From Candidatus Poribacteria bacterium (GTDB lineage Bacteria > Poribacteria > WGA-4E > WGA-3G): a stretch of 64,000 nucleotides of DNA. Below the pieces are notes generated by a model. That model saw nothing but the letters and a program-made list of their open reading frames with translations. It had not been told where the DNA came from and ran no database searches. The first letter of the stretch is position 1; the number at the start of each line of letters is the position of its first letter. The stretch covers positions 1-64,000 of the forward strand of contig JAJEEK010000056.1 in NCBI GenBank assembly GCA_022821065.1. Reading direction: 5' to 3'. The translations under genes and the position numbers were made by a program. Of this stretch, positions 1 through 64,000 are shown in pieces.

Positions 1-422
1 AAGAATTTAATTCGGTAATTTTTAGGGAAGTCCGGCGCAGTTAGAAACAGAAGAAACACCCCAGCAAAAACCCTACCAGGCCTGGGGAAGATATAGAATT
101 ACCGAAATATTTATTTAATCTTCATGAAACCGAACCTACCGGTCCTGGGTTGTTAAATTCTATGCAAAAAATGGAAAACTATGGTAAACCTTAGAATTAA
201 TTAGGCATTTTCTGCGAGTACACCCCCCCTAAGAAACGCCCCAGCAAAACACCCCCTTATCAGGGGGAATTGGGTCATCTGTAGATGTCAATATATTTTT
301 ATACTTTACCATAAATGACCTTGGTATGCGACTCAGCATCTATTGGAATTATACCATACTTGCGTAAAATGGGCAAACTGAATTAGCAAAGATAGCAAAT
401 GAAGAGTATCATTAGTGCTCCC

Positions 423-522
423 GTAGGTTGGGTTGAACGGAACTGAGAAGGTAGATGTGTGTGCCAAATAGCCCTAAATCCAATCGTTAGCGGATACGCT
501 TAAAAACGTAGTGAAACCCAAC
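423..522 (+). repeat. split GTAGGTTGGGTTGAACG...GTGAAACCCAAC palindromic element
   Basis: left arm gtaggttgggttgaacgg, right arm aaaaacgtagtgaaacccaac, ~70 bp between. Confidence 0.75.
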
Positions 523-555
523 TTGAGCACTCAGGTGCCCGGGAGCCGCAAAGGC

Positions 556-656
556 GTTGGGTTTCTCTCGGTTTTTTGTTTGACGTGGCATCTATGGGCA
601 GGCTGAGTCTTGTGTTGCTTTTCAGCGTTTTGGGGTATCCGTTCAACCCAACCTAC
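556..656 (-). repeat. split palindromic element, inverted orientation
   Basis: gttgggtttctc ... gttcaacccaacctac. Confidence 0.65.
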
Positions 657-868
657 GGGACGATACGTTTTTTTTAAATTGACCCTTATGGATGTGGTTG
701 CAAGCCTCACTATAGGTATCAATTTAGTGATTTTTCACGGTATTTTGTAGGACTGTCTCTATACATGCTGAAGAAACACCGTTTTTGCTGGGGCGTTTCT
801 TAAGCAAAAACCCCTTACGGGGCTGCGGGTTTTTGGGTCATGCGCGGCTATAAACATTTCGTCGCTAC

Positions 869-1022
869 GCGACTGAAGAGGTTTTTGATGTCTTCAAGAT
901 TTCTCTGTAGAATCCGGTTCGGTTGGAAACCGAACCTACCGGACCTGGGATCGAGTATGCGACTGAAGAGGTTTTTGAAAGTTTCAAGGTTTCTCTGTAG
1001 AATCCGGTTCGGTTGCAAACCG
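869..1022 (+). repeat. two direct copies, period 90 bp, of a GCGACTGAAGAGG...CCGGTTCGGTTG-aAACC unit
   Basis: gcgactgaagaggtttttga...ttctctgtagaatccggttcggttg at 869 and 959. Confidence 0.85.
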
Positions 1023-1129
1023 TGAAGAAACACCGTTTTTGCTGGGCGTTTCTTCAGCAAAAACCCTACCGGGCTTGGGGCAATATATGTTCATTTTTTG
1101 TGAGTTTTGAAAATGGCGAAGGGTGGGAA

Positions 1130-2116
1130 TTACGGCGTGGGGGTTATGGTGCTTTGGACTTCGTTGACGATAGTATCGGGTTCGATGCCTTCGCCTTGTC
1201 CCTCGAAGTTGAGGAGGATGCGGTGACGGAGTGCGGGACGCAGCACGGCATCTATGTCCGAAAAGGCGACGTTGTAGCGTTCATCAAGGAGGGCATTGAT
1301 TTTGGCGGTGAGAGCTATCGCTTGAACGCTACGGATCCCCGCGCCGAGGTGGACGTAACGTTTCACGATCTCCGGTGCGTCGTCGGAATCTGGGTGCGTG
1401 GCACGGACGAGTCGGATGATGTGGCGTTCGACGTGCTCGGCGATGGGGACTTGCGGGACGAGTCGGCGCATCTCGTTGAGTGTCTCAGCGTTCGCAATTT
1501 TGCCGATGGTAATCTCGGCGCCGGCGGTCGTGCGGCGGAGAATTTCGACGATCTCGTCCTCGCTCGGAAAGTTGATAAGGAGTTTGAACAAGAACCGATC
1601 GAGTTGTGCCTCTGGAAGCGGATAGGTGCCTTCCATTTCTAACGGGTTTTGGGTTGCTAAGACGCAGAACGGTTCTTCTAATTTATGGCTGTTGCGTCCG
1701 ACGGTGACGGTGCGTTCTTGCATCGCTTCAAGGAGTGCGGATTGTGTGCGCGGTGTGGCACGGTTGATTTCATCTGCGAGGATGAGTTGTGCGAAGATGG
1801 GTCCCTGTTGGAATTCGAGTTGCCTTCCGCCGTGTTCGGCTTCGATAAGGAGCGTTGTGCCTGTAACATCGGAAGGCATCATATCGGGTGTGAATTGGAT
1901 ACGCTGAAATTTGAGGTTGAGTGCTTCGCTGAGTGTGTGGATTAGCTGCGTTTTGCCTAAGCCGGGGATGCCTTCGAGGAGTGCGTGTCCGTTGGCAAGT
2001 AAGCAGAAAAGCACGCCTTCAATGATGGCATCCTGACCGACGATACGTTTTTGGACCTCGGCTTTGACGTTGTAAAAGGTTTCACGGAATTGATGGATTT
2101 GTGTGTCTAAGTTCAT
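1130..2116 (-). CDS. MoxR-family AAA+ ATPase
   Basis: 328 aa ORF; Walker A 'GIPGLGKT', 'ILADEINRATPRTQSALLEAMQER', 'LATQNPLEMEGTYPLPEAQLDRFLF' are hallmark MoxR motifs. Confidence 0.95.
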   Translation of the reverse strand: MNLDTQIHQFRETFYNVKAEVQKRIVGQDAIIEGVLFCLLANGHALLEGIPGLGKTQLIHTLSEALNLKFQRIQFTPDMMPSDVTGTTLLIEAEHGGRQLEFQQGPIFAQLILADEINRATPRTQSALLEAMQERTVTVGRNSHKLEEPFCVLATQNPLEMEGTYPLPEAQLDRFLFKLLINFPSEDEIVEILRRTTAGAEITIGKIANAETLNEMRRLVPQVPIAEHVERHIIRLVRATHPDSDDAPEIVKRYVHLGAGIRSVQAIALTAKINALLDERYNVAFSDIDAVLRPALRHRILLNFEGQGEGIEPDTIVNEVQSTITPTP

Positions 2117-2153
2117 ATTTTTTGGACGAGGTTAGATGAAAATTAAAATATTC

Positions 2154-2272
2154 AGGATTTACGCAATTTTGGCTGCAGCCTGTTCTGTTAGATGAGATTC
2201 TCCGGAAACATAGCGTTCTGGCGTCACAAACTGGAAGTTTGTGGTACATAAAGAGCAGCATGCGTAAGTCCT
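2154..2272 (+). mobile_element. MITE-like element copy 1
   Basis: aggatttacgcaattttggctgcagc...cacaaactggaagtttgtggtaca...gcatgcgtaagtccta. Confidence 0.75.
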
Positions 2273-2414
2273 AATTAATTCGGTGAAGTTCGGTTAGGTT
2301 TCAAACCGTGAAGAAACACCGTTTTTGCTGGGGGTTTTTGCTTGGGTGTTTCTGCGGATTTCTTCAGCAAAACCCTACCGAACTTGGGGACCGCGATGGC
2401 GGGTGTGCGAAATT

Positions 2415-3464
2415 TTACCAGTTATCTCTGCTGACGTAGAGAGATCGGTTTTCCATCGGGAGTGAGACGCGTCTGCCATCGAGTCGGTGCGATTCGATGA
2501 TGCCCATGAGTGTCTCTTGGCTCCGGCGTGCGAGGTGTACGGGTCCCTTTGTCTCTCGGTCTTCGTCGAGTGCCTCTGCGACATCTGTGATTCCCATGAC
2601 GGTGCCTGTGGCGCGAGACGTTTCTGGGAAGGGGACTTCTTCATAGAAGGTGCCGTCCTTCTTTCGGAATTGGATTTCTCTGCTGTTGTTTTGGACGCGA
2701 ATCTTGCCGCCAGTGCCACAGACCTCGTATTCGGGTCCGGTGCCAGCGGTGTTGTAGCCGTGGACCCCGTTGGCATAACGGATATAACCACTGGTGATAG
2801 CGGGGTCAATGTTAAGGCGGTTGCCGTCCCAATCCGAATCTTTACAGTTGATAGTGCCTTGTACGAAATCGACCTCTGGGTCGCCAGCGAGGAAGAGGAG
2901 CATATCGGCGGCGTGGGTGAGTCCCCAGAGTGCGGAGCTTGCGCCGTATTGTGCGATGGTGCATTGGACGTCACCGATTTCGCCTGCATCGACGAGTTCA
3001 CGTATTTTGCGGTAGATCGGCATGAAACGGCGCTGCGTGCCGTAGTTGAATTTGACACCGTGCTTTTCAACGATGTCTACCATGATGTCTGCCTCTTCGA
3101 TGGAGCAGCAGAGCGGTTTTTCGCAGTAGATGCCTTTGACGTTGTGCTCGGCGGCGAAGACGGTGATGTCGGCGTGTGGTCCCGGACGGGTGGCGATACA
3201 GACGATGTCGGGTTTCTCTTTTTCGATCATCTCTTGGTAGTCTGTATAGGCGCGTTCGGCACCGTAGCGTTGTCTGATGGTTTCGGCTTTTTCCTCAAAG
3301 ACATCGGAGACAGCGACGAGGTCGGTTCGTTCACAGGCGACTGCTGCAGCGGCGTGTGAGAAGGGTTGCCATATAAAGCTATCGGGTCGTCCTGCGACTT
3401 CGTCGTCAATGGTTGCACCCATCCGTCCGCATCCGATGAGACAGGCTTTGTATGTGCGTGGCAT
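2415..3464 (-). CDS. Gfo/Idh/MocA family oxidoreductase
   Basis: N-terminal Rossmann 'KACLIGCGRMGATID', 'YCEKPLCCSIEEAD' EKP motif. Confidence 0.9.
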   Translation of the reverse strand: MPRTYKACLIGCGRMGATIDDEVAGRPDSFIWQPFSHAAAAVACERTDLVAVSDVFEEKAETIRQRYGAERAYTDYQEMIEKEKPDIVCIATRPGPHADITVFAAEHNVKGIYCEKPLCCSIEEADIMVDIVEKHGVKFNYGTQRRFMPIYRKIRELVDAGEIGDVQCTIAQYGASSALWGLTHAADMLLFLAGDPEVDFVQGTINCKDSDWDGNRLNIDPAITSGYIRYANGVHGYNTAGTGPEYEVCGTGGKIRVQNNSREIQFRKKDGTFYEEVPFPETSRATGTVMGITDVAEALDEDRETKGPVHLARRSQETLMGIIESHRLDGRRVSLPMENRSLYVSRDNW

Positions 3465-3518
3465 GGTTTTCTCCTATAGCATTAGAGATCAGATTTAGTA
3501 TTTCAGGTGAATTGTGCT

Positions 3519-3752
3519 TCAAACGTCACGTCTAACATCGTCCCAACTTTTAAGTCTACCGGCTTTTTCATCGGCTTCGGCTTGTTCTAAGTCCTTGGCA
3601 ATTTCAGGATTGCATGCCAATTCATAAGTTGCTTCCCATGCTTCCTTGTCATAGAGGTAAGTCATATAATCTATAGCAGCTTTGAGTTTTTTGTTTGGGA
3701 GTCGCTCGATTAACATCATAGCTTGCTTTTGCAGTTTTGCATTCTTCATCAT
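3519..3752 (-). CDS. small antitoxin-like protein without an adjacent toxin ORF
   Basis: ORF 3519..3800; likely start at MMKNAKLQKQ; C-terminus 'EAWEATYELACNPEIAKDLEQAEADEKAGRLKSWDDVRRDV' resembles RelB/Phd-type antitoxin tails. Confidence 0.45.
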   Translation of the reverse strand: MMKNAKLQKQAMMLIERLPNKKLKAAIDYMTYLYDKEAWEATYELACNPEIAKDLEQAEADEKAGRLKSWDDVRRDV

Positions 3753-3863
3753 AGAACTCCTTAAAAGGGTTATCTTTTTTCGGTGGCACGCCTTGTTCAA
3801 TGTTAATATGTTATCAAAACCTTAAGTCCATGTCAAGTCTGTATCTTTGAAAAAGAAAAATGT

Positions 3864-3883
3864 GGCGAGGTTGAAACCTCGCC
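3864..3883 (-). terminator. putative intrinsic terminator downstream of the sulfatase-like gene
   Basis: GGCGAGGTT-ga-AACCTCGCC hairpin; on the minus strand followed by ACATTTTTCTTTTTC. Confidence 0.6.
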
Positions 3884-3912
3884 TGTAAAGGGATTTGGAT
3901 AAGTGCTGGAAA

Positions 3913-5367
3913 TTATTCGCCGGTGTAGAGTTTGCCGAAATAGGGGCGGTAGCCTGCGGGTCCGGGGAAGCCGTCCCAGTAATTGGCATCGGTGGGGAAT
4001 GCGTTTTCGCCGCCGCTTCGGAGCCATGCTATGATTGCTGGGTCTGTGCCGCGGCGTTCGACTTCGTCAATAGCAGCGGCGTGGAGTTTCGCGACGGTGT
4101 CCGGGTGCTTGTCTTGGACGTATTCCAACTCGCCAAGTCCAACAAGTTTTGAATTTTCAGGTTTCGCGGCGACCTCTAAGCTCCATTCTTGGCTGAATGC
4201 GGTGAAGAGGATGGCGTTCTCGTTTTGCGATGCTTGCTGCCACCTTTCGATGCTTCCCCCGGACAGCGCAAGTTCTCTGTCACCGGAGTTTCCTGCACGG
4301 GCAGGCGTTAAGATGTCGTGTCCCTCAAGTCCGTCCGGGCGTTCTTCGCCTAAGATATTGAGGATCGTCGGGAAGAAGTCCTGCGGTTGGACGATGACGT
4401 TGCTGCGTCCTGTGTCGCCTTCCGGGAGACGGATAAAGAGCGGAACGTGTGCCTCCTGTTCACGTACAGGTTGTCCCTTGCCAAACCTACCGCGTTCACC
4501 GACATTTGTGCCGTGGTCAGCGGTGAAGATGACAGCAGTGTTTTTGTCGAGTCCTGTGGATTCGAGGGCATCGAGGAACTGTCCGAAGCAGTGGTCCATC
4601 CATGTCGTTTTCGCGGCGTATTGGTCTTTAATGTGTTGTCTCGCTTCGTCTGAGAGTTTCGCGTTGCCGCGTGCGCCGAGGCTCCGTGGATCGACGCGCC
4701 CGTCATAGCCGGGTCGCTTGTCGTATTTTTTCATGAATTCAGGGGGTGAGTCCCACGGTTCGTGCGGGTCGAAGCAATCTATCCAGAGGAAGAAATTGTC
4801 TCGCTTGGCGTTATCTTTGAGGAATTGGGCAGCCGTGCTGAAAAGTTTTGCGCAGTTCCAGTCTTCCGGCTTCTTGCGATTTCTGTTTGCGCGTGCGTAG
4901 CTGCGGAGCATTCCTGATTTTGCTGCCTGGTCGTCAATGGAATCAAAAAGCGATTGGCGGGTCCAGTTATCGGGCCAGGGGTCGGTATCCATAATCCAGT
5001 CTCGATCGACTTCAGCACCGCGGACGAATGTCCATGCGTGGAAGGGCCAGTCGAAGTTGTGTCCGCCGTTGACAAGATGTGGTGTATCGTGGATGAGTTG
5101 TGTTGCGTAGCCGTTTTGTGCGAGCGTCCACGGTAGGGTTTGCCGCTCGTGTCGGAGCGGTTTCCATGCGTGGAAGGGTGCACCGTATTGCCCAGTGATA
5201 ACGTCGGTTCGATAAGGGATGGTTGGGAAACTGGCGCAGAAAGCGCGATCATAAGCCCAGGCTTTGGCGGCAAACCGGTCGATATTCGGTGTTTCTATCC
5301 AGTCGTTACCGTTTGCACCGATGTAGTCGTAGCGGAGTGTGTCAATAACAATATAAGCGAGGTTCAT
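3913..5367 (-). CDS. sulfatase-like alkaline phosphatase superfamily hydrolase
   Basis: 'MNLAYIVIDTLRYDYIGANGN', 'TAVIFTADHGTNVGERGRFGKG'; active-site region 'CASFPTIPYRTDVITGQYG'. Confidence 0.9.
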   Translation of the reverse strand: MNLAYIVIDTLRYDYIGANGNDWIETPNIDRFAAKAWAYDRAFCASFPTIPYRTDVITGQYGAPFHAWKPLRHERQTLPWTLAQNGYATQLIHDTPHLVNGGHNFDWPFHAWTFVRGAEVDRDWIMDTDPWPDNWTRQSLFDSIDDQAAKSGMLRSYARANRNRKKPEDWNCAKLFSTAAQFLKDNAKRDNFFLWIDCFDPHEPWDSPPEFMKKYDKRPGYDGRVDPRSLGARGNAKLSDEARQHIKDQYAAKTTWMDHCFGQFLDALESTGLDKNTAVIFTADHGTNVGERGRFGKGQPVREQEAHVPLFIRLPEGDTGRSNVIVQPQDFFPTILNILGEERPDGLEGHDILTPARAGNSGDRELALSGGSIERWQQASQNENAILFTAFSQEWSLEVAAKPENSKLVGLGELEYVQDKHPDTVAKLHAAAIDEVERRGTDPAIIAWLRSGGENAFPTDANYWDGFPGPAGYRPYFGKLYTGE

Positions 5368-5475
5368 TTTTTAAATTTTCCTTGCGGATAAATCATAGTA
5401 TCCGTGAATTTAGGGTTTTTGTGTCCGAGTCGCCTGCGCCGTTGTTGCAGGCTATCCTCATCTCGTCTCACCCTA

Positions 5476-6222
5476 TTACCATTTTGGGATTGCACCGAGC
5501 AAAAGTTTTTGCTGCGGTGTGCCTTCTTCGCGAAGCTTGGTGACTTTCGGTCCGTCGAAGGGTTCGCGGGATTTCATCCATGCGTTTTGGTAGCACATCA
5601 GACAGACGCGCCGCCGTTGCGACGAGGTGTTCGCGGCACCGCGATGCCACGTCCAACCATCAAACATAACCGCTTGTCCAGGTGAAACGAGCACGCGTTT
5701 TTCGTCGGGCAGTTCAATCGGACTCGGTGGCGGGCGGAAGGGTGCTCTGTGGCTCCCGGGTTGGATGACCGTCGGACCGTTTTCGTCAGTGACTTCGTCG
5801 AGATAATAACCACAATTAATCTGTGCTGGGAGACTCCCGTAAGGGGTGCCGTTCGGTGCCACGGGCCAAGGACCGTCTCGGTGCCAGTTCTGGTCAGGTG
5901 TTCCGGGTTCAGTGATACGTGCTGTCGCGCTATGGAGTTGGACGCACGTGCCTAATATGGCTTCCATCCGTTTTAAGACAGGTGGATTGTCTAACAGAAA
6001 TGCGAAGCGGTCGTCTTCCTCAAGCAATTCCCCGATAAATTGGCTCTTATTGTGGCGTTCGTAGGCTTCATCGAGTGCCGCCCGCAACGATTCAATCTGT
6101 TGCAGTGTTGCGGCGTTATCAACGACGAGATAGCCCCAATTGAGGAAGAAGTTGACCTCTTGTTGCAGTTGGTGATCGAGTTCGACGTTGAGCGTTGGTG
6201 GCACTACACTTGGACTTGCCAT
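5476..6222 (-). CDS. phytanoyl-CoA dioxygenase (PhyH) family protein
   Basis: 'NWHRDGPWPVAP' HxD and distal 'WTWHRGAANTSSQRRR'; start taken at MASPSVV. Confidence 0.88.
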   Translation of the reverse strand: MASPSVVPPTLNVELDHQLQQEVNFFLNWGYLVVDNAATLQQIESLRAALDEAYERHNKSQFIGELLEEDDRFAFLLDNPPVLKRMEAILGTCVQLHSATARITEPGTPDQNWHRDGPWPVAPNGTPYGSLPAQINCGYYLDEVTDENGPTVIQPGSHRAPFRPPPSPIELPDEKRVLVSPGQAVMFDGWTWHRGAANTSSQRRRVCLMCYQNAWMKSREPFDGPKVTKLREEGTPQQKLLLGAIPKW

Positions 6223-6224
6223 GG

Positions 6225-7049
6225 TTACAACTCCTTTATTGCGTTGCGATCGGCGGTTGCCCATTCTTCCCAGCGTTCCTCATCAGAACGAAGGAATCCG
6301 GAGTTGCATCGCGGTTGGAGTTGTTCATCGACACCGAGGAGGCGCATGTGCTGGTGGTTATTGGCAGCCTTCGCGGTTTCCAGTAACGCTTGGGTATTCG
6401 GCCCCGTGTGATGATCGGTGTGTTTCAGCCATGTTAGGTTATAGTAGATGCTGAAGAAATAGCGTAACTGCCCGGAAGTATTCGGTGTGCCGGAGTGAAC
6501 GAGTCCATTGTGCGTGATGACGACATCACCGGCTCCCATGTGGATCAGTGTCTCGTCCGGATGTGGGACCCCACGTTGGGCATCTTCTATCGTGATTGGT
6601 TTCCGGTGCGAACCGACAATGACACGGAGCGGTCCGAATTCGTCCGTTAAGTTTTGCAAGTAGGAGATAGCGTTGATGGCGTTCGGACGGTGATACGCAT
6701 CGGTATAAGGGACGTGTGCCCATCGGTCTCGGTGCCAACCGGAGACTCTGCCTTCCGCTTTTTCTTTCTCCATTGATGGAAACGCAGCGAGCGTGAGGTT
6801 ATCCAATTGCACAAAGGGTCCCATCACCTTTTCCACAAATCCGAGAATCGTCGGATGTGAGACAGCCGACCACATCAGCTCGGGTGTTAATTCAAGGGTG
6901 TTTCCGAACCAGGTCTGTCCGTTGTTAGCGGCGGAGAGTTCTGCGTGTTTCTCTCGCCAACTGTGCATCTGCGGTTCATCAAAGACCTTTTCAAATATTG
7001 TAAAACCGTCGGTTTTATAGGCTTCAAATCGTTCATCTAATGTTGACAT
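6225..7049 (-). CDS. phytanoyl-CoA dioxygenase (PhyH) family protein
   Basis: 'GWHRDRWAHVPY' HxD, 'GLVHSGTPNTSGQLRY'; start taken at MSTLDERF. Confidence 0.88.
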   Translation of the reverse strand: MSTLDERFEAYKTDGFTIFEKVFDEPQMHSWREKHAELSAANNGQTWFGNTLELTPELMWSAVSHPTILGFVEKVMGPFVQLDNLTLAAFPSMEKEKAEGRVSGWHRDRWAHVPYTDAYHRPNAINAISYLQNLTDEFGPLRVIVGSHRKPITIEDAQRGVPHPDETLIHMGAGDVVITHNGLVHSGTPNTSGQLRYFFSIYYNLTWLKHTDHHTGPNTQALLETAKAANNHQHMRLLGVDEQLQPRCNSGFLRSDEERWEEWATADRNAIKEL

Positions 7050-7160
7050 CGGAGTGTTCCTGTTAATTTTTAGGGCACAGGGAGCGTGCCTACTACTTTG
7101 CGATTTATAGCAAAACCAACAATCTATTTTACGGAAGACTAAATAGAAAACCAACAGCCG

Positions 7161-7237
7161 AAGATTCAACAGGTTAACGGTCTCCTATTCTACCAAAGAT
7201 TGAACAGGCTAACAGCCTATTCTACGAAAGATTGTCC
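7161..7237. repeat. short tandem repeat, ~32-35 bp unit, about 2.3 copies
   Basis: aagattcaacaggttaacggtctcctattctacca / aagattgaacaggctaacagcctattctacga / aagattgtcc. Confidence 0.7.
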
Positions 7238-7251
7238 AAACTATAATATGG

Positions 7252-8199
7252 TCAGCGCAGTCCGCTTAGAATATTTTCAGCGAGTTGCATTGTTTTAACC
7301 GCCTCATCAAGGTTCGCGGCGGGGAACGAAACCGGTGTATTGGATTTAACGCAGTCTAAGAAATAGCGATTCTGCTCGACGCTGCCGCCGCTGCCGGCTT
7401 CGGTGAGTTTGTGTTGCGTTCCGTCGGAGAAAACGGTGCCGTTGGAGACCCCTTCGAGGTACGCCGAGATGTCTCTGCCGTGAATCTCGTAGCGTTCGAG
7501 GCGTGCATCTGTTGTATAGTTGGCGATGTGTTGTGCGACGCAGCCGTTGTCGAACAGGATAAGGGCGGCGTGTACGTCTTTGTACGCCGAAATTGCCCGT
7601 TGGACGACGCTGTGTACCTCTTGGACATCGGCTTCAGCGATGTAGCGGATTGTATCAAGCGCGTGAATCGGTGTTTCGAGGAACATGTTGTCCATGAGGT
7701 GTTCGGGAAATTTGCCGGATTGTGCTAACCGGTTGATACTCTTGTGGAATTCGCCGACGATTTGTGTGACGGGACCGCGTTCGGTGACCTGACGTTTCGC
7801 TTCAACGATAATCGGGTGGAAACGACGGTTCCAACCGACCATCCCTTGCACGCCGGACTGCTCTGCGGCACTCCGCAAAGCGACAGTCTCTGCGACGCTC
7901 ATACCGGGTGGTTTTTCTAAGAGCGTATGGACACCACGTTCAAAACAAGGGAGCGCTGCTTCGCCGTTGAGGTGCGCGGGTGTCGCGACAAAGATAGCGT
8001 CTAAAGTTTCACTGTCGAGCAACGCCTCAATGCTCTCGTAGCGGTTTGGGACGTTGAACGTACCCGCAGCGTTGTTTCGTGCTGCCTCAACGGGATCGCA
8101 GACAGCAACGAGGTCGGTATCGTCAAATTGTGAAATGATGTTCATGTGGCCGCGACCTCTGCTGCCGCAGCCGATGACAGCAACGCGTAGTTTTGACAC
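7252..8199 (-). CDS. Gfo/Idh/MocA family oxidoreductase
   Basis: 'RVAVIGCGSRGRGHMNIISQF', 'HTLLEKPPGMSVAETVAL'. Confidence 0.92.
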   Translation of the reverse strand: MSKLRVAVIGCGSRGRGHMNIISQFDDTDLVAVCDPVEAARNNAAGTFNVPNRYESIEALLDSETLDAIFVATPAHLNGEAALPCFERGVHTLLEKPPGMSVAETVALRSAAEQSGVQGMVGWNRRFHPIIVEAKRQVTERGPVTQIVGEFHKSINRLAQSGKFPEHLMDNMFLETPIHALDTIRYIAEADVQEVHSVVQRAISAYKDVHAALILFDNGCVAQHIANYTTDARLERYEIHGRDISAYLEGVSNGTVFSDGTQHKLTEAGSGGSVEQNRYFLDCVKSNTPVSFPAANLDEAVKTMQLAENILSGLR

Positions 8200-8314
8200 G
8201 GTTTTCTCCTTATTTTTAACCCCCTAAAGAATCAACGGTATGAATGCCTTATGGGCATTCCCCGCCCCTTATCAGGGGGACTTTAAAGAGGAATCTACGT
8301 AATTCCTTTACGAT

Positions 8315-9103
8315 TTAGCGTCGGATGTGGGGTGCCTCCATGACTTCTCGCTGTTCGGGGGACATGTCCTGAATATAATCGGGATATGTGATTTGATGCG
8401 CGCCAGCACTGTAAGCCTGGAATCCGGGGCTGAACTTGTAGAGGAGTGCGCGGCGTTGGTGGTCCCCTTTCCACGGGAGCGTGCCGTGTGTCAAGGTCTC
8501 CGTGAAGATGACGGCATCGCCCGCCTTAGCGTTGACTTCAAGTACCAAATGCTGGTATTCCTCGTATCGCTTCATATTGCTCGGACACGGAAGATTTGCC
8601 TTGTGGCTTCCGGGGATAATAGCTAAACCGCCATCGCCGGGGCCTTCGTCAGCGAGCATGTATTCGACGACGGTCAAACCTGTGTATATTCTCCCGTATT
8701 TGAAGAAGTAGGCTTCGGAGAAGTTAGGACGCTCGATCCCGCCACCGTGTAGGGTTCCGCCTTCTGTCCCTTTCTCCATAGCAATTAGACCTGGCCCGTG
8801 GTCGAGTCGGTATTTTTTACCCAATACCTCTTCGAGATAGGGTTTAACGTTGGGATGTACAAGGAGATTTCGGAACGGTTCGCACCAGGGTTTCTCCCAT
8901 GCGAGCATACCGCCCATGTCCATCCGGTGTGCTGTGCCGACGAGTGCCGGTGAGCCACCTGCCAATGAGTTTTCGCGTTCTCTGAGTGCCTCAACGTGGT
9001 GGTCAATCGCGGCGTTACATTGCCCGACTTCTTCAGGAGTCAAAGCATTTTCGACGATGAGGAATCCAGTCAAATCGAATAGATATTTTTGATCTTCGTT
9101 CAT
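8315..9103 (-). CDS. phytanoyl-CoA dioxygenase-like protein with HxG in place of the expected HxD
   Basis: 'KYLFDLTGFLIVENALTPEEV', 'GGTLHGGGIERPN', 'DGGLAIIPGSHKANLPCP', 'TLTHGTLPWKGDHQRR'. Confidence 0.85.
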   Translation of the reverse strand: MNEDQKYLFDLTGFLIVENALTPEEVGQCNAAIDHHVEALRERENSLAGGSPALVGTAHRMDMGGMLAWEKPWCEPFRNLLVHPNVKPYLEEVLGKKYRLDHGPGLIAMEKGTEGGTLHGGGIERPNFSEAYFFKYGRIYTGLTVVEYMLADEGPGDGGLAIIPGSHKANLPCPSNMKRYEEYQHLVLEVNAKAGDAVIFTETLTHGTLPWKGDHQRRALLYKFSPGFQAYSAGAHQITYPDYIQDMSPEQREVMEAPHIRR

Positions 9104-9334
9104 CGTTGTTCTCCTGTTATGGGATTACGACTTCGTTTTCTCATGTTAGCAGGGCGGCGAAAGTGTGTCAAGGAAAAAGTGGAGGACTGTTGGCTGACCG
9201 CTGATGGCTAATTCGCGCTTGCTTTTTTTCTGACTTGTGTGTATAATGCGTTTATGTAGGATTTTTAGTCTTTTCGTATTCGGTCGTAACGACACAACAA
9301 TTGTGCTGCGCTGCTGCATTGGAGGTGAAATAAA

Positions 9335-12058
9335 ATGGACATCACACATATTCAGAGACGACTCAATACTTATGTGCCGGACCTCAATGTTTCTTTCGAG
9401 CCGTTGCAAGGACAGCTTGCTGCTTTCATCCAATCCGAACGGGAGCAGTTAAAGACGCGTATCTTGAAAGGTGAAAGTGGGTTCGGTGCTTGCGAGCTCC
9501 ACACGCAGGTTTGGGATGCCGTTATTCAGAAAGTTTATGAGGTAGCCTCCTTTCAGATTCGGGATGAATTCCAGAAGCAGATTGATGTCCTGAGCCAACT
9601 TCCAGACGTTGATACGAACGACTTAGCCGCAGAATTAGAGGGATGGGCACCGGATGTCGCGCTCTATGGTGTCGGCAGTTATGGGAGAAACGAGCTCTGT
9701 TATTTTTCGGATGTAGATGTCATCTACACCTCCTCCGTGGACTTAGAAGATATTTACGATGAGAGTACGCTTGAGCTGATTCGATGGTTCTACGATTTTT
9801 TCGATAGTCTTCACTCAGTGATTCCGGGGTTTGAGTTTAGTTTTATCTATCGCCCGCTTGCGGATATCGCGAAGTGGAATTATCAAGATATGACGGCTTT
9901 GATTGATATGCGTTTTATTGCGGGTGATTCGACGCTGACGGAGCGTTTCCGGAAAGCCGTACACTCCGAAAAATCGGATATCTCTCTTGTGTTGGATCTT
10001 CTGAAATCGAAAGCGGATGCTTTCAAGGCGTCTGAGGATACGATCTATCTCAACCAACCGAATGTGAAAACGGGGAGAGGTGGCCTACGGACGCTGCAAT
10101 ATGCATTCTGGATATGTGGACTCCCGGATTTTACGTCAATTCCTGATCTCTATGAACGTTACGGTGACGAACAGTTGATACCGTCGCTTGATTTCACGTT
10201 CAAGGTCCGGAATCTTCTGCATGTGCTTGCTGACGCGCCGCATGATGATCTCTCTTATCATCCTGAAAAGGGGGATACACTGCAGGCAGAGATCGCGCGG
10301 GTGCTCGGATTGACGAAGGAAACAGACGAAGGTCGTTACGAGTTCATGGCTGAATACTACGCCAAAGCGAAATATTTACATTTCAAGTCGGAGTTGTTAA
10401 TTCGGAAGATGTTGGCGAACGGCATCCCAATTTCGGATGTCCTTGCGGCGAGTACCGACACCTTGTATTGCATCGATAACAACTTCGGTGAACTTGATGC
10501 GGATCAACTTTTCATCCTGTTCACCTACTTCCAACAATACGACTTTGAGATTGATGCGTCGCTTTCTACTTTCATTTCGCGTTATGTTCATGCGTTCGAT
10601 TGGGGTTCATTTCAGAAGCGGATGGCAGAACTGATAAACATCCCGGGTGATGTTGCGAAGACCCTCACCCGTCTCCATAGACTTGATATTCTTTCGCATC
10701 TTGGAGAGGGTGGTGCGCTTTTTGAAAGAGCGATGATGACACGGAGTGAACGCAGTCTGGATCCGTATACGGTTGGGAAACATACGCTGGTTGCGATTAG
10801 TTACCTCGATGAAATCCGTCAAACGGAGTCGAGTAGTCCATTTGGTGCGGCAGGCGGTTTTGGTTCACCGGCAGCACCATCCCCGGCTTCTGAATTGGAG
10901 GATCTCAATACAGCGTTCCGCTCGCTTTCAGACCCAAGTACGCTCTATATGGCACTTTTTCTCCATGATATAGACAAGCCGGACCCAACCCATCCGGCGA
11001 CAGGTGCTGAAAAAGCGGAGCATATCGCTCCCGAATTCGGGTTCAACACCCAACAGACAGACGATATCTGCTTCCTGATACGCGAACACCTGAGGATGAT
11101 AGATTTGGCACGCTATCACCATTGGGACGAAAGTGCTATTGTCGAATTCTGTAAGAAAGTTAACTCGTTGGAACGTTTAACTGCGCTGTATCTTCTCACT
11201 TACTGCGATTCCAAAGCCAACGGTTCACAGAATTTCAGCCATGTTGTTAAGCATAACCTGAAAAGTTTATATGAGGCGGCGCGTACCCGTTTTGTCGGTC
11301 AAGAGGAGACACAGTGGGGTGCCTTCGCGCCGGTTGAAGAATTTCAGCAATTTCTTCATCACATGCCGGTCTCTTACCGTATTAGTGTTTCTCCGCCGGA
11401 GATCGCCATGCATATACAGATGACGACCCAAGCGGAAGCCGCTGCGGTGGCGGACGGAGATACGACTGCAATTACGGGGATCGTCCAATTTGTGGATCGT
11501 CCCGGATTTACAGAACTGCATCTGTGTAGTCCGAGCCGAATCGGTAAATTGCACACAGTGAGTGGGCTCTTCTATGCCAACGGTATAGATGTCCGCGATG
11601 CACGTGTCTATACGAAACAGGACACGAATATTGAACTGGAGATTTACCGACTTGTTCACCAACCGCCGCATCATCGCGGTGAACCGATGCCGCTTGACGA
11701 AGAGCTCAAGAGGGACATCGATTTTGATGTCCGGAGTCTCCTTGCCGAGGAATCGACACTTGAGCAGATTTTTGAGAAGCACTACGTCAATCTTAACGAG
11801 ACATGGGAGGTAGACGAGGTCACTGTTGAGACAGCGCGTAGTTATTCTGAGATCGTTGTCGTTGGAGAGGAAAAGGTTGGATTCCTCCACTACTTTAGCG
11901 GTATCTTAGCGCAACTCGGACTAAATGTTGAGATGTGTAAATGTTCAGGATTAGGCGGACAAGCGATTGACCGGTTCTACGTCCAACCGGTGGCTGACCC
12001 GAAAGCAGTGCACACAGATATTACAGCGGCATTGGAATCCGAGAATGGAGGCATTTAA
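9335..12058 (+). CDS. GlnD-like [protein-PII] uridylyltransferase/uridylyl-removing enzyme homolog (nucleotidyltransferase, HD, ACT domains)
   Basis: 'YGVGSYGRNELCYFSDVDVIYTS', 'LIDMRFIAGD', HD motif 'LFLHDIDKPDPTHP', two C-terminal ACT-like segments. Confidence 0.85.
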   Translation: MDITHIQRRLNTYVPDLNVSFEPLQGQLAAFIQSEREQLKTRILKGESGFGACELHTQVWDAVIQKVYEVASFQIRDEFQKQIDVLSQLPDVDTNDLAAELEGWAPDVALYGVGSYGRNELCYFSDVDVIYTSSVDLEDIYDESTLELIRWFYDFFDSLHSVIPGFEFSFIYRPLADIAKWNYQDMTALIDMRFIAGDSTLTERFRKAVHSEKSDISLVLDLLKSKADAFKASEDTIYLNQPNVKTGRGGLRTLQYAFWICGLPDFTSIPDLYERYGDEQLIPSLDFTFKVRNLLHVLADAPHDDLSYHPEKGDTLQAEIARVLGLTKETDEGRYEFMAEYYAKAKYLHFKSELLIRKMLANGIPISDVLAASTDTLYCIDNNFGELDADQLFILFTYFQQYDFEIDASLSTFISRYVHAFDWGSFQKRMAELINIPGDVAKTLTRLHRLDILSHLGEGGALFERAMMTRSERSLDPYTVGKHTLVAISYLDEIRQTESSSPFGAAGGFGSPAAPSPASELEDLNTAFRSLSDPSTLYMALFLHDIDKPDPTHPATGAEKAEHIAPEFGFNTQQTDDICFLIREHLRMIDLARYHHWDESAIVEFCKKVNSLERLTALYLLTYCDSKANGSQNFSHVVKHNLKSLYEAARTRFVGQEETQWGAFAPVEEFQQFLHHMPVSYRISVSPPEIAMHIQMTTQAEAAAVADGDTTAITGIVQFVDRPGFTELHLCSPSRIGKLHTVSGLFYANGIDVRDARVYTKQDTNIELEIYRLVHQPPHHRGEPMPLDEELKRDIDFDVRSLLAEESTLEQIFEKHYVNLNETWEVDEVTVETARSYSEIVVVGEEKVGFLHYFSGILAQLGLNVEMCKCSGLGGQAIDRFYVQPVADPKAVHTDITAALESENGGI

Positions 12059-12153
12059 AGTTTCTAAGTCTCACGTAGGGGTTGGGTAACGCAGCCCCTA
12101 CACATCACTTCTGTGGAAAAACAAACTGGATTGACAGCAAGGAACAGAAAAAA

Positions 12154-12903
12154 ATGAAGCAACGTGTGTTAATTACAGGCGCAGCTGGTGCTGTCGGCAC
12201 CGCGCTCTGGAAAGCGTGGGAAGAACAGGATACCTATAGATTAACATTGATGGATATTAACCCGATTACGGATGCGAGTTCCCGCGTCGTACAGGCGGAT
12301 ATTCGGGACTATGCAGCGATGCATGAACTGTGTCGTGATCAGGATGTCTTGGTGCATCTCGCTTATATCCGTCAAGATTCAGTTGCGAAGGTGCCGGATG
12401 AAGTTAGCGACATCGGGGCATCTATGAATATATTTGAAGCGGCACGAGAAGGCGGTATCCAGAAGATTGTGTATGCCAGTACGAATCATGTATCGGGCTG
12501 GAACGAGCGGTTGAGTTCGCCCCCTCGGTTCTCAACGGGAGATCAGTTCCGTCCTGATGGGTGGTACGGTGCGATGAAGGGGATGGCGGAAATCGCAGGG
12601 CGGTATCTCGTTGACGCGTACGATATGCGGTTCATCAGTATCCGTATCGGGAGTTTCAACGGCACTTATGAACCGAGCGGGATTCGACACTGTAGCACAC
12701 TCCTGACCCCGCGAGATTGTGTTCAACTCTTCGGTTTGGCTGTCGATTACGAGGGGCCAGTCAAGTATCTCATTACTTACGGACGCTCGGCAAATTCTGA
12801 CGGGTATCAGCAGAGTTATCTCGATATTAGTGGCGCCGTTGAGGTATTAGGGTATCAACCGCAGGATAATTTGGTTAAAACACACCTTCAGAAATTTCTG
12901 TAA
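12154..12903 (+). CDS. NAD-dependent epimerase/dehydratase (uronate dehydrogenase-like)
   Basis: start at atgaagcaacgtgtg; 'RVLITGAAGAVGTAL', 'VYASTNHVSGW', 'WYGAMKGMAE' (YxxxK). Confidence 0.88.
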   Translation: MKQRVLITGAAGAVGTALWKAWEEQDTYRLTLMDINPITDASSRVVQADIRDYAAMHELCRDQDVLVHLAYIRQDSVAKVPDEVSDIGASMNIFEAAREGGIQKIVYASTNHVSGWNERLSSPPRFSTGDQFRPDGWYGAMKGMAEIAGRYLVDAYDMRFISIRIGSFNGTYEPSGIRHCSTLLTPRDCVQLFGLAVDYEGPVKYLITYGRSANSDGYQQSYLDISGAVEVLGYQPQDNLVKTHLQKFL

Positions 12904-13006
12904 GCATTTTAATTAGCCAACGAATGTTGGACAGGCAGACTGGATATAAGGGAAACAACGTTGTTTTCAGAGATACCGTAAACGAATCGCAAGGTAAGTT
13001 AAAAGA

Positions 13007-13711
13007 ATGCGCGAAAACCCCAATTACAACGAAATCTACTACCAGCATACGACTTCCCATTCCCAAGTCATTGACATTTTAACAGAACAGGTTATTCCAC
13101 TCAGCGAGTTAGAGGGACCGATGGATTGGGAACGGTTCTTTGGGAACACTTATCCAGTGGAGATAGAGATCGGATCCGGTAAAGGACGTTTCCTGCTTGA
13201 GGCATCAAAACGGCATCCGCAGGTTAACTATATCGGCGTAGAACGGGCGCAGAAATATGTGGAAGTGACGCGTGAGCGATTTGAGAAACATATCCGACAT
13301 TTTAGTGTCGATAGAACGTCCGGGACGTTCTCGAATGTCCGACTCGTGCGGACAGATGCCAACTACTTTTTGACACGATACGTGCCTGAGACATCCGTGC
13401 AAGCGTATCATATCTATTTCCCGGATCCGTGGCCTCGGAAACGGCAGCGGAAACGACGGATCTTTCGGAATCGAGACTTCTTGGAAGCCTTGACACGGAC
13501 ACTCAATTCAGGGGATGGTAGACTCTATATCGTGACCGACCATGCGGAATACTTTCAAGAGATTCAGGAACGGCTTGCGGGTTTGTCCGTCCTTCGTCCG
13601 ATGGATGCCTCTCTCAGGCCGGACAGCGATATTACGACGCACTATGAGGCGAAGTATGTTTTGGAGGGTAGAGCAATCTATCGAGCGGTGTATGAGAAAG
13701 CCGCGTCTTAG
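13007..13711 (+). CDS. trmB: tRNA (guanine-N7-)-methyltransferase
   Basis: 'VEIEIGSGKGRFLLEASKRHPQVNYIGVERAQKY', 'YHIYFPDPWPRKRQRKRRI'. Confidence 0.93.
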   Translation: MRENPNYNEIYYQHTTSHSQVIDILTEQVIPLSELEGPMDWERFFGNTYPVEIEIGSGKGRFLLEASKRHPQVNYIGVERAQKYVEVTRERFEKHIRHFSVDRTSGTFSNVRLVRTDANYFLTRYVPETSVQAYHIYFPDPWPRKRQRKRRIFRNRDFLEALTRTLNSGDGRLYIVTDHAEYFQEIQERLAGLSVLRPMDASLRPDSDITTHYEAKYVLEGRAIYRAVYEKAAS

Positions 13712-13758
13712 GACACAACCGCCAGAGCGTGCCACAGACTGATACGGAGATGTAAAAG

Positions 13759-15633
13759 ATGACAGCAGAACAACGTGGTAAAACGATCCCTGAATTGTGG
13801 CAGTCGCTTCCGAATGTGCCCGGGGTGTATCTGATGAAGGCATCCGATGGTACTGTCATCTACGTCGGAAAAGCGGTTCGCTTGCGGACGCGTGTGCGGT
13901 CTTATTTCGGCGAAGCTCGCAAGCCAAAACTTGCTGTCAGAAGTCGCGAGAAGTCGGTACATGCCTTGACTTCGCAGATGATGCGATATGTTACCGAGAT
14001 TGATTATATCGTCACAGAGACAGAGGTGGAAGCACTGATTCTGGAAAACAATCTCATCAAGGCGCACCAACCCCGCTACAACGTGAAGCTGAAAGACGAT
14101 AAACGCTATCCGTACCTACGCGTGACGACAAACGAACCTTTTCCACGTATCCACATTACGCGCACAGCCGAGAACGATGGAAGCCGATATTTCGGTCCAT
14201 TCGTTCATGTCCGTTCAACCCGACAGGTGCTTAAACAGTTGACGAAGTTTTTTCCGATCCGTACCTGTACCCTGCCGCTGACGAAAACAGGCAACAGGTA
14301 CCGAGTCTGCTTGGATTACCATATCGGTCGGTGTCCTGGTCCTTGTGCCGATAAAATAGATGCCAAAGATTATGACGGTATTGTTCGGAAGGTGTGTCAG
14401 TTCCTGAGTGGGAATACGGATGCCGTTGTTAAGGATTTGACGGAACAGATGCAAGCCGCGGCGGAATCCCTCGATTTTGAAACAGCAGCGAAGCATCGGG
14501 ATACACTTAAAGACGTTCAGCAGGCGATTACAACACAGAATATAGATAGTGTCTCTGCTGCGGATGAGGATGTTATCGGTATCGCAGCGCGGACGGATAT
14601 TGCCTGTGTTCAGCTGTTGCGTGTGCGTGATGGCAAACTTCTTGAACGTGAACACTACTATCTTAACGATGCGGACCCGGACTCGCTCGCGACGGCGTTA
14701 GGTGCTTTCATTTCGCAGTATTACCAGAACGCAGTGTTTGTGCCTAAGACGATTGTTTTACCGATGCAAATTGAATCGGTAGAACTGATCGAAAACTGGC
14801 TTAGCGAAAAACGTGGGAGTCGTGTCGGGTTGCTTATGCCGAGAGCCGGTAGACTCCGGAAATTACAGATTTTAGCCTCAAAGAATGCCGAGATACTTCT
14901 GACACAGCGTGAACAGAACGTGGTGTATAGCGGCGGTGCGGAACCTGCCCTCGTTGAACTCCAAGAACTGCTTGCTTTGAAACACCCGATCAGGCGGATT
15001 GAGGCGTACGATATTTCCAACCTTGGTGATCGGTTTGCTGTCGGGTCGATGGTGGTCTTAGAAGACGGGCAACCGGCTTCATCGGAATATCGTCGGTTCA
15101 GGATCCGATCGGTTGAAGGGCAGAACGATTTTGCGATGATGCAAGAGGTGCTCGTCCGCCGGTTCCGTCGCGCCCTTGACGACGATGAGAAATTTAATAA
15201 GCTGCCGGATCTCATGCTGATTGATGGTGGGAAAGGGCAGCTGAGTGCGGCGCAAGCGGCTATGAAAACCTTCGCGTCCTCTCAACTTCCCGATATTCCG
15301 ATGATCGCATTGGCGAAACGGATTGAGGAGATTTTTGTGCCGGGTCAATCGGAACCGATTGTGTTGCGGGAAGATAACCCGACCTTACATACGATCCAAC
15401 GTCTGCGAGATGAGGCGCACCGGTTCGCGGTAACTTACCATCGACGCCTCCGACAGAAATCGCTGAGTGAATCGGTACTCGACGAAATTCCGAACATCGG
15501 TCCAAAGCGTAAACAGGCACTGCTTCAGCATTTCGGTTCTATTGATGCCATCCGTGAAGCGAGCCTTGACGGTCTGCTCTCCGTGAAAGGGATTCCACGG
15601 AGCGTCGCTGAGAATATTCGGAAGCACCTCTGA
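13759..15633 (+). CDS. uvrC: excinuclease ABC subunit C
   Basis: GIY-YIG 'PNVPGVYLMKASDGTVIYVGKAVRLRTRVRSYF', UVR segment, 'IEAYDISNLGDRFAVGSMVV', C-terminal HhH. Confidence 0.97.
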   Translation: MTAEQRGKTIPELWQSLPNVPGVYLMKASDGTVIYVGKAVRLRTRVRSYFGEARKPKLAVRSREKSVHALTSQMMRYVTEIDYIVTETEVEALILENNLIKAHQPRYNVKLKDDKRYPYLRVTTNEPFPRIHITRTAENDGSRYFGPFVHVRSTRQVLKQLTKFFPIRTCTLPLTKTGNRYRVCLDYHIGRCPGPCADKIDAKDYDGIVRKVCQFLSGNTDAVVKDLTEQMQAAAESLDFETAAKHRDTLKDVQQAITTQNIDSVSAADEDVIGIAARTDIACVQLLRVRDGKLLEREHYYLNDADPDSLATALGAFISQYYQNAVFVPKTIVLPMQIESVELIENWLSEKRGSRVGLLMPRAGRLRKLQILASKNAEILLTQREQNVVYSGGAEPALVELQELLALKHPIRRIEAYDISNLGDRFAVGSMVVLEDGQPASSEYRRFRIRSVEGQNDFAMMQEVLVRRFRRALDDDEKFNKLPDLMLIDGGKGQLSAAQAAMKTFASSQLPDIPMIALAKRIEEIFVPGQSEPIVLREDNPTLHTIQRLRDEAHRFAVTYHRRLRQKSLSESVLDEIPNIGPKRKQALLQHFGSIDAIREASLDGLLSVKGIPRSVAENIRKHL

Positions 15634-15885
15634 ACGTTGCACACTATAGAGATTGTAGATTTTCCTGCACAGATTTGGGCAACGTTGTTACTGAGGCTGC
15701 ACGGATTCGTGCAATTTCAATGTAATTCGGCGAGGTTACAAGCCTCACCTGAATAGAAAGGGTTTTACTATATTGGCATGTTACTTGCAACAATACTCTA
15801 CAGTGCGCGGATTTTATAGGTTGGGTTGAACGGTGAAAAAAATAAGTTTTTGAGGTTTTGAGTATACAAGAACAGGGAGGCGCGC

Positions 15886-16461
15886 ATGTCAACGCTTGCA
15901 GCACAAACATATTTGACCCCAACAGAATACATCGATGTGGAACGCAAGGCAGTTACCAAAAACGAGTATCTGAGCGGACGGATCGTCGCGATGTCAGGGG
16001 CGAGTAACGCCCACAATATTATTACAATGAATACAGCCAATCAATTGTACAACCAATTGGTGGATCGGGATTGCCTCGTCTACGCCAGCGATATGCGCGT
16101 TCGAGTGCAGGATCCTGTTTCCTACTTTTATCCAGACGTTACAGTTGTTTGTGGGGAGCCACGTTTTGAAGACGACGTTTTTGACACGCTCCTTAACCCA
16201 GCTGTCGTGATAGAAGTCCTTTCACCTTCAACAGCAGCCTACGACCGGCGTGAGAAATTTACACCGTATCAACAGATTGCGTCGTTGAAAGAATACATCC
16301 TGATTTCGCAAAGTCGGATGCATGTGGCACATCACCTCCGGCAAGAAAACCAATGGCATGCAACCGAATTTCAAGAATTTGACGATGTGGTATCCGTCGC
16401 TTCAATTGAATGTGAGCTCCTCTTAGGTCAGATTTACAGACGTGTCACATTCTCGGACTGA
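15886..16461 (+). CDS. Uma2-family (DUF820) putative endonuclease
   Basis: 'YLTPTEYIDVERKAVTKNEYLSGRIVAMSGAS', 'YFYPDVTVVCGEP', 'VVIEVLSPSTAAYDRREKFTPYQQIASLKEYILI'. Confidence 0.93.
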   Translation: MSTLAAQTYLTPTEYIDVERKAVTKNEYLSGRIVAMSGASNAHNIITMNTANQLYNQLVDRDCLVYASDMRVRVQDPVSYFYPDVTVVCGEPRFEDDVFDTLLNPAVVIEVLSPSTAAYDRREKFTPYQQIASLKEYILISQSRMHVAHHLRQENQWHATEFQEFDDVVSVASIECELLLGQIYRRVTFSD

Positions 16462-16476
16462 ACTGAGCGAGTACGC

Positions 16477-16592
16477 AGTTAACAGTTAACAGTTAACAAC
16501 TTGTGTCTATAACACTCACTGTAACTGCCATAATAAACCTCTTAACTGAAAACTGAAAGGCAACGCAGTTGCCGTACTGAAAACTGAAAACT
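16477..16592. repeat. degenerate heptamer array (AGTTAAC x3, then ACTGAAA x4 around a short palindrome)
   Basis: agttaacagttaacagttaacaac ... aactgaaaactgaaaggcaacgcagttgccgtactgaaaactgaaaac, ending just before the ATG at 16598. Confidence 0.8.
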
Positions 16593-16597
16593 TCAAC

Positions 16598-19210
16598 ATG
16601 CGAGAAAGAAACATCAAAATCATCGGCATCGTGCTTATCCTACTGAGCGTCGCGGTGTTACATGTGAAACTTTATCGGTTCGCGGAAGTGACGTACGACG
16701 GTGCGTTACAGGTGCTCGTCTGCTTGGGGCGTGTTACCAATATAGATACAAGTGATGAAGCCGACCAAGTGCTGTCTTTTCGTATCCTCTCTGGTGAGTT
16801 TCGTGGCGAGACGGTTCAGATAAACAACGTCTGGACGGGGCGCGCTTTCGGAGACCGCGTGTTACACAAGGGGGATGTCCTGTTTCTCGACATTCCGATC
16901 CGTGATCCGAAGAATCCGATAATTGACAAGGTATCGATGCGTGAGTACTTCCGTACGCCGTTCCTGCTGTATCTCGCGGGTACGTTAGGCGTGCTGATGA
17001 TCCTCGTCGCTGGGATGAAAGGTGTCCGTGCGATTTTAACGCTGTTTGTCACTGCGTTCTCCGTCCTTTATCTACTGGTGCCGTTGACGATCAGCGGTTA
17101 TAATCCGATTGCTGTTGCGCTCCTCATCGCTGCTTTACTGACCTTAGCGACCTTTCTTCTGATTACGGGGTTTAGTTTCAAGGTTATCTCCGGCGTACTC
17201 GGCACACTCGGTGGGTTAGCTGCTGTGGGTGTCTTGTCCGTCATCAGCCAACACGTCTTAGCACTGACCGGGTTGGCGCAAGAGTTCGGTTTTCTTGAGC
17301 TTGGCATCGCGTTGTGGCGGACTCCCGCCTCACATCACTGGAATTTCACAGGCATTCTGTCCGCTGGCATTATCTTGGGTGCTGTTGGTGCGATGATGGA
17401 TGTCAGTATGTCGATCTCTTCAAGTGTCCATGAAGTCAAACAGGTGAACCCGAACATTACTGTTCGGCAAGCGGTTCGTGCGGGGTTGAATGTCGGACGC
17501 GACATCATGGGAACGATGGCAGACACGCTCATCTTTGCGTATCTCGGCGCGCACATGATGACGATGCTACTCCCACAGATCGACTTCCCGGAGGTCGGTA
17601 TCATCTACCCGTTTCTCCGACTTGTCAACGATGAAGCGACGGCGGTAGCGATTATTCAGGCGGTGGTCGGCACCATCGGACTGGTGCTGACGGTACCAAT
17701 CGCCGCATCCGTCGCGGGCTTCCTCACACAATACGCGAAAGTAGACGCGTCCGAAATTCATGAAGACCTGCCTTCGGCGGAAGAGTTAGAGGAGTTGTTC
17801 CGTGCCGATCCGCCTCGCAGTGCGGCACGTATCGCCGTACCGATTGCGATGGTTGTTGTTCTGATGGGTACAGCGTTCGTCTATTTCCAGACGCACGAAC
17901 TCTCGGCGACAATCTCGGAGCAGGTGGATGTAGATGGAAACCTTGTCAATAAATCGGAATACGCGAAGGGTCGAGTTATCCGACTGCTCGAATCGAACGC
18001 GAATTTCCTTCTTAACATTGATAACAGTGCGATAACCGATCTGAACAACAGCGTTGTTCCTGCTGCGCTGCGTGAAGCCTTCAATAACGAGAACATCCCT
18101 TTATCAGACGAAGTCACTGTTGCAATCAAACCGTGGAAAGACAGTCGTTGGCTTCTTTCGGATAAACAATACGAGCAGACCTATAGTATTCGTGAAATGG
18201 AGCAGGACGCAGGCACCGTTCTCAGTGTCTACGAGTCGAAAAGTGAGCATCATATCCTTGAGGTAGAGATGCTGAGCGGGATGTATAAAGGCAGGCGCTT
18301 GGTGTTCCGAAACATCGTGAATCACAACATGCCGTTGTTGAGTATCCCTGCGGAACCGGGTGACGTTATTCTCTGTCGTGTGGGTGGAGACCCTGAGCAG
18401 GTGAGTCTGGTCAATATCGTCCAAGATTATGGTAGAGACGGCTTTCTGATCTGGATGGTAGGCGGGATGCTGCTGCTGATTATCCTCGTCGGTCGGATTG
18501 AAGGCATCCGAACAGCGTGTGCGATGTTAATCTCTGCTGCAGTCATCTATTTCTTCATGCTGCCGATGATTTCGGGCGGTGCGAATGCAGTGCTCATCGT
18601 GACGCTGACATCCGGTGCAGTGGCGTTTGTGTCTCTGGTGTTCGTTATCGGTCCGAGTCGAAAAACGTTTTCAGCAGTGTTGGGTACGATGGGTGGCATC
18701 TTGGTTGCGGGTCTGATTGTCCTGCTTGCGCAGCAGCATCTCCATTTCTCGGGTTTAGAGAACGCGATTTCGGCGGACATTATAGAGGCGACTCGTACAC
18801 CACCGTTCGATTTCGTCCAGATTCTTTTGGCAGGGATGTTGATGGGAGTCTTAGGTGTCGCGGTTGACGGTGCGATTGAGGTGGCATCGAGCATGGAGGA
18901 GATCCGTAAAGCGAACCCGAACATGCCGACATGGCGACTCATCGCCTCCGGTCTCAACGTCGGTACGGATATTCTTGGTACGATGGTGAATACGTTGGTG
19001 TTTGCGTATCTGGGTGTGGAGTTGTTGCTTGTCGTCACGATTGTCGCACCGGACTTGGATTTCTTCAAATCGCCGCCGGTGCAGCTCCTGAGCATCGGCG
19101 TTGTATCCGCAGAGATTGTGCGGTTGCTGGCAGGCACACTCGGTTTAGTGCTTGCGATTCCGATTACTGCGGTGATCTGTGCGTTCTGGAACCCGAAGCA
19201 AAGGGACTGA
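16598..19210 (+). CDS. YibE/F-like membrane protein, two tandem YibE/F units in one ORF
   Basis: 870 aa; paired segments 'GLNVGRDIMGTMADTLIFAYLGA' and 'GLNVGTDILGTMVNTLVFAYLGV', each preceded by an OB-like segment and multiple TM helices. Confidence 0.9.
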   Translation: MRERNIKIIGIVLILLSVAVLHVKLYRFAEVTYDGALQVLVCLGRVTNIDTSDEADQVLSFRILSGEFRGETVQINNVWTGRAFGDRVLHKGDVLFLDIPIRDPKNPIIDKVSMREYFRTPFLLYLAGTLGVLMILVAGMKGVRAILTLFVTAFSVLYLLVPLTISGYNPIAVALLIAALLTLATFLLITGFSFKVISGVLGTLGGLAAVGVLSVISQHVLALTGLAQEFGFLELGIALWRTPASHHWNFTGILSAGIILGAVGAMMDVSMSISSSVHEVKQVNPNITVRQAVRAGLNVGRDIMGTMADTLIFAYLGAHMMTMLLPQIDFPEVGIIYPFLRLVNDEATAVAIIQAVVGTIGLVLTVPIAASVAGFLTQYAKVDASEIHEDLPSAEELEELFRADPPRSAARIAVPIAMVVVLMGTAFVYFQTHELSATISEQVDVDGNLVNKSEYAKGRVIRLLESNANFLLNIDNSAITDLNNSVVPAALREAFNNENIPLSDEVTVAIKPWKDSRWLLSDKQYEQTYSIREMEQDAGTVLSVYESKSEHHILEVEMLSGMYKGRRLVFRNIVNHNMPLLSIPAEPGDVILCRVGGDPEQVSLVNIVQDYGRDGFLIWMVGGMLLLIILVGRIEGIRTACAMLISAAVIYFFMLPMISGGANAVLIVTLTSGAVAFVSLVFVIGPSRKTFSAVLGTMGGILVAGLIVLLAQQHLHFSGLENAISADIIEATRTPPFDFVQILLAGMLMGVLGVAVDGAIEVASSMEEIRKANPNMPTWRLIASGLNVGTDILGTMVNTLVFAYLGVELLLVVTIVAPDLDFFKSPPVQLLSIGVVSAEIVRLLAGTLGLVLAIPITAVICAFWNPKQRD

Positions 19211-19275
19211 TAAAAAATCAACCAAAAGTTCATGGGTATGTCAATATTTTATCAAAATTGAGAGGAACGACATTT

Positions 19276-19800
19276 ATGAAAACTTTGGAGAAAATGGCTT
19301 ATATGGTTTTGGGCGCGATCCTTGTTTTATTGGGTAGTTGGTTTTCACCTATGGAGTGGAAAAACACCGATGCCCAAAATGTTACGCCCTTAGTTGTTGA
19401 TGAAATCGTGGCTCGTACACTTCGAGTGGTTGATGTTAATGGAAATAACGCGATCATCTTGTCTGTTGACAAAGATGGTGGGATTTTAGCTGTTTACAAC
19501 AACACTGGTAAAGCAGCCGCAGGTATTAGCGTAACCAACAGCGGTGGACGTTTGGACATTTTCAACAACGTTGGTAAAGGCACTGCATCTATCAGTGTAA
19601 ACGACTTCGGTGGACGTTTAGACATTTTCAACAACATTGGTAAAGCCGTTGCGGATTTCAGGGCCAGCGAATTAGGTGGTAATTTATCTATTGCGAACAA
19701 CGTTAGTCAAGCCGTTGGGTTTTTCAGCGTGAATAATAGCGGTGGCGCACATCTCGTCACAGCCGATCGGTTTGGAAATCCTACCGGAAGCATCCCGTAG
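19276..19800 (+). CDS. hypothetical protein with N-terminal hydrophobic anchor and ~22-aa tandem repeats
   Basis: true start likely MKTLEKMAYMVLGAILVLLGSW (in frame within ORF 18931..19800); repeats 'GGRLDIFNNVGKGTASISVNDF' / 'GGRLDIFNNIGKAVADFRASEL'. Confidence 0.75.
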   Translation: MKTLEKMAYMVLGAILVLLGSWFSPMEWKNTDAQNVTPLVVDEIVARTLRVVDVNGNNAIILSVDKDGGILAVYNNTGKAAAGISVTNSGGRLDIFNNVGKGTASISVNDFGGRLDIFNNIGKAVADFRASELGGNLSIANNVSQAVGFFSVNNSGGAHLVTADRFGNPTGSIP

Positions 19801-19838
19801 ATGATACCGCATACCCACTGCCTTTCGTAATTCTTCTT

Positions 19839-19960
19839 TAGGACTTACGCAATTTTGGCTGCAGCTTGTTCTTTTCGATGAGATTTCTCGAAAAACATAG
19901 CGTTCTTGCGGCACAAACTGGGAAGTTTGTGCTACAAAAGAGCAGCATGCGTAAGTCCTA
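19839..19960 (+). mobile_element. MITE-like element copy 2
   Basis: taggacttacgcaattttggctgcagc...cacaaactgggaagtttgtgctaca...gcatgcgtaagtccta. Confidence 0.8.
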
Positions 19961-20108
19961 TTCTTATTAAGTGGAAGGATTAGCCTTTCGTCAATTTTAA
20001 ACTTAAGAGCAGGTTCGTAGTAATACAATTTTGCGACGTACTCGTCCAAATATGGAGGGCATTCACGTCAAGAACGGGCAATGAATTGCCCTACTACAAA
20101 CAGTTTCC

Positions 20109-20211
20109 GTAGGTTGGGTTGAACGGTGTTGAGAACGGGGATGTTGGTGTTCTAAAATATCGCTGAAATCTAATAGATCATCGTATACTCAAAAACGTAG
20201 TGAAACCCAAC
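20109..20211 (+). repeat. split palindromic element
   Basis: gtaggttgggttgaacgg ... aaaaacgtagtgaaacccaac. Confidence 0.75.
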
Positions 20212-20280
20212 GTCATACCGTCAGCAAGGTATAACATGCCGCCCCTACGGGGCTTGACTCCCTTTTTAACTGACGCTGCT

Positions 20281-20383
20281 ATAAACATTCCGTCGCTACG
20301 CGACTGAAGCGGTTTTTGAAGGAAACTTCAAGGCTTCTATGTAGAATCCGGTTCGGTTACAAACCAAACCTACCGGGACCGGG
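20281..20383 (+). repeat. dispersed copy of the unit at 851-950
   Basis: ataaacattccgtcgctacgcgactgaagcggtttttgaag...gtagaatccggttcggttacaaaccaaacctaccgggacc. Confidence 0.8.
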
Positions 20384-20817
20384 TCTGAGAAGGTTGCTAT
20401 TGCTAAAATTGACACTACTTGTTAGGGATGAGGAAAATTACCGATTCAAACACTGAAACTTCATCCTACCTCGTCCTTATTATTTCCCTGTTTTCTTCTT
20501 AGTAGAGTATAGCGATTGGAAAATCGTGCCTGCCAATTCGTGTTTCCCCCAAAAAAATTGTTGACGTCTACCGGTGTATTTGTTAGTGTATACTTATAGT
20601 AAAATTTAGAATTATGTAGACACTTAATCCGTTAACAAATATCCGTTTGTAGTAGGACAATTTATTCCCTGTCGCGCCAAGAATTGCCCTGATATTTTCA
20701 GATTTTAGCATAATTTTAAAAATTGAGGACTAATGCTGTTGCCAAAATACTGACGTGGTTGCAATTCGCCACCTTAGGATTGCTACACGCCAAAAATAGA
20801 AAAGGGGAGAAAACTGA

Positions 20818-23088
20818 ATGAAACCAACTAAAAAGAAATACACTTTTATTTTTACACTCACCTTCTGCGTGACGTTGTGCTTCTTGTTTCCACTGGTAGC
20901 AACAGCACAGACGGTTAACATTCCCGACGCGAACTTGCGGGCTGTGATTGAAGAGGCACTTGGTAAAACTTCAAATGCTCGGATTACGGTGGATGATATG
21001 GAGACGTTGACGCGCCTTGAGGCGAATAACAGAGGTATTAGCAATTTGACAGGACTTGAAACGGCAGTAAATCTTGACGACCTGAGACTCAGTCACAATT
21101 TGATATCTGATATATTGCCGCTCTCAAGGTTGGTCAGATTACGTAGGTTAGAATTGGAAGATAATGCTATATCTGATATATCGCCGCTCGCTGGATTAAT
21201 CAGCTTAGAAGGTCGTCTAAACATCTCGCATAATGTGGTATCTGATCTTTCCCCACTTACCGGATTAATCAATTTGAGAGATTTAAATGTTTCAGATAAT
21301 CTGGTAATTGACTTATCTCCCCTCGCGGGTTTAATAAAGCTTGATGGAATATCAATGAGCAGAAATCCACCGGCTGATCTGTCCCCGCTTTCAGCGTTAA
21401 CTAACTTAAGACGCTTTCATTCTTGGGGCACCCCTATATTAGACCTCACCCCGTTGGCAGGGTTGCCAAAATTGAGGGTGATAAATATTTGCGGGGGAGA
21501 GATATCCGACCTATCTTCCTTGAGAGACGCAACAGGGCTGACGGAACTCTATTTTGCGGGTAACGAGATATCCGACCTATCTCCCCTGACAAATTTAACA
21601 AATTTGACTCGCATGAGCTTTGAACATAACGAGGTATCAGATGTATCACCGCTTGCAGTTTTACAGGGTTTAACGTGGTTGGATCTTGAAGACAATGCCA
21701 TATCGGATGTGTCCCCTCTTTCAGAATTGAGCAGTTTGACATGGCTAAACCTGAGCCACAACGCGGTAACAGACGTGTCCTCGCTTGCAATTTTGCCCAA
21801 CTTGACATGGGTTGGGCTCGTTGGTAATGCTGTATCAAATATATCCGGTTTGGAAGAGTTATCCGAGATTACGCCTGTTTCGCATTTCATTAATACTGCT
21901 TTCCCGGAAGCCGGTCCGAAGATAGTGGGTCCCTGGTTATGGGTGATCGTGTCCGGATCACGCCTTGACCACACGGATTTTTTGGAAAGGGCGAGCAACG
22001 GTAAAATTACAGAGGTGAAGGTGGCGACCTTTGGTGCGACCAAAGGGAAGTCTGTGGGAAGCAGTGTCTGGGAGATACACACCCTTTCTTCCACGGGTGG
22101 CGATAATATCAATGAGATGACAGACGCACTCGGGTGGGGATCGGGTTCGGAGATATATGACCACATCGTTTACGGTTCCGTCACGTTAGATTCACCAAGT
22201 GAACAAGACACAACTATGCTTGTCGGAAGCGGTGATGCTGTCAAGGTCTGGCTCAATGGTGAATTGGTTCACTACAACCCTGTGACACGCGGTGCTGGCG
22301 ATTTTCAAGATGCCTTTCCGGTCACGCTGAAACAGGGAGCAAACGTTTTGTTAGTCGCTGTTGACAATCGAGGTCATGGCGCGTTTAGCGGGTTTTTCGG
22401 TTTTGCGAAAGACGCAGAATATACGGTTAACCACCCCGATAAAAAAATCACAATTGAAGTACCTGCTTATGACGTGAATAGAGACGGAATAACAAATATC
22501 CTGGATCTGATTCTGATAGGACAAGACTTCGGAAAAACCAATCCTACCAACGAAAGAACGGATGTAAATGGCGATGGAACTGTTAATATCTCCGATCTCA
22601 TCATTGTGGCGGGACATCTCGGCGAACTCAGCGGAATTGCTGCGTCACCATCTGTCCTTGCATTACGGAGCATGGGATTAGACGCAGCAATCGTACAGGG
22701 GTGGATAGCACAAGCACACATTGAAAACGACGGGTCGGTTGTGTTCCAACAAGGGCTCGCAAATTTGCGACACCTTTTAGCATCACTATTGCCCGAGAAA
22801 ACGATACTGCTTGCGAATTACCCAAATCCGTTCAATCCGGAGACATGGATCCCATATCAACTGGCACAAGAAAGCGACGTACAGATTCGCATTCATGCTG
22901 TAAATGGTGCTTTGGTTCGGACATTGGATTTAGGGCATCAAAGCACTGGTGTGTATCAACACCAAAGCCGTGCCGCGTATTGGGATGGTCGCAATGAAAT
23001 CGGTGAACCTGTCGCGAGTGGTGTCTATTTCTATACACTCACGGCAGGCGATTTTACGGCAACCCGTAAGATGCTCATCAGGAAGTAG
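20818..23088 (+). CDS. secreted leucine-rich-repeat protein with dockerin-like repeats and FlgD-like C-terminal domain
   Basis: signal peptide; many 'L..N.ISDISPL..L' LRRs; 'YDVNRDGITNILDLILIGQDF...DVNGDGTVNISDLIIVAGHLGE'; 'LLANYPNPFNPETWIPY...GVYFYTLTAGDFTATRKMLIRK'. Confidence 0.9.
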   Translation: MKPTKKKYTFIFTLTFCVTLCFLFPLVATAQTVNIPDANLRAVIEEALGKTSNARITVDDMETLTRLEANNRGISNLTGLETAVNLDDLRLSHNLISDILPLSRLVRLRRLELEDNAISDISPLAGLISLEGRLNISHNVVSDLSPLTGLINLRDLNVSDNLVIDLSPLAGLIKLDGISMSRNPPADLSPLSALTNLRRFHSWGTPILDLTPLAGLPKLRVINICGGEISDLSSLRDATGLTELYFAGNEISDLSPLTNLTNLTRMSFEHNEVSDVSPLAVLQGLTWLDLEDNAISDVSPLSELSSLTWLNLSHNAVTDVSSLAILPNLTWVGLVGNAVSNISGLEELSEITPVSHFINTAFPEAGPKIVGPWLWVIVSGSRLDHTDFLERASNGKITEVKVATFGATKGKSVGSSVWEIHTLSSTGGDNINEMTDALGWGSGSEIYDHIVYGSVTLDSPSEQDTTMLVGSGDAVKVWLNGELVHYNPVTRGAGDFQDAFPVTLKQGANVLLVAVDNRGHGAFSGFFGFAKDAEYTVNHPDKKITIEVPAYDVNRDGITNILDLILIGQDFGKTNPTNERTDVNGDGTVNISDLIIVAGHLGELSGIAASPSVLALRSMGLDAAIVQGWIAQAHIENDGSVVFQQGLANLRHLLASLLPEKTILLANYPNPFNPETWIPYQLAQESDVQIRIHAVNGALVRTLDLGHQSTGVYQHQSRAAYWDGRNEIGEPVASGVYFYTLTAGDFTATRKMLIRK

Positions 23089-23131
23089 ACTTTAGAGAGG
23101 TTGGGTTCGCTCCATAGGTCAATTTAGTAAA

Positions 23132-23170
23132 AATCCGGTTCGGTTGCAAACCGAACCTACCGGACCTGGG
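23132..23170 (+). repeat. CCGGTTCGGTT-gca-AACCGAACCTACCGG hairpin repeat
   Basis: aatccggttcggttgcaaaccgaacctaccggacctggg. Confidence 0.8.
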
Positions 23171-23208
23171 TCCGAGATGTTTATTTTTTTTTAAATTGAC
23201 GCTTATGG

Positions 23209-23275
23209 AGATGTTGGGTTTCACTGCGTTCAACCCAACCTACAGTCCATCAAAATTAAAATGATAGAACACTAC
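23209..23275. repeat. 67-bp direct repeat copy A, containing the compact GTTGGGTT...AACCCAAC palindrome
   Basis: agatgttgggtttcactgcgttcaacccaacctacagtccatcaaaattaaaatgatagaacactac, identical to copy B. Confidence 0.95.
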
Positions 23276-23314
23276 TGTTGTGTCACGCCAAAAATGATAG
23301 GTTATATTGACTGA

Positions 23315-23381
23315 AGATGTTGGGTTTCACTGCGTTCAACCCAACCTACAGTCCATCAAAATTAAAATGATAGAACACTAC
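23315..23381. repeat. 67-bp direct repeat copy B
   Basis: identical to 23209-23275, 39 bp spacer. Confidence 0.95.
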
Positions 23382-23412
23382 CTTTGGATTTAGCGTTGAA
23401 GGAGATTAGGTA

Positions 23413-26400
23413 ATGAAAACACATAAATATATATCCCTCGTTATCTTAACATTTGTTATACTCGGATTTAGCACGGCACACGCACAAGATAACCTTGCAC
23501 AGGAAGTGTATACTATTTTTCAGCAGAACTGTCTCGGTTGCCACGGCGAACACGGTGCTTTTACTGAAGACCTTATTATTGATCGAGCGGCACTCATCGC
23601 TTCTGGCACGATTGTTCCGAGGAATCCGAATGCGTCTGCGTTCCTCACACGATTAATTGAAGATACACCGACAAAACCGAGAATGCCGTGGGGACTGCCC
23701 GCGCTCTCAGACGACGCGATTGAGACGATTCGCCGCTGGATTCAAGCAGGCGCGCCGGATTGGGAGGTCCAGTATGACGTTGACTTCATCACAACCGATA
23801 CGATGCTTGGGACTATCCAAGCGCATCTTGGGACACTCTCGGCGTTTGACCGACCGTTTGCCCGTTATTTCACACTGACGCATCTCTATAACGCTGGTGA
23901 AAGTCCAGAAGCATTGGATGCCTATAAGATCGCACTCTCGAAACTGGTGAACAGTCTCTCTTGGGGCTTTGAAATCATCAACCCACAACCGATTGACCTG
24001 GGAGAAACCATTTTCTACGTTGACCTTCGAGACTACGAGTGGGATATCAGAAACGAGGCCTGGACACAGATTGAACGGGAATATCCGTACAGCATTGCAT
24101 TCAATCCGGAAACCCAAGCAGGTCTGCATGAGAAGCTTGTGACTTTGCGTGAAGAAATGGATTGTGAAGTGCCGTTTGTGCATGTGGATTGGTTCCTTGC
24201 GAATGCGTCGTTGCCGCCGCTCTATCACGAAATTCTGGATTTACCAGAGACAGACCGCGAACTCGAACGAGAATTAAGTATAGATGTCGAAAGAAATCTT
24301 CAAAGTGCGCCGGGGGTTCGTGTCTGGCGTGCGGGTTTCAACGATTCGGGGGTGTCGAACAACAACCGCGTCGTGGAACGGCATACCTCTCGGTATGGTG
24401 CGTATTGGAAGAGTTACGACTTTGCCGGAAGTGTTGGCACACAGAACATCTTCACGCATCCGCTGTCTTTTGAAGCAGATGGTGGCGAGGTCGTCTTCAA
24501 TCTGCCGAACGGTTTGCAAGGATATTATATCTCCGATGCGTCAGGGAATCGGATAGATGAAGCACCGACAGACATCGTTTCCAATCCTGCGGCGAGTAAC
24601 CCAGCCGTGCGTAATGGTCTCTCCTGTATCGGCTGCCATACAGAAGGGATGAAGACGTTTGAAGATGAGGTGCGTGCGGTTATCGTGCAGGGACCCGATG
24701 GACCAACGAAGGATCAGGGGTTACGTCTGTATGTGGAACAATCCGTGATGGATGCTCTTGTAGCGGAGGACACAGAACGTTACAGAGAGGCACTCGAAGC
24801 CACGGGTGGTGTTTTCGGTGGTATTGAACCGGTGCATCGGTTTTACGAGGAATATCAAGGTCCGGTTGATGCAGCGCACGCTGCCGCTGCCGTTGGCTTA
24901 GAAACAGAGGTATTCCTGCAAGAGATTTCGGATAAACAGCGTTTACGGAGTTTAGGTTTGGCCGGATTATTAGACGGTGGAGATGTGAGTCGGGATGCGT
25001 GGACTTCGAGTTTCACCGAAGTGATTTCTGCGCTCAATTCTCCCGATGACACGGTAACACCGCCAGTCGATCCCGGGGCTGACTTACGTCCGGGGGATTT
25101 AGTCACTATCCCGGATCCGAACCTGCGAACGGTTATTGAAGCAGCACTCGGCAAAGCACCGCGTGCTTTGATTACGGCGGCGGATATGGCAAGGTTGACG
25201 CGTCTCGATGCCGATGATGCTGGCATAGGCAATTTGACGGGACTTGAGGCAGCAACCCAGTTAGAACGGATAGAATTTCGCCACAATACCATATCTGATT
25301 TATCACCGCTTAGAGGCTTAATCCGACTCAATAACATCAAGCTACGAGGGAACAGGATAACAGACGTATCGCCGCTAGCGGGGTTAATTAACGTGGATTG
25401 GTTAGGGCTTGAGGAGAACGAGATCACCGATTTGTCCCCGCTGAAGGATTTAATCAAATTGACAGGAATAGGGATTTCAAGCAACCCAGTATCGGATGTG
25501 TCCCCGCTTGCGAGTCTAATCAGCCTTGAAAGAATTAATGCTTGGAATACCCCGATATCCGATTTTTCGACTTTGGCAAACGCAAGGCGACTGAGATGGA
25601 TAGAATTCGGCAACAACAGGGCAATAACAGCTCTACCATCTCTGAAGGGATTAAAAACACTGAGGCGTTTGGAGGTTCATAATTGCAGCATCTCAGATCT
25701 CACCGCATTGGCAGAATTAACCCAATTGGAATGGTTGGAATTAATCAATAACTTGATTTCGGACATATCGCCTTTAAGAAATCTAAGAGGGTTGGAACAT
25801 CTGAACCTTGACGCTAATGTCATCTCGGACGTGTCCCCGCTGGCACAGTTGACACGATTAGAATTGTTGTATCTCGAGAACAACGTCATCTGGGATGTAT
25901 CGCCGCTCGTTGATTTGACCAACTTGGAACGGTTAGACCTTCGGAATAATTCGGTATCCGATTTTTCATTTTTAGAAGGGTTACCCGATGAGACTTTTGT
26001 TCGGATGGAGGGCAATCCGGGTTTCCCTTCGGGGGGTAAAAAAATAACGGGACCTTGGTTATGGGCGATTGTCCCGGGAACACGTCTTGACGAAAGAACG
26101 GATTTTCTGGCGCGCGCGACGCGCGGTGCCGCGACAGAAATAAAGGTCGCTACTAACGGTGCTAAGGAGGGAAAGGCTGTCGGCAACAGTATGTGGACAC
26201 TCCATAGCCTCTCCGCTACTGGTGGGAATAACATCAACCGGATGACCGATGCCCTCGGCTGGGGGACAGGTTCGGAGATATATGATCATACCGTCTACGG
26301 CTCGGTGGTCTTGGATTCCCCAGAGGAACAGCAGACGACAATGTTCGTCGGCAGCAGCGATGCTGTCAAAGTCTGGCTCAACGGCGAATTGGTGCATCAA

Positions 26401-27618
26401 GCATTTTTTCCGCGCGGATCTGGCGATTACCAAGATTTTTTCCCTGTTACGCTGGGGCAAGGCAAAAATGTTTTATTCGTCGCACTTGACAATCATGGAC
26501 ATGGTAGCTTTAGCGGATTTTTTGGATTCGCACCCGACACAAAATATGCTGTGTTCAATCCGAGTATCAGGTTTGTCTTTTCTATAGAAACAACGCACTT
26601 TGAAGTTGGAGATACGTTCACGCTGCATCTCGATGGAGAAAATGTTTCTAATTTAGGTGGGTGGCAATCTGATATAACCTTTAATCCGGCAGTACTAAAA
26701 GCGAATCAGGTAACCGAAGGCGATTTTCTGAAGCAAAATGAGGGAGATACCTTCTTTCAAACGGGTACAATCAATAATAAAACGGGTAAAATCACCGGTT
26801 TAAAAACAGTACGACTTTCGCGAGATAGGGTAGGGCGACAAGGTAGGCTGTTCTCGGTAGAATTTACCGCCATCGGAAATGGTGAAAGCCGATTAACGCT
26901 GGCTAACTTTCAGGCGGGTTCTCAAAGAGGCGAAACAATCCCTGTTATCCCGCCCGAACTGAGCATTGCTGTCGGTCCCGATGAACCTACCGGACCGGCG
27001 TGGGATGTGAATTCCGATGGGATTACGAACGTTTTGGATCTGATTCTCGTGGCACAACACTTGGGTGAAGATGCGTCCGCTAACCCGCAATCTGACGTCA
27101 ACGGCGACGGCACGATTAATGTCTTAGACCTGATCGTTGTCGCACAACATTTAGGGGAATCAACCAACGCCGCCGCACCTGCCAACCTTGCCATAGAAAG
27201 TTTGGAATTGGAGCCAGCAACGCTTCAATCTTGGATCGCGCAGGCAGAGGTTGCGAATGACGGCTCACTTGCGTTTCAGCACGGAATAGGGAATCTCCAA
27301 CGGCTTTTGGCATCGCTGCTCCCCGAAGAGACAGCGTTGCTGCCGAACTACCCGAACCCGTTCAATCCAGAGACGTGGATACCGTATCATCTTGCGGAGC
27401 CTGCGGATGTCACGGTGCGTATCTATGCTGCAGGAGGTGCGTTAGTGCGGACGTTAGCGTTGGGGCATCAGTCTGCGGGTATCTATGAGAATCGGAGTCG
27501 GGCGGCGTATTGGGATGGCAAGAATGTGTACGGTGAATCTGTGGCGAGTGGTGTCTATTTCTATACGCTTACTGCCGGTGATTTCACAAAGACGCGCAAA
27601 ATGTTGATAAAAAAATAA
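23413..27618 (+). CDS. secreted multidomain protein: cytochrome c-like, LRR, unclassified middle domain, cohesin-like, dockerin-like, FlgD-like C-terminus
   Basis: two CxxCH sites 'CLGCHGEHG' and 'CIGCHTEGM'; LRRs; 'VFSIETTHFEVGDTFTLHLDGENVSNLGGWQSDITFNPAVLKANQVTEGDFL' cohesin-like; dockerin repeats; 'LLPNYPNPFNPETWIPYHLAEP'. Confidence 0.88.
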   Translation: MKTHKYISLVILTFVILGFSTAHAQDNLAQEVYTIFQQNCLGCHGEHGAFTEDLIIDRAALIASGTIVPRNPNASAFLTRLIEDTPTKPRMPWGLPALSDDAIETIRRWIQAGAPDWEVQYDVDFITTDTMLGTIQAHLGTLSAFDRPFARYFTLTHLYNAGESPEALDAYKIALSKLVNSLSWGFEIINPQPIDLGETIFYVDLRDYEWDIRNEAWTQIEREYPYSIAFNPETQAGLHEKLVTLREEMDCEVPFVHVDWFLANASLPPLYHEILDLPETDRELERELSIDVERNLQSAPGVRVWRAGFNDSGVSNNNRVVERHTSRYGAYWKSYDFAGSVGTQNIFTHPLSFEADGGEVVFNLPNGLQGYYISDASGNRIDEAPTDIVSNPAASNPAVRNGLSCIGCHTEGMKTFEDEVRAVIVQGPDGPTKDQGLRLYVEQSVMDALVAEDTERYREALEATGGVFGGIEPVHRFYEEYQGPVDAAHAAAAVGLETEVFLQEISDKQRLRSLGLAGLLDGGDVSRDAWTSSFTEVISALNSPDDTVTPPVDPGADLRPGDLVTIPDPNLRTVIEAALGKAPRALITAADMARLTRLDADDAGIGNLTGLEAATQLERIEFRHNTISDLSPLRGLIRLNNIKLRGNRITDVSPLAGLINVDWLGLEENEITDLSPLKDLIKLTGIGISSNPVSDVSPLASLISLERINAWNTPISDFSTLANARRLRWIEFGNNRAITALPSLKGLKTLRRLEVHNCSISDLTALAELTQLEWLELINNLISDISPLRNLRGLEHLNLDANVISDVSPLAQLTRLELLYLENNVIWDVSPLVDLTNLERLDLRNNSVSDFSFLEGLPDETFVRMEGNPGFPSGGKKITGPWLWAIVPGTRLDERTDFLARATRGAATEIKVATNGAKEGKAVGNSMWTLHSLSATGGNNINRMTDALGWGTGSEIYDHTVYGSVVLDSPEEQQTTMFVGSSDAVKVWLNGELVHQAFFPRGSGDYQDFFPVTLGQGKNVLFVALDNHGHGSFSGFFGFAPDTKYAVFNPSIRFVFSIETTHFEVGDTFTLHLDGENVSNLGGWQSDITFNPAVLKANQVTEGDFLKQNEGDTFFQTGTINNKTGKITGLKTVRLSRDRVGRQGRLFSVEFTAIGNGESRLTLANFQAGSQRGETIPVIPPELSIAVGPDEPTGPAWDVNSDGITNVLDLILVAQHLGEDASANPQSDVNGDGTINVLDLIVVAQHLGESTNAAAPANLAIESLELEPATLQSWIAQAEVANDGSLAFQHGIGNLQRLLASLLPEETALLPNYPNPFNPETWIPYHLAEPADVTVRIYAAGGALVRTLALGHQSAGIYENRSRAAYWDGKNVYGESVASGVYFYTLTAGDFTKTRKMLIKK

Positions 27619-27834
27619 GATGTTTAATTCCTCAAAAAATAGACAGATTCCAATCTATCCTACAATATCGTCTCCAAAACTCTGGACATCTGACGATTTT
27701 TATGATATTCTATGCCAAGAAAGATACGACTATTCATCGCAAATTTGAGAAAGCTGCCTCGCGTATGAAAGAAAGTGCTTCTGAACCCTGTTCACACATT
27801 CAGATCAGCGATGTTCCTTTGATTACAGTAACAC

Positions 27835-27955
27835 AGGACTTACGCAATTTTTGATTGTAGGTGGTTGTGGTAAATGAAATTTTTCGGAAAACACAGCGTT
27901 CTGGCAGCACAAACTAACAGTTTGTGGTACAAAAGAGCATCATACGTAAGTCCTA
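27835..27955 (+). mobile_element. MITE-like element copy 3, flanked by AGTAACA on both sides
   Basis: agtaaca-c-aggacttacgca...cacaaactaacagtttgtg...tacgtaagtcct-a-agtaaca. Confidence 0.85.
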
Positions 27956-27969
27956 AGTAACAATCTAAC

Positions 27970-28050
27970 ATGGCCATCAATTACAGTCGGTTACGTTCAC
28001 TTAGAGCACGAAAATTGATACGCGCTTTGAAAAAAGATGGTTTTTATGAA
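27970..28050 (+). pseudogene. HicA-like toxin N-terminal remnant
   Basis: hand translation MAINYSRLRSLRARKLIRALKKDGFYEERS resembles the HicA N-terminus; remainder absent, runs into the alcohol dehydrogenase start. Confidence 0.5.
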
Positions 28051-29215
28051 GAAAGAAGCAACAACATTAACACTCCCACCCACAATAATTACAGGTGCAG
28101 GGGCATCCGAGAACGTCGGTGAACAGGCGCAACGGCTGAGCGCGACGAGCGCACTCATCGTAACCGATCCGGGAATCGCCAAAATCGGATATGCCGATAA
28201 GATTGCCCAAAATTTACACGCTGCTGGAATCCGGACGACCTGCTTCTCCGATGTTACACCCGATCCGACTTTACAGAACGTGCAAGACGGACGCAAGCAA
28301 TACACTGATGAAGCATGCGACCTGATTGTGAGTGTCGGGGGTGGCAGCGCGATTGACTGCGGCAAAGGCATCGCCATGAAACTGACCAACGATGGCGATT
28401 TTGCCGATTACATGGGCGTTGATAAAGTTCCGAATCCGGGGGCCCCCTTGATTGCAATACCGACGACAGGCGGTACAGGCAGCGAAGTCTCCAAAGTTAC
28501 CGTTATCACCGACACCGATCGGAATGTCAAGATGATGCTCAGTAGTGTGTGTCTATTGGCACACGTTGCGATTGTGGATCCTATGCTGTCGCTCACAACG
28601 CCACCGCATCTAACGGCGGCGGTCGGCGTTGACGCTTTGACACACGCGATAGAGGCGTACATCTCCAAACGCGCGCAACCCATCACGGACGCACTCGCAT
28701 TGAAGGCAGTTGAGATGATTTCCGGGTCGCTACGGCAGGCGTGGGCAGATGGCGAAAACATCTCCGCACGCACGGATATGATGATCGGTGCATCTATCGC
28801 AGGGATGGCGTTCAGTAATTCCTCTGTGGCACTGGTTCACGGGATGTCGCGTCCGATCGGTGCGTATTTCCATGTTCATCACGGGTTGTCCAACTCGGTG
28901 CTGCTACGCGATGTGATGGCATTCAGTGTCGTCGGCGCGCCGGCGCGCTTCGCAGATATTGCCCGTGCGATGGGTGAACAGATTGACGGATTATCGCCTA
29001 TGCAGCAAGCAGACGCAGCGGTTGGTGCTGTTGAAAGGCTCGTCACCGATATTCAGATGCCGCGACTCGGCGAAATTGATAAAATTGACAAACAAAAATT
29101 CGAGGACGTTATTGAGCAGATGGCAGCGGATGCCATCGCAAGCGGGAGTCCTGCGAACAATCCGAGGCAGGCGACTGCTGAAGATATCGTTGCCCTATAT
29201 CGTCAGTGTTTTTAA
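28037..29215 (+). CDS. iron-containing alcohol dehydrogenase
   Basis: 'LIVSVGGGSAIDCGKGIAM', 'PTTGGTGSEVSKVTVITD', 'ALVHGMSRPIGAYFHVHHGLSNSVLLRDVM'. Confidence 0.93.
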   Translation: MVFMKKEATTLTLPPTIITGAGASENVGEQAQRLSATSALIVTDPGIAKIGYADKIAQNLHAAGIRTTCFSDVTPDPTLQNVQDGRKQYTDEACDLIVSVGGGSAIDCGKGIAMKLTNDGDFADYMGVDKVPNPGAPLIAIPTTGGTGSEVSKVTVITDTDRNVKMMLSSVCLLAHVAIVDPMLSLTTPPHLTAAVGVDALTHAIEAYISKRAQPITDALALKAVEMISGSLRQAWADGENISARTDMMIGASIAGMAFSNSSVALVHGMSRPIGAYFHVHHGLSNSVLLRDVMAFSVVGAPARFADIARAMGEQIDGLSPMQQADAAVGAVERLVTDIQMPRLGEIDKIDKQKFEDVIEQMAADAIASGSPANNPRQATAEDIVALYRQCF

Positions 29216-29232
29216 ATTACAAAGGAAAAATC

Positions 29233-30192
29233 GTGAACAGACTTAAAATTGTCGTCCCGGGTGATTCACCCCCGCAAATTCAAGGCTCACCGCATCTGGA
29301 ACGCCTGAAACCCTACGGCGATGTTGTCCTTTATACCGACCGACCCGAAACACAAGAAGAGAAAATTCGACGTGCTGAAGATGCCGACATCCTTATCAAC
29401 TCGCGCGGGATCGTCAAGTGGCCCGCGGAAATCCTACGCCAACTCCCCAAACTCAAGTTAATCTCGCTCTGCTCCATCGGCACCGATATGATTGGACTTG
29501 AGGAGGCGAAAAAGCGCGGAATTACCGTCTGTAACCAACCCGGACGCACCGCGCCAGTCGTTGCAGAACACGGGTTCGGACTGATGTTTGCACTCGCCAA
29601 ACGGGCGGCGTTCCTGACGGTTTCCATGAAAGCGGGAGGCTGGCCCCGGATGGATAACATCTATCTTCAAGGCAAAACTTTAGGCGTTATCGGCACCGGA
29701 CATATCGGTGCAGAGATGGCCCGCCTGGGACGCGCCATTGGGATGGACGTTATCGCGTGGACGTACAACCCGTCAGCAGCGCGCGCTGAAACGTTGGGCG
29801 TTCGGTTTGTTGAATTGGATGAACTTCTCCAGACTGCCGATGTCGTGAGTTTGCACGTCAGGTTGACAGAGGAGAGCCGCCATCTCATTGGCGAACGGGA
29901 ATTCGGGTTAATGAAACCGGGCGCGCTCTTAATCAATGTCGCGCGTGGTGGTGTGCTTGACACCGACGCACTCATCCGCTCACTAAACAGCGGACACCTC
30001 GGCGGTGCTGCAATCGATGTCTATGACCAAGAACCGCTCCCGTCGAACCACCCACTTTTGGCATGTGAGCAGGTGATTCTGACACCGCATTGTGCAGATA
30101 TGACCCCCGAAGGTGTCGAACTTCTGAACGAGGGCGCCGTAGACAATATCATTGCCTTTCTCGAAAGCACACCACAAAATGTTGTTGTCTAA
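29233..30192 (+). CDS. D-2-hydroxyacid dehydrogenase family protein
   Basis: GTG start assumed; 'TLGVIGTGHIGAEMARLGRAIGMDVIAW', 'LLINVARGGVLDTDALIRSL', 'VILTPHCADMTPEG'. Confidence 0.92.
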   Translation: MNRLKIVVPGDSPPQIQGSPHLERLKPYGDVVLYTDRPETQEEKIRRAEDADILINSRGIVKWPAEILRQLPKLKLISLCSIGTDMIGLEEAKKRGITVCNQPGRTAPVVAEHGFGLMFALAKRAAFLTVSMKAGGWPRMDNIYLQGKTLGVIGTGHIGAEMARLGRAIGMDVIAWTYNPSAARAETLGVRFVELDELLQTADVVSLHVRLTEESRHLIGEREFGLMKPGALLINVARGGVLDTDALIRSLNSGHLGGAAIDVYDQEPLPSNHPLLACEQVILTPHCADMTPEGVELLNEGAVDNIIAFLESTPQNVVV

Positions 30193-30222
30193 TAGCCATC
30201 AGCAATCAGCAGTCAGCGAAAG
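30193..30222. repeat. short degenerate heptamer array (AGCCATC/AGCAATC/AGCAGTC) directly after a stop codon
   Basis: taatagccatcagcaatcagcagtcagcgaaag. Confidence 0.65.
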
Positions 30223-30232
30223 AAATCAGTCA

Positions 30233-32347
30233 ATGCACAACCACCACACAGTCTTTTTAGCCGAAAGCGAGCGTAGCGAACGCCCTGATAGCTTCCGAGA
30301 GCCAGAAAAAAATATCGGTGTTGATACGGGCGGCACTTTCACGGACATCGTGATGCGTATTAACGGCGACCTATTGACGCACAAAGTCCTCTCCACACCG
30401 CAGAATCCAGCACACGCCGTGATACAGGGTGTCCGTGAGATATTACATCTGCACAATACCGATGCTGAACATCTTGAGATCGTCCACGGTTCGACTGTCG
30501 CAACCAATGCGCTGCTTGAGCGTAGAGGGGCGCGCATTGCCCTCGTCACAACGAAAGGTTTTGAGGACATTTTAGAGATAGGCAGACAGACGCGCGCATC
30601 GCTCTACGATTTCTTCGTTGAACGTCCGGCACCGCTCGTCCCTGCCGATAGACGGTTCGGTATATCGGAGCGGACACTGCACACAGGCGAAATCCAGACC
30701 GAGATTGAAACCACTGATTTGAACGCACTGGCATCCGAACTCGCGACGTTGGAATTGGATGCTATCGCGATCTGTTTCCTCTTTGCCTACGTCAACCCAC
30801 AAAACGAACAGATTGTTGCATCGCACCTCGCGAAACTGGGGATACCGATTTCATGCTCACACGAAGTGCTATCCGAATACCGTGAGTATGCGCGTTTCAG
30901 TACCACCGTTGCGAATGCGTACATCCGTCCTACTTTGGAACGACATCTCTCTACATTGACAAATTCTGATCAGTTTCCAGCGTCCTTTCGCTTGATGCTT
31001 TCCAACGGTGGCTGCGTTTCTGTGAAAAATTTTGAAGCTGCTGGTATCCGGACGGTTCTTTCGGGTCCCGCAGGCGGTGTGCTCGGGGCATATCAGATCG
31101 CCAAAACTGCTGGCTATGACCAGATTATCACGTTTGATATGGGCGGCACTTCGACAGATGTGAGCCTCTGCAATAATGGTATCTCGCTCACGACGGAGAG
31201 CACGATTAGCGGACTCCCGATTAAGGTGCCGTTGATTGACATCCATACCGTCGGTGCGGGGGGTGGCTCTATCGCAACTGTGGATGCGGGGGGTGCATTG
31301 CGCGTTGGACCGGAGAGTGCCGGTGCGGATCCCGGTCCAATCTGCTATGGGAACAGTGGAGAGGAGATCACAGTGACCGACGCGAACCTCTTTTTGGGAC
31401 GCATCGCTGCGACCCAGTTTTTGGGGGGTGCGATGTCGCTTGATACCGATAAAGCCAGCACTTACATCGAAAAGTTTGCGGAGCGATTCGGTATCCCCGC
31501 GCTGCAAGTCGCTGACGGTATCCTCAAAGTTGCCAACGCAGCGATGGAACGTGCGATCAAGGTTATCTCCGTTGAACGTGGATTTGATACCCGCGATTTC
31601 ACGCTCGTCTCTTTCGGGGGTGCTGGCGGTTTGCACGCCGCATTTATGGCAGAAAACCTCGGTATCGGAACGGTGTTGATTCCACCAAACGGCGGTTTAC
31701 TTTCGGCTTACGGTATGCTCTTTGCGGATGTCGTCAAAGATTACTCGCAAACGGTACTATGGCGGCTTCGTACGGACAGCGAAATGCTTGTGGGCGAATT
31801 GAACGCTGGGTTTGACGAACTCTTAACTCGGGCAGAAAACGAGATGAAAGCGGAAGGGTTTCTCGCGGCGCAACTGAAAATTGACCGTTCATTTGATATG
31901 CGATATGAGGGGCAATCTTATGAACTCAATATCCCCTATTCTGACGAGCGGCGTGCCCAATCAAACAATAAGGGCTCGGCTATCCAGCCCCTACTGCTTG
32001 AGAGTTTCCATGCTGCGCACGCGCAGCGGTTCGGTTATGCACGGACCGACGCACCCGTTGAAATCGTCAACCTCCGACTGACAGCCACCGGCGAGACTGA
32101 CAAACCGCCCATTCAACTCTTGCCACTTGCGGATGCCGATGCGTCTGATGCGTTTACTGATCAAAATCCTGTCATATTTGAGGGTAAGGCACTCCGCACC
32201 GATTTCTATCGCCGCGAGATGTTACGACCGGGGAATCGAATTGCGGGGCCCGCGATCGTAACAGAATTTAGCGCGACGACTGTAATCCCTCCGAATTTTT
32301 CCGCTGTTGTTGACGCGTATCAGAATCTTATTTTGACCAGAAAATAA
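30233..32347 (+). CDS. hydantoinase/oxoprolinase family protein (HyuA-like)
   Basis: 'NIGVDTGGTFTDIVM', 'VVHGSTVATNALLERRGARIALVTTKGFEDILEIGRQ' type motifs, 'TFDMGGTSTDVSLC', 'VGAGGGSIATVD'. Confidence 0.92.
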   Translation: MHNHHTVFLAESERSERPDSFREPEKNIGVDTGGTFTDIVMRINGDLLTHKVLSTPQNPAHAVIQGVREILHLHNTDAEHLEIVHGSTVATNALLERRGARIALVTTKGFEDILEIGRQTRASLYDFFVERPAPLVPADRRFGISERTLHTGEIQTEIETTDLNALASELATLELDAIAICFLFAYVNPQNEQIVASHLAKLGIPISCSHEVLSEYREYARFSTTVANAYIRPTLERHLSTLTNSDQFPASFRLMLSNGGCVSVKNFEAAGIRTVLSGPAGGVLGAYQIAKTAGYDQIITFDMGGTSTDVSLCNNGISLTTESTISGLPIKVPLIDIHTVGAGGGSIATVDAGGALRVGPESAGADPGPICYGNSGEEITVTDANLFLGRIAATQFLGGAMSLDTDKASTYIEKFAERFGIPALQVADGILKVANAAMERAIKVISVERGFDTRDFTLVSFGGAGGLHAAFMAENLGIGTVLIPPNGGLLSAYGMLFADVVKDYSQTVLWRLRTDSEMLVGELNAGFDELLTRAENEMKAEGFLAAQLKIDRSFDMRYEGQSYELNIPYSDERRAQSNNKGSAIQPLLLESFHAAHAQRFGYARTDAPVEIVNLRLTATGETDKPPIQLLPLADADASDAFTDQNPVIFEGKALRTDFYRREMLRPGNRIAGPAIVTEFSATTVIPPNFSAVVDAYQNLILTRK

Positions 32348-32402
32348 TTGAATGTCTCTGAACAGTAGGTTGGATTCGCTGAGCCACATCCGGTATCGGT
32401 TT

Positions 32403-33143
32403 TCAAGATGTGGTATCTGCTGAATTGAATTTGACGATTTCCTCCCAAAGCATGTTACCTTCTGCATCACAATATTTTCCGATGAATTCAGCAGTAAACT
32501 TGTTAACGACTTTAGCATACTCTTGCATAAACTGTTCATTCTTTTCTTTCGCTTGATGTCCTAAAGGTTCAATGATGTCAGTATATAGGTTGTCATTACC
32601 TGAAATAAATTCCCAAAATTTTTGTCCGCACAACTTCAAGTAATCACCTTTATCTGGTTTTCGATCCTTTCCGTAGCAGCATCCATTGATTGCAACAACA
32701 TTCGTCAAGGCTCTATTCGTACCGAGGATTCGTTTAGCTTTCTTGAAGTTATCCCGCAACTTTGCGACTTGGCTGCTATTTCCCCAATTGGGTCCAGATT
32801 TGATTGATACAATGTATCTTATACTATCTTTTTCAAACTCTAAATCAATCCCTTCTGCTGCAGATTTCTGACCACCATATACCTGTGAGCAGATAAAAAT
32901 GGCAAGTTCCTCCAGAAACCCACCAAAAATTGTCTCTTCTTGCGAAGATAGATGAGCATTGAGAATAAATGTCACGAAATCTTGGGCGGTGTTAATATCT
33001 TTCGCCTTGAATAGATAAGGATTTTTTCGCTTGACAACATTCAGCAGTTTCAATTGTTGGAGACCCTCTAACCTTTTCTGATGAAAGACTTGAATGTTTG
33101 CTGCAACATAATCAGTGATCTCCTGTTGTGTAATGGATTGCAT
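32403..33143 (-). CDS. type II restriction endonuclease (PmeII-like)
   Basis: 'FGGFLEELAIFICSQVYGGQKSAAEGIDLEFEKDSIRYIVSIKSGPNWGNSSQ' PD-(D/E)xK-like core; overlaps the adjacent methyltransferase gene. Confidence 0.8.
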   Translation of the reverse strand: MQSITQQEITDYVAANIQVFHQKRLEGLQQLKLLNVVKRKNPYLFKAKDINTAQDFVTFILNAHLSSQEETIFGGFLEELAIFICSQVYGGQKSAAEGIDLEFEKDSIRYIVSIKSGPNWGNSSQVAKLRDNFKKAKRILGTNRALTNVVAINGCCYGKDRKPDKGDYLKLCGQKFWEFISGNDNLYTDIIEPLGHQAKEKNEQFMQEYAKVVNKFTAEFIGKYCDAEGNMLWEEIVKFNSADTTS

Positions 33144-33981
33144 TTTGATCCTCTTCAAATAACTGATATTGTGTTGGCTTTATATTTTCCCGCGCTAGTT
33201 GATAATACTCCGGCAAAATTTCAATACCGACGGAATTTCTCAACAACTTTTGAGCAACTTGACACGTCGTACCAGAACCGGCAAACGGATCAAGCACCCA
33301 ATCATTTTCTTTCGTAAATAGTTTGATAAACCATTCGGGTAACACCTTGGGAAAAACGGCACTATGTTTGCGATTTCCTGTTTCCGTTGCTAAGTGCAAA
33401 ACGTTCGTCGGATATGCCATCTGTCGGTCCACCCAATTAGAGACGTTCTTCCCAAATCCGCTCCCTACTTTCGATGTATCCCGACTCTGGTCTGTCTTGC
33501 TGAGTTTCTTCAACCTTTTCTCTGCCCAATCGCCCATCGGCACCATCACTGCTTCTTGATACATATTGAACTTTCTACTTTTATTAAACTGCAAACATCT
33601 CTCCCAAGCATCTCTGAATCGGTTTGGCCATTTGCCTGGATAGCAGTTCTTCTTGTGCCAGACAAACTCTTCTGTCCATAACCATCCTTGCTTTTTCATT
33701 GCAAGTATCAATTCAATAACATAAGTATGCCGTTCCCCGTCAACAGCCTGCTCTTTGATATTTAGAATGAAGGTGCCAGATGGCTTGAGTACCCTTAAAA
33801 ATTCTGCAGCTCGAGGCATAAACCAAGCGACGTATTCATCGGGACTGATTCCTCCATACGTTTTGGAGCGGCGGTCCGCATACGGCGGAGAAGTCATAAT
33901 CAGATCGAATGAATCGGGGTCAAAATCGGCGAGTATCTCTAAGCAGTCCCCAAGATAAAGGTCTGTTTTTATCTCTGTCAT
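33112..33981 (-). CDS. site-specific DNA methyltransferase (beta-class amino-MTase)
   Basis: 'LIMTSPPYADRR' (motif IV) precedes 'DPFAGSGTTCQVAQ' (motif I). Confidence 0.94.
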   Translation of the reverse strand: MTEIKTDLYLGDCLEILADFDPDSFDLIMTSPPYADRRSKTYGGISPDEYVAWFMPRAAEFLRVLKPSGTFILNIKEQAVDGERHTYVIELILAMKKQGWLWTEEFVWHKKNCYPGKWPNRFRDAWERCLQFNKSRKFNMYQEAVMVPMGDWAEKRLKKLSKTDQSRDTSKVGSGFGKNVSNWVDRQMAYPTNVLHLATETGNRKHSAVFPKVLPEWFIKLFTKENDWVLDPFAGSGTTCQVAQKLLRNSVGIEILPEYYQLARENIKPTQYQLFEEDQNAIHYTTGDH

Positions 33982-34264
33982 CCAAAAATCTACCTTTGTA
34001 CGAAAGCATTTTACAGCATAATACCACGCTTTTGAAGCGAAGTCAAGCGGAAAACTTTACGCACCCATTCGCAAATTTCTTGACACAGCGTATCCGGTTT
34101 GATATACTTTCGATTGGCAGAAATCGTCAAGAAGCAGCCCCGCTGCTAGAAAAATTAAAACCAATATCGCGTTGTCCGAAGATTAGATGAAATGGAGGAC
34201 GGCTTCAAGAAACGCACATCTATTAGCAACCGCACGCTATTTAACCGCAAGGAAAATTAAAAAC

Positions 34265-35458
34265 ATGGAAATCACAGATGTTAAAACGATTCTGACAGCA
34301 CCTAACGGGATTCGGCTTGTCGTTGTTAAGGTCGAAACGAGTGAACCGGGTTTATACGGACTCGGTTGTGCAACGTTTACACAACGTCCGCTCGCCGTGG
34401 CGACAGCAGTCGATGAATATCTCAAACCTTTTCTCGTGGGGAAAGACCCAGCGAACATAGAGGACATCTTCCAGACCAGTTTTGTCAGTTCCTATTGGCG
34501 CAATGGCCCCGTGCTGAACAATGCCCTCAGCGGTGTGGACATCGCCTTGTGGGACATCATGGGCAAACGCGCCAACATGCCTGTCTACCAGCTGCTCGGT
34601 GGTAAATGCCGTGAGGCTGCGACGCTTTACGCACACGCGGGCGGCGGTACTTTCGAGGAGGTAGAGCAGAGCATCCGTCGATATATGGAGCAGGGATACC
34701 GCTATGTCCGCGCACAGGTGGCAATACCGGGGTATTCGACTTACGGTGCGGGCCGTGGCAAGCGGAGTTCGCCTGCCTTTGAACCGACACCTTATGTCAA
34801 TACTATCATCAAACTCTTCGATCACCTACGCACGCAATTAGGGGACGAGGTGGAACTCCTACACGACGTACATGAGCGGATCCCTCCCATCCAAGCCATT
34901 AATCTCGCGAAAGGACTTGAACCATATAACCTCTTCTTCCTTGAAGACCCGTTTGCGCCGGAAGATGTTGACTATTTCCAGTTGATGCGTCAGCAGACGA
35001 GTATCCCCATCGCGATGGGTGAATTGTTCAACAATCCGAATGAGTACGTCCACCTTATCAAGGATCGGCTCATCGACTTTATCCGTGTGCATATCTCGCA
35101 GATCGGCGGTATCAGTCCGGCGCGTAAACTCGCAGCGTTCTGTGAATTCTTCGGTGTCCGCACGGCATGGCACGGACCAGGCGATGTCTCACCCGTCGGA
35201 CATGCTGCTAATGTTGCGTTGGATCTGGCATGTTATAACTTCGGCATTCAAGAGCAGCACGTCTTCGGAGACAACACGAAAGAGGTGTTCCCCGGCTGCC
35301 CAGAAATTCGGGACGGCTGTTTTTGGGCAAGCGAGGCACCAGGACTCGGTATCGATGTCAACGAAGAACTCGCTGCCCGATTCCCGTTTCCTGAACATCC
35401 GCTCAATGGCGGTTGGGCACCCGTGCGTAGAATGGATGGCACGGTTATTCGTCCGTAG
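34265..35458 (+). CDS. mandelate racemase/enolase superfamily dehydratase (RspA/D-mannonate dehydratase-like)
   Basis: 'ALWDIMGKRANMPVYQLLGGKCREAATLYAHAGG', 'FFLEDPFAPEDVDYFQLMRQQTSIPIAMGELFNN', 'RTAWHGPGDVSPVGHAANVALD'. Confidence 0.92.
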   Translation: MEITDVKTILTAPNGIRLVVVKVETSEPGLYGLGCATFTQRPLAVATAVDEYLKPFLVGKDPANIEDIFQTSFVSSYWRNGPVLNNALSGVDIALWDIMGKRANMPVYQLLGGKCREAATLYAHAGGGTFEEVEQSIRRYMEQGYRYVRAQVAIPGYSTYGAGRGKRSSPAFEPTPYVNTIIKLFDHLRTQLGDEVELLHDVHERIPPIQAINLAKGLEPYNLFFLEDPFAPEDVDYFQLMRQQTSIPIAMGELFNNPNEYVHLIKDRLIDFIRVHISQIGGISPARKLAAFCEFFGVRTAWHGPGDVSPVGHAANVALDLACYNFGIQEQHVFGDNTKEVFPGCPEIRDGCFWASEAPGLGIDVNEELAARFPFPEHPLNGGWAPVRRMDGTVIRP

Positions 35459-35481
35459 GTCAAATTGACACGAATGCGCGT

Positions 35482-37137
35482 ATGAAACCTATTGTTTATA
35501 CTGCTTTTGCACTCTGGGCAAGTTTCGTATATGCTGAGATTCGGTTCACACGCGTGACCGATGCAGCCGGTATCCAGTTTCGCCATTTTAACGGTGCAAC
35601 AGGGGAGAAGCATCTCGTTGAGACGATGGGTGGCGGTGTCGCTTTCTTCGATTACGATAACGATGGGCATCTGGACATCTATTTCGTCAACGGTGCACCT
35701 CTCGCTGTAGGAGAGGTTTCTAACCCCGATCCCTTACAACCTATAAATCGGCTCTATCAGAATAACGGTGATGGCACCTTTAGCGATGTGACACAACATG
35801 CTGGTGTGGGTGATACCGGTTACGGCATAGGTTGTTGCGTCGCCGATTACGATAACGATGGCGACAGTGATCTCTTCGTTACCAACTACGGTCAGAATGT
35901 CCTCTACCGCAACAATGGCAATGGCACTTTTACGGATGTAGCGACCGATGCAGGCATTGCTGGTGAACCGCGCTTCTCAGCCGGATGTGCCTTCGCGGAT
36001 TACGATAACGACGGGTGGCTCGATCTGGTCGTCGTCAACTATGTCTCTGTTGATTTAAAGACGGCACCCGATTGCTCACAAGATGGCATACCTGCGTATT
36101 GCCGTCCAGAAGATTTTGCTCCGGAACCGGATGTCCTCTACCGAAACAACGGTGATGGCACCTTCACCGATGTGACGCAGGATACCGGAATCGCTACACT
36201 CGGTAGGGGACTCGGTGCTGTCTGGACGGATGTCGATAATGACAATCGGCTTGATCTTTACATCGCTAATGATCGAGAACCGAACTTCCTCTATCGGAAT
36301 AATGCGGACGGTACTTTCACGGAACTCGGTGAGTTGCACGGTATCGCGCGCAACGAACACGGTGACGTTGAAAGCAGCATGGGTATTGATACGGCAGACG
36401 CGGACAACGATGGCGATTTCGATGTGATCCTCACGCATTATCAGGCTGAAACGAATACGCTCTATCAGAACGATGGAAACGGTATCTTTTGGGACATCAC
36501 CGCACAGAGTCGTTTGAGCGAACCGACGCTCCTACCGTTGGCATGGGGTACCGGTTTCGTTGATTTCGACAACGACGGTTGGTTAGACCTCTTTTTTGCC
36601 AATGGGCATCTCCACAATAACATCTCAGAATTGGAAGAGATTGGGGTTTACAAACAACAGAATCAACTGTTCCGCAACCGCGGCGACGGGGTCTACACAG
36701 ATATTTCGGGTCTATCTGGTGAAGGGCTGTTGATAGAGAAGTCCAGTCGTGGCGCGGTCTTTGGAGACTACGACAACGACGGCGATCTGGATATCCTTGT
36801 CACGAATATTAACGATCCACCTGACCTGCTTAGGAACGATACGCCCTCGGTTCATGGCTGGTTAAGCGTTAAACTCATCGGTAAAAAGTCGAATCGCGAC
36901 GGAATAGGTGCAAAAGTAACGCTTCAGAACGGCGATATGCGCCTGCTCCGGGAGGTGAAAAGCGGCGGCAGTTATCTCTCCCAGAACGCGCAACAGTTGT
37001 TGGTCGGGTTAGGCACCGCAGATCGGATTGATCGGGTGGTTGTGCGCTGGCAAAGCGGTGTTCAGGATGTCATAGAAAATGTGAAAGGCAATCAGGTATT
37101 GACAATTCGAGAGGGAGAGGGTATCATATTAGATTAA
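35482..37137 (+). CDS. CRTAC1/ASPIC-UnbV protein with FG-GAP/VCBS repeats
   Basis: repeated 'DYDNDGHLDIYFVNG', 'LYRNNGDGTFTDVT'; C-terminal 'SVKLIGKKSNRDGIGAKVTLQNG' and 'VVVRWQSGVQDVIENV'. Confidence 0.93.
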   Translation: MKPIVYTAFALWASFVYAEIRFTRVTDAAGIQFRHFNGATGEKHLVETMGGGVAFFDYDNDGHLDIYFVNGAPLAVGEVSNPDPLQPINRLYQNNGDGTFSDVTQHAGVGDTGYGIGCCVADYDNDGDSDLFVTNYGQNVLYRNNGNGTFTDVATDAGIAGEPRFSAGCAFADYDNDGWLDLVVVNYVSVDLKTAPDCSQDGIPAYCRPEDFAPEPDVLYRNNGDGTFTDVTQDTGIATLGRGLGAVWTDVDNDNRLDLYIANDREPNFLYRNNADGTFTELGELHGIARNEHGDVESSMGIDTADADNDGDFDVILTHYQAETNTLYQNDGNGIFWDITAQSRLSEPTLLPLAWGTGFVDFDNDGWLDLFFANGHLHNNISELEEIGVYKQQNQLFRNRGDGVYTDISGLSGEGLLIEKSSRGAVFGDYDNDGDLDILVTNINDPPDLLRNDTPSVHGWLSVKLIGKKSNRDGIGAKVTLQNGDMRLLREVKSGGSYLSQNAQQLLVGLGTADRIDRVVVRWQSGVQDVIENVKGNQVLTIREGEGIILD

Positions 37138-37201
37138 GTGAGTTGATTAGACGAGATTGCTAAACCTTAATTTTCCGATAACCCTTCAGGAGGAGCGTCT
37201 A

Positions 37202-38002
37202 ATGGATAAGAGGTTCTTTGTTACGATTCTTACGTTTGTGGTCGCATTTATGCTGACCGTAAGTCCGTCTGTACTCGCAAAGGTTGACCCGGCAGATCTT
37301 GTCGGCATGTGGCTATTTGAAGAGGGCGCGGGCGATGTCGCTAAGGATACTTCCGAGGCAGGAAACGATGGGACCATTGCGGGACCCAAGAAATGGCGTG
37401 ACGGAAAATTCGGACGCGCACTCGAGTTTGATGGTGCTGGTGTTTATGTAGAGGTAGAATCCAACGATAGTATTACGCTCGAAGAGTTGACAATTGTTGC
37501 GTGGGCGAATCTGGAGCCGTCGCAAGGCACGCGTTGGCAATCTATCATGATGCGCGGTCAGAACCCACGAAACTATTTACTGGCTGTTGATAAAGACAGT
37601 CAAACCCTACAACTCAGTATTACCAAAGGTGCACCTGGGGCATGGGGAGGGCCGACCGGTGGTCCTGTCATCACAGGTGATGGATGGCATCATCTTGCCT
37701 GCGTTATCGGTGAAGATGCCGGATTGGTTATTTACACCGATGGTGAGGAAGTCGGCAAACAACCGTACGCAAAACCGAGTCTCGATGCGGATCCGGGTCG
37801 GATGCGGATTGGAGACGGATCCAACGGCGGGCACCAATGCGAAGGCTTGCTTGATGAGGTCGCGCTCTTCAATGTTCCACTCGAACAGGACGACATCAAA
37901 GAGATCATGGAAGATGGTCTTGAAGGCGCGACAGGCTTGTTGGCGGTGGAACCCGAAGATAAGCTGGTAACAATATGGGGGAAACTCAAAACAGGCTTGT
38001 AG
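37202..38002 (+). CDS. secreted LamG/concanavalin-like domain protein
   Basis: signal peptide; 'LVGMWLFEEGAGDVAKDTSEAGNDGTIAGPKKWRDGKFGRALEFDGAGVYVEV'. Confidence 0.9.
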   Translation: MDKRFFVTILTFVVAFMLTVSPSVLAKVDPADLVGMWLFEEGAGDVAKDTSEAGNDGTIAGPKKWRDGKFGRALEFDGAGVYVEVESNDSITLEELTIVAWANLEPSQGTRWQSIMMRGQNPRNYLLAVDKDSQTLQLSITKGAPGAWGGPTGGPVITGDGWHHLACVIGEDAGLVIYTDGEEVGKQPYAKPSLDADPGRMRIGDGSNGGHQCEGLLDEVALFNVPLEQDDIKEIMEDGLEGATGLLAVEPEDKLVTIWGKLKTGL

Positions 38003-38049
38003 TTAATTTTTCCATTCGGCTGTCAGCCGTTACCAAATAAGTATTTTTC

Positions 38050-38076
38050 ACAGGCGAGGTCTCTAACTTCGCCTGT
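38050..38076. terminator. putative bidirectional intrinsic terminator between convergent genes
   Basis: ACAGGCGA-ggtctctaact-TCGCCTGT followed by TTTCTATTTTT. Confidence 0.65.
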
Positions 38077-38079
38077 TTT

Positions 38080-39510
38080 CTATTTTTGTCCTTCGCGGAT
38101 ATCTTTCAGCCCTTCACGGTAGATCGGATTGTCGGGTGCAAGTTCAATCGCCTTTAAAATAGCTGTCTCTGCCGCGTCGTATTTCCCGACCTTATAGCAT
38201 AACCACGATAAAGTATTGTAATACGGCGCCGAATCTGGCGATAGTTCTGTCGCGTGGCGTGCCAATTCAACTGCTTTTGCCAAGTTCCGATCGTGTTGAC
38301 CGTACAGATAGGCGAGACCGTGGTATGCCACAGCGTTTTCCGGTGCGAGTGCGATGGCGCGTTCGTAGTGTGTCTCTGCCGCGTCGAACTGACGGTTTGC
38401 GGTGTAGAGCGTGCCGAGCAACGCCAAAGTTTCTGGCAAATTAGCGTCAATCTCAAGTGCGCGGTGGAACTGTTTTAAAGCGTTCTGTCCATCTCGGTTT
38501 TGCATATAGGCGATACCGAGGTTATGGTAGACCTCCGCTGTCTTTAAACCGAGTGCGATGGCGCGTTCATAGTGTCTGATCGCTTGCGTCGGGTCTCCTT
38601 GATCCGCTGCGATTCTGGCGAGTCCTGCGGATACCTGTGCCCTATGGGTATCTGATGTGCTGTATTTCCGGATCCGATTGAATGTTTCGGTAGCTGCATC
38701 ATATCTTTCGTGTTTGCGATAGATATTCGCGAGTGTGAGCAGTGCCTCGGCTTTCTCATCGGTATCTGCGACGAAAACCGCCTCAAGATGTTTCTGGATC
38801 TCCGTATCCGCTGCTTTTAACGCTCGAAATCGCTGCATCGCCTTTTCGGCTTCTGATATATTCCCAGTTTGTCTGTAGCATCGGGAGAGTTGATAGTAAG
38901 CGTTCGGCATTGTCGGCGTTAGCGTGACGGTTTTCTGATACGCATCAATCGCTGCTTGCCAATCCTGTTTACGGCTATAAAGCACGCCGAGGTGGTAGTG
39001 TGCATCGACAAAATTGGGGTCTGCTGCAATGGCGTGCTGTTGCGTAGTGACTGCTTTCTCAACCTCTCCACGTCCAGCATAGATGATGCCAAGGTTATGA
39101 TACGCCTCAGCGACCCCTGCCGTTCCTCGCTCTACCACTTCGGTATATAACCCGATCGCTTCGTCAAATCGACCTTGTCGGTAAGCGATGTATCCCAACC
39201 CTAATAACGCTTGTGAGATTGTGATTTCGATGTCAGTGTTATGCTTTTTGTGTATATTGAAGCGTAGCGCGTCCCGATAGGCGCGGGTCGCTTCCGTGTA
39301 GCGACCGAGTTGTGAATAGGCGTATCCTAAACGGGCAAAGGTTCTGCCATTTTCCTCAGCATTGGTAAAGTGCCGGATGGCAGCCTCGTAATTTTCCTGT
39401 TGGAGTGCCGCTTCTCCGAGTTCATAAGCGTTTTGTGCAATGGCGAGATGCCCACCTAAAACATGAAGACATAACGTAATAGATAGCCAACAAAGTAAAA
39501 TTCTCATCAC
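38080..39510 (-). CDS. tetratricopeptide repeat protein
   Basis: multiple TPR motifs, e.g. 'AEAYHNLGIIYAGRGEVEKAVTTQQHAIAADPN', 'VDAHYHLGVLYSRKQDWQAAIDAYQKTVTLTP'. Confidence 0.93.
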   Translation of the reverse strand: MMRILLCWLSITLCLHVLGGHLAIAQNAYELGEAALQQENYEAAIRHFTNAEENGRTFARLGYAYSQLGRYTEATRAYRDALRFNIHKKHNTDIEITISQALLGLGYIAYRQGRFDEAIGLYTEVVERGTAGVAEAYHNLGIIYAGRGEVEKAVTTQQHAIAADPNFVDAHYHLGVLYSRKQDWQAAIDAYQKTVTLTPTMPNAYYQLSRCYRQTGNISEAEKAMQRFRALKAADTEIQKHLEAVFVADTDEKAEALLTLANIYRKHERYDAATETFNRIRKYSTSDTHRAQVSAGLARIAADQGDPTQAIRHYERAIALGLKTAEVYHNLGIAYMQNRDGQNALKQFHRALEIDANLPETLALLGTLYTANRQFDAAETHYERAIALAPENAVAYHGLAYLYGQHDRNLAKAVELARHATELSPDSAPYYNTLSWLCYKVGKYDAAETAILKAIELAPDNPIYREGLKDIREGQK

Positions 39511-39529
39511 TATTTCGCCTGATAGGTAT

Positions 39530-40438
39530 TTAATCGAATCCCAACCGTTTTACCTCTGTCTGGAGGGATACCCCCGTCTTTTCGCGGACTTGATTTTGGA
39601 TATAGGCGACTAACTTCAGGATATCTTCTGCGGTCGCGTTGTCGATATTGAGGATAAAGTTCCCGTGCACCGTTGACACCTCCGCGCCACCGATGCGATA
39701 GCCTTTCAATCCACTGATGTCTATCAGTCGTCCAGCGGAATCGCCGGGCGGATTCTTGAACATACACCCTGCATTCTCTTCGGCGAACGGTTGCGTCTCA
39801 ACTTTTTGCTTGTAGAACGCCTGCATCTGTGCCGTGATAGCGTCAGCGTTTCCGGGTTCAAGTTCTAACGTTGCACCTGTAACACAGAAATAGGCATCTA
39901 AACCGCTATGCCGATATTCAAAATGTGCTTCGTCGTGTGTTAGCGTAATAAGTTTACCGGTGTTATCCATGACTGTAACGTTTTTAACGACATCCCCGAA
40001 ACTGCTTCCCCATGCGCCCGCATTCATAATCAACGCACCGCCAACGGATCCAGGGATCCCGAGTGCGAATTCCACGCCGCTCAAGCCGTGTCGCGACATC
40101 GTTTTCGAGAGCCGCGGCAGTGAGAGTCCCGCACCGACGGAGATGACGTTCCCGTTTATCTCCAGTTTCGCTAACGCACCGACTAACCGGATACTGATAC
40201 CTTTGAAACCGGTATCGCTTACCAGCAGATTAGAACCCCGACCGATAATAGCGACGGGTACATCCCACTGTTTGTGGAAACGTGCCAACGCTGCTAATTC
40301 GGATACCGTGCTGACTTCGATATAAGCGGTTGCTTCACCACCGATGCCGAAGTAGGTGTGCTTTGCGAGTGGTTCACTGAATCGGATCCGTGAGCCAGAT
40401 TGTGTGATGATTTCCGACACTGCATCTTTCCAATTCAT
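39530..40438 (-). CDS. murB: UDP-N-acetylenolpyruvoylglucosamine reductase
   Basis: 'AIIGRGSNLLVSDTGFKGISIRL', 'GVEFALGIPGSVGGALIMNAGAWG', 'AGCMFKNPPGDSAGRLID'. Confidence 0.96.
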   Translation of the reverse strand: MNWKDAVSEIITQSGSRIRFSEPLAKHTYFGIGGEATAYIEVSTVSELAALARFHKQWDVPVAIIGRGSNLLVSDTGFKGISIRLVGALAKLEINGNVISVGAGLSLPRLSKTMSRHGLSGVEFALGIPGSVGGALIMNAGAWGSSFGDVVKNVTVMDNTGKLITLTHDEAHFEYRHSGLDAYFCVTGATLELEPGNADAITAQMQAFYKQKVETQPFAEENAGCMFKNPPGDSAGRLIDISGLKGYRIGGAEVSTVHGNFILNIDNATAEDILKLVAYIQNQVREKTGVSLQTEVKRLGFD

Positions 40439-40683
40439 TCTATCCTCCATTTTCCTCTATAATTATTTTATCACAGATTCCCTAAAGTTCCAATTAAATC
40501 GCTATAGCGTCTATTAGCGTTACGATAAACCTCACATTCCGTTCCAAAAGGAAGAGAACCGAATATTCCGCTCTTGACGAGACGACGCAAAAGTGGTATA
40601 TTGTTGTTGCTTTTGCATGAGTGAGTTCCAACAAAGACACACACTACGTCGAATACCCTACAAGCAGGAGAGGAATTTCAGAG

Positions 40684-41604
40684 ATGGCAACACATCGCTT
40701 CCAACCGACGGTCTATCACACAGCAATCGGCGCGCACGAACCGGTGCTTCATATTGAAAGCGGTGACACCGTTTTCACAACTACTGTGGATAACGCAGGT
40801 TTTGATGCCACGGATACACAGGTTACCCCGGGTGGGAACCCGCAAACGGGTCCGTTTTTTATCGAATCGGCAGAACCCGGCGATACACTATCCGTCCATT
40901 TTGATCGGATCGTTCCGAACCGAAAAATCGGACGGACGGCTACGGTTGTCGCGCCGAATGTGCTGGATCCGCACTACGTCGCGTCCGAGATGCCGGAAGG
41001 CGGTCGCGCAGAGTGGCATGTGGATGTGGAAAAATGGACAGCAACATTAATGACACCGGAGACGCAGTTGGGTAAACTCACGTTGCCGCTCGAACCGATG
41101 GTCGGCTGTTTTGGTGTCGCGCCACCGCGTGGCCAAGCGATCTCGACAGCGACCTCCTCTACACACGGTGGGAATATGGACTATCGTGGATTTCAGGAGG
41201 GTGTCACTGTCTACCTTCCTGTCTTTGTTCCGGGCGCGCTCTTTCATCTCGGTGATGGACACGCCGTTCAGGGGGACGGTGAAATCGTGGGGACTGGCAT
41301 CGAAATCTCTTTTGACGTGCAGTTTACGGTTGAAGTCCTCAAAGGCAAGACCATCAACTGGCCCCGTGCTGAAAACAGCGAATATATCCTGACAGCAGGC
41401 AATGCACGCCCGTTGGATCAGGCAGTGCAACACGCAACGACGGAGCTCCTACGCTGGTTAGGTGAACTCGGTTTGGAGAAATCTGCAGCACATATCCTAT
41501 TAGGGCAAGCCGTGGAATACGATATGGGTAACGTGTTCGATCCGGCGTATACGATGGTCTGCAAAATCAAAAAGTCTATTCTACACGATATTGGGATTAT
41601 GTAG
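40684..41604 (+). CDS. acetamidase/formamidase family protein
   Basis: 'NPQTGPFFIESAEPGDTLSVHF', 'MVGCFGVAPPRGQAISTATSSTHGGNMDYRGF', 'GDGHAVQGDGEIVGTGIE'. Confidence 0.93.
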   Translation: MATHRFQPTVYHTAIGAHEPVLHIESGDTVFTTTVDNAGFDATDTQVTPGGNPQTGPFFIESAEPGDTLSVHFDRIVPNRKIGRTATVVAPNVLDPHYVASEMPEGGRAEWHVDVEKWTATLMTPETQLGKLTLPLEPMVGCFGVAPPRGQAISTATSSTHGGNMDYRGFQEGVTVYLPVFVPGALFHLGDGHAVQGDGEIVGTGIEISFDVQFTVEVLKGKTINWPRAENSEYILTAGNARPLDQAVQHATTELLRWLGELGLEKSAAHILLGQAVEYDMGNVFDPAYTMVCKIKKSILHDIGIM

Positions 41605-41628
41605 TGTGTTTGGGAGGCGTTTATCTGA

Positions 41629-42236
41629 CTACAGAAGATTCGGATTTGCAGTCAGGATGGGTATTTCCTGCGTTTTGAAATCGCTGTCGTTTGTTATGAG
41701 AGTGAAGCCGTTGTTTTTGCAGAGTTCTGTTATGACTTGGTCATTGAAGTCGAAATCACCGGTGGCATAATCATTGAGTAAATCATCTATTCCCAGCGTT
41801 GCAAAGCAACTTTCTATTCGCGCACAGTGTTTCATAATCTGCTTGACATGAGTGGCAATATTTTGAGCCACTGGTTTGAAATCTGGGCTGTTGCGAAAAG
41901 TTTTGAAGGTGTTTGGATAGGACGAGGCATCTCTCCATTTCAACCTGGCGTAAGCATTAATAAATTCTGAAACAACAAGTAGATCAATATAAATTCGGAA
42001 GAATGGCTTTCGGCTATCGGCTAAGAGGCTGTCGGTAAGAAACATTGTGCTAACCTGACACCTCTTTACCGACCGCTGACAGTGAGCGCAGCGAACGCCC
42101 CTCTTTGCTGACTGCTTCTTTTCGGTTTCGGCGGACCGTACAGATATAACCAGATATTAGCATCCAGAAACAGTTTGTCTTGGGCGGTGAAGTTATAGTG
42201 ACGAATCTCGCCTGCTTTATACCTCACCGTCGTCAT
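41629..42236 (-). pseudogene. PIN-domain gene disrupted by repeat sequence (N-terminal ORF 42236-42066, C-terminal ORF 42045-41629, different frames)
   Basis: hand translation: N-part MTTVRYKAGEIRHYNFTAQDKLFLDANIWLYLYGPPKPKRSSQQRG...*, C-part ...YIDLLVVSEFINAYARLKW...GDFDFNDQVITELCKNNGFTLITNDSDF; heptamer/palindrome repeat lies between. Confidence 0.75.
42002..42112. repeat. heptamer/GCGTTCGCTGCGCTC repeat segment inside the PIN-domain gene
   Basis: ggctttcggctatcggctaagaggctgtcggtaag...ctgacagtgagcgcagcgaacgccc. Confidence 0.75.
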
Positions 42237-42582
42237 CCCCTAAGACCTCTTGAAATATTTGATTGTATCTTTGGGGGTCTTTAAAATATAATTTGACATC
42301 GCGAACGACGGATTCCAGGAAGGCAAGGTCGTCTGGTGCTATATCTTTCACTTTCAATAGAGACCGAATTTCTTCTTCACTGAATGTTCCGTACAATTCA
42401 CCGATCGCGGAGGTAAGGAAAGGTGTTGTTAGTGCTGTGACATTTTGAAATGAAAGGACGACCTCTTGGTTCGCCCTCAGAGCAGCGTCAAGGTGTTTAT
42501 GAACCTTCTGCCCATCGTCAGAGGCGACACAAAAAGGACTGCCCACGACTTCAAACAGGGATATTTGAATGTTTTCTGACAT
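42217..42582 (-). CDS. STAS-like DUF4325 family protein, overlapping the PIN-domain start
   Basis: 'VVGSPFCVASDDGQKVHKHLDAALRANQEVVLSFQNVTALTTPFLTSAIGELYG'. Confidence 0.7.
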   Translation of the reverse strand: MSENIQISLFEVVGSPFCVASDDGQKVHKHLDAALRANQEVVLSFQNVTALTTPFLTSAIGELYGTFSEEEIRSLLKVKDIAPDDLAFLESVVRDVKLYFKDPQRYNQIFQEVLGDDDGEV

Positions 42583-42765
42583 GGTTATCTCCTTAAAAAA
42601 CGGATTTTATCAATATTAACTCTGCAAATGTTAAGGAAAATTGTCGCTAGGCGTGAAATTGACTGCTCTAATATTGTAAGACAGAAATCCTTTAAATTCA
42701 AGCACAAAAACGGTATTCAGTCAATCTCTTAACATCAAAGTCCGTCTGCAGGAAGATCGCCTCTC

Positions 42766-43596
42766 CTACTTTTCTTTATTCATATCCAATTCTGCCATAG
42801 ACCTGAGATTCAACAGTGGGGTCATCACGCCGCCTGCTGCGGGGAGGACGACTCCTGTATCGTAAAGTTTCATCGCGGAAATCGTAGCATGTGCGACATC
42901 TTCGGGTGCACCAGCACGGACCATAAAAATGTAACCTTTCTCTGCTGCCTCTTCATAATCTGGGATGCGGACGCGCGAGAGGTCGGTGTTGATGACACCG
43001 GCAGCGATACCGTTGACTTTGATGCCGTGCGGTGCCAAGCGTCCAGCAAAAGCGCGCATGCTCATCTCTAATCCCGCTTTCGAGATACAGTAGGCGGTAC
43101 GGTTGTCGGATGCCATTGTGTCTGAGATTGAGAGCGTGTAGATAATACAGCCACGAATCTCGTTTGTGACCATGTAATTCGCGACGCGCTGCGTGAGGAA
43201 ATGCGTCGCCTTGAGATTGGTGTTGACAATCAGATCAAACTGTTCCGGTGTCTCCTCAAGAATATCAGCAATACGGGTGATACCGGCATTGTTGATGAGG
43301 ATGTCCACCTTTCCGAAAGCGTTGTGTGCGGTGTCGAGCAATCTTTCGTGTGAATCGAGGTCGCTGATGTCCGCCTGAATGATAACGGCTTTTCTATCAA
43401 GTGCTTCTATCTCTTGTTGTACGGATTCTGCGGCATCGCGGTTTTGGTTATAGTTGATTAGCACGTCCGCACCTTGACGCGCCAATTCAATGGCGATTGC
43501 GCGTCCGATGCCACGGCTGGAACCTGTTACGATTGCGGATTTATCTGTGAACGAAACGTCTGTTGCGAAGAATCCGAGGTCTGTTTGTGTTGACAT
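42766..43596 (-). CDS. short-chain dehydrogenase/reductase (SDR)
   Basis: 'SAIVTGSSRGIGRAIAIELARQGADVLINYNQ', 'ILINNAGITR', 'YCISKAGLEM'; start at MSTQTDL. Confidence 0.93.
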   Translation of the reverse strand: MSTQTDLGFFATDVSFTDKSAIVTGSSRGIGRAIAIELARQGADVLINYNQNRDAAESVQQEIEALDRKAVIIQADISDLDSHERLLDTAHNAFGKVDILINNAGITRIADILEETPEQFDLIVNTNLKATHFLTQRVANYMVTNEIRGCIIYTLSISDTMASDNRTAYCISKAGLEMSMRAFAGRLAPHGIKVNGIAAGVINTDLSRVRIPDYEEAAEKGYIFMVRAGAPEDVAHATISAMKLYDTGVVLPAAGGVMTPLLNLRSMAELDMNKEK

Positions 43597-43610
43597 ATTT
43601 TTCTCCATTT

Positions 43611-44696
43611 TTAATCTGAGTATGGGTCGGCAGCATCTCGGAGTGCATCGCCTAAGAAGTTGAAGGCGATGACGACGACAAGCACCGGTACTGCCGGAAA
43701 AATGAGCCAGGGGTAGTGGAGCAGAACGGTGACGCGCTGTGCCTCTTCTAATAGTACTCCCCAACTCGTCATCGGCGGACGGATGCCTAATCCTAAGAAA
43801 CTGAGTGCGGTTTCGCCGAGAATCATACCGGGGATAGCGAGTGTCGCGATAACGATGATGTGGCTATAACACCCCGGCATCAGATGTTTTGTGATAATGT
43901 GCCAATGTCCGGCACCTGCAGCGCGTGCCGCCATCACGAAATCGCTTTCCCGATACGCCAAGACTTTCCCGCGGACCTGCCGCGCCAAGCCACCCCAACG
44001 GATAATCGACAAAATAACAGTAATCCCAAAATAGATTTGAATGCTCGACCATCCCGGTGGGAGTGCTGCGCCGAGTGCCATCCACAACGGGATGTCTGGG
44101 AACGCTGATAAGATCTCAATAACGCGTTGGATGAGGTTATCGACCCAGCCACCCCAGTAGCCAGATATAGTACCGAGGACAGAACCGAGAATGATGCTTA
44201 AAAAGACCCCGACCAGGCCGAGTGTCATTGAGACGCGCGCACCGTACATAATCCGAGAAAGCAGGTCGCGCCCCATCCGATCCGTACCTAACAAAAACAT
44301 GGGGCCTGCGGAGCTAAAAAAATGTCGCTTGCCGTCGGTGTCCTTGAAAAAGAATTCAACCGGATGCCGTTGCGTCATATCCCTCGTGAATTCTAACTCA
44401 AGACTCTCTGGATTCCGAACGGATTTCAAGCCGTAGACGTAGAACCCATCCTTGAATGAGAAATGGAGACGTTGTGGGGGGACGTGGCGCAGTCGCATGT
44501 TGATTTCGTTATAGTGATAGGGCGCGAAGAAGTCAGCACCGATAGCAAGTGCGTAAAAGAGGATTAAAACCGCACCGGAAATGACACCCATGCGGTTCTT
44601 TTGGAACCGTTGCCATATCAGTTGCCGGTAACTCAGCTGCCCTATTTCCGCTGCAGTCTCTATTGATGGATCGGTGGTACTTTGTGTTTTATTCAT
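43611..44696 (-). CDS. ABC transporter permease (DppC/OppC-like)
   Basis: 'LLGTDRMGRDLLSRIMYGARVSMTLGL', 'PGMILGETALSFLGLGIRPPMTSWGVLL'. Confidence 0.94.
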   Translation of the reverse strand: MNKTQSTTDPSIETAAEIGQLSYRQLIWQRFQKNRMGVISGAVLILFYALAIGADFFAPYHYNEINMRLRHVPPQRLHFSFKDGFYVYGLKSVRNPESLELEFTRDMTQRHPVEFFFKDTDGKRHFFSSAGPMFLLGTDRMGRDLLSRIMYGARVSMTLGLVGVFLSIILGSVLGTISGYWGGWVDNLIQRVIEILSAFPDIPLWMALGAALPPGWSSIQIYFGITVILSIIRWGGLARQVRGKVLAYRESDFVMAARAAGAGHWHIITKHLMPGCYSHIIVIATLAIPGMILGETALSFLGLGIRPPMTSWGVLLEEAQRVTVLLHYPWLIFPAVPVLVVVIAFNFLGDALRDAADPYSD

Positions 44697-45639
44697 AACG
44701 AATCCTTGGATCGACCCATGCCAACGCTATATCGGCGAGCAGATTACCGATAACTAACAGCAGACTCAACATCATAATCAGCGTGCCAGCAAGGTAGATG
44801 TCCTCGTTTAGTAAACTGTTTAGGAGAATCGGTCCGACCGTTGGTAATCCCAATACGATAGAAACGATCGCTGAACCGGAGAGGATACCGGGTAGGCTCA
44901 TCCCTAAAATACTGATAAGCGGGTTAATTGCGATACGGACAGCATGTTTCGCGACGACGACAGTCTCTTTGAGCCCTTTTGCGCGTGCGGTTTGCACGAA
45001 CGGTTGCCCTAACACATCAAGGAGATTGCCACGCATGATGCGCATTAGGCTCGCTGTGCCGTTAATACCGACGACAATCACTGGAATCCAGAGGTGCTTG
45101 ATCAGGTCGTTGAGTTTACCCCACGTCCACGGCGCGCCTTCATAGTAAGCCGAGAAGAGTCCAAAGAGCGGAACACCGAAGATATCAAACGCAAAGACCA
45201 TCAGCGAAAGTGCCAAGAGAAACGCGGGGATCGACATCCCGACGAAACTGAGGAAGGTGAGAAAGTGATCTGACCATTGGTATTGATGCGTGGCTGAATA
45301 GATACCGAGCGGGATTGCGACGACATAGGTAAAAATGAGTGATCCGATGGAGATGAGGAGCGTAAACGCTATCCTGTCCCATATCAGTTCATTGACTTCG
45401 CGCTTATACTCAAACGACTCACCGAAGTTACCGCGAACGAAACCGCTGATCCAGATGAGATAGCGTTTCCACAACGGCTCGTTCAGTCCGTAGCGTTCGC
45501 GTAATTCTTCGACTTGTGCAAGCGAACTGCTATCGCCGAATTCTTCCTCTAACCGCTGGATTTCTCGGTCGAGGTAATCGCCTTGCGGGAGTTGGATGAT
45601 AATAAAAGAGATAATAGAAATCGCCAGAAGTGTCGGCAC
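44689..45639 (-). CDS. ABC transporter permease (DppB/OppB-like); true start may lie slightly upstream
   Basis: 'ISFIIIQLPQGDYLD', 'RYGLNEPLWKRYLIWISGFVRGNFGESF'; homologous-looking sequence (TYIIRRCLIAV) precedes the GTG used by the ORF caller. Confidence 0.92.
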   Translation of the reverse strand: MPTLLAISIISFIIIQLPQGDYLDREIQRLEEEFGDSSSLAQVEELRERYGLNEPLWKRYLIWISGFVRGNFGESFEYKREVNELIWDRIAFTLLISIGSLIFTYVVAIPLGIYSATHQYQWSDHFLTFLSFVGMSIPAFLLALSLMVFAFDIFGVPLFGLFSAYYEGAPWTWGKLNDLIKHLWIPVIVVGINGTASLMRIMRGNLLDVLGQPFVQTARAKGLKETVVVAKHAVRIAINPLISILGMSLPGILSGSAIVSIVLGLPTVGPILLNSLLNEDIYLAGTLIMMLSLLLVIGNLLADIALAWVDPRIRYE

Positions 45640-45690
45640 AGCGATGAGACATCGGCGAATAATATAGGTAATTATGGGTGTATCTCCTTA

Positions 45691-45888
45691 TTATTGGCTT
45701 TCGGCTTTCAGCAAGAATGGCTATCGGCTATCGGAAGAATGGCTTTCGGCTATCGGCTTTCAGCAAGAATGGCTATCGGCCTTCGGCTATCGGCTTTCAG
45801 CAAAGAGAGAGGTTCGTTTAATCAAAAGTCTCTGGCTGACGGCTGACGGCTAATTCGCTGACGGCTGATGGCTGATGGCTAACGGCTA
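45691..45888. repeat. degenerate heptamer array (GGCTATC/GGCTTTC/GGCTGAC/GGCTGAT) ending on the stop codon of the neighbouring gene
   Basis: attggctttcggctttcagcaagaatggctatcggctatcgg...ggctgacggctgacggctaattcgctgacggctgatggctgatggctaacggcta. Confidence 0.9.
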
Positions 45889-47883
45889 TTCCTTAGATAT
45901 CCAACACTGCTCAGGATAATGGGTTGCTGGTGTGACGATTGCCCACGGACCTAGAATGCCGTCGTTCGGTACGTTGTGAAAATGGTTCGCGACGACTAAT
46001 AGCGATGGCGAACGTGCTGCGGAACCGAGGTGAAACGGTCCCTCGTCTATATGAATTTGGACTGCGTCCCGAACGTATTGATGCCGTTTTTTTAGATCGG
46101 GTTCGCGTTTAATTTCATCGTATAAATCGAGAAGTTTCTTTAGGGGTCCGGTAGGAGGTTCGCCCTTTTCACCACCGGTTTCATACCATTTCCCGACCTT
46201 CGGGTGCCAATACTTCGGGAGCGTCGGGAAGACCCAATCGGGGTAAGTGAAGAGGTCCATCTCCGCTTCACCGTGCATGCTGATCGTAAATTTTCCGAGC
46301 GTCCGTCGGAGGCTCAGTTCGGCACCCGGTGGCGTATAGAGCAAGGTTTTCAATCCGAGTTGCTCCCATCCGTCTCGAATAATCAGTCCGATGTCATTTT
46401 CTTGGCTGTTGAGGTTGGAACTCGGAACATCCATGAGCATCTCAATCGGTTCGCCATCCGGACGCAACCTATAACCGTCCTTATCGCGTTCGGTGAGTCC
46501 CATTTCATCGAGGAGTCGGTTTCCTGCGGCGATATCGAAGTCGGCATCGGCACGTTTCCATGCTTCAAAGAGTGTCTGTCCGTCTTCATCAGCGAAATGC
46601 CAACCCTCTTGGCTGACAGTTGCGGCTTGCGGTTCGAGCAATCCGCGCCATGCGATCTCGTTACATTTTTCACGGTCGATGCCGTAAGCGAGTGCTTTTC
46701 GGAACCGTTGGTCTCGGATGATTTGCCGCAACACAGGGTCGGGTGCAGTCCAGTTAATGAGGATAGCGGGTTGTGCGCCAGCCGTGCTTTTCCAACGTCG
46801 TACTTTGTAGTCCCCTTTCTCTTGCCCCTTCAGATAGAGTGCGAGGTCTCGGAGTTCCATACCGCGATATTGGCAATCAATCTCGCCAGCGAGGATTTTA
46901 AGGACGCGAACCTGCGGCTCCGGGACTAAACTGGTCTTGATTCTGTCGATGTAAGGGAGTTGTCTGCCGAGCGTATCAACGACGTAGTAGTAGGGATTGC
47001 GTTCGAGTTCGACCCAGAAGCCTCCCTTTTCATATTTCGTTAACCGCCAGGGCCACAACGTCGGACGTTCCGGGTTCTGGTGTGGTATATTCTCTTTCTC
47101 AAATTGGATAAAATCGACGTATTCGGGGTTCCCATCTGGGTGAAATTGCCTCATGTGATGTTCTGGGATGTTGTATTGATTGCACCACCAAAAACCGGTC
47201 GCCAACCAGAGGGGTACAAGCCAGTTGGGACCTGCAAATTTCATCACAATCGTATAATCGTCAGGCGTTTCGACCTCCATCGGAATGCCGTTGACTTTAC
47301 ACCAGACAGGCGGACTGTATTTGTACCGTTCATCAAAGCAGAGTTTATAATAGTAAGCAAACGAGGCAGAAGTATAAGGGTGTCCGTCCGACCACTTCAC
47401 CCCTTTGCGCAGATGTAAAGTGAGAATACTGCCGTCTTCGTTAAATTCCCATGACTCCGCTAAACCGGGTTCCAAGCCAGAAGCATCAAATTTCCAACGG
47501 ATGAGCGGGGCATAACCGGCGGTCATTTTCCACGTCCCTAAATCTGGGTGCGTGTGAAACCGATGCCATGTTCCCCCATAGGGGCCGGGACCTTCATACC
47601 CATCAAAATCGGTTTTAGCGACGAGTGGGTTCTCCGGTAGCCGCTCTGAAAGGGGTGGGAGTTCGCCTGCTGCGACCTGTTTCGCCCACATTGGTGCCTC
47701 TTTCGCCTCTAACCCACGCGGAAAGTCGGAAGTATCTTCTAACGGGCTTCCCGAACACCCAACGGTGAAAATCAGCAGCATCAGTAACAAGTAACGAGTA
47801 ACCAGTAACCAGAAAAGAGTCTTTCTTACTGGAAACTGGTGACTGGAAACTGGTAACTTCTTCTCTGCACTCGTTTTGTGCAT
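45886..47883 (-). CDS. ABC transporter substrate-binding lipoprotein, family 5 (peptide-type)
   Basis: 'LAESWEFNEDGSILTLHLRKGVKWSDGHPYTSASFAYYY', lipobox-like 'FTVGCSGS'. Confidence 0.93.
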   Translation of the reverse strand: MHKTSAEKKLPVSSHQFPVRKTLFWLLVTRYLLLMLLIFTVGCSGSPLEDTSDFPRGLEAKEAPMWAKQVAAGELPPLSERLPENPLVAKTDFDGYEGPGPYGGTWHRFHTHPDLGTWKMTAGYAPLIRWKFDASGLEPGLAESWEFNEDGSILTLHLRKGVKWSDGHPYTSASFAYYYKLCFDERYKYSPPVWCKVNGIPMEVETPDDYTIVMKFAGPNWLVPLWLATGFWWCNQYNIPEHHMRQFHPDGNPEYVDFIQFEKENIPHQNPERPTLWPWRLTKYEKGGFWVELERNPYYYVVDTLGRQLPYIDRIKTSLVPEPQVRVLKILAGEIDCQYRGMELRDLALYLKGQEKGDYKVRRWKSTAGAQPAILINWTAPDPVLRQIIRDQRFRKALAYGIDREKCNEIAWRGLLEPQAATVSQEGWHFADEDGQTLFEAWKRADADFDIAAGNRLLDEMGLTERDKDGYRLRPDGEPIEMLMDVPSSNLNSQENDIGLIIRDGWEQLGLKTLLYTPPGAELSLRRTLGKFTISMHGEAEMDLFTYPDWVFPTLPKYWHPKVGKWYETGGEKGEPPTGPLKKLLDLYDEIKREPDLKKRHQYVRDAVQIHIDEGPFHLGSAARSPSLLVVANHFHNVPNDGILGPWAIVTPATHYPEQCWISKE
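47782..47854. repeat. degenerate heptamer array inside CDS (AGTAACN x4 and ACTGGNN x4)
   Basis: agtaacaagtaacgagtaaccagtaacc ... actggaaactggtgactggaaactggtaac. Confidence 0.8.
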
Positions 47884-47884
47884 C

Positions 47885-48844
47885 TCAAACGTCCTCCTCG
47901 CGTCTGATGAGGGAATCCGTAAATCTATTCATATCTTCAGAGACGCGTTCAAAAAGCTCGCCAATAGATTTCGCATGCGGTATCGTCATTTCATATCTCA
48001 ATTCCTTGCCGTAAATGTTAGTGACTTTGTGTCGGAACTTTAAAAGTTCTTCCAGTTCGCGGCGTGTATTTTCGGCAATCACCGGCGGACGTTCTGGTCG
48101 CTTTTCTGCCATTTGTGCAAGTAGATTTTTATGCCATTGGCTTCCTCTCGGCACGTGCGTATCCACCTCACGGCCAATCCGTTCAAAAATCCGCTCTATA
48201 CCCATATAGATATCGGCGAGATCTGTAGCAATTGTATTTTCGATAAATTCTGTGACATCAATGGGAACCTCCTCAATCTTTGCCAATCCCCTATGGATTC
48301 TTACAAGTGTTCCTTCTATTTTGTCCAGTTCGTCGTTGATGCGCTGCGTGAGTCTCTTGCGGTTCATTTCGTAAACGTCTCCCTCCTCGGTCGGGAAAAC
48401 CTGTCGCTGTAAGTGTTTGTAAAGCGTCTGCCACACATTTGTCATGCTATTCGGTGGACCGGATCCCTTTTCAATAGGAATCGCTTGCTGTTTTATCCGC
48501 TCCCGAAAACGCCCTTTCGACGTATCAAAGTTAACGAAGTCTATTTTGAATCCCGATTTGAAGTCCATAACCATTTCCCACGCTTTATCATAAACATCCG
48601 TGGAGAGTCCAGACACGGCGATATCAATATCCGACCTATTTGTGAACCCTATCGGCTCTGTGAGTGAACCGAAGACAAAGACTCGAGTCGCACCGAACTG
48701 TTCGTAAAGCAGGGTCGCCACTTCATGCGCGGTGCGCCACGCCCGATGGAGCTGGCTTTCTTCCATCACCCGGCTTTTCCAAACTTGTTCCAGCCGTTTT
48801 CTGCATGCTGCGAGTTCATCTGGCGATATTTTTTGTTTTGACAT
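47885..48844 (-). CDS. fused nucleotidyltransferase (MNT) and HEPN/HepT-like protein
   Basis: N-part 'ATRVFVFGSLTEPIGFTNRSDIDIAV'; C-part 'NTRRELEELLKFRHKVTNIYGKELRYE' resembles HepT-like 'LLRFRHVVRNIYG'. Confidence 0.75.
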   Translation of the reverse strand: MSKQKISPDELAACRKRLEQVWKSRVMEESQLHRAWRTAHEVATLLYEQFGATRVFVFGSLTEPIGFTNRSDIDIAVSGLSTDVYDKAWEMVMDFKSGFKIDFVNFDTSKGRFRERIKQQAIPIEKGSGPPNSMTNVWQTLYKHLQRQVFPTEEGDVYEMNRKRLTQRINDELDKIEGTLVRIHRGLAKIEEVPIDVTEFIENTIATDLADIYMGIERIFERIGREVDTHVPRGSQWHKNLLAQMAEKRPERPPVIAENTRRELEELLKFRHKVTNIYGKELRYEMTIPHAKSIGELFERVSEDMNRFTDSLIRREEDV

Positions 48845-48846
48845 CG

Positions 48847-49944
48847 TTATACTCCTTGCAGCTCCAACGTATCGCTGAGGTGACAAGCCACCTGAACACC
48901 CGTTTCGACTTCTTGAAGTTCCGGGGTCTCCTGCCTACAGATATCGGTTGCATAACGGCATCGCGGGTGAAAATAACAACCTGTAGGTGGATTTGATGGA
49001 TCAGGGACATCGCCTTCAAGTCGGATATGTTCACGCTTCCGCTGTGCATTCGGATCGGGGAGTGGCACGGCGGAGATGAGTGCTTCTGTGTAAGGGTGTT
49101 TCGGCGATTGATAGAGCGTTTCGGCATCGCTGATCTCCACAATTTTGCCGAGATACATCACAGCAACGCGATCGCTGATGTGTTCCACCACGCTTAGGTC
49201 GTGTGCGATAAAGATATAGGAGAGTTGAAATTTTTCGCGAAGTTCTGCCAAGAGGTTGAGGATTTGTGCCTGTACGGAGACGTCCAACGCCGAGACCGGT
49301 TCATCTGCGACGATGAGTTCGGGTTGGAGTGCTAAGGCGCGTGCGATACCGATGCGTTGACGCTGCCCGCCGCTGAAAGCGTGCGGATACCGGCGCATAT
49401 CCTGTGATCTCAAGCCGACAGATTCGAGCAGTTCCACAATCCGATCTTGAAGTGCCGATCCTTTTTCAGTCCGATTGACACGCATTGGCTCCCCGACAAT
49501 ATCTGCTACGGTCATACGTGGGTTGAGGGAAGCGTGTGGGTCTTGGAAGATCATCTGGATCCGTCTCCGAAAAGGACGCATTTCGCTATGTGTCAATTTT
49601 GCGAGGTCTACCTGTTCGTCTCCGAAAGTGAAGCTCCCGCTTGTCGGTGGAATGAGGCGGAGGATGCACCGTCCTGCCGTTGTTTTTCCACAACCGCTTT
49701 CGCCGACGAGTCCGAGGGTTTCGCCGCGTTCGACCTCGAAACTGATCCCGTCCACGGCTTTCACATAGCCGACGGTGCGTTGAAGGATCCCTTTCTGTAT
49801 CGGGAAGTATTTTCGGAGGTCGTTCACCTGAAGCAATTTCGTATTTTTAGCTATGGGCATCTGGTCATCGTTCCACTTCGTTTCATGATGGTGTTCGGTT
49901 AATTCTGACGCGACTGGAGATATGCCCGATTTTAAATTCGTCAT
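48847..49944 (-). CDS. peptide ABC transporter ATP-binding protein (DppF/OppF-like)
   Basis: '[21 protein letters not shown]', '[43 protein letters not shown]'. Confidence 0.95.
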
Positions 49945-49962
49945 ACATCTCTTATCCTTGTC

Positions 49963-50991
49963 TTATCCTTGCAAATCAGTGTGAAGCCAGCATCGTACAG
50001 CGTGTGCATCGTTATCGGTTGTCTTGAGTTCTGGCATTTGGTCACATTCTGGCATCCGGTCGGGGCAACGTGGTTGAAATGAACAGCCAGCCGGTAGCGC
50101 CAACGGATGCGGGACCGTCCCCGGTATAGAAGGTAGTGTTTTCTGGACTGTCCGACCGAGAACCGGTATCGATTTGAGCAAGCCTTGTGTGTACGGATGG
50201 AGCGGGTTATAGAAGATGTCGTCAACGCTCCCGCGTTCAACGACGCGTCCTGAATACATAACGACAACTTCATCAGCGAGGTCTGCGATGACACCGAGGT
50301 CGTGTGTGATGAGCATAATCGCCATCCCGAACTCCGCTTGAAGTTCCTGCATGAGACCGAGTACCTGCGCTTGGATCGTCACATCGAGTGCCGTTGTCGG
50401 TTCGTCAGCGATGAGCAGTGCCGGTGAGCAGCAGAGTGCCATTGCGATCATGACACGTTGGCGCATACCACCGGAAAGCTGGTGTGGGTATTCATCAACA
50501 CGTTGTTTTGGTGCAGGGATTCCGACACGTTCGAGCATCTCAATCGCACGTTCACGCGCCGTTTTTTTATCTACACCTTGGTGTAAAGCGACCGCTTCGG
50601 CGATCTGGTTTCCAACGGTATAAACCGGATTAAGTGATGTCATTGGCTCTTGGAAAATGATGGCGATTTCGTTGCCTCGGATTTGACGGATCAATTCGCT
50701 TTTCGGTGGTACCTGTGCGATATCCAACGGTTCAGCATCGCCGTTGCGATAGAACAGGATCTCACCGGCTTCAATCCTACCCGGTGACGGGACCAGCTGG
50801 AGGAGCGAGAGACCGGTGATACTCTTTCCGCAACCGCTCTCACCGACAACACCTACGGTCTGTCCGCGTGCAATAGAGAAACTGACATCGTTCACGGCGT
50901 TCACGATGCCATCGTCTGTTGGAAAAACCGTCTTTAACCCGGAAATCTCCAGAAGCGGTTTTTGATGAGATGTGTTTTGTTCTGATGCCAT
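49963..50991 (-). CDS. peptide ABC transporter ATP-binding protein (DppD/OppD-like)
   Basis: '[21 protein letters not shown]', '[43 protein letters not shown]'. Confidence 0.95.
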
Positions 50992-51128
50992 TCTTTTATC
51001 TTACTCTGCCAATAGACCCGTTTCAGGCAATTATACACAAAAGGCAGTTGTGTGTCAATCATTTTGATTTTGGAATGGTTAGGTCGTCAGTACGGTTTTC
51101 TGCGGATACCTTCTGACGTGACAAAAAA

Positions 51129-51153
51129 CAGGCGAGGTAGGTTACCTCGCCTG
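51129..51153 (-). terminator. intrinsic terminator downstream of the sigma/anti-sigma genes
   Basis: CAGGCGAGGTA-ggt-TACCTCGCCTG, 11-bp perfect stem; minus strand continues TTTTTTG. Confidence 0.75.
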
Positions 51154-51185
51154 CTAAGTCTAATTTATGAAATATATGAAACACC

Positions 51186-51908
51186 CTATAATTCTGTTTT
51201 AATCTGATTCCAGAACACAGTCAACTTTTCGCTTGCTGCATCTTGTGCATATCCAGTGACGCTTGTTTGACCGGTCTGCCTGTTGGCATCGGCATAATCT
51301 GCGTGCCACGCTCTCGATCCAATGCTCGTCGGACTAAAGAAGTGGTTATACGCGTTTTTGGGAGTAACAACCGACTGCTGCGACATACGTCCGTCTTCTG
51401 CTGGTGTCTCAACATCTTTGAGTCCTGCCCACGGAGATGTCGAGATTTTGATGTTCTGGAGCACCGTTTTCTTCATCGCGATGAGACCGGATTCCGGTCC
51501 TGGTGGATTCGTAAAGAACGCGAGTTTCATGATAAAGCCGGAAGCGATGAAAAAAAATAGCAGCGCGGTAGCGTTAACAAGTCGTGGTGAGAGATCCAAC
51601 TTTAACCGATCAAGGCACCACGCCAAGGGATTCGCGAAGAACGCCAACTGTTTCTGCTGATGGAGTTCTCGGATGCTTTGCTGAATGTTAGCCGCCAACT
51701 CTGGTGGCGTTACCGGTTCATCAACGCTTTCAAGCATACTCGCCGTGTTCCACAACGCCTCATATTCCCTCTGGCATTCTTGACATGTCCGAAGGTGCTC
51801 TAAGACGGTACGCCGCGACACACCGCCAGAAAGCGCGTCTGTTGTTCGGGCATCTTCCGCTACGACTAAGTGAGGCAGATTGTTAAGAGTCTGTTCGCAA
51901 TTCATCAA
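51186..51908 (-). CDS. anti-sigma factor with zinc-finger-like N-terminus and one TM helix
   Basis: 'MMNCEQTLNNLPHLV...SRRTVLEHLRTCQECQREYEALW'; 'ATALLFFFIASGFIMKLAFF'; follows ECF sigma gene. Confidence 0.85.
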   Translation of the reverse strand: MMNCEQTLNNLPHLVVAEDARTTDALSGGVSRRTVLEHLRTCQECQREYEALWNTASMLESVDEPVTPPELAANIQQSIRELHQQKQLAFFANPLAWCLDRLKLDLSPRLVNATALLFFFIASGFIMKLAFFTNPPGPESGLIAMKKTVLQNIKISTSPWAGLKDVETPAEDGRMSQQSVVTPKNAYNHFFSPTSIGSRAWHADYADANRQTGQTSVTGYAQDAASEKLTVFWNQIKTEL

Positions 51909-51924
51909 TAAAACGCCTCCTTAC

Positions 51925-52482
51925 TTAAAGATAATATTTGCTCAACTTCCGTTTAAGGTTCTTCAGTGCCTGATTTAATCGTGAGGCAACAGTGCCTTCC
52001 GAACACTCCAAAATCTCGGCAATCTCACGATATTTCAGGTGTTGCATATAATAGAGCGTGACAACTTCGCGTTGCTTCGGAGGCAAGCGATCAATAGCAC
52101 CTTGAATCATCTCGCTCTGTTCGGTTTTAATCAGCGTACGCTCAGGCGAGTCATTCTCAGAAGCGGGTCCATGGATTTCCGCCTCTCTGGTGTAAGCCAT
52201 CAATTTCCGCTCGTTGGATTGCGATTTACGGATATACTGCTGGCACGTGTTAATGCCGATACGATACAACCACGTTCCGAACTGTGACTGAAATTGGAAC
52301 GATTTAACGGATTTGTATGCCTCTAAAAACGTCTCTTGTGTTGCATCGGCGGCATCATCGGGATTCCCAAGCATTCTATAGGCAAGCCCATAAATTTTTG
52401 AATGATGCCGATTGACGAGCTCGTTGAATGCTTCGGCATCTCCCTCCACTGTCTGGTGTACGTACACATCGTCAGGAATCAT
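51925..52482 (-). CDS. ECF-subfamily RNA polymerase sigma factor
   Basis: 'DAEAFNELVNRHHSKIYGLAYRMLGNPDDAADATQETFLEAYKS', 'LPPKQREVVTLYYMQHLKYREIAEILECSEGTVASRLNQALKNLKRKL'. Confidence 0.96.
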   Translation of the reverse strand: MIPDDVYVHQTVEGDAEAFNELVNRHHSKIYGLAYRMLGNPDDAADATQETFLEAYKSVKSFQFQSQFGTWLYRIGINTCQQYIRKSQSNERKLMAYTREAEIHGPASENDSPERTLIKTEQSEMIQGAIDRLPPKQREVVTLYYMQHLKYREIAEILECSEGTVASRLNQALKNLKRKLSKYYL

Positions 52483-52610
52483 AAATCAAACTCACTTTAG
52501 CAGGATGTTGTGCAGTCTGTTGCATCCAAGCTGATTTTCCTTCATTTTTTTTCACGAACAAACGTGTTGTAAATATTTTGTTGTCTCCAAATCGGTTCTT
52601 CTTCATTTTT

Positions 52611-53120
52611 TTAGGAGTTGTCGGTTAAAGATATGTTTGGACGCGTCTCAGGTTCCTTGCGTGGTGGTCGCCACGCGTGGCAGCGTCCAGCAAAACGTTT
52701 TAGCGAACTGCTTTTAACGATGATCGCCTGCGGACGGAGCACCGTGGCGTAAGAGGTCAGAAGCGCGATCGTGTCAAGCAGAGAATTGTACCCTGACATC
52801 CCGGACATATCAATGTATATTTTGGTGAACGGTTCACCGAGTTCCAACGCTGCCCGAACATCAAAACCGTCAAGCACCTCGAAGTGTAGATCGGGGTGTC
52901 TCTCCCTCGCACGTTCAATGCATTTAAGGCTGATGTCCGTACCGATAACTCTTTTACAGTGCGGTGCGATCAAGGTTGTCGTTGTTCCCCATTCGCAGCC
53001 GATTTCTAACACAACATCTTCGGCGTTTACCCAGACGGGGATCGTTGCGCGATATTCTTTAACGCCGCGCGTTGCGATGAACTCGGTGTGTCCGTCAAAT
53101 AACTGGTTTTGGGTCGCCAT
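52611..53120 (-). CDS. class I SAM-dependent methyltransferase-like protein
   Basis: 'VVLEIGCEWGTTTTLIAPHCKRVIGTDISLKCIERARERHP'; start at MATQNQL. Confidence 0.8.
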   Translation of the reverse strand: MATQNQLFDGHTEFIATRGVKEYRATIPVWVNAEDVVLEIGCEWGTTTTLIAPHCKRVIGTDISLKCIERARERHPDLHFEVLDGFDVRAALELGEPFTKIYIDMSGMSGYNSLLDTIALLTSYATVLRPQAIIVKSSSLKRFAGRCHAWRPPRKEPETRPNISLTDNS

Positions 53121-53148
53121 ACAAGTCTCTAATATAGACGGTCTGTGT

Positions 53149-53697
53149 CTATACGGTTTCACACGCCTCACAGACCAAAGCGAAACGCTTTGTGCCGTTC
53201 GTCTCAAACTCCGTTTCGTAGTCGTAACTGACTTGGACGTTTGCGTCACCACACCAATCGCATCGTCCGGAGAAAGTGTGTGCCTTCTGCGCCAGCAGCA
53301 TCTCTTTCTGTTCTTCTACCTTCCGGGTTTCAGCGATGAGGTCGAGTGCGCGTTGGCGTAGTTTCGGATCCGTCTCCTCTTTAGCGATCTTCTCAAGGAG
53401 CGGTTGCAATCTCGGATCGTTCGGGTTTCCGCCATCATCGAGTGTATGCCACGCAGCTCTACGGACACGCAGATCGGGATCGACCATGCCTTTGTAAAGT
53501 GCCACCCAGACGGCATCAATCCGTTTCCGCACATGGCACGGACAGAGGTTGTCCATCGCCTCAACGCGGTCATCAGGGTCAGAAGAGTAGGCGAGTTCAA
53601 GGTAGTATTCAACTGCGTTGCCACGCAAGCGGTCCTCACGCCGGCGATGTGCGTTCTTCTGATACTTGTTCATGCCGATTTTTTTTTGCTTCGCCAT
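53149..53697 (-). CDS. HEAT-like repeat protein with C-terminal zinc-ribbon-like CxxC pairs
   Basis: 'DPDLRVRRAAWHTLDDGG', 'CDWCGDANVQV...VCEACETV'. Confidence 0.65.
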   Translation of the reverse strand: MAKQKKIGMNKYQKNAHRRREDRLRGNAVEYYLELAYSSDPDDRVEAMDNLCPCHVRKRIDAVWVALYKGMVDPDLRVRRAAWHTLDDGGNPNDPRLQPLLEKIAKEETDPKLRQRALDLIAETRKVEEQKEMLLAQKAHTFSGRCDWCGDANVQVSYDYETEFETNGTKRFALVCEACETV

Positions 53698-53876
53698 CTG
53701 TTCCCTCCGATTTTTAAACACTATAGCATGTGGTATCTCAATCAAACTTCAGTTTATATCGCTGTTATTAGTTGAATAGAGCAACCAGAGCTATAATCAC
53801 TGCTGCGATGGCAGCACCAATGGTGAAAACGGTATTCTACTGTATAAAAAATTGTCCAAACTTTAGTATAAACTAA

Positions 53877-54158
53877 TCACGTTGTTGAAAACAGCGGCAT
53901 GAAGTCTTGCTCTTCTCGGTGTGAACGTCTTGAAATGACATCAATTTTGCACGCAAGCCTATCTTCTAAAAATTGTTGGAGACCGATAAAATCCGTCAGC
54001 TCGGCACTGTCATCAAAATCTACCAAGAGGTCCAGATCACTGTCTGCGTGGAAATCTCCGCGTGTATACGAGCCGAAGATGCCTTTAATTTCTGCCTTAT
54101 ATCTCTGACGAATTATGTCCTTCATCTCTACGATTGTATTTCTCAAGTTATCAATCAT
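53877..54158 (-). CDS. minimal nucleotidyltransferase (MntA-like)
   Basis: 'IKGIFGSYTRGDFHADSDLDLLVDF'. Confidence 0.9.
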   Translation of the reverse strand: MIDNLRNTIVEMKDIIRQRYKAEIKGIFGSYTRGDFHADSDLDLLVDFDDSAELTDFIGLQQFLEDRLACKIDVISRRSHREEQDFMPLFSTT

Positions 54159-54214
54159 GACGAGACTCCTTGCATTGCGAATTTATTGGGTGGACGGCGG
54201 ACAGCACCCGCCTA

Positions 54215-55525
54215 TCATTTCCCACTGTTTACAAGTGCTTCGACTTCTTCAATTTCTATTGGGACACCACTGGTTAGGTTTTCGTTGCCAGATTCTGTGA
54301 CGAGAATGTCGTCTTCTATGCGGACACCGATACCTAAGTACTTCGATGGAACTCCCTTGGTGTCTTCAGCGACGTAGAGTCCGGGTTCAATGGTTATGAT
54401 CATTCCGGGTTGGAAGGTTTTGTAATCGCCGTTTGGTTCGCGGACACAATTGACATCGTGGACATCTAAGCCGATCATGTGTCCGATGCGGTACATGTAA
54501 AACTGCCGGAATGCGCCGTCCTCTATCAACTTCTCTATTTTTTTCTTTTTCTTTAGGAGCCCGAGGCTGAGCATCCCTTCTGTTAGGAGTTCAATCGACT
54601 TTTGGTGCGGTTCGTCAATAGAGACTCCGGGACGGATACCGTCGATAATAGTCTTATGTGCGTCAAGGACAATCTGATAGATTTCGCGCTGCGCTTCAGT
54701 GAAGGCACCGTTTGCTGGAAAAGTACGGGTGACATCGCCGCAGTACCGATTGTATTCCGCGCCTGCGTCGAGTAGTACAAGGTTTCCGTCCTCGATTTCA
54801 CAGTCATTTGTGGTGTAGTGGAGTATTGTAGCGTTTCCACCACTTGCGACGATTGTCGGGAACGCTGCGCCGCCAGCACCGTTCATTCGGAACGTGGATT
54901 CGACAAGCGATTCCAACTGGTATTCATAGAGTCCGGGTCGAACCGCCTGCATCGCTGCGACATGACCGGCGACTGTAATCTCGGTTGCCATTCGCATGCG
55001 TTCCAACTCCGTCTCATTTTTGATTAACCGCATCTCGCTGAGAATAGGACTCGGATCAACTAAGGTGTCGATACCTTTACCGCCTCGAACTTTTGACTTG
55101 ACAGCGCGTGTAAAACGGGTAAGCATTTCGCTATCAACATCCTCATTGGAACCGAGCGTATAATAGAGCCGTTCCGCGTCCTGTAAATATTCCCCGATTT
55201 TTTCATTAAATTTCTCTATCGGATAGGCTTTATCTGCGCCGTATTTCTTACGTGCGTCTCTAACACCGACGCGCTTGCCGTTCCAGATTTCGGACTGTTT
55301 GTCTTTCGGACGCACAAACAAGATATACTGGTGCTTCGGATGTTCGGGTGCGATGACACAAATCGACTCCGGTTCTTCAAATCCAGTAAGGTAGTAAAAG
55401 TTTGGGTCTGGACGATAGATGTATTCGGTGTCGTGGTTCCACCGTGCCGGTGGATTACTGGCGAAGATAGCGACACCACCCGGTCCCATTTTTTCAATAA
55501 AGACTTCGCGATTCTGTTTGTGCAA
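54215..55525 (-). CDS. aminopeptidase P family (Xaa-Pro aminopeptidase)
   Basis: 'LVLLDAGAEYNRYCGDVTRTFPANGAFTEAQREIYQIVLDAHK', 'YRIGHMIGLDVHDV', 'PGMIITIEPGLY'. Confidence 0.95.
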   Translation of the reverse strand: MHKQNREVFIEKMGPGGVAIFASNPPARWNHDTEYIYRPDPNFYYLTGFEEPESICVIAPEHPKHQYILFVRPKDKQSEIWNGKRVGVRDARKKYGADKAYPIEKFNEKIGEYLQDAERLYYTLGSNEDVDSEMLTRFTRAVKSKVRGGKGIDTLVDPSPILSEMRLIKNETELERMRMATEITVAGHVAAMQAVRPGLYEYQLESLVESTFRMNGAGGAAFPTIVASGGNATILHYTTNDCEIEDGNLVLLDAGAEYNRYCGDVTRTFPANGAFTEAQREIYQIVLDAHKTIIDGIRPGVSIDEPHQKSIELLTEGMLSLGLLKKKKKIEKLIEDGAFRQFYMYRIGHMIGLDVHDVNCVREPNGDYKTFQPGMIITIEPGLYVAEDTKGVPSKYLGIGVRIEDDILVTESGNENLTSGVPIEIEEVEALVNSGK

Positions 55526-55557
55526 GCCGGTTCCTCCCTGTGAAACTGCAGTGAATG

Positions 55558-56544
55558 TTAGAGATACCCAATAGGTGTACCGATTTTGCCGACAGTACCG
55601 CCGCTGGCGACCATTGGGTAGATTGGTTTTGACCAGAAAATACCGTCAACGGGTGAAGTTATGGTTTCCTGTACATTACCGAAGACATCACAAATATCAG
55701 CAACGGGTTGTGATACCGTCAGCTGCTCATATAATTCCGCTCTATAATTGATGAATCCGCCTTCATTGCTGAGGATGGGTACAAATTTTTTCACAACAAT
55801 CTGCTGTTCAGGGATATCTGGTGTTCCAGCAATGAAGTTGTAATATTGTAGCACATTTAGCACGCCGCGGACACCTTTTTCGATGCTTGTGGCATCCCAT
55901 CCGTGTGTTCCACCTAATTCTGGGTCAATTGTTGGAATGCCGACCTCTGGTGCTGCTTGTGCGAGTTGTCCTTTTGGCCCCTTCTGGTCGAGGATGTATC
56001 CGATCCCGAAGACGCGTGCGAGTTCGAGACATGCGTCGTGCAGTGTATGTTTTTTGTCAACGCGGACGCGAACCTCATCAATCATCGGTTGCACGCCGCC
56101 TTGATGCAAATCGATGCAATAGTCCGACTGCTGGACTGCCTTCTGGAAAAGGTGATAGGCTATCCGTTCGCTTGATGTCCCGTCGCGTCTCCCCGGAAAA
56201 CAGCGGTTCATTTTACGGTTATCCACAGGGCTAAATGCCTGTTTTGCGTGAAATGCGTGGAAGTTGACGATCGGCACGGCGATAATTTTACCGTGCAACC
56301 GCTCTGGCGTGATCGTCTGGAGAATTTTGTGGACAACGGCGATTCCGTTGAGTTCATCCCCATCGCTGATTGCTTGGAGATAGAGCGTTTTGCCGGGATG
56401 TTTTCCGTTGATTAAGACAATCGGGAGCCGGACAGCCGTTCCGTCAGGCATCGTGCCGACCTTGAGGTATCCGTCCATCCGAGTTCCGGGTTGCGCAGCC
56501 ACTTTGCCGACCACCAAGCCAGCGTGGCGATTATTTTTTTTCAT
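55558..56544 (-). CDS. succinylglutamate desuccinylase/aspartoacylase family protein
   Basis: 'IVLINGKHPGKTLYLQAISDGDELNGIAVVHKI', 'CIDLHQGG', 'PTIDPELGG'; start at MKKNNRH. Confidence 0.92.
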   Translation of the reverse strand: MKKNNRHAGLVVGKVAAQPGTRMDGYLKVGTMPDGTAVRLPIVLINGKHPGKTLYLQAISDGDELNGIAVVHKILQTITPERLHGKIIAVPIVNFHAFHAKQAFSPVDNRKMNRCFPGRRDGTSSERIAYHLFQKAVQQSDYCIDLHQGGVQPMIDEVRVRVDKKHTLHDACLELARVFGIGYILDQKGPKGQLAQAAPEVGIPTIDPELGGTHGWDATSIEKGVRGVLNVLQYYNFIAGTPDIPEQQIVVKKFVPILSNEGGFINYRAELYEQLTVSQPVADICDVFGNVQETITSPVDGIFWSKPIYPMVASGGTVGKIGTPIGYL

Positions 56545-56654
56545 GATGGGTATTGTAGCACAATTCAGGAAATATGTCAAATTGCGGAACCGATAATCAA
56601 TAACGCTATAAAAACTTGATTTTGAGTCCCTTTTCTGGTACACTTGTAGGTATC

Positions 56655-57344
56655 ATGAACACCGAACATCAGAAAAAAATTGCTGCAGAAAAAGCGATAG
56701 AAGCTGTCCAATCCGGTATGATCGTCGGATTAGGTACAGGTTCCACTGTCTATTACGCGCTCCTGAAGCTCGGCACGATGGTGCGCGACGGACTCGATAT
56801 TGTCGGTATCCCTACCTCTGAGGGGACCGAGCAAATCGCGTTAGAACAAAAGATACCGCTCACAACGCTTACCATGAATCCTACCATTGATCTGACGATT
56901 GACGGCGCTGATGAGGTTGATGCCCATCTCAACTTGATTAAAGGCGGCGGTGCTGCGCTCGTTAGAGAAAAGATTATCGCCAACGCCTCAAAAAAAATAC
57001 TGATTGTCGTCGATGAAAGCAAGGTGTCTCGTGTCCTGGGCACAACGTTTCCGCTTCCTGTGGAGATTGTGCGGTTCGGGTGGGAAGCCACACAGACTGA
57101 GGTCAATCGGATTTGTGGAAAGTCAACTTTACGGGTCGCGTCCACTCAGGATGGAAAGGAAAACGCCCTGATAACCGACAACGGCAACTATATCCTAGAC
57201 TGCCATTTTGACGGGATCCCAGCACCTGCAAAAGTTGAGTTGCAGCTGAACAACATTCCCGGAGTGGTAGAGAATGGGATTTTTGTCAACCGTGCCGACA
57301 AGGTCATTATCGGTACACCTTCCGGTATCCGTTACCTGGAGTAG
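56655..57344 (+). CDS. rpiA: ribose-5-phosphate isomerase A
   Basis: 'GMIVGLGTGSTVYYAL', 'DLTIDGADEVDAHLNLIKGGGAALVREKIIA'. Confidence 0.96.
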   Translation: MNTEHQKKIAAEKAIEAVQSGMIVGLGTGSTVYYALLKLGTMVRDGLDIVGIPTSEGTEQIALEQKIPLTTLTMNPTIDLTIDGADEVDAHLNLIKGGGAALVREKIIANASKKILIVVDESKVSRVLGTTFPLPVEIVRFGWEATQTEVNRICGKSTLRVASTQDGKENALITDNGNYILDCHFDGIPAPAKVELQLNNIPGVVENGIFVNRADKVIIGTPSGIRYLE

Positions 57345-57349
57345 CGTCA

Positions 57350-58228
57350 ATGCTTCGACATCTTGTCTTCGTCTGCTTGATTATTTTTTCCGCTATTGCG
57401 ATTCCCATCCGTGTTCGCGGTGAAGTCCTTACTGAAAGTGGATTGGTAGACGTTCCGACGGGGCGGGTGCTGCAGCACGGCATATTCGAGGCAGGCACTT
57501 ACCTCAGTTTCCCACAAAAGACAACAAACCGCTCCACGGCAAACCTTGGGGATGCGGTTGCCGTGCGTCTCAACTTCGGGTTGTTTGACCGACTTGAAGT
57601 CGGGTTGACACATCTCTGGGACGAAGACGATCCAGATTCAACCCTTGCGCGGACTGCGAACTTGAAGTTCCTGCTCCTAAAAGAGGGAGAATCAGGCGCA
57701 GTTCCGGGTGTCGCAATAGGCATAGAGGCACTCGGGAACACGTTTTTTTTCTCAGATTCAGAAGTGGAAAGCGATGAAATGCCCTCCGCGTTCTTGGCAG
57801 TCAGTAAAACCTTTAATCTACCGCGAGTCCATCTGTTTTCTTTGCACATCGGTATCGGCACACAGCATTTCGCATTTGAGGAAAGTCCTATCGGTATATT
57901 TGCCGGTCTGAGCAAAGAATTCTACCCAGCTTTCGCGAGAGGCGACATTAAGACGAGTTTGGAGTTCGATGGTGCAGGTGTGAACGCGGGGATGCGGTAC
58001 ACCACTTCAAGCGGACTTCAGGTCGCACTCGGCGCCGAGACTTTGAACAAACCGGACGAATTACGCTACCTTGCTGTCGTCTCGTGGACAAATGAAAAGC
58101 TGCTTGAACAGATTAAGGAAACGAGACGACTCGTCACACAGGCAACGAAACTTGTAATTGAGGCAAAACGCGCGATTTCAGAGGAAAAAACGACAGATAA
58201 GGCTACTGAGCCTCCACCGTCGCAATAG
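57350..58228 (+). CDS. predicted outer-membrane beta-barrel/YjbH-like hypothetical protein
   Basis: signal peptide, 'LTESGLVDVPTGRVLQHGIFEAGTYLSF', alternating beta-strand pattern. Confidence 0.55.
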   Translation: MLRHLVFVCLIIFSAIAIPIRVRGEVLTESGLVDVPTGRVLQHGIFEAGTYLSFPQKTTNRSTANLGDAVAVRLNFGLFDRLEVGLTHLWDEDDPDSTLARTANLKFLLLKEGESGAVPGVAIGIEALGNTFFFSDSEVESDEMPSAFLAVSKTFNLPRVHLFSLHIGIGTQHFAFEESPIGIFAGLSKEFYPAFARGDIKTSLEFDGAGVNAGMRYTTSSGLQVALGAETLNKPDELRYLAVVSWTNEKLLEQIKETRRLVTQATKLVIEAKRAISEEKTTDKATEPPPSQ

Positions 58229-59126
58229 ATTGCATCACTGTTTGGAGCGATGTCATGAGTTCCGACAAAAAATCTTGGGGTGGCACGAGTATAATTTCGA
58301 TTCGCCGATTTTTGGCTTTTGCCTCCGGCGTTTCGGCGGTGTCTATCGGTTGATAGAAGGCGTATCCGGTCGCTGCCAAACGTTCTGCCCTAACGTTGGC
58401 GTGTTGTTGTAAGTATTTCACGGCTGCGATTGCGCGTTCGGTTGAGAGGTTCCAGTTCCGGAGTGCGTCGCCGCCGATCGGCGTGTTATCTGTGTGTCCC
58501 TCAATCCGGATGGCGTAATCCGAATAGTCGGCGTTTAGGAGTACCTCTTCCGAAATTGCGTCGAGCAGTGATTTTCCCTCTGTACTGAGAATCGCACTGC
58601 CGGTTTCAAATAGAATTTTTCCTTTGACATCAAGTTTCAACCGTCCCGCCTCATCTAACACAGCACCTACCGTATCCTTAAACCGTTCTTGGATAGCAGC
58701 GATTGACCGTTGCGATTGTACCCGAATCCGTTGTAATTCGGATTCAATCTCGGTGAGTTTCGCGCGGAGACTCTCTTTCTCACGTTCAAGTGCGCTTTTG
58801 TCTTGTTGGAGTTCGTTCCGTTCAGCAGCGATTTTTCGGGCGGCTTCGCTCGCGTTCTGCAATATCTCTTTCGTTTGATTGAGTTCCGAACGTGTCTCCG
58901 CTAAGGTCTTCTGCGTTTCAGATAGTGTGCTTTCGGTCTCGGTTAACTTCTTTTCGAGATCGGCTTTCGTCGTCTCAGTTTTTTGCAGTGTGGTTTGGGT
59001 TGTCTCTAATTCTGTCTGCGTCTGTTTGAGTCCGTTTGACGTTGAATAGAACAGGATTCCCAAAACAACGGTGGCAATAGCGAGAACGGAGACAGATACG
59101 ATCGCCAGAATTTTTTCTTTAGGCAT
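58203..59126 (-). CDS. OmpA/MotB-family protein with coiled coil
   Basis: long coiled coil, then 'ILFETGSAILSTEGKSLLDAISEEV', 'IRIEGHTDNTPIGG', 'NWNLSTERAIAAVKYL'. Confidence 0.94.
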   Translation of the reverse strand: MPKEKILAIVSVSVLAIATVVLGILFYSTSNGLKQTQTELETTQTTLQKTETTKADLEKKLTETESTLSETQKTLAETRSELNQTKEILQNASEAARKIAAERNELQQDKSALEREKESLRAKLTEIESELQRIRVQSQRSIAAIQERFKDTVGAVLDEAGRLKLDVKGKILFETGSAILSTEGKSLLDAISEEVLLNADYSDYAIRIEGHTDNTPIGGDALRNWNLSTERAIAAVKYLQQHANVRAERLAATGYAFYQPIDTAETPEAKAKNRRIEIILVPPQDFLSELMTSLQTVMQSIATVEAQ

Positions 59127-59424
59127 TTATTTCTCCTTGTAGGCGAAGGATCGCGTCAAAGTTGTCATTTTTTGAGGTTTTGTTATTTTTTTCTATCCCG
59201 CACATTGTGCAGCGGTGTGTGAGGATATAATTACCGTGCTTTACGGTAAAGCCTACCGGTTTCATTAAACCGTGGCAGGTTGCGGAGCGGTCGCCGGGGT
59301 TGACATCGACGTGTTGACTCCAGAGACATTCTGGACAGTGGTTGGTGTAGCCGTTGCCTTTAACAACAGCACCACACTGTGTGCAGGTAAAATCTTCAAC
59401 GTGGCGTTGGAATTTTTTGTTCAC
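59119..59424 (-). CDS. RNHCP domain protein
   Basis: 'FTCTQCGAVVKGNGYTNHCPECLWSQHVDVNPGDRSATCHGLMKPVGF'. Confidence 0.92.
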   Translation of the reverse strand: MNKKFQRHVEDFTCTQCGAVVKGNGYTNHCPECLWSQHVDVNPGDRSATCHGLMKPVGFTVKHGNYILTHRCTMCGIEKNNKTSKNDNFDAILRLQGEINA

Positions 59425-59690
59425 TGGTCAGTGCTCATATTTTTGGCTTGTGCGAGTCGGTCTAATGTCCGTTTTAGACTTGGCGACACCGAGGCGGCGC
59501 GTTCTAAATTCCAGTGACTTTGAACGAATTCGCTCAAAAGCGTATTATATTGATTGCCCACGCTGAGTGTTGCCCCTTGTGTCGGCACCAATGCTTCACG
59601 AATCACTTTCTTTCCACTTCTTCGGGCAAGCGATATAAGAAACTCTTTGGGGTTCAAGATATCGTCTGTTGGTGATGGAATTCGATGCAA
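59421..59690 (-). CDS. short protein, possibly C-terminal remnant of a DUF4276-like protein
   Basis: 'NPKEFLISLARRSGKKVIREALVPTQGATLSVGNQYNTLLSEFVQSHWNLERAASVSPSLKRTLDRL'; TTG start, stop codon only four codons upstream in frame. Confidence 0.4.
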   Translation of the reverse strand: MHRIPSPTDDILNPKEFLISLARRSGKKVIREALVPTQGATLSVGNQYNTLLSEFVQSHWNLERAASVSPSLKRTLDRLAQAKNMSTDQ

Positions 59691-59705
59691 CGGAGTTGGT
59701 TATGC

Positions 59706-60857
59706 TCATTCTGGTAAAACCAACCCTCCAATATGTTTAGGGTGGGTTTGGGGGAGTACAACTTCACCTACTGTAAACCCATTCTTAAGAAGCACACACA
59801 CATCATCAAAATCAGAGGAAGGTTTGACTACTGTTCCCTCTTTGCTGGGTATGAGCAAAAGCACTTCTCTCCCATCAATACCTGGTTCTATAAGTAGCAC
59901 ATCGCTTTGTGTACTAACCAACACCTGAGATCTTCGACTTCTTTGCAAGCGAGAAATAGAAGGCGCGAGTTGAGAAACAATGCCGATATTTAAAGAGAGT
60001 TCCGGTTCCTCTAATAATACTATGGAGTCGTTTTCAAGGAGAGACCACAAGAGTCCAATAAGTCGAAGCACTCCATCCGAAAATTGGTCTTCGCAATGCC
60101 CTTCTTCGGTCGGGTGCCAGTGGGAATAACGCGCTCGTAAATGTGGCCGTCCTATTTTGTCACGAATAAATTCCAATTTTTCAAACTGCGGGACAGCGAT
60201 TTTGAGGGTATGCTCAATCCTTTTGAGACGAGCCCGGCGGGTACTTGGATGCACGCCCGCGACGCGTTCGAGGAAAGCCTGACCAAACGGATCGTCTTCG
60301 ATAACTTTACCTTGAATGGCATCCCCGAAACGGATGAGTTGTGGCACGAGATGCAGATAGGTAACATTACGAAGGAATCGCCCAATCTCCCGAAACTTCG
60401 CATTGGCAGCATTCTGTTCAAGTGCGGTCTGGATAAGGCGGTCTGGATCTGCGTTATCGTCTGCATCGGGTCTATCAAGAAGGCGTTCGCCCTCTCTCCA
60501 GACGCGCTCATGGCTGAGAAGCGTTTGGCAATGTTCACGATCTGCTTGACGGAATCCGAGACTGTATCGCCATGTTGCGGGGGCATCTGGCGTATCGGCG
60601 ATGTGAATTTCGATAGAAACCTCTGGGTCTTGCCTCGCGGACAAGCATCGAATTTTGGAGACACCACCTCGGTCACCGATCGCTTTTTGGAGTCCGCCCC
60701 CTTCGGCTTTGGCGATATCGCGGAGAAAGCGAAAGATGTCTAACAGGTTGGATTTACCTGAGGCATTCGGACCGACGATAAACTGACGTTCCCTAAGTGG
60801 CACATCAATATGCTGAAAGTTCCGCCAGTTTTTGACGATAAGCCGATTGATAATCAT
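59706..60857 (-). CDS. AAA family ATPase (RecF/OLD-like)
   Basis: 'MIINRLIVKNWRNFQHIDVPLRERQFIVGPNASGKSNLLDIFRFL', 'SDGVLRLIGLLWSLLENDSIVLLEEPELSLN'. Confidence 0.9.
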   Translation of the reverse strand: MIINRLIVKNWRNFQHIDVPLRERQFIVGPNASGKSNLLDIFRFLRDIAKAEGGGLQKAIGDRGGVSKIRCLSARQDPEVSIEIHIADTPDAPATWRYSLGFRQADREHCQTLLSHERVWREGERLLDRPDADDNADPDRLIQTALEQNAANAKFREIGRFLRNVTYLHLVPQLIRFGDAIQGKVIEDDPFGQAFLERVAGVHPSTRRARLKRIEHTLKIAVPQFEKLEFIRDKIGRPHLRARYSHWHPTEEGHCEDQFSDGVLRLIGLLWSLLENDSIVLLEEPELSLNIGIVSQLAPSISRLQRSRRSQVLVSTQSDVLLIEPGIDGREVLLLIPSKEGTVVKPSSDFDDVCVLLKNGFTVGEVVLPQTHPKHIGGLVLPE

Positions 60858-60980
60858 AACAGTAAGTTCCCTACAATAGATGTTCCAATAAATCTGATAT
60901 GCAAATAGTAACACATTCGGCAAGCAAAAATCAACGCATAGAATATTGGCGTTCGAGTTTTGCATTGTATGATTCCGAGA

Positions 60981-62219
60981 TTACAGTTCTGCGCGGGTCA
61001 TGAAGGTTGCGTAGATCGCGGCGGTTCTGACGAGATCAGGAACATTTACGCGCTCATTGATGGCATGCCCACCTTCACCACTGGGACCGTATCCGATGCC
61101 GGGTAAACCTGTATTAACGAAATAGTGCAAGTCCGTGAACCCTGTAGTGCCTTTAAATTTGGGTCGATTGAAACGGACGATACGCACGGCATCGGCGAAA
61201 GCCTGTGCTATTGGCGACTCGGTATCCGTTAAACACGGCTCAATCCGCAAGATAGCACGTGCCTCTGCTTGCAAATCAGGATAGTATTGGCACGCTCCAG
61301 AAATCGCCTCCCGCAATTCGAGCTCGGCAAATTCAAGTTCCTCGTTGGGTGTAATCCGACGGTCAATGGAGAATGTAAGGCTTGCTGGAACGGTGTTGAC
61401 TTTGTCGCCATCAGTACCGTGGAATGTCCCGCCGATGTTCAACGTCGGGTAACGATCGCTGCCGTCAAGAAGTCTAAATGCGCGTTCTGGCGATTTTAGA
61501 TTCCGTTTAACGCGTTGGAGTGCTGTTACGAGTTCGGCGGTTTTTTCAAAAGCGTTTATGCCTTTAGCCGGATTAGCGCCGTGTGCTGCTTTGCCTTTGA
61601 CCTCGATTTCTAACCAGAGGACCCCGTTATGTCCGTTGCCGATATTCAACTTCGCCCCACCTTCGCAGTTGACAACATAGTCTGCATCAACCAACCCCGC
61701 TTCAACGACGTACCCAGCACCGAGTTCCCCGCCGGTCTCTTCATCGCAGGTGAAGGAGCATTCGACGTTGAATTTCGGTTCGGTGTCGGTTTTTTGGACA
61801 GCCTCAACCGCAAACAGGAGTGCAGCGATGGCATCCTTCATATCATCGGCACCGCGTCCGTAAAGCCACTCACCGTCAATTTTACCGCTGAACGGATCCC
61901 CGAAACGCCACTCTCCTGCAACGGGTACAACATCGTAATGTGCGTTGAAATGAACCGTTTTTTTTGCGCCGACATCCCAACGCGCGATGAGGTTTAAGCG
62001 AGGATGGCTATCGGCATTCGGGATCACCTGCTCAGCGCGGCGTTTCGGGACTTTGGCAATTCGTGTCTGCATCCCTAACGCCTCACATTTCGCCCGAAGT
62101 AATTCCACAATTTCGGCATAATTTTCGCCGGGTGGATTGACGGTCGGAATCCTGACGAGTTCTTGTAGCAATGCACAGAGATCTGCCTGATTCTCCTTAA
62201 TATAGGTTTGAACGGACAT
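60981..62219 (-). CDS. M20 family peptidase (ArgE/DapE-like)
   Basis: 'VHFNAHYDVVPVAGEW', 'YGRGADDMKDAIAALLFA', 'FTCDEETGGELGAGYVV'. Confidence 0.94.
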   Translation of the reverse strand: MSVQTYIKENQADLCALLQELVRIPTVNPPGENYAEIVELLRAKCEALGMQTRIAKVPKRRAEQVIPNADSHPRLNLIARWDVGAKKTVHFNAHYDVVPVAGEWRFGDPFSGKIDGEWLYGRGADDMKDAIAALLFAVEAVQKTDTEPKFNVECSFTCDEETGGELGAGYVVEAGLVDADYVVNCEGGAKLNIGNGHNGVLWLEIEVKGKAAHGANPAKGINAFEKTAELVTALQRVKRNLKSPERAFRLLDGSDRYPTLNIGGTFHGTDGDKVNTVPASLTFSIDRRITPNEELEFAELELREAISGACQYYPDLQAEARAILRIEPCLTDTESPIAQAFADAVRIVRFNRPKFKGTTGFTDLHYFVNTGLPGIGYGPSGEGGHAINERVNVPDLVRTAAIYATFMTRAEL

Positions 62220-62239
62220 TTTATGTCTCCTGCCTCGCC

Positions 62240-62653
62240 TTATGTGACAACTGCCTGATCGCCTGCTGACAAGTGCCCAACTGTTTCACCTGTCTCCGTG
62301 AACGTACGGGTTACAGTAACAGAGGCATAAGTCCACAATATCTTCATAGGTGCGTCGCTTTCATTCCAAAACCGGTGGGGGATACCAGCGGGGACGAATG
62401 TGGTGTCGTAGGCTTTCATCGTAAAGACTTCGCCATCTACCTCACAAGCGGCTTCACCTTCGAGAATTGTGACGGATTCATCGCAATTATGGTAGTGGCG
62501 TGCGATCGCTGCGCCGGGTTCAAACTGTGTCACACCGTTGGTGAGTGAAGTAGAGTCGATCCATTTACCGGCTAACGGGACGGTTTTAACGCCGGTACCT
62601 CGATCAATAGGGTTCTGTTTTCCAAAATCGATAACGTGTGCTTTCGTGCTCAT
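62240..62653 (-). CDS. cupin domain protein
   Basis: 'GAAIARHYHNCDESVTILEGEAACEVDGEVFTMKAYDTTFVPAGIPHRFWN'. Confidence 0.92.
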   Translation of the reverse strand: MSTKAHVIDFGKQNPIDRGTGVKTVPLAGKWIDSTSLTNGVTQFEPGAAIARHYHNCDESVTILEGEAACEVDGEVFTMKAYDTTFVPAGIPHRFWNESDAPMKILWTYASVTVTRTFTETGETVGHLSAGDQAVVT

Positions 62654-62826
62654 TTTGATGCATCGCCTTTCGTTAGGATTTGACGCAGTATAGCACGAAA
62701 CGAGAAAAAAAATCAAGGCTTTTAATGTTGCCCTAACGGGAGCTGTTGAGAAGGTTTGGGAAGGCAGCCGCTGTGTTCAAATCCGCCCTTCGCCGTTGTT
62801 GCAGTGCTGCAATCTCTAACCAAGTC

Positions 62827-62945
62827 AGGACTTACGCAATTTTGGGTGTAAATCGCTCTGTTAGATGGAAGTTTTCTGTAAACACAGCGTTCTGATAGCA
62901 CAAACTAACAGTTTGTGGTACAAAAGAGGGGCATGCGTAAGTCCT
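62827..62945 (+). mobile_element. MITE-like element copy 4, flanked by CAAGT
   Basis: caagt-c-aggacttacgcaattttgg...cacaaactaacagtttgtggtaca...gcatgcgtaagtcct-a-caagt. Confidence 0.8.
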
Positions 62946-62961
62946 ACAAGTTTTTAATTTT

Positions 62962-64000
62962 TTAAGGAACAGCAAGGCAATTGACTTCGGCAAATGCAGC
63001 AATCGCCTGTTGTATCTCTGCTTCAGTGTGTGTTGCCATGACGGTTAGCCTTAGACGGCTTGTGTCCGGCGGGACTGCTGGCGGACGGATGGCGGGTGCG
63101 AACACCCCTTCGGCGAGGAGGGCATCCGCTACGCTTGTTGCTCGTTGCGGATTTCCTAACACGACCGGAAGGATCTGTGTTTCACTCGGTAATAGCGTAT
63201 ACCCTAAATCAGTCAATGCCGTTTTAAGATGTTTCGCGTGCGAAAATAAACGTTGCCGTCGTTCAGGCGAAGAACGCATCACATTGAGTGCAGCATTCGC
63301 CGCTGCTAAGGTGGCAGGGGGCAAACCTGTGGTAAAAATGAAACCGCGTGCCTTGTTGATGAGCAATTCAATCAGGGTGTGGCTTCCGGCAATATATCCA
63401 CCGAGCGCGCCGATCGCCTTGCTGAGCGTGCCCATCTGAATGATACCTTCTTCTGCCAACCCAAAATGCGCAACAGTCCCGCTGCCGTCTTTCCCTAACA
63501 CACCAAATCCGTGTGCGTCATCCACGAGCAACATCGCATCGTATTCGGTAGCGAGGTCGTAGATATCGGGTAGCGGTGCGATATCGCCATCCATGCTGAA
63601 CACACCGTCTGTCACGATGAGTCGTCGTCGAAACGTTGTGGATTCTGATAGTAAATCCTTGAGGTGTTCCACATCGCAGTGCCGATAAACTTTCTTAGTG
63701 GCACGACTGAGGCGGCATCCGTCTATGATGCTGGCGTGGTTGAGCGCATCGCTTAGGATAAGATCGCCTTCACCGGCGAGGATAGGAATAACACTTGTAT
63801 TGGCAGTATACCCGGAACTAAAAACGAGCGCGGCTTCGGTGTTTTTCGCTTTAGCGAGATTTGTTTCCAAAGTCGTGTAGAGTTCACTGTTTCCTGAGAT
63901 GAGCCGCGAACCGCTTGCACCTGTGCCGAAAGTCTGTGTTGCCTCAATAGCAGCGGCAATAACTTCTGGATGCGTGCTTAATCCCAAATAGTTGTTTGAA
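62962..64000 (-). CDS. 8-amino-7-oxononanoate synthase/glycine C-acetyltransferase family, 5' end beyond the window
   Basis: 'SNNYLGLSTHPEVIAAAIEATQTFGTGASGSRLISGN', 'LLVDDAHGFGVLGKDGSGTVAHFG', 'GTLSKAIGALGGYIAGS'; reading frame open to the window edge. Confidence 0.93.
   Translation of the reverse strand, partial: SNNYLGLSTHPEVIAAAIEATQTFGTGASGSRLISGNSELYTTLETNLAKAKNTEAALVFSSGYTANTSVIPILAGEGDLILSDALNHASIIDGCRLSRATKKVYRHCDVEHLKDLLSESTTFRRRLIVTDGVFSMDGDIAPLPDIYDLATEYDAMLLVDDAHGFGVLGKDGSGTVAHFGLAEEGIIQMGTLSKAIGALGGYIAGSHTLIELLINKARGFIFTTGLPPATLAAANAALNVMRSSPERRQRLFSHAKHLKTALTDLGYTLLPSETQILPVVLGNPQRATSVADALLAEGVFAPAIRPPAVPPDTSRLRLTVMATHTEAEIQQAIAAFAEVNCLAVP

Follow-up and report, generated by a model that had tools for sequence, protein, structure and literature searches.

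A family of miniature inverted-repeat elements in Candidatus Poribacteria with ends matching those of an IS701-like insertion sequence

The 64,000-nucleotide stretch of DNA analysed here, referred to below as the window, belongs to a MAG of 5.14 Mb consisting of 124 contigs, and it contains on its forward strand four copies of a short repeat. Copy 1 (2153–2273) extends from C-AGGATTTACGCA to TGCGTAAGTCCT-A and lacks a clear target duplication. Copy 2 (19839–19960), which has the form T-AGGACTTACGCA...TGCGTAAGTCCT-A and matches copies on contigs C84 and C8 at 98–99% identity, is bordered upon comparison of its flanks by TTCTT at 19834–19838 and 19961–19965. Copy 3, the focal copy, is located at 27834–27955, and copy 4 (62826–62946; C-AGGACTTACGCA...TGCGTAAGTCCT-A) is similarly flanked by CAAGT at 62821–62825 and 62947–62951. 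The window copies thus begin with Y-AGGACTTACGCA and finish with TGCGTAAGTCCT-R, single mismatches being present in copies 1 and 3. With one mismatch allowed, the terminal 11-mer was found at eight sites in the window, which are exactly the eight copy ends, whereas 1.0 such site is expected by chance and the maximum observed over 100 shuffles was 4. The original prediction, which was made from the sequence of the window, had described these four copies, their termini, their core and their inner hairpin, and all of these were found as stated, including the exact duplications bordering copies 3 and 4 and the lack of one for copy 1. The location of the copies was also as described, but their ends now include the outer Y and R bases, and the duplication of copy 2, earlier read as an imperfect repeat of 8 bp, is present as the 5-bp sequence TTCTT. 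Similarly, a shared orientation of the copies holds within the window, but both orientations are found genome-wide.

The focal copy is inserted at a hicB/hicA-like junction (locus 27582–28110). The comparison of its flanks revealed AGTAACA on both sides, at 27827–27833 and 27956–27962. Its left terminal inverted repeat, AGGACTTACGCA, occupies 27835–27846 on the plus strand and the right one, which has one mismatch and reads TACGTAAGTCCT on the plus strand, lies on the minus strand at 27943–27954; between them the inner hairpin CACAAACT-AAC-AGTTTGTG is found at 27908–27926 (plus strand). In the sister genomes, a hicB-like ORF terminates at this site (as ...VTI stop or ...ITV stop), and hicA comes next. 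This hicA matches the Pfam family HicA_toxin with 52.9 bits (cut-off 27), and the name hicB is based upon the position of this ORF adjoining hicA. In the window, the stop codon of the upstream hicB-like ORF is supplied by copy 3, the ORF now reading ...VTQDLRNF stop at its end, and the hicA gene, too, is truncated. Given this altered ORF end and the truncation of hicA, the locus is regarded as a decayed toxin-antitoxin locus, which is intact in the sister genomes. The copies had earlier been placed between genes, and this is true for most of them, but copy 3 lies within the last codons of the decayed hicB-like ORF.

The copy number of four given originally applies to the window only, as the host genome contains about 250 copies. 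A similarity search of the host genome yielded at least 43 matches (40 of 290 first-look candidates were scored), and, when a single mismatch is tolerated, its terminal repeat occurs at 537 sites in comparison to 29 for a reversed control pattern. As 15 elements and 32 terminal sites were present in 454 kb of survey sequence, the genome-wide number of terminal sites scales to an estimate of about 250 elements. A gapped pattern that spanned the entire element and required exact ends recovered only one copy, the interior being longer than the allowed gap range. Most copies are 118–124 bp in length, which is too short for a transposase and agrees with the earlier statement that they encode nothing. 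Their terminal inverted repeats are 12–13 bp long, with base pairs that are kept in 78–83 of 83 copies. The element was found in 23 of the 24 genomes from the same genus, counting the host, and was absent from the 16 genomes taken from outside it; a search of the source genome and its relatives had been proposed as a check, and it revealed high copy numbers in both the host and its sister species. Pairwise identities over 83 aligned copies have a median of 82% and a maximum of 99%, old and recent copies being present together, and the presence of 98–99% identical copies at unlinked sites with perfect duplications indicates that movement has been fairly recent. An 81-bp element on contig C15 (L065:685–765) has AGGACTTACGCA ends and a TGTAA duplication together with a different interior, AACCCCCTAAATCCCCCTTAATCAGGGGG, and it appears to represent a second subfamily. 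A unit of about 1 kb on contig C20 (L063) was also considered as a transposon; it was rejected, since it consists of an unrelated gene (putatively YggS-like, as judged by eye) situated between two separate elements of this family.

Target duplications were examined by comparing the flanks of 89 distinct full-length copies from the host and sister genomes, one outer base being trimmed from each side. An exact duplication of 5–9 bp was observed in 59 of these copies (5 bp in 51 and 6–9 bp in eight), whereas about 1.3 duplications of at least 5 bp are expected from shuffled flanks. The target 5-mers are AT-rich, with T the commonest first base and A the commonest last base. For the other 30 of the 89 copies an exact duplication of at least 5 bp was not found, as might be expected of old copies. 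It had been proposed that transposition would lose its support if the duplications vanished when more copies were considered; they persist across this larger sample. Empty sites in sister genomes, which had been suggested as a further check, were found with base precision. For copy 3 such a site is present in at least seven sister genomes (G001, G009, G014, G006, G005, G011, and G016), where the two flanks of the element, joined with one AGTAACA, align without gaps over about 165 bp to the hicB/hicA junctions. A second empty site corresponds to the copy on contig C17 (L080), for which a single TTATA is present in G004. For copy 4, the orthologous intergenic space is without the element in the aligned sister genomes, the intergenic alignment being too diverged for base precision.

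A full-length insertion sequence (IS) sharing these terminal inverted repeats, whose existence had been raised as a possible check, was found both in the host genome and in its relatives. The intact host copy is located on contig C23 (G000:C23, about 59216–60303) and measures 1088 bp between its AGGACTTACGCA terminal repeats; its outermost 13 bp, YAGGACTTACGCA / TGCGTAAGTCCTR, are identical to those of the short element. It encodes a transposase of 346 aa that matches the NCBIfam model NF049921 (IS701 family transposase) with 369.5 bits (cut-off 250) and also the Pfam families DDE_Tnp_1 and DDE_5; with the other IS701 model, NF033540, it scored 79.7 bits, which is below the cut-off of 150. This copy carries the only full and intact transposase with these ends that was found in the assembly, and it has no recognisable target duplication itself. 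All close relatives of the transposase in the GTDB collection are from Candidatus Poribacteria MAGs, which places the host, a sponge symbiont, in this lineage. The poribacterial relatives with 61–86% identical transposases have the same ends as the C23 IS. Nearly all IS copies are 1085–1089 bp long, and 21 of 28 copies, many of them from one chromosome, are bordered by a duplicated target (5 bp in 14, 6 bp in six, and 7 bp in one). The ends read AGGACTTTCGCT in more remote relatives from Chloroflexi, Chthonomonas, and Woesearchaeota, and AGGAGTTACGCA ends occur in some genomes from other families of the Poribacteria order. As the ends and the transposase clade change together, the short element is assigned to the C23-type IS. 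The repeat is mobile, present in many copies and target-duplicating, and it has its ends in common with an IS. The interpretation as a miniature inverted-repeat transposable element (MITE) put forward originally is supported by the copy number, the IS with matching ends, the duplications, and the empty sites, and these elements are a new family of this known kind. Two further observations concern the IS. A 430-bp copy in L148 (JAJDXV010000052.1, 2456–2886) is internally deleted with both ends kept, and it is possibly an intermediate toward non-autonomous forms. In G008, many contigs end inside fragments of an IS701-like gene (67–72% identity), indicating that a high-copy IS has broken the assembly.

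The best explanation for these results, in which we have high confidence, is that the repeat is a MITE moved by cut-and-paste, with an IS701-like transposase acting in trans; we infer this mobilisation in trans from the matching ends and the duplication length. The DDE transposase of the IS701-like element of about 1.09 kb would bind the ends of the MITE, excise it and insert it elsewhere with a 5-nt stagger; the target that is duplicated is AT-rich and 5 bp, rarely 6–7 bp or more, in length. The MITE carries no gene, and its interior, the conserved core and the hairpin, is most likely DNA unrelated to the IS that lies between captured ends. The two have nothing in common past the 13–14 terminal bases, and the interior gave only chance-level matches with the IS and all other sequence examined, except for copies of the hairpin (an array in G005, described below, and a few hairpin-like pieces). 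Given this lack of similarity to the IS in its interior, the MITE does not appear to have arisen from this element by deletion.

The limitation of the common sequence to 13–14 bp would also be consistent with movement of the MITE by a different transposase that uses this terminal repeat, as would the genomes G016 and G020, which have many MITEs yet no detected transposase of the C23 clade; this could result from incompleteness of the MAGs or from loss of the gene. However, in the terminal-repeat scan, covering 454 kb of the genome and further stretches, the C23 IS was the sole gene-bearing unit of about 1 kb with these ends, and both the ends of the MITE and its duplication length agree with the IS701-like clade, so that another source of transposase is quite improbable. 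The abundance of other palindromic repeats in this genome and the MITE copies that lack a duplication could alternatively suggest that the copies are spacer repeats, either REP-like or recombination sites, which are old and have been passed on vertically at syntenic positions. Hardly any credence can be given to this proposal, as the sites corresponding to copies 3 and 4 lack the element in sister genomes, with base precision for copy 3, at whose site the proposal is refuted, and as duplications border 59 of 89 copies rather than the 1.3 or so expected.

Mobilisation by the IS701-like transposase also has to be weighed against the possibility that the repeat functions primarily as a structured RNA (an sRNA, a riboswitch-like leader or a transcription attenuator) that has spread, in which case its core would be the hairpin CACAAACT-nnn-AGTTTGTG. 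The single-strand folding is far stronger than that of shuffled sequences on both strands (z −4.0 to −8.0), and double changes are seen in two of the eight stem pairs, one from A-T to G-C and the other from A-T to G-C, T-A, and C-G. Additionally, among 47 copies between co-directional genes, 33 are oriented against and 14 along the gene direction (p = 0.008), these being drawn from 64 copies with usable context that were sampled non-randomly and with genes called by a simple greedy rule. However, the good folding of both strands follows from the palindromic nature of the element, which is common to all MITEs, and in 24 of 83 copies one of the stem pairs is disrupted, reading C-A. The Rfam search of positions 27700–28100 gave no match up to E = 1, the four copies in the window adjoin unrelated genes, and it is the whole terminal-repeat element that spreads, as is evident from its precise empty sites and its target duplications. 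A primary role as RNA is thus very unlikely, and the earlier suggestion of a structured RNA or recombination function for the hairpin becomes, given the lack of an Rfam match and weak covariation, a minor rival. The inner hairpin belongs to the conserved portion of the element, and a structured-RNA role for it is not supported; the stem changes and the orientation bias point toward a secondary role but do not amount to evidence for it. Three observations, namely the compensatory stem changes, the tendency of copies to be oriented against flanking genes and the repeated insertion of a second repeat into the hairpin arm, have also led us to consider that the core and hairpin may be kept by selection, the MITE serving as a mobile regulatory cassette or as a landing site into which other palindromic repeats insert, a reading that we regard as unlikely.

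Bacterial MITEs are in some cases derived from or mobilised by insertion sequences, a reported example being MITEAba12 in Acinetobacter. The family described here is like such IS-linked MITEs in being short and non-coding, with terminal inverted repeats, target duplications, many copies and the ends of an autonomous IS, but it differs from them in its IS701-like partner, its Poribacteria host, its 5-bp duplication, and the nested hairpin in its interior. In our literature search, no paper was found that joins Poribacteria with miniature inverted-repeat elements, or that deals with nonautonomous bacterial MITEs together with IS701, and looking for the terminal sequence in full texts led only to one Vibrio paper on an unrelated subject. 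The IS701 family is characterized by 4-bp direct repeats and a length of 1400–1550 bp (PMC2266710, 2008, "IS4 family goes genomic"). Although the partner transposase resembles this family in scoring well over the cut-off of NF049921, the Poribacteria IS is only about 1.09 kb long and duplicates 5–7 bp. This duplication and length, unlike those of classical IS701 elements, suggest that the partner belongs to a divergent IS701-like clade of its own, which is set apart from the classical 4-bp elements by its 5-bp duplication. In comparison to REP/RAYT repeats, the MITE hairpin is similar to the many other GTA...TAC palindromes in the genome, but in the survey sequence it occurs almost only within the MITE, and the unit that moves is the terminal-repeat element with target duplications. 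A MITE dependent on an IS701-like transposon is a "parasite of a parasite," and elements of this type are ordinary; the present family provides a clean and full case, comprising MITE, partner IS, duplications, and empty sites, from an uncultured phylum. It also illustrates that a single-copy IS701-like element can coexist with a non-autonomous family of hundreds, and its approximately 250 copies can be used as strain markers and as rearrangement points in sponge symbionts.

Several other repeats were observed in and around the MITE. In six MITE copies, viz. those in L066 (C12), L041/L067 (C2), L040 (C2), L045 (C4), L068 (C6), and L070 (C19), a second short repeat, TGCGGCGTACT...GATGCGAAGTGCATC, is inserted at the same point of the hairpin, AGTTT^GTG, with three insertions in each orientation and without target duplication. 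Units like this second repeat also interrupt other palindromes, e.g., at position 20032 of the window, and its pattern of insertion resembles that of a mini-element which targets hairpins in a site-specific manner. As the source of the second repeat, the IS200/IS605-type (Y1) transposases encoded in the genome were considered and rejected, the repeats flanking them being different. The window contains, at 769–812, 1023–1065, and 2309–2375, repeats of the form GAAGAAACACCGTTTTTGCTGGGGCGTTT, which match those flanking Y1 (RAYT-type) transposase genes at G000:C2 and C121 (L314, L315) and are probably REP elements of this transposase. Further palindromic repeats, AATCCGGTTCGGTTNCAAACCGAACCTACCGG, GTAGGGGCTGGGTNACCCAGCCCCTAC, and CCCCCCATATCCCCCCGCATGCGGGGGG, are scattered through the genome, palindromes of this kind being located in the window at 911–982, 20345–20416, and 23132–23203 and also in the survey sequence from C7/C4. 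Lastly, in G005 (L190, 977–1208), a tandem array with a period of about 103 bp consists of units that carry the MITE hairpin (26 bp, 88–96% identical), and a MITE copy adjoins this array.
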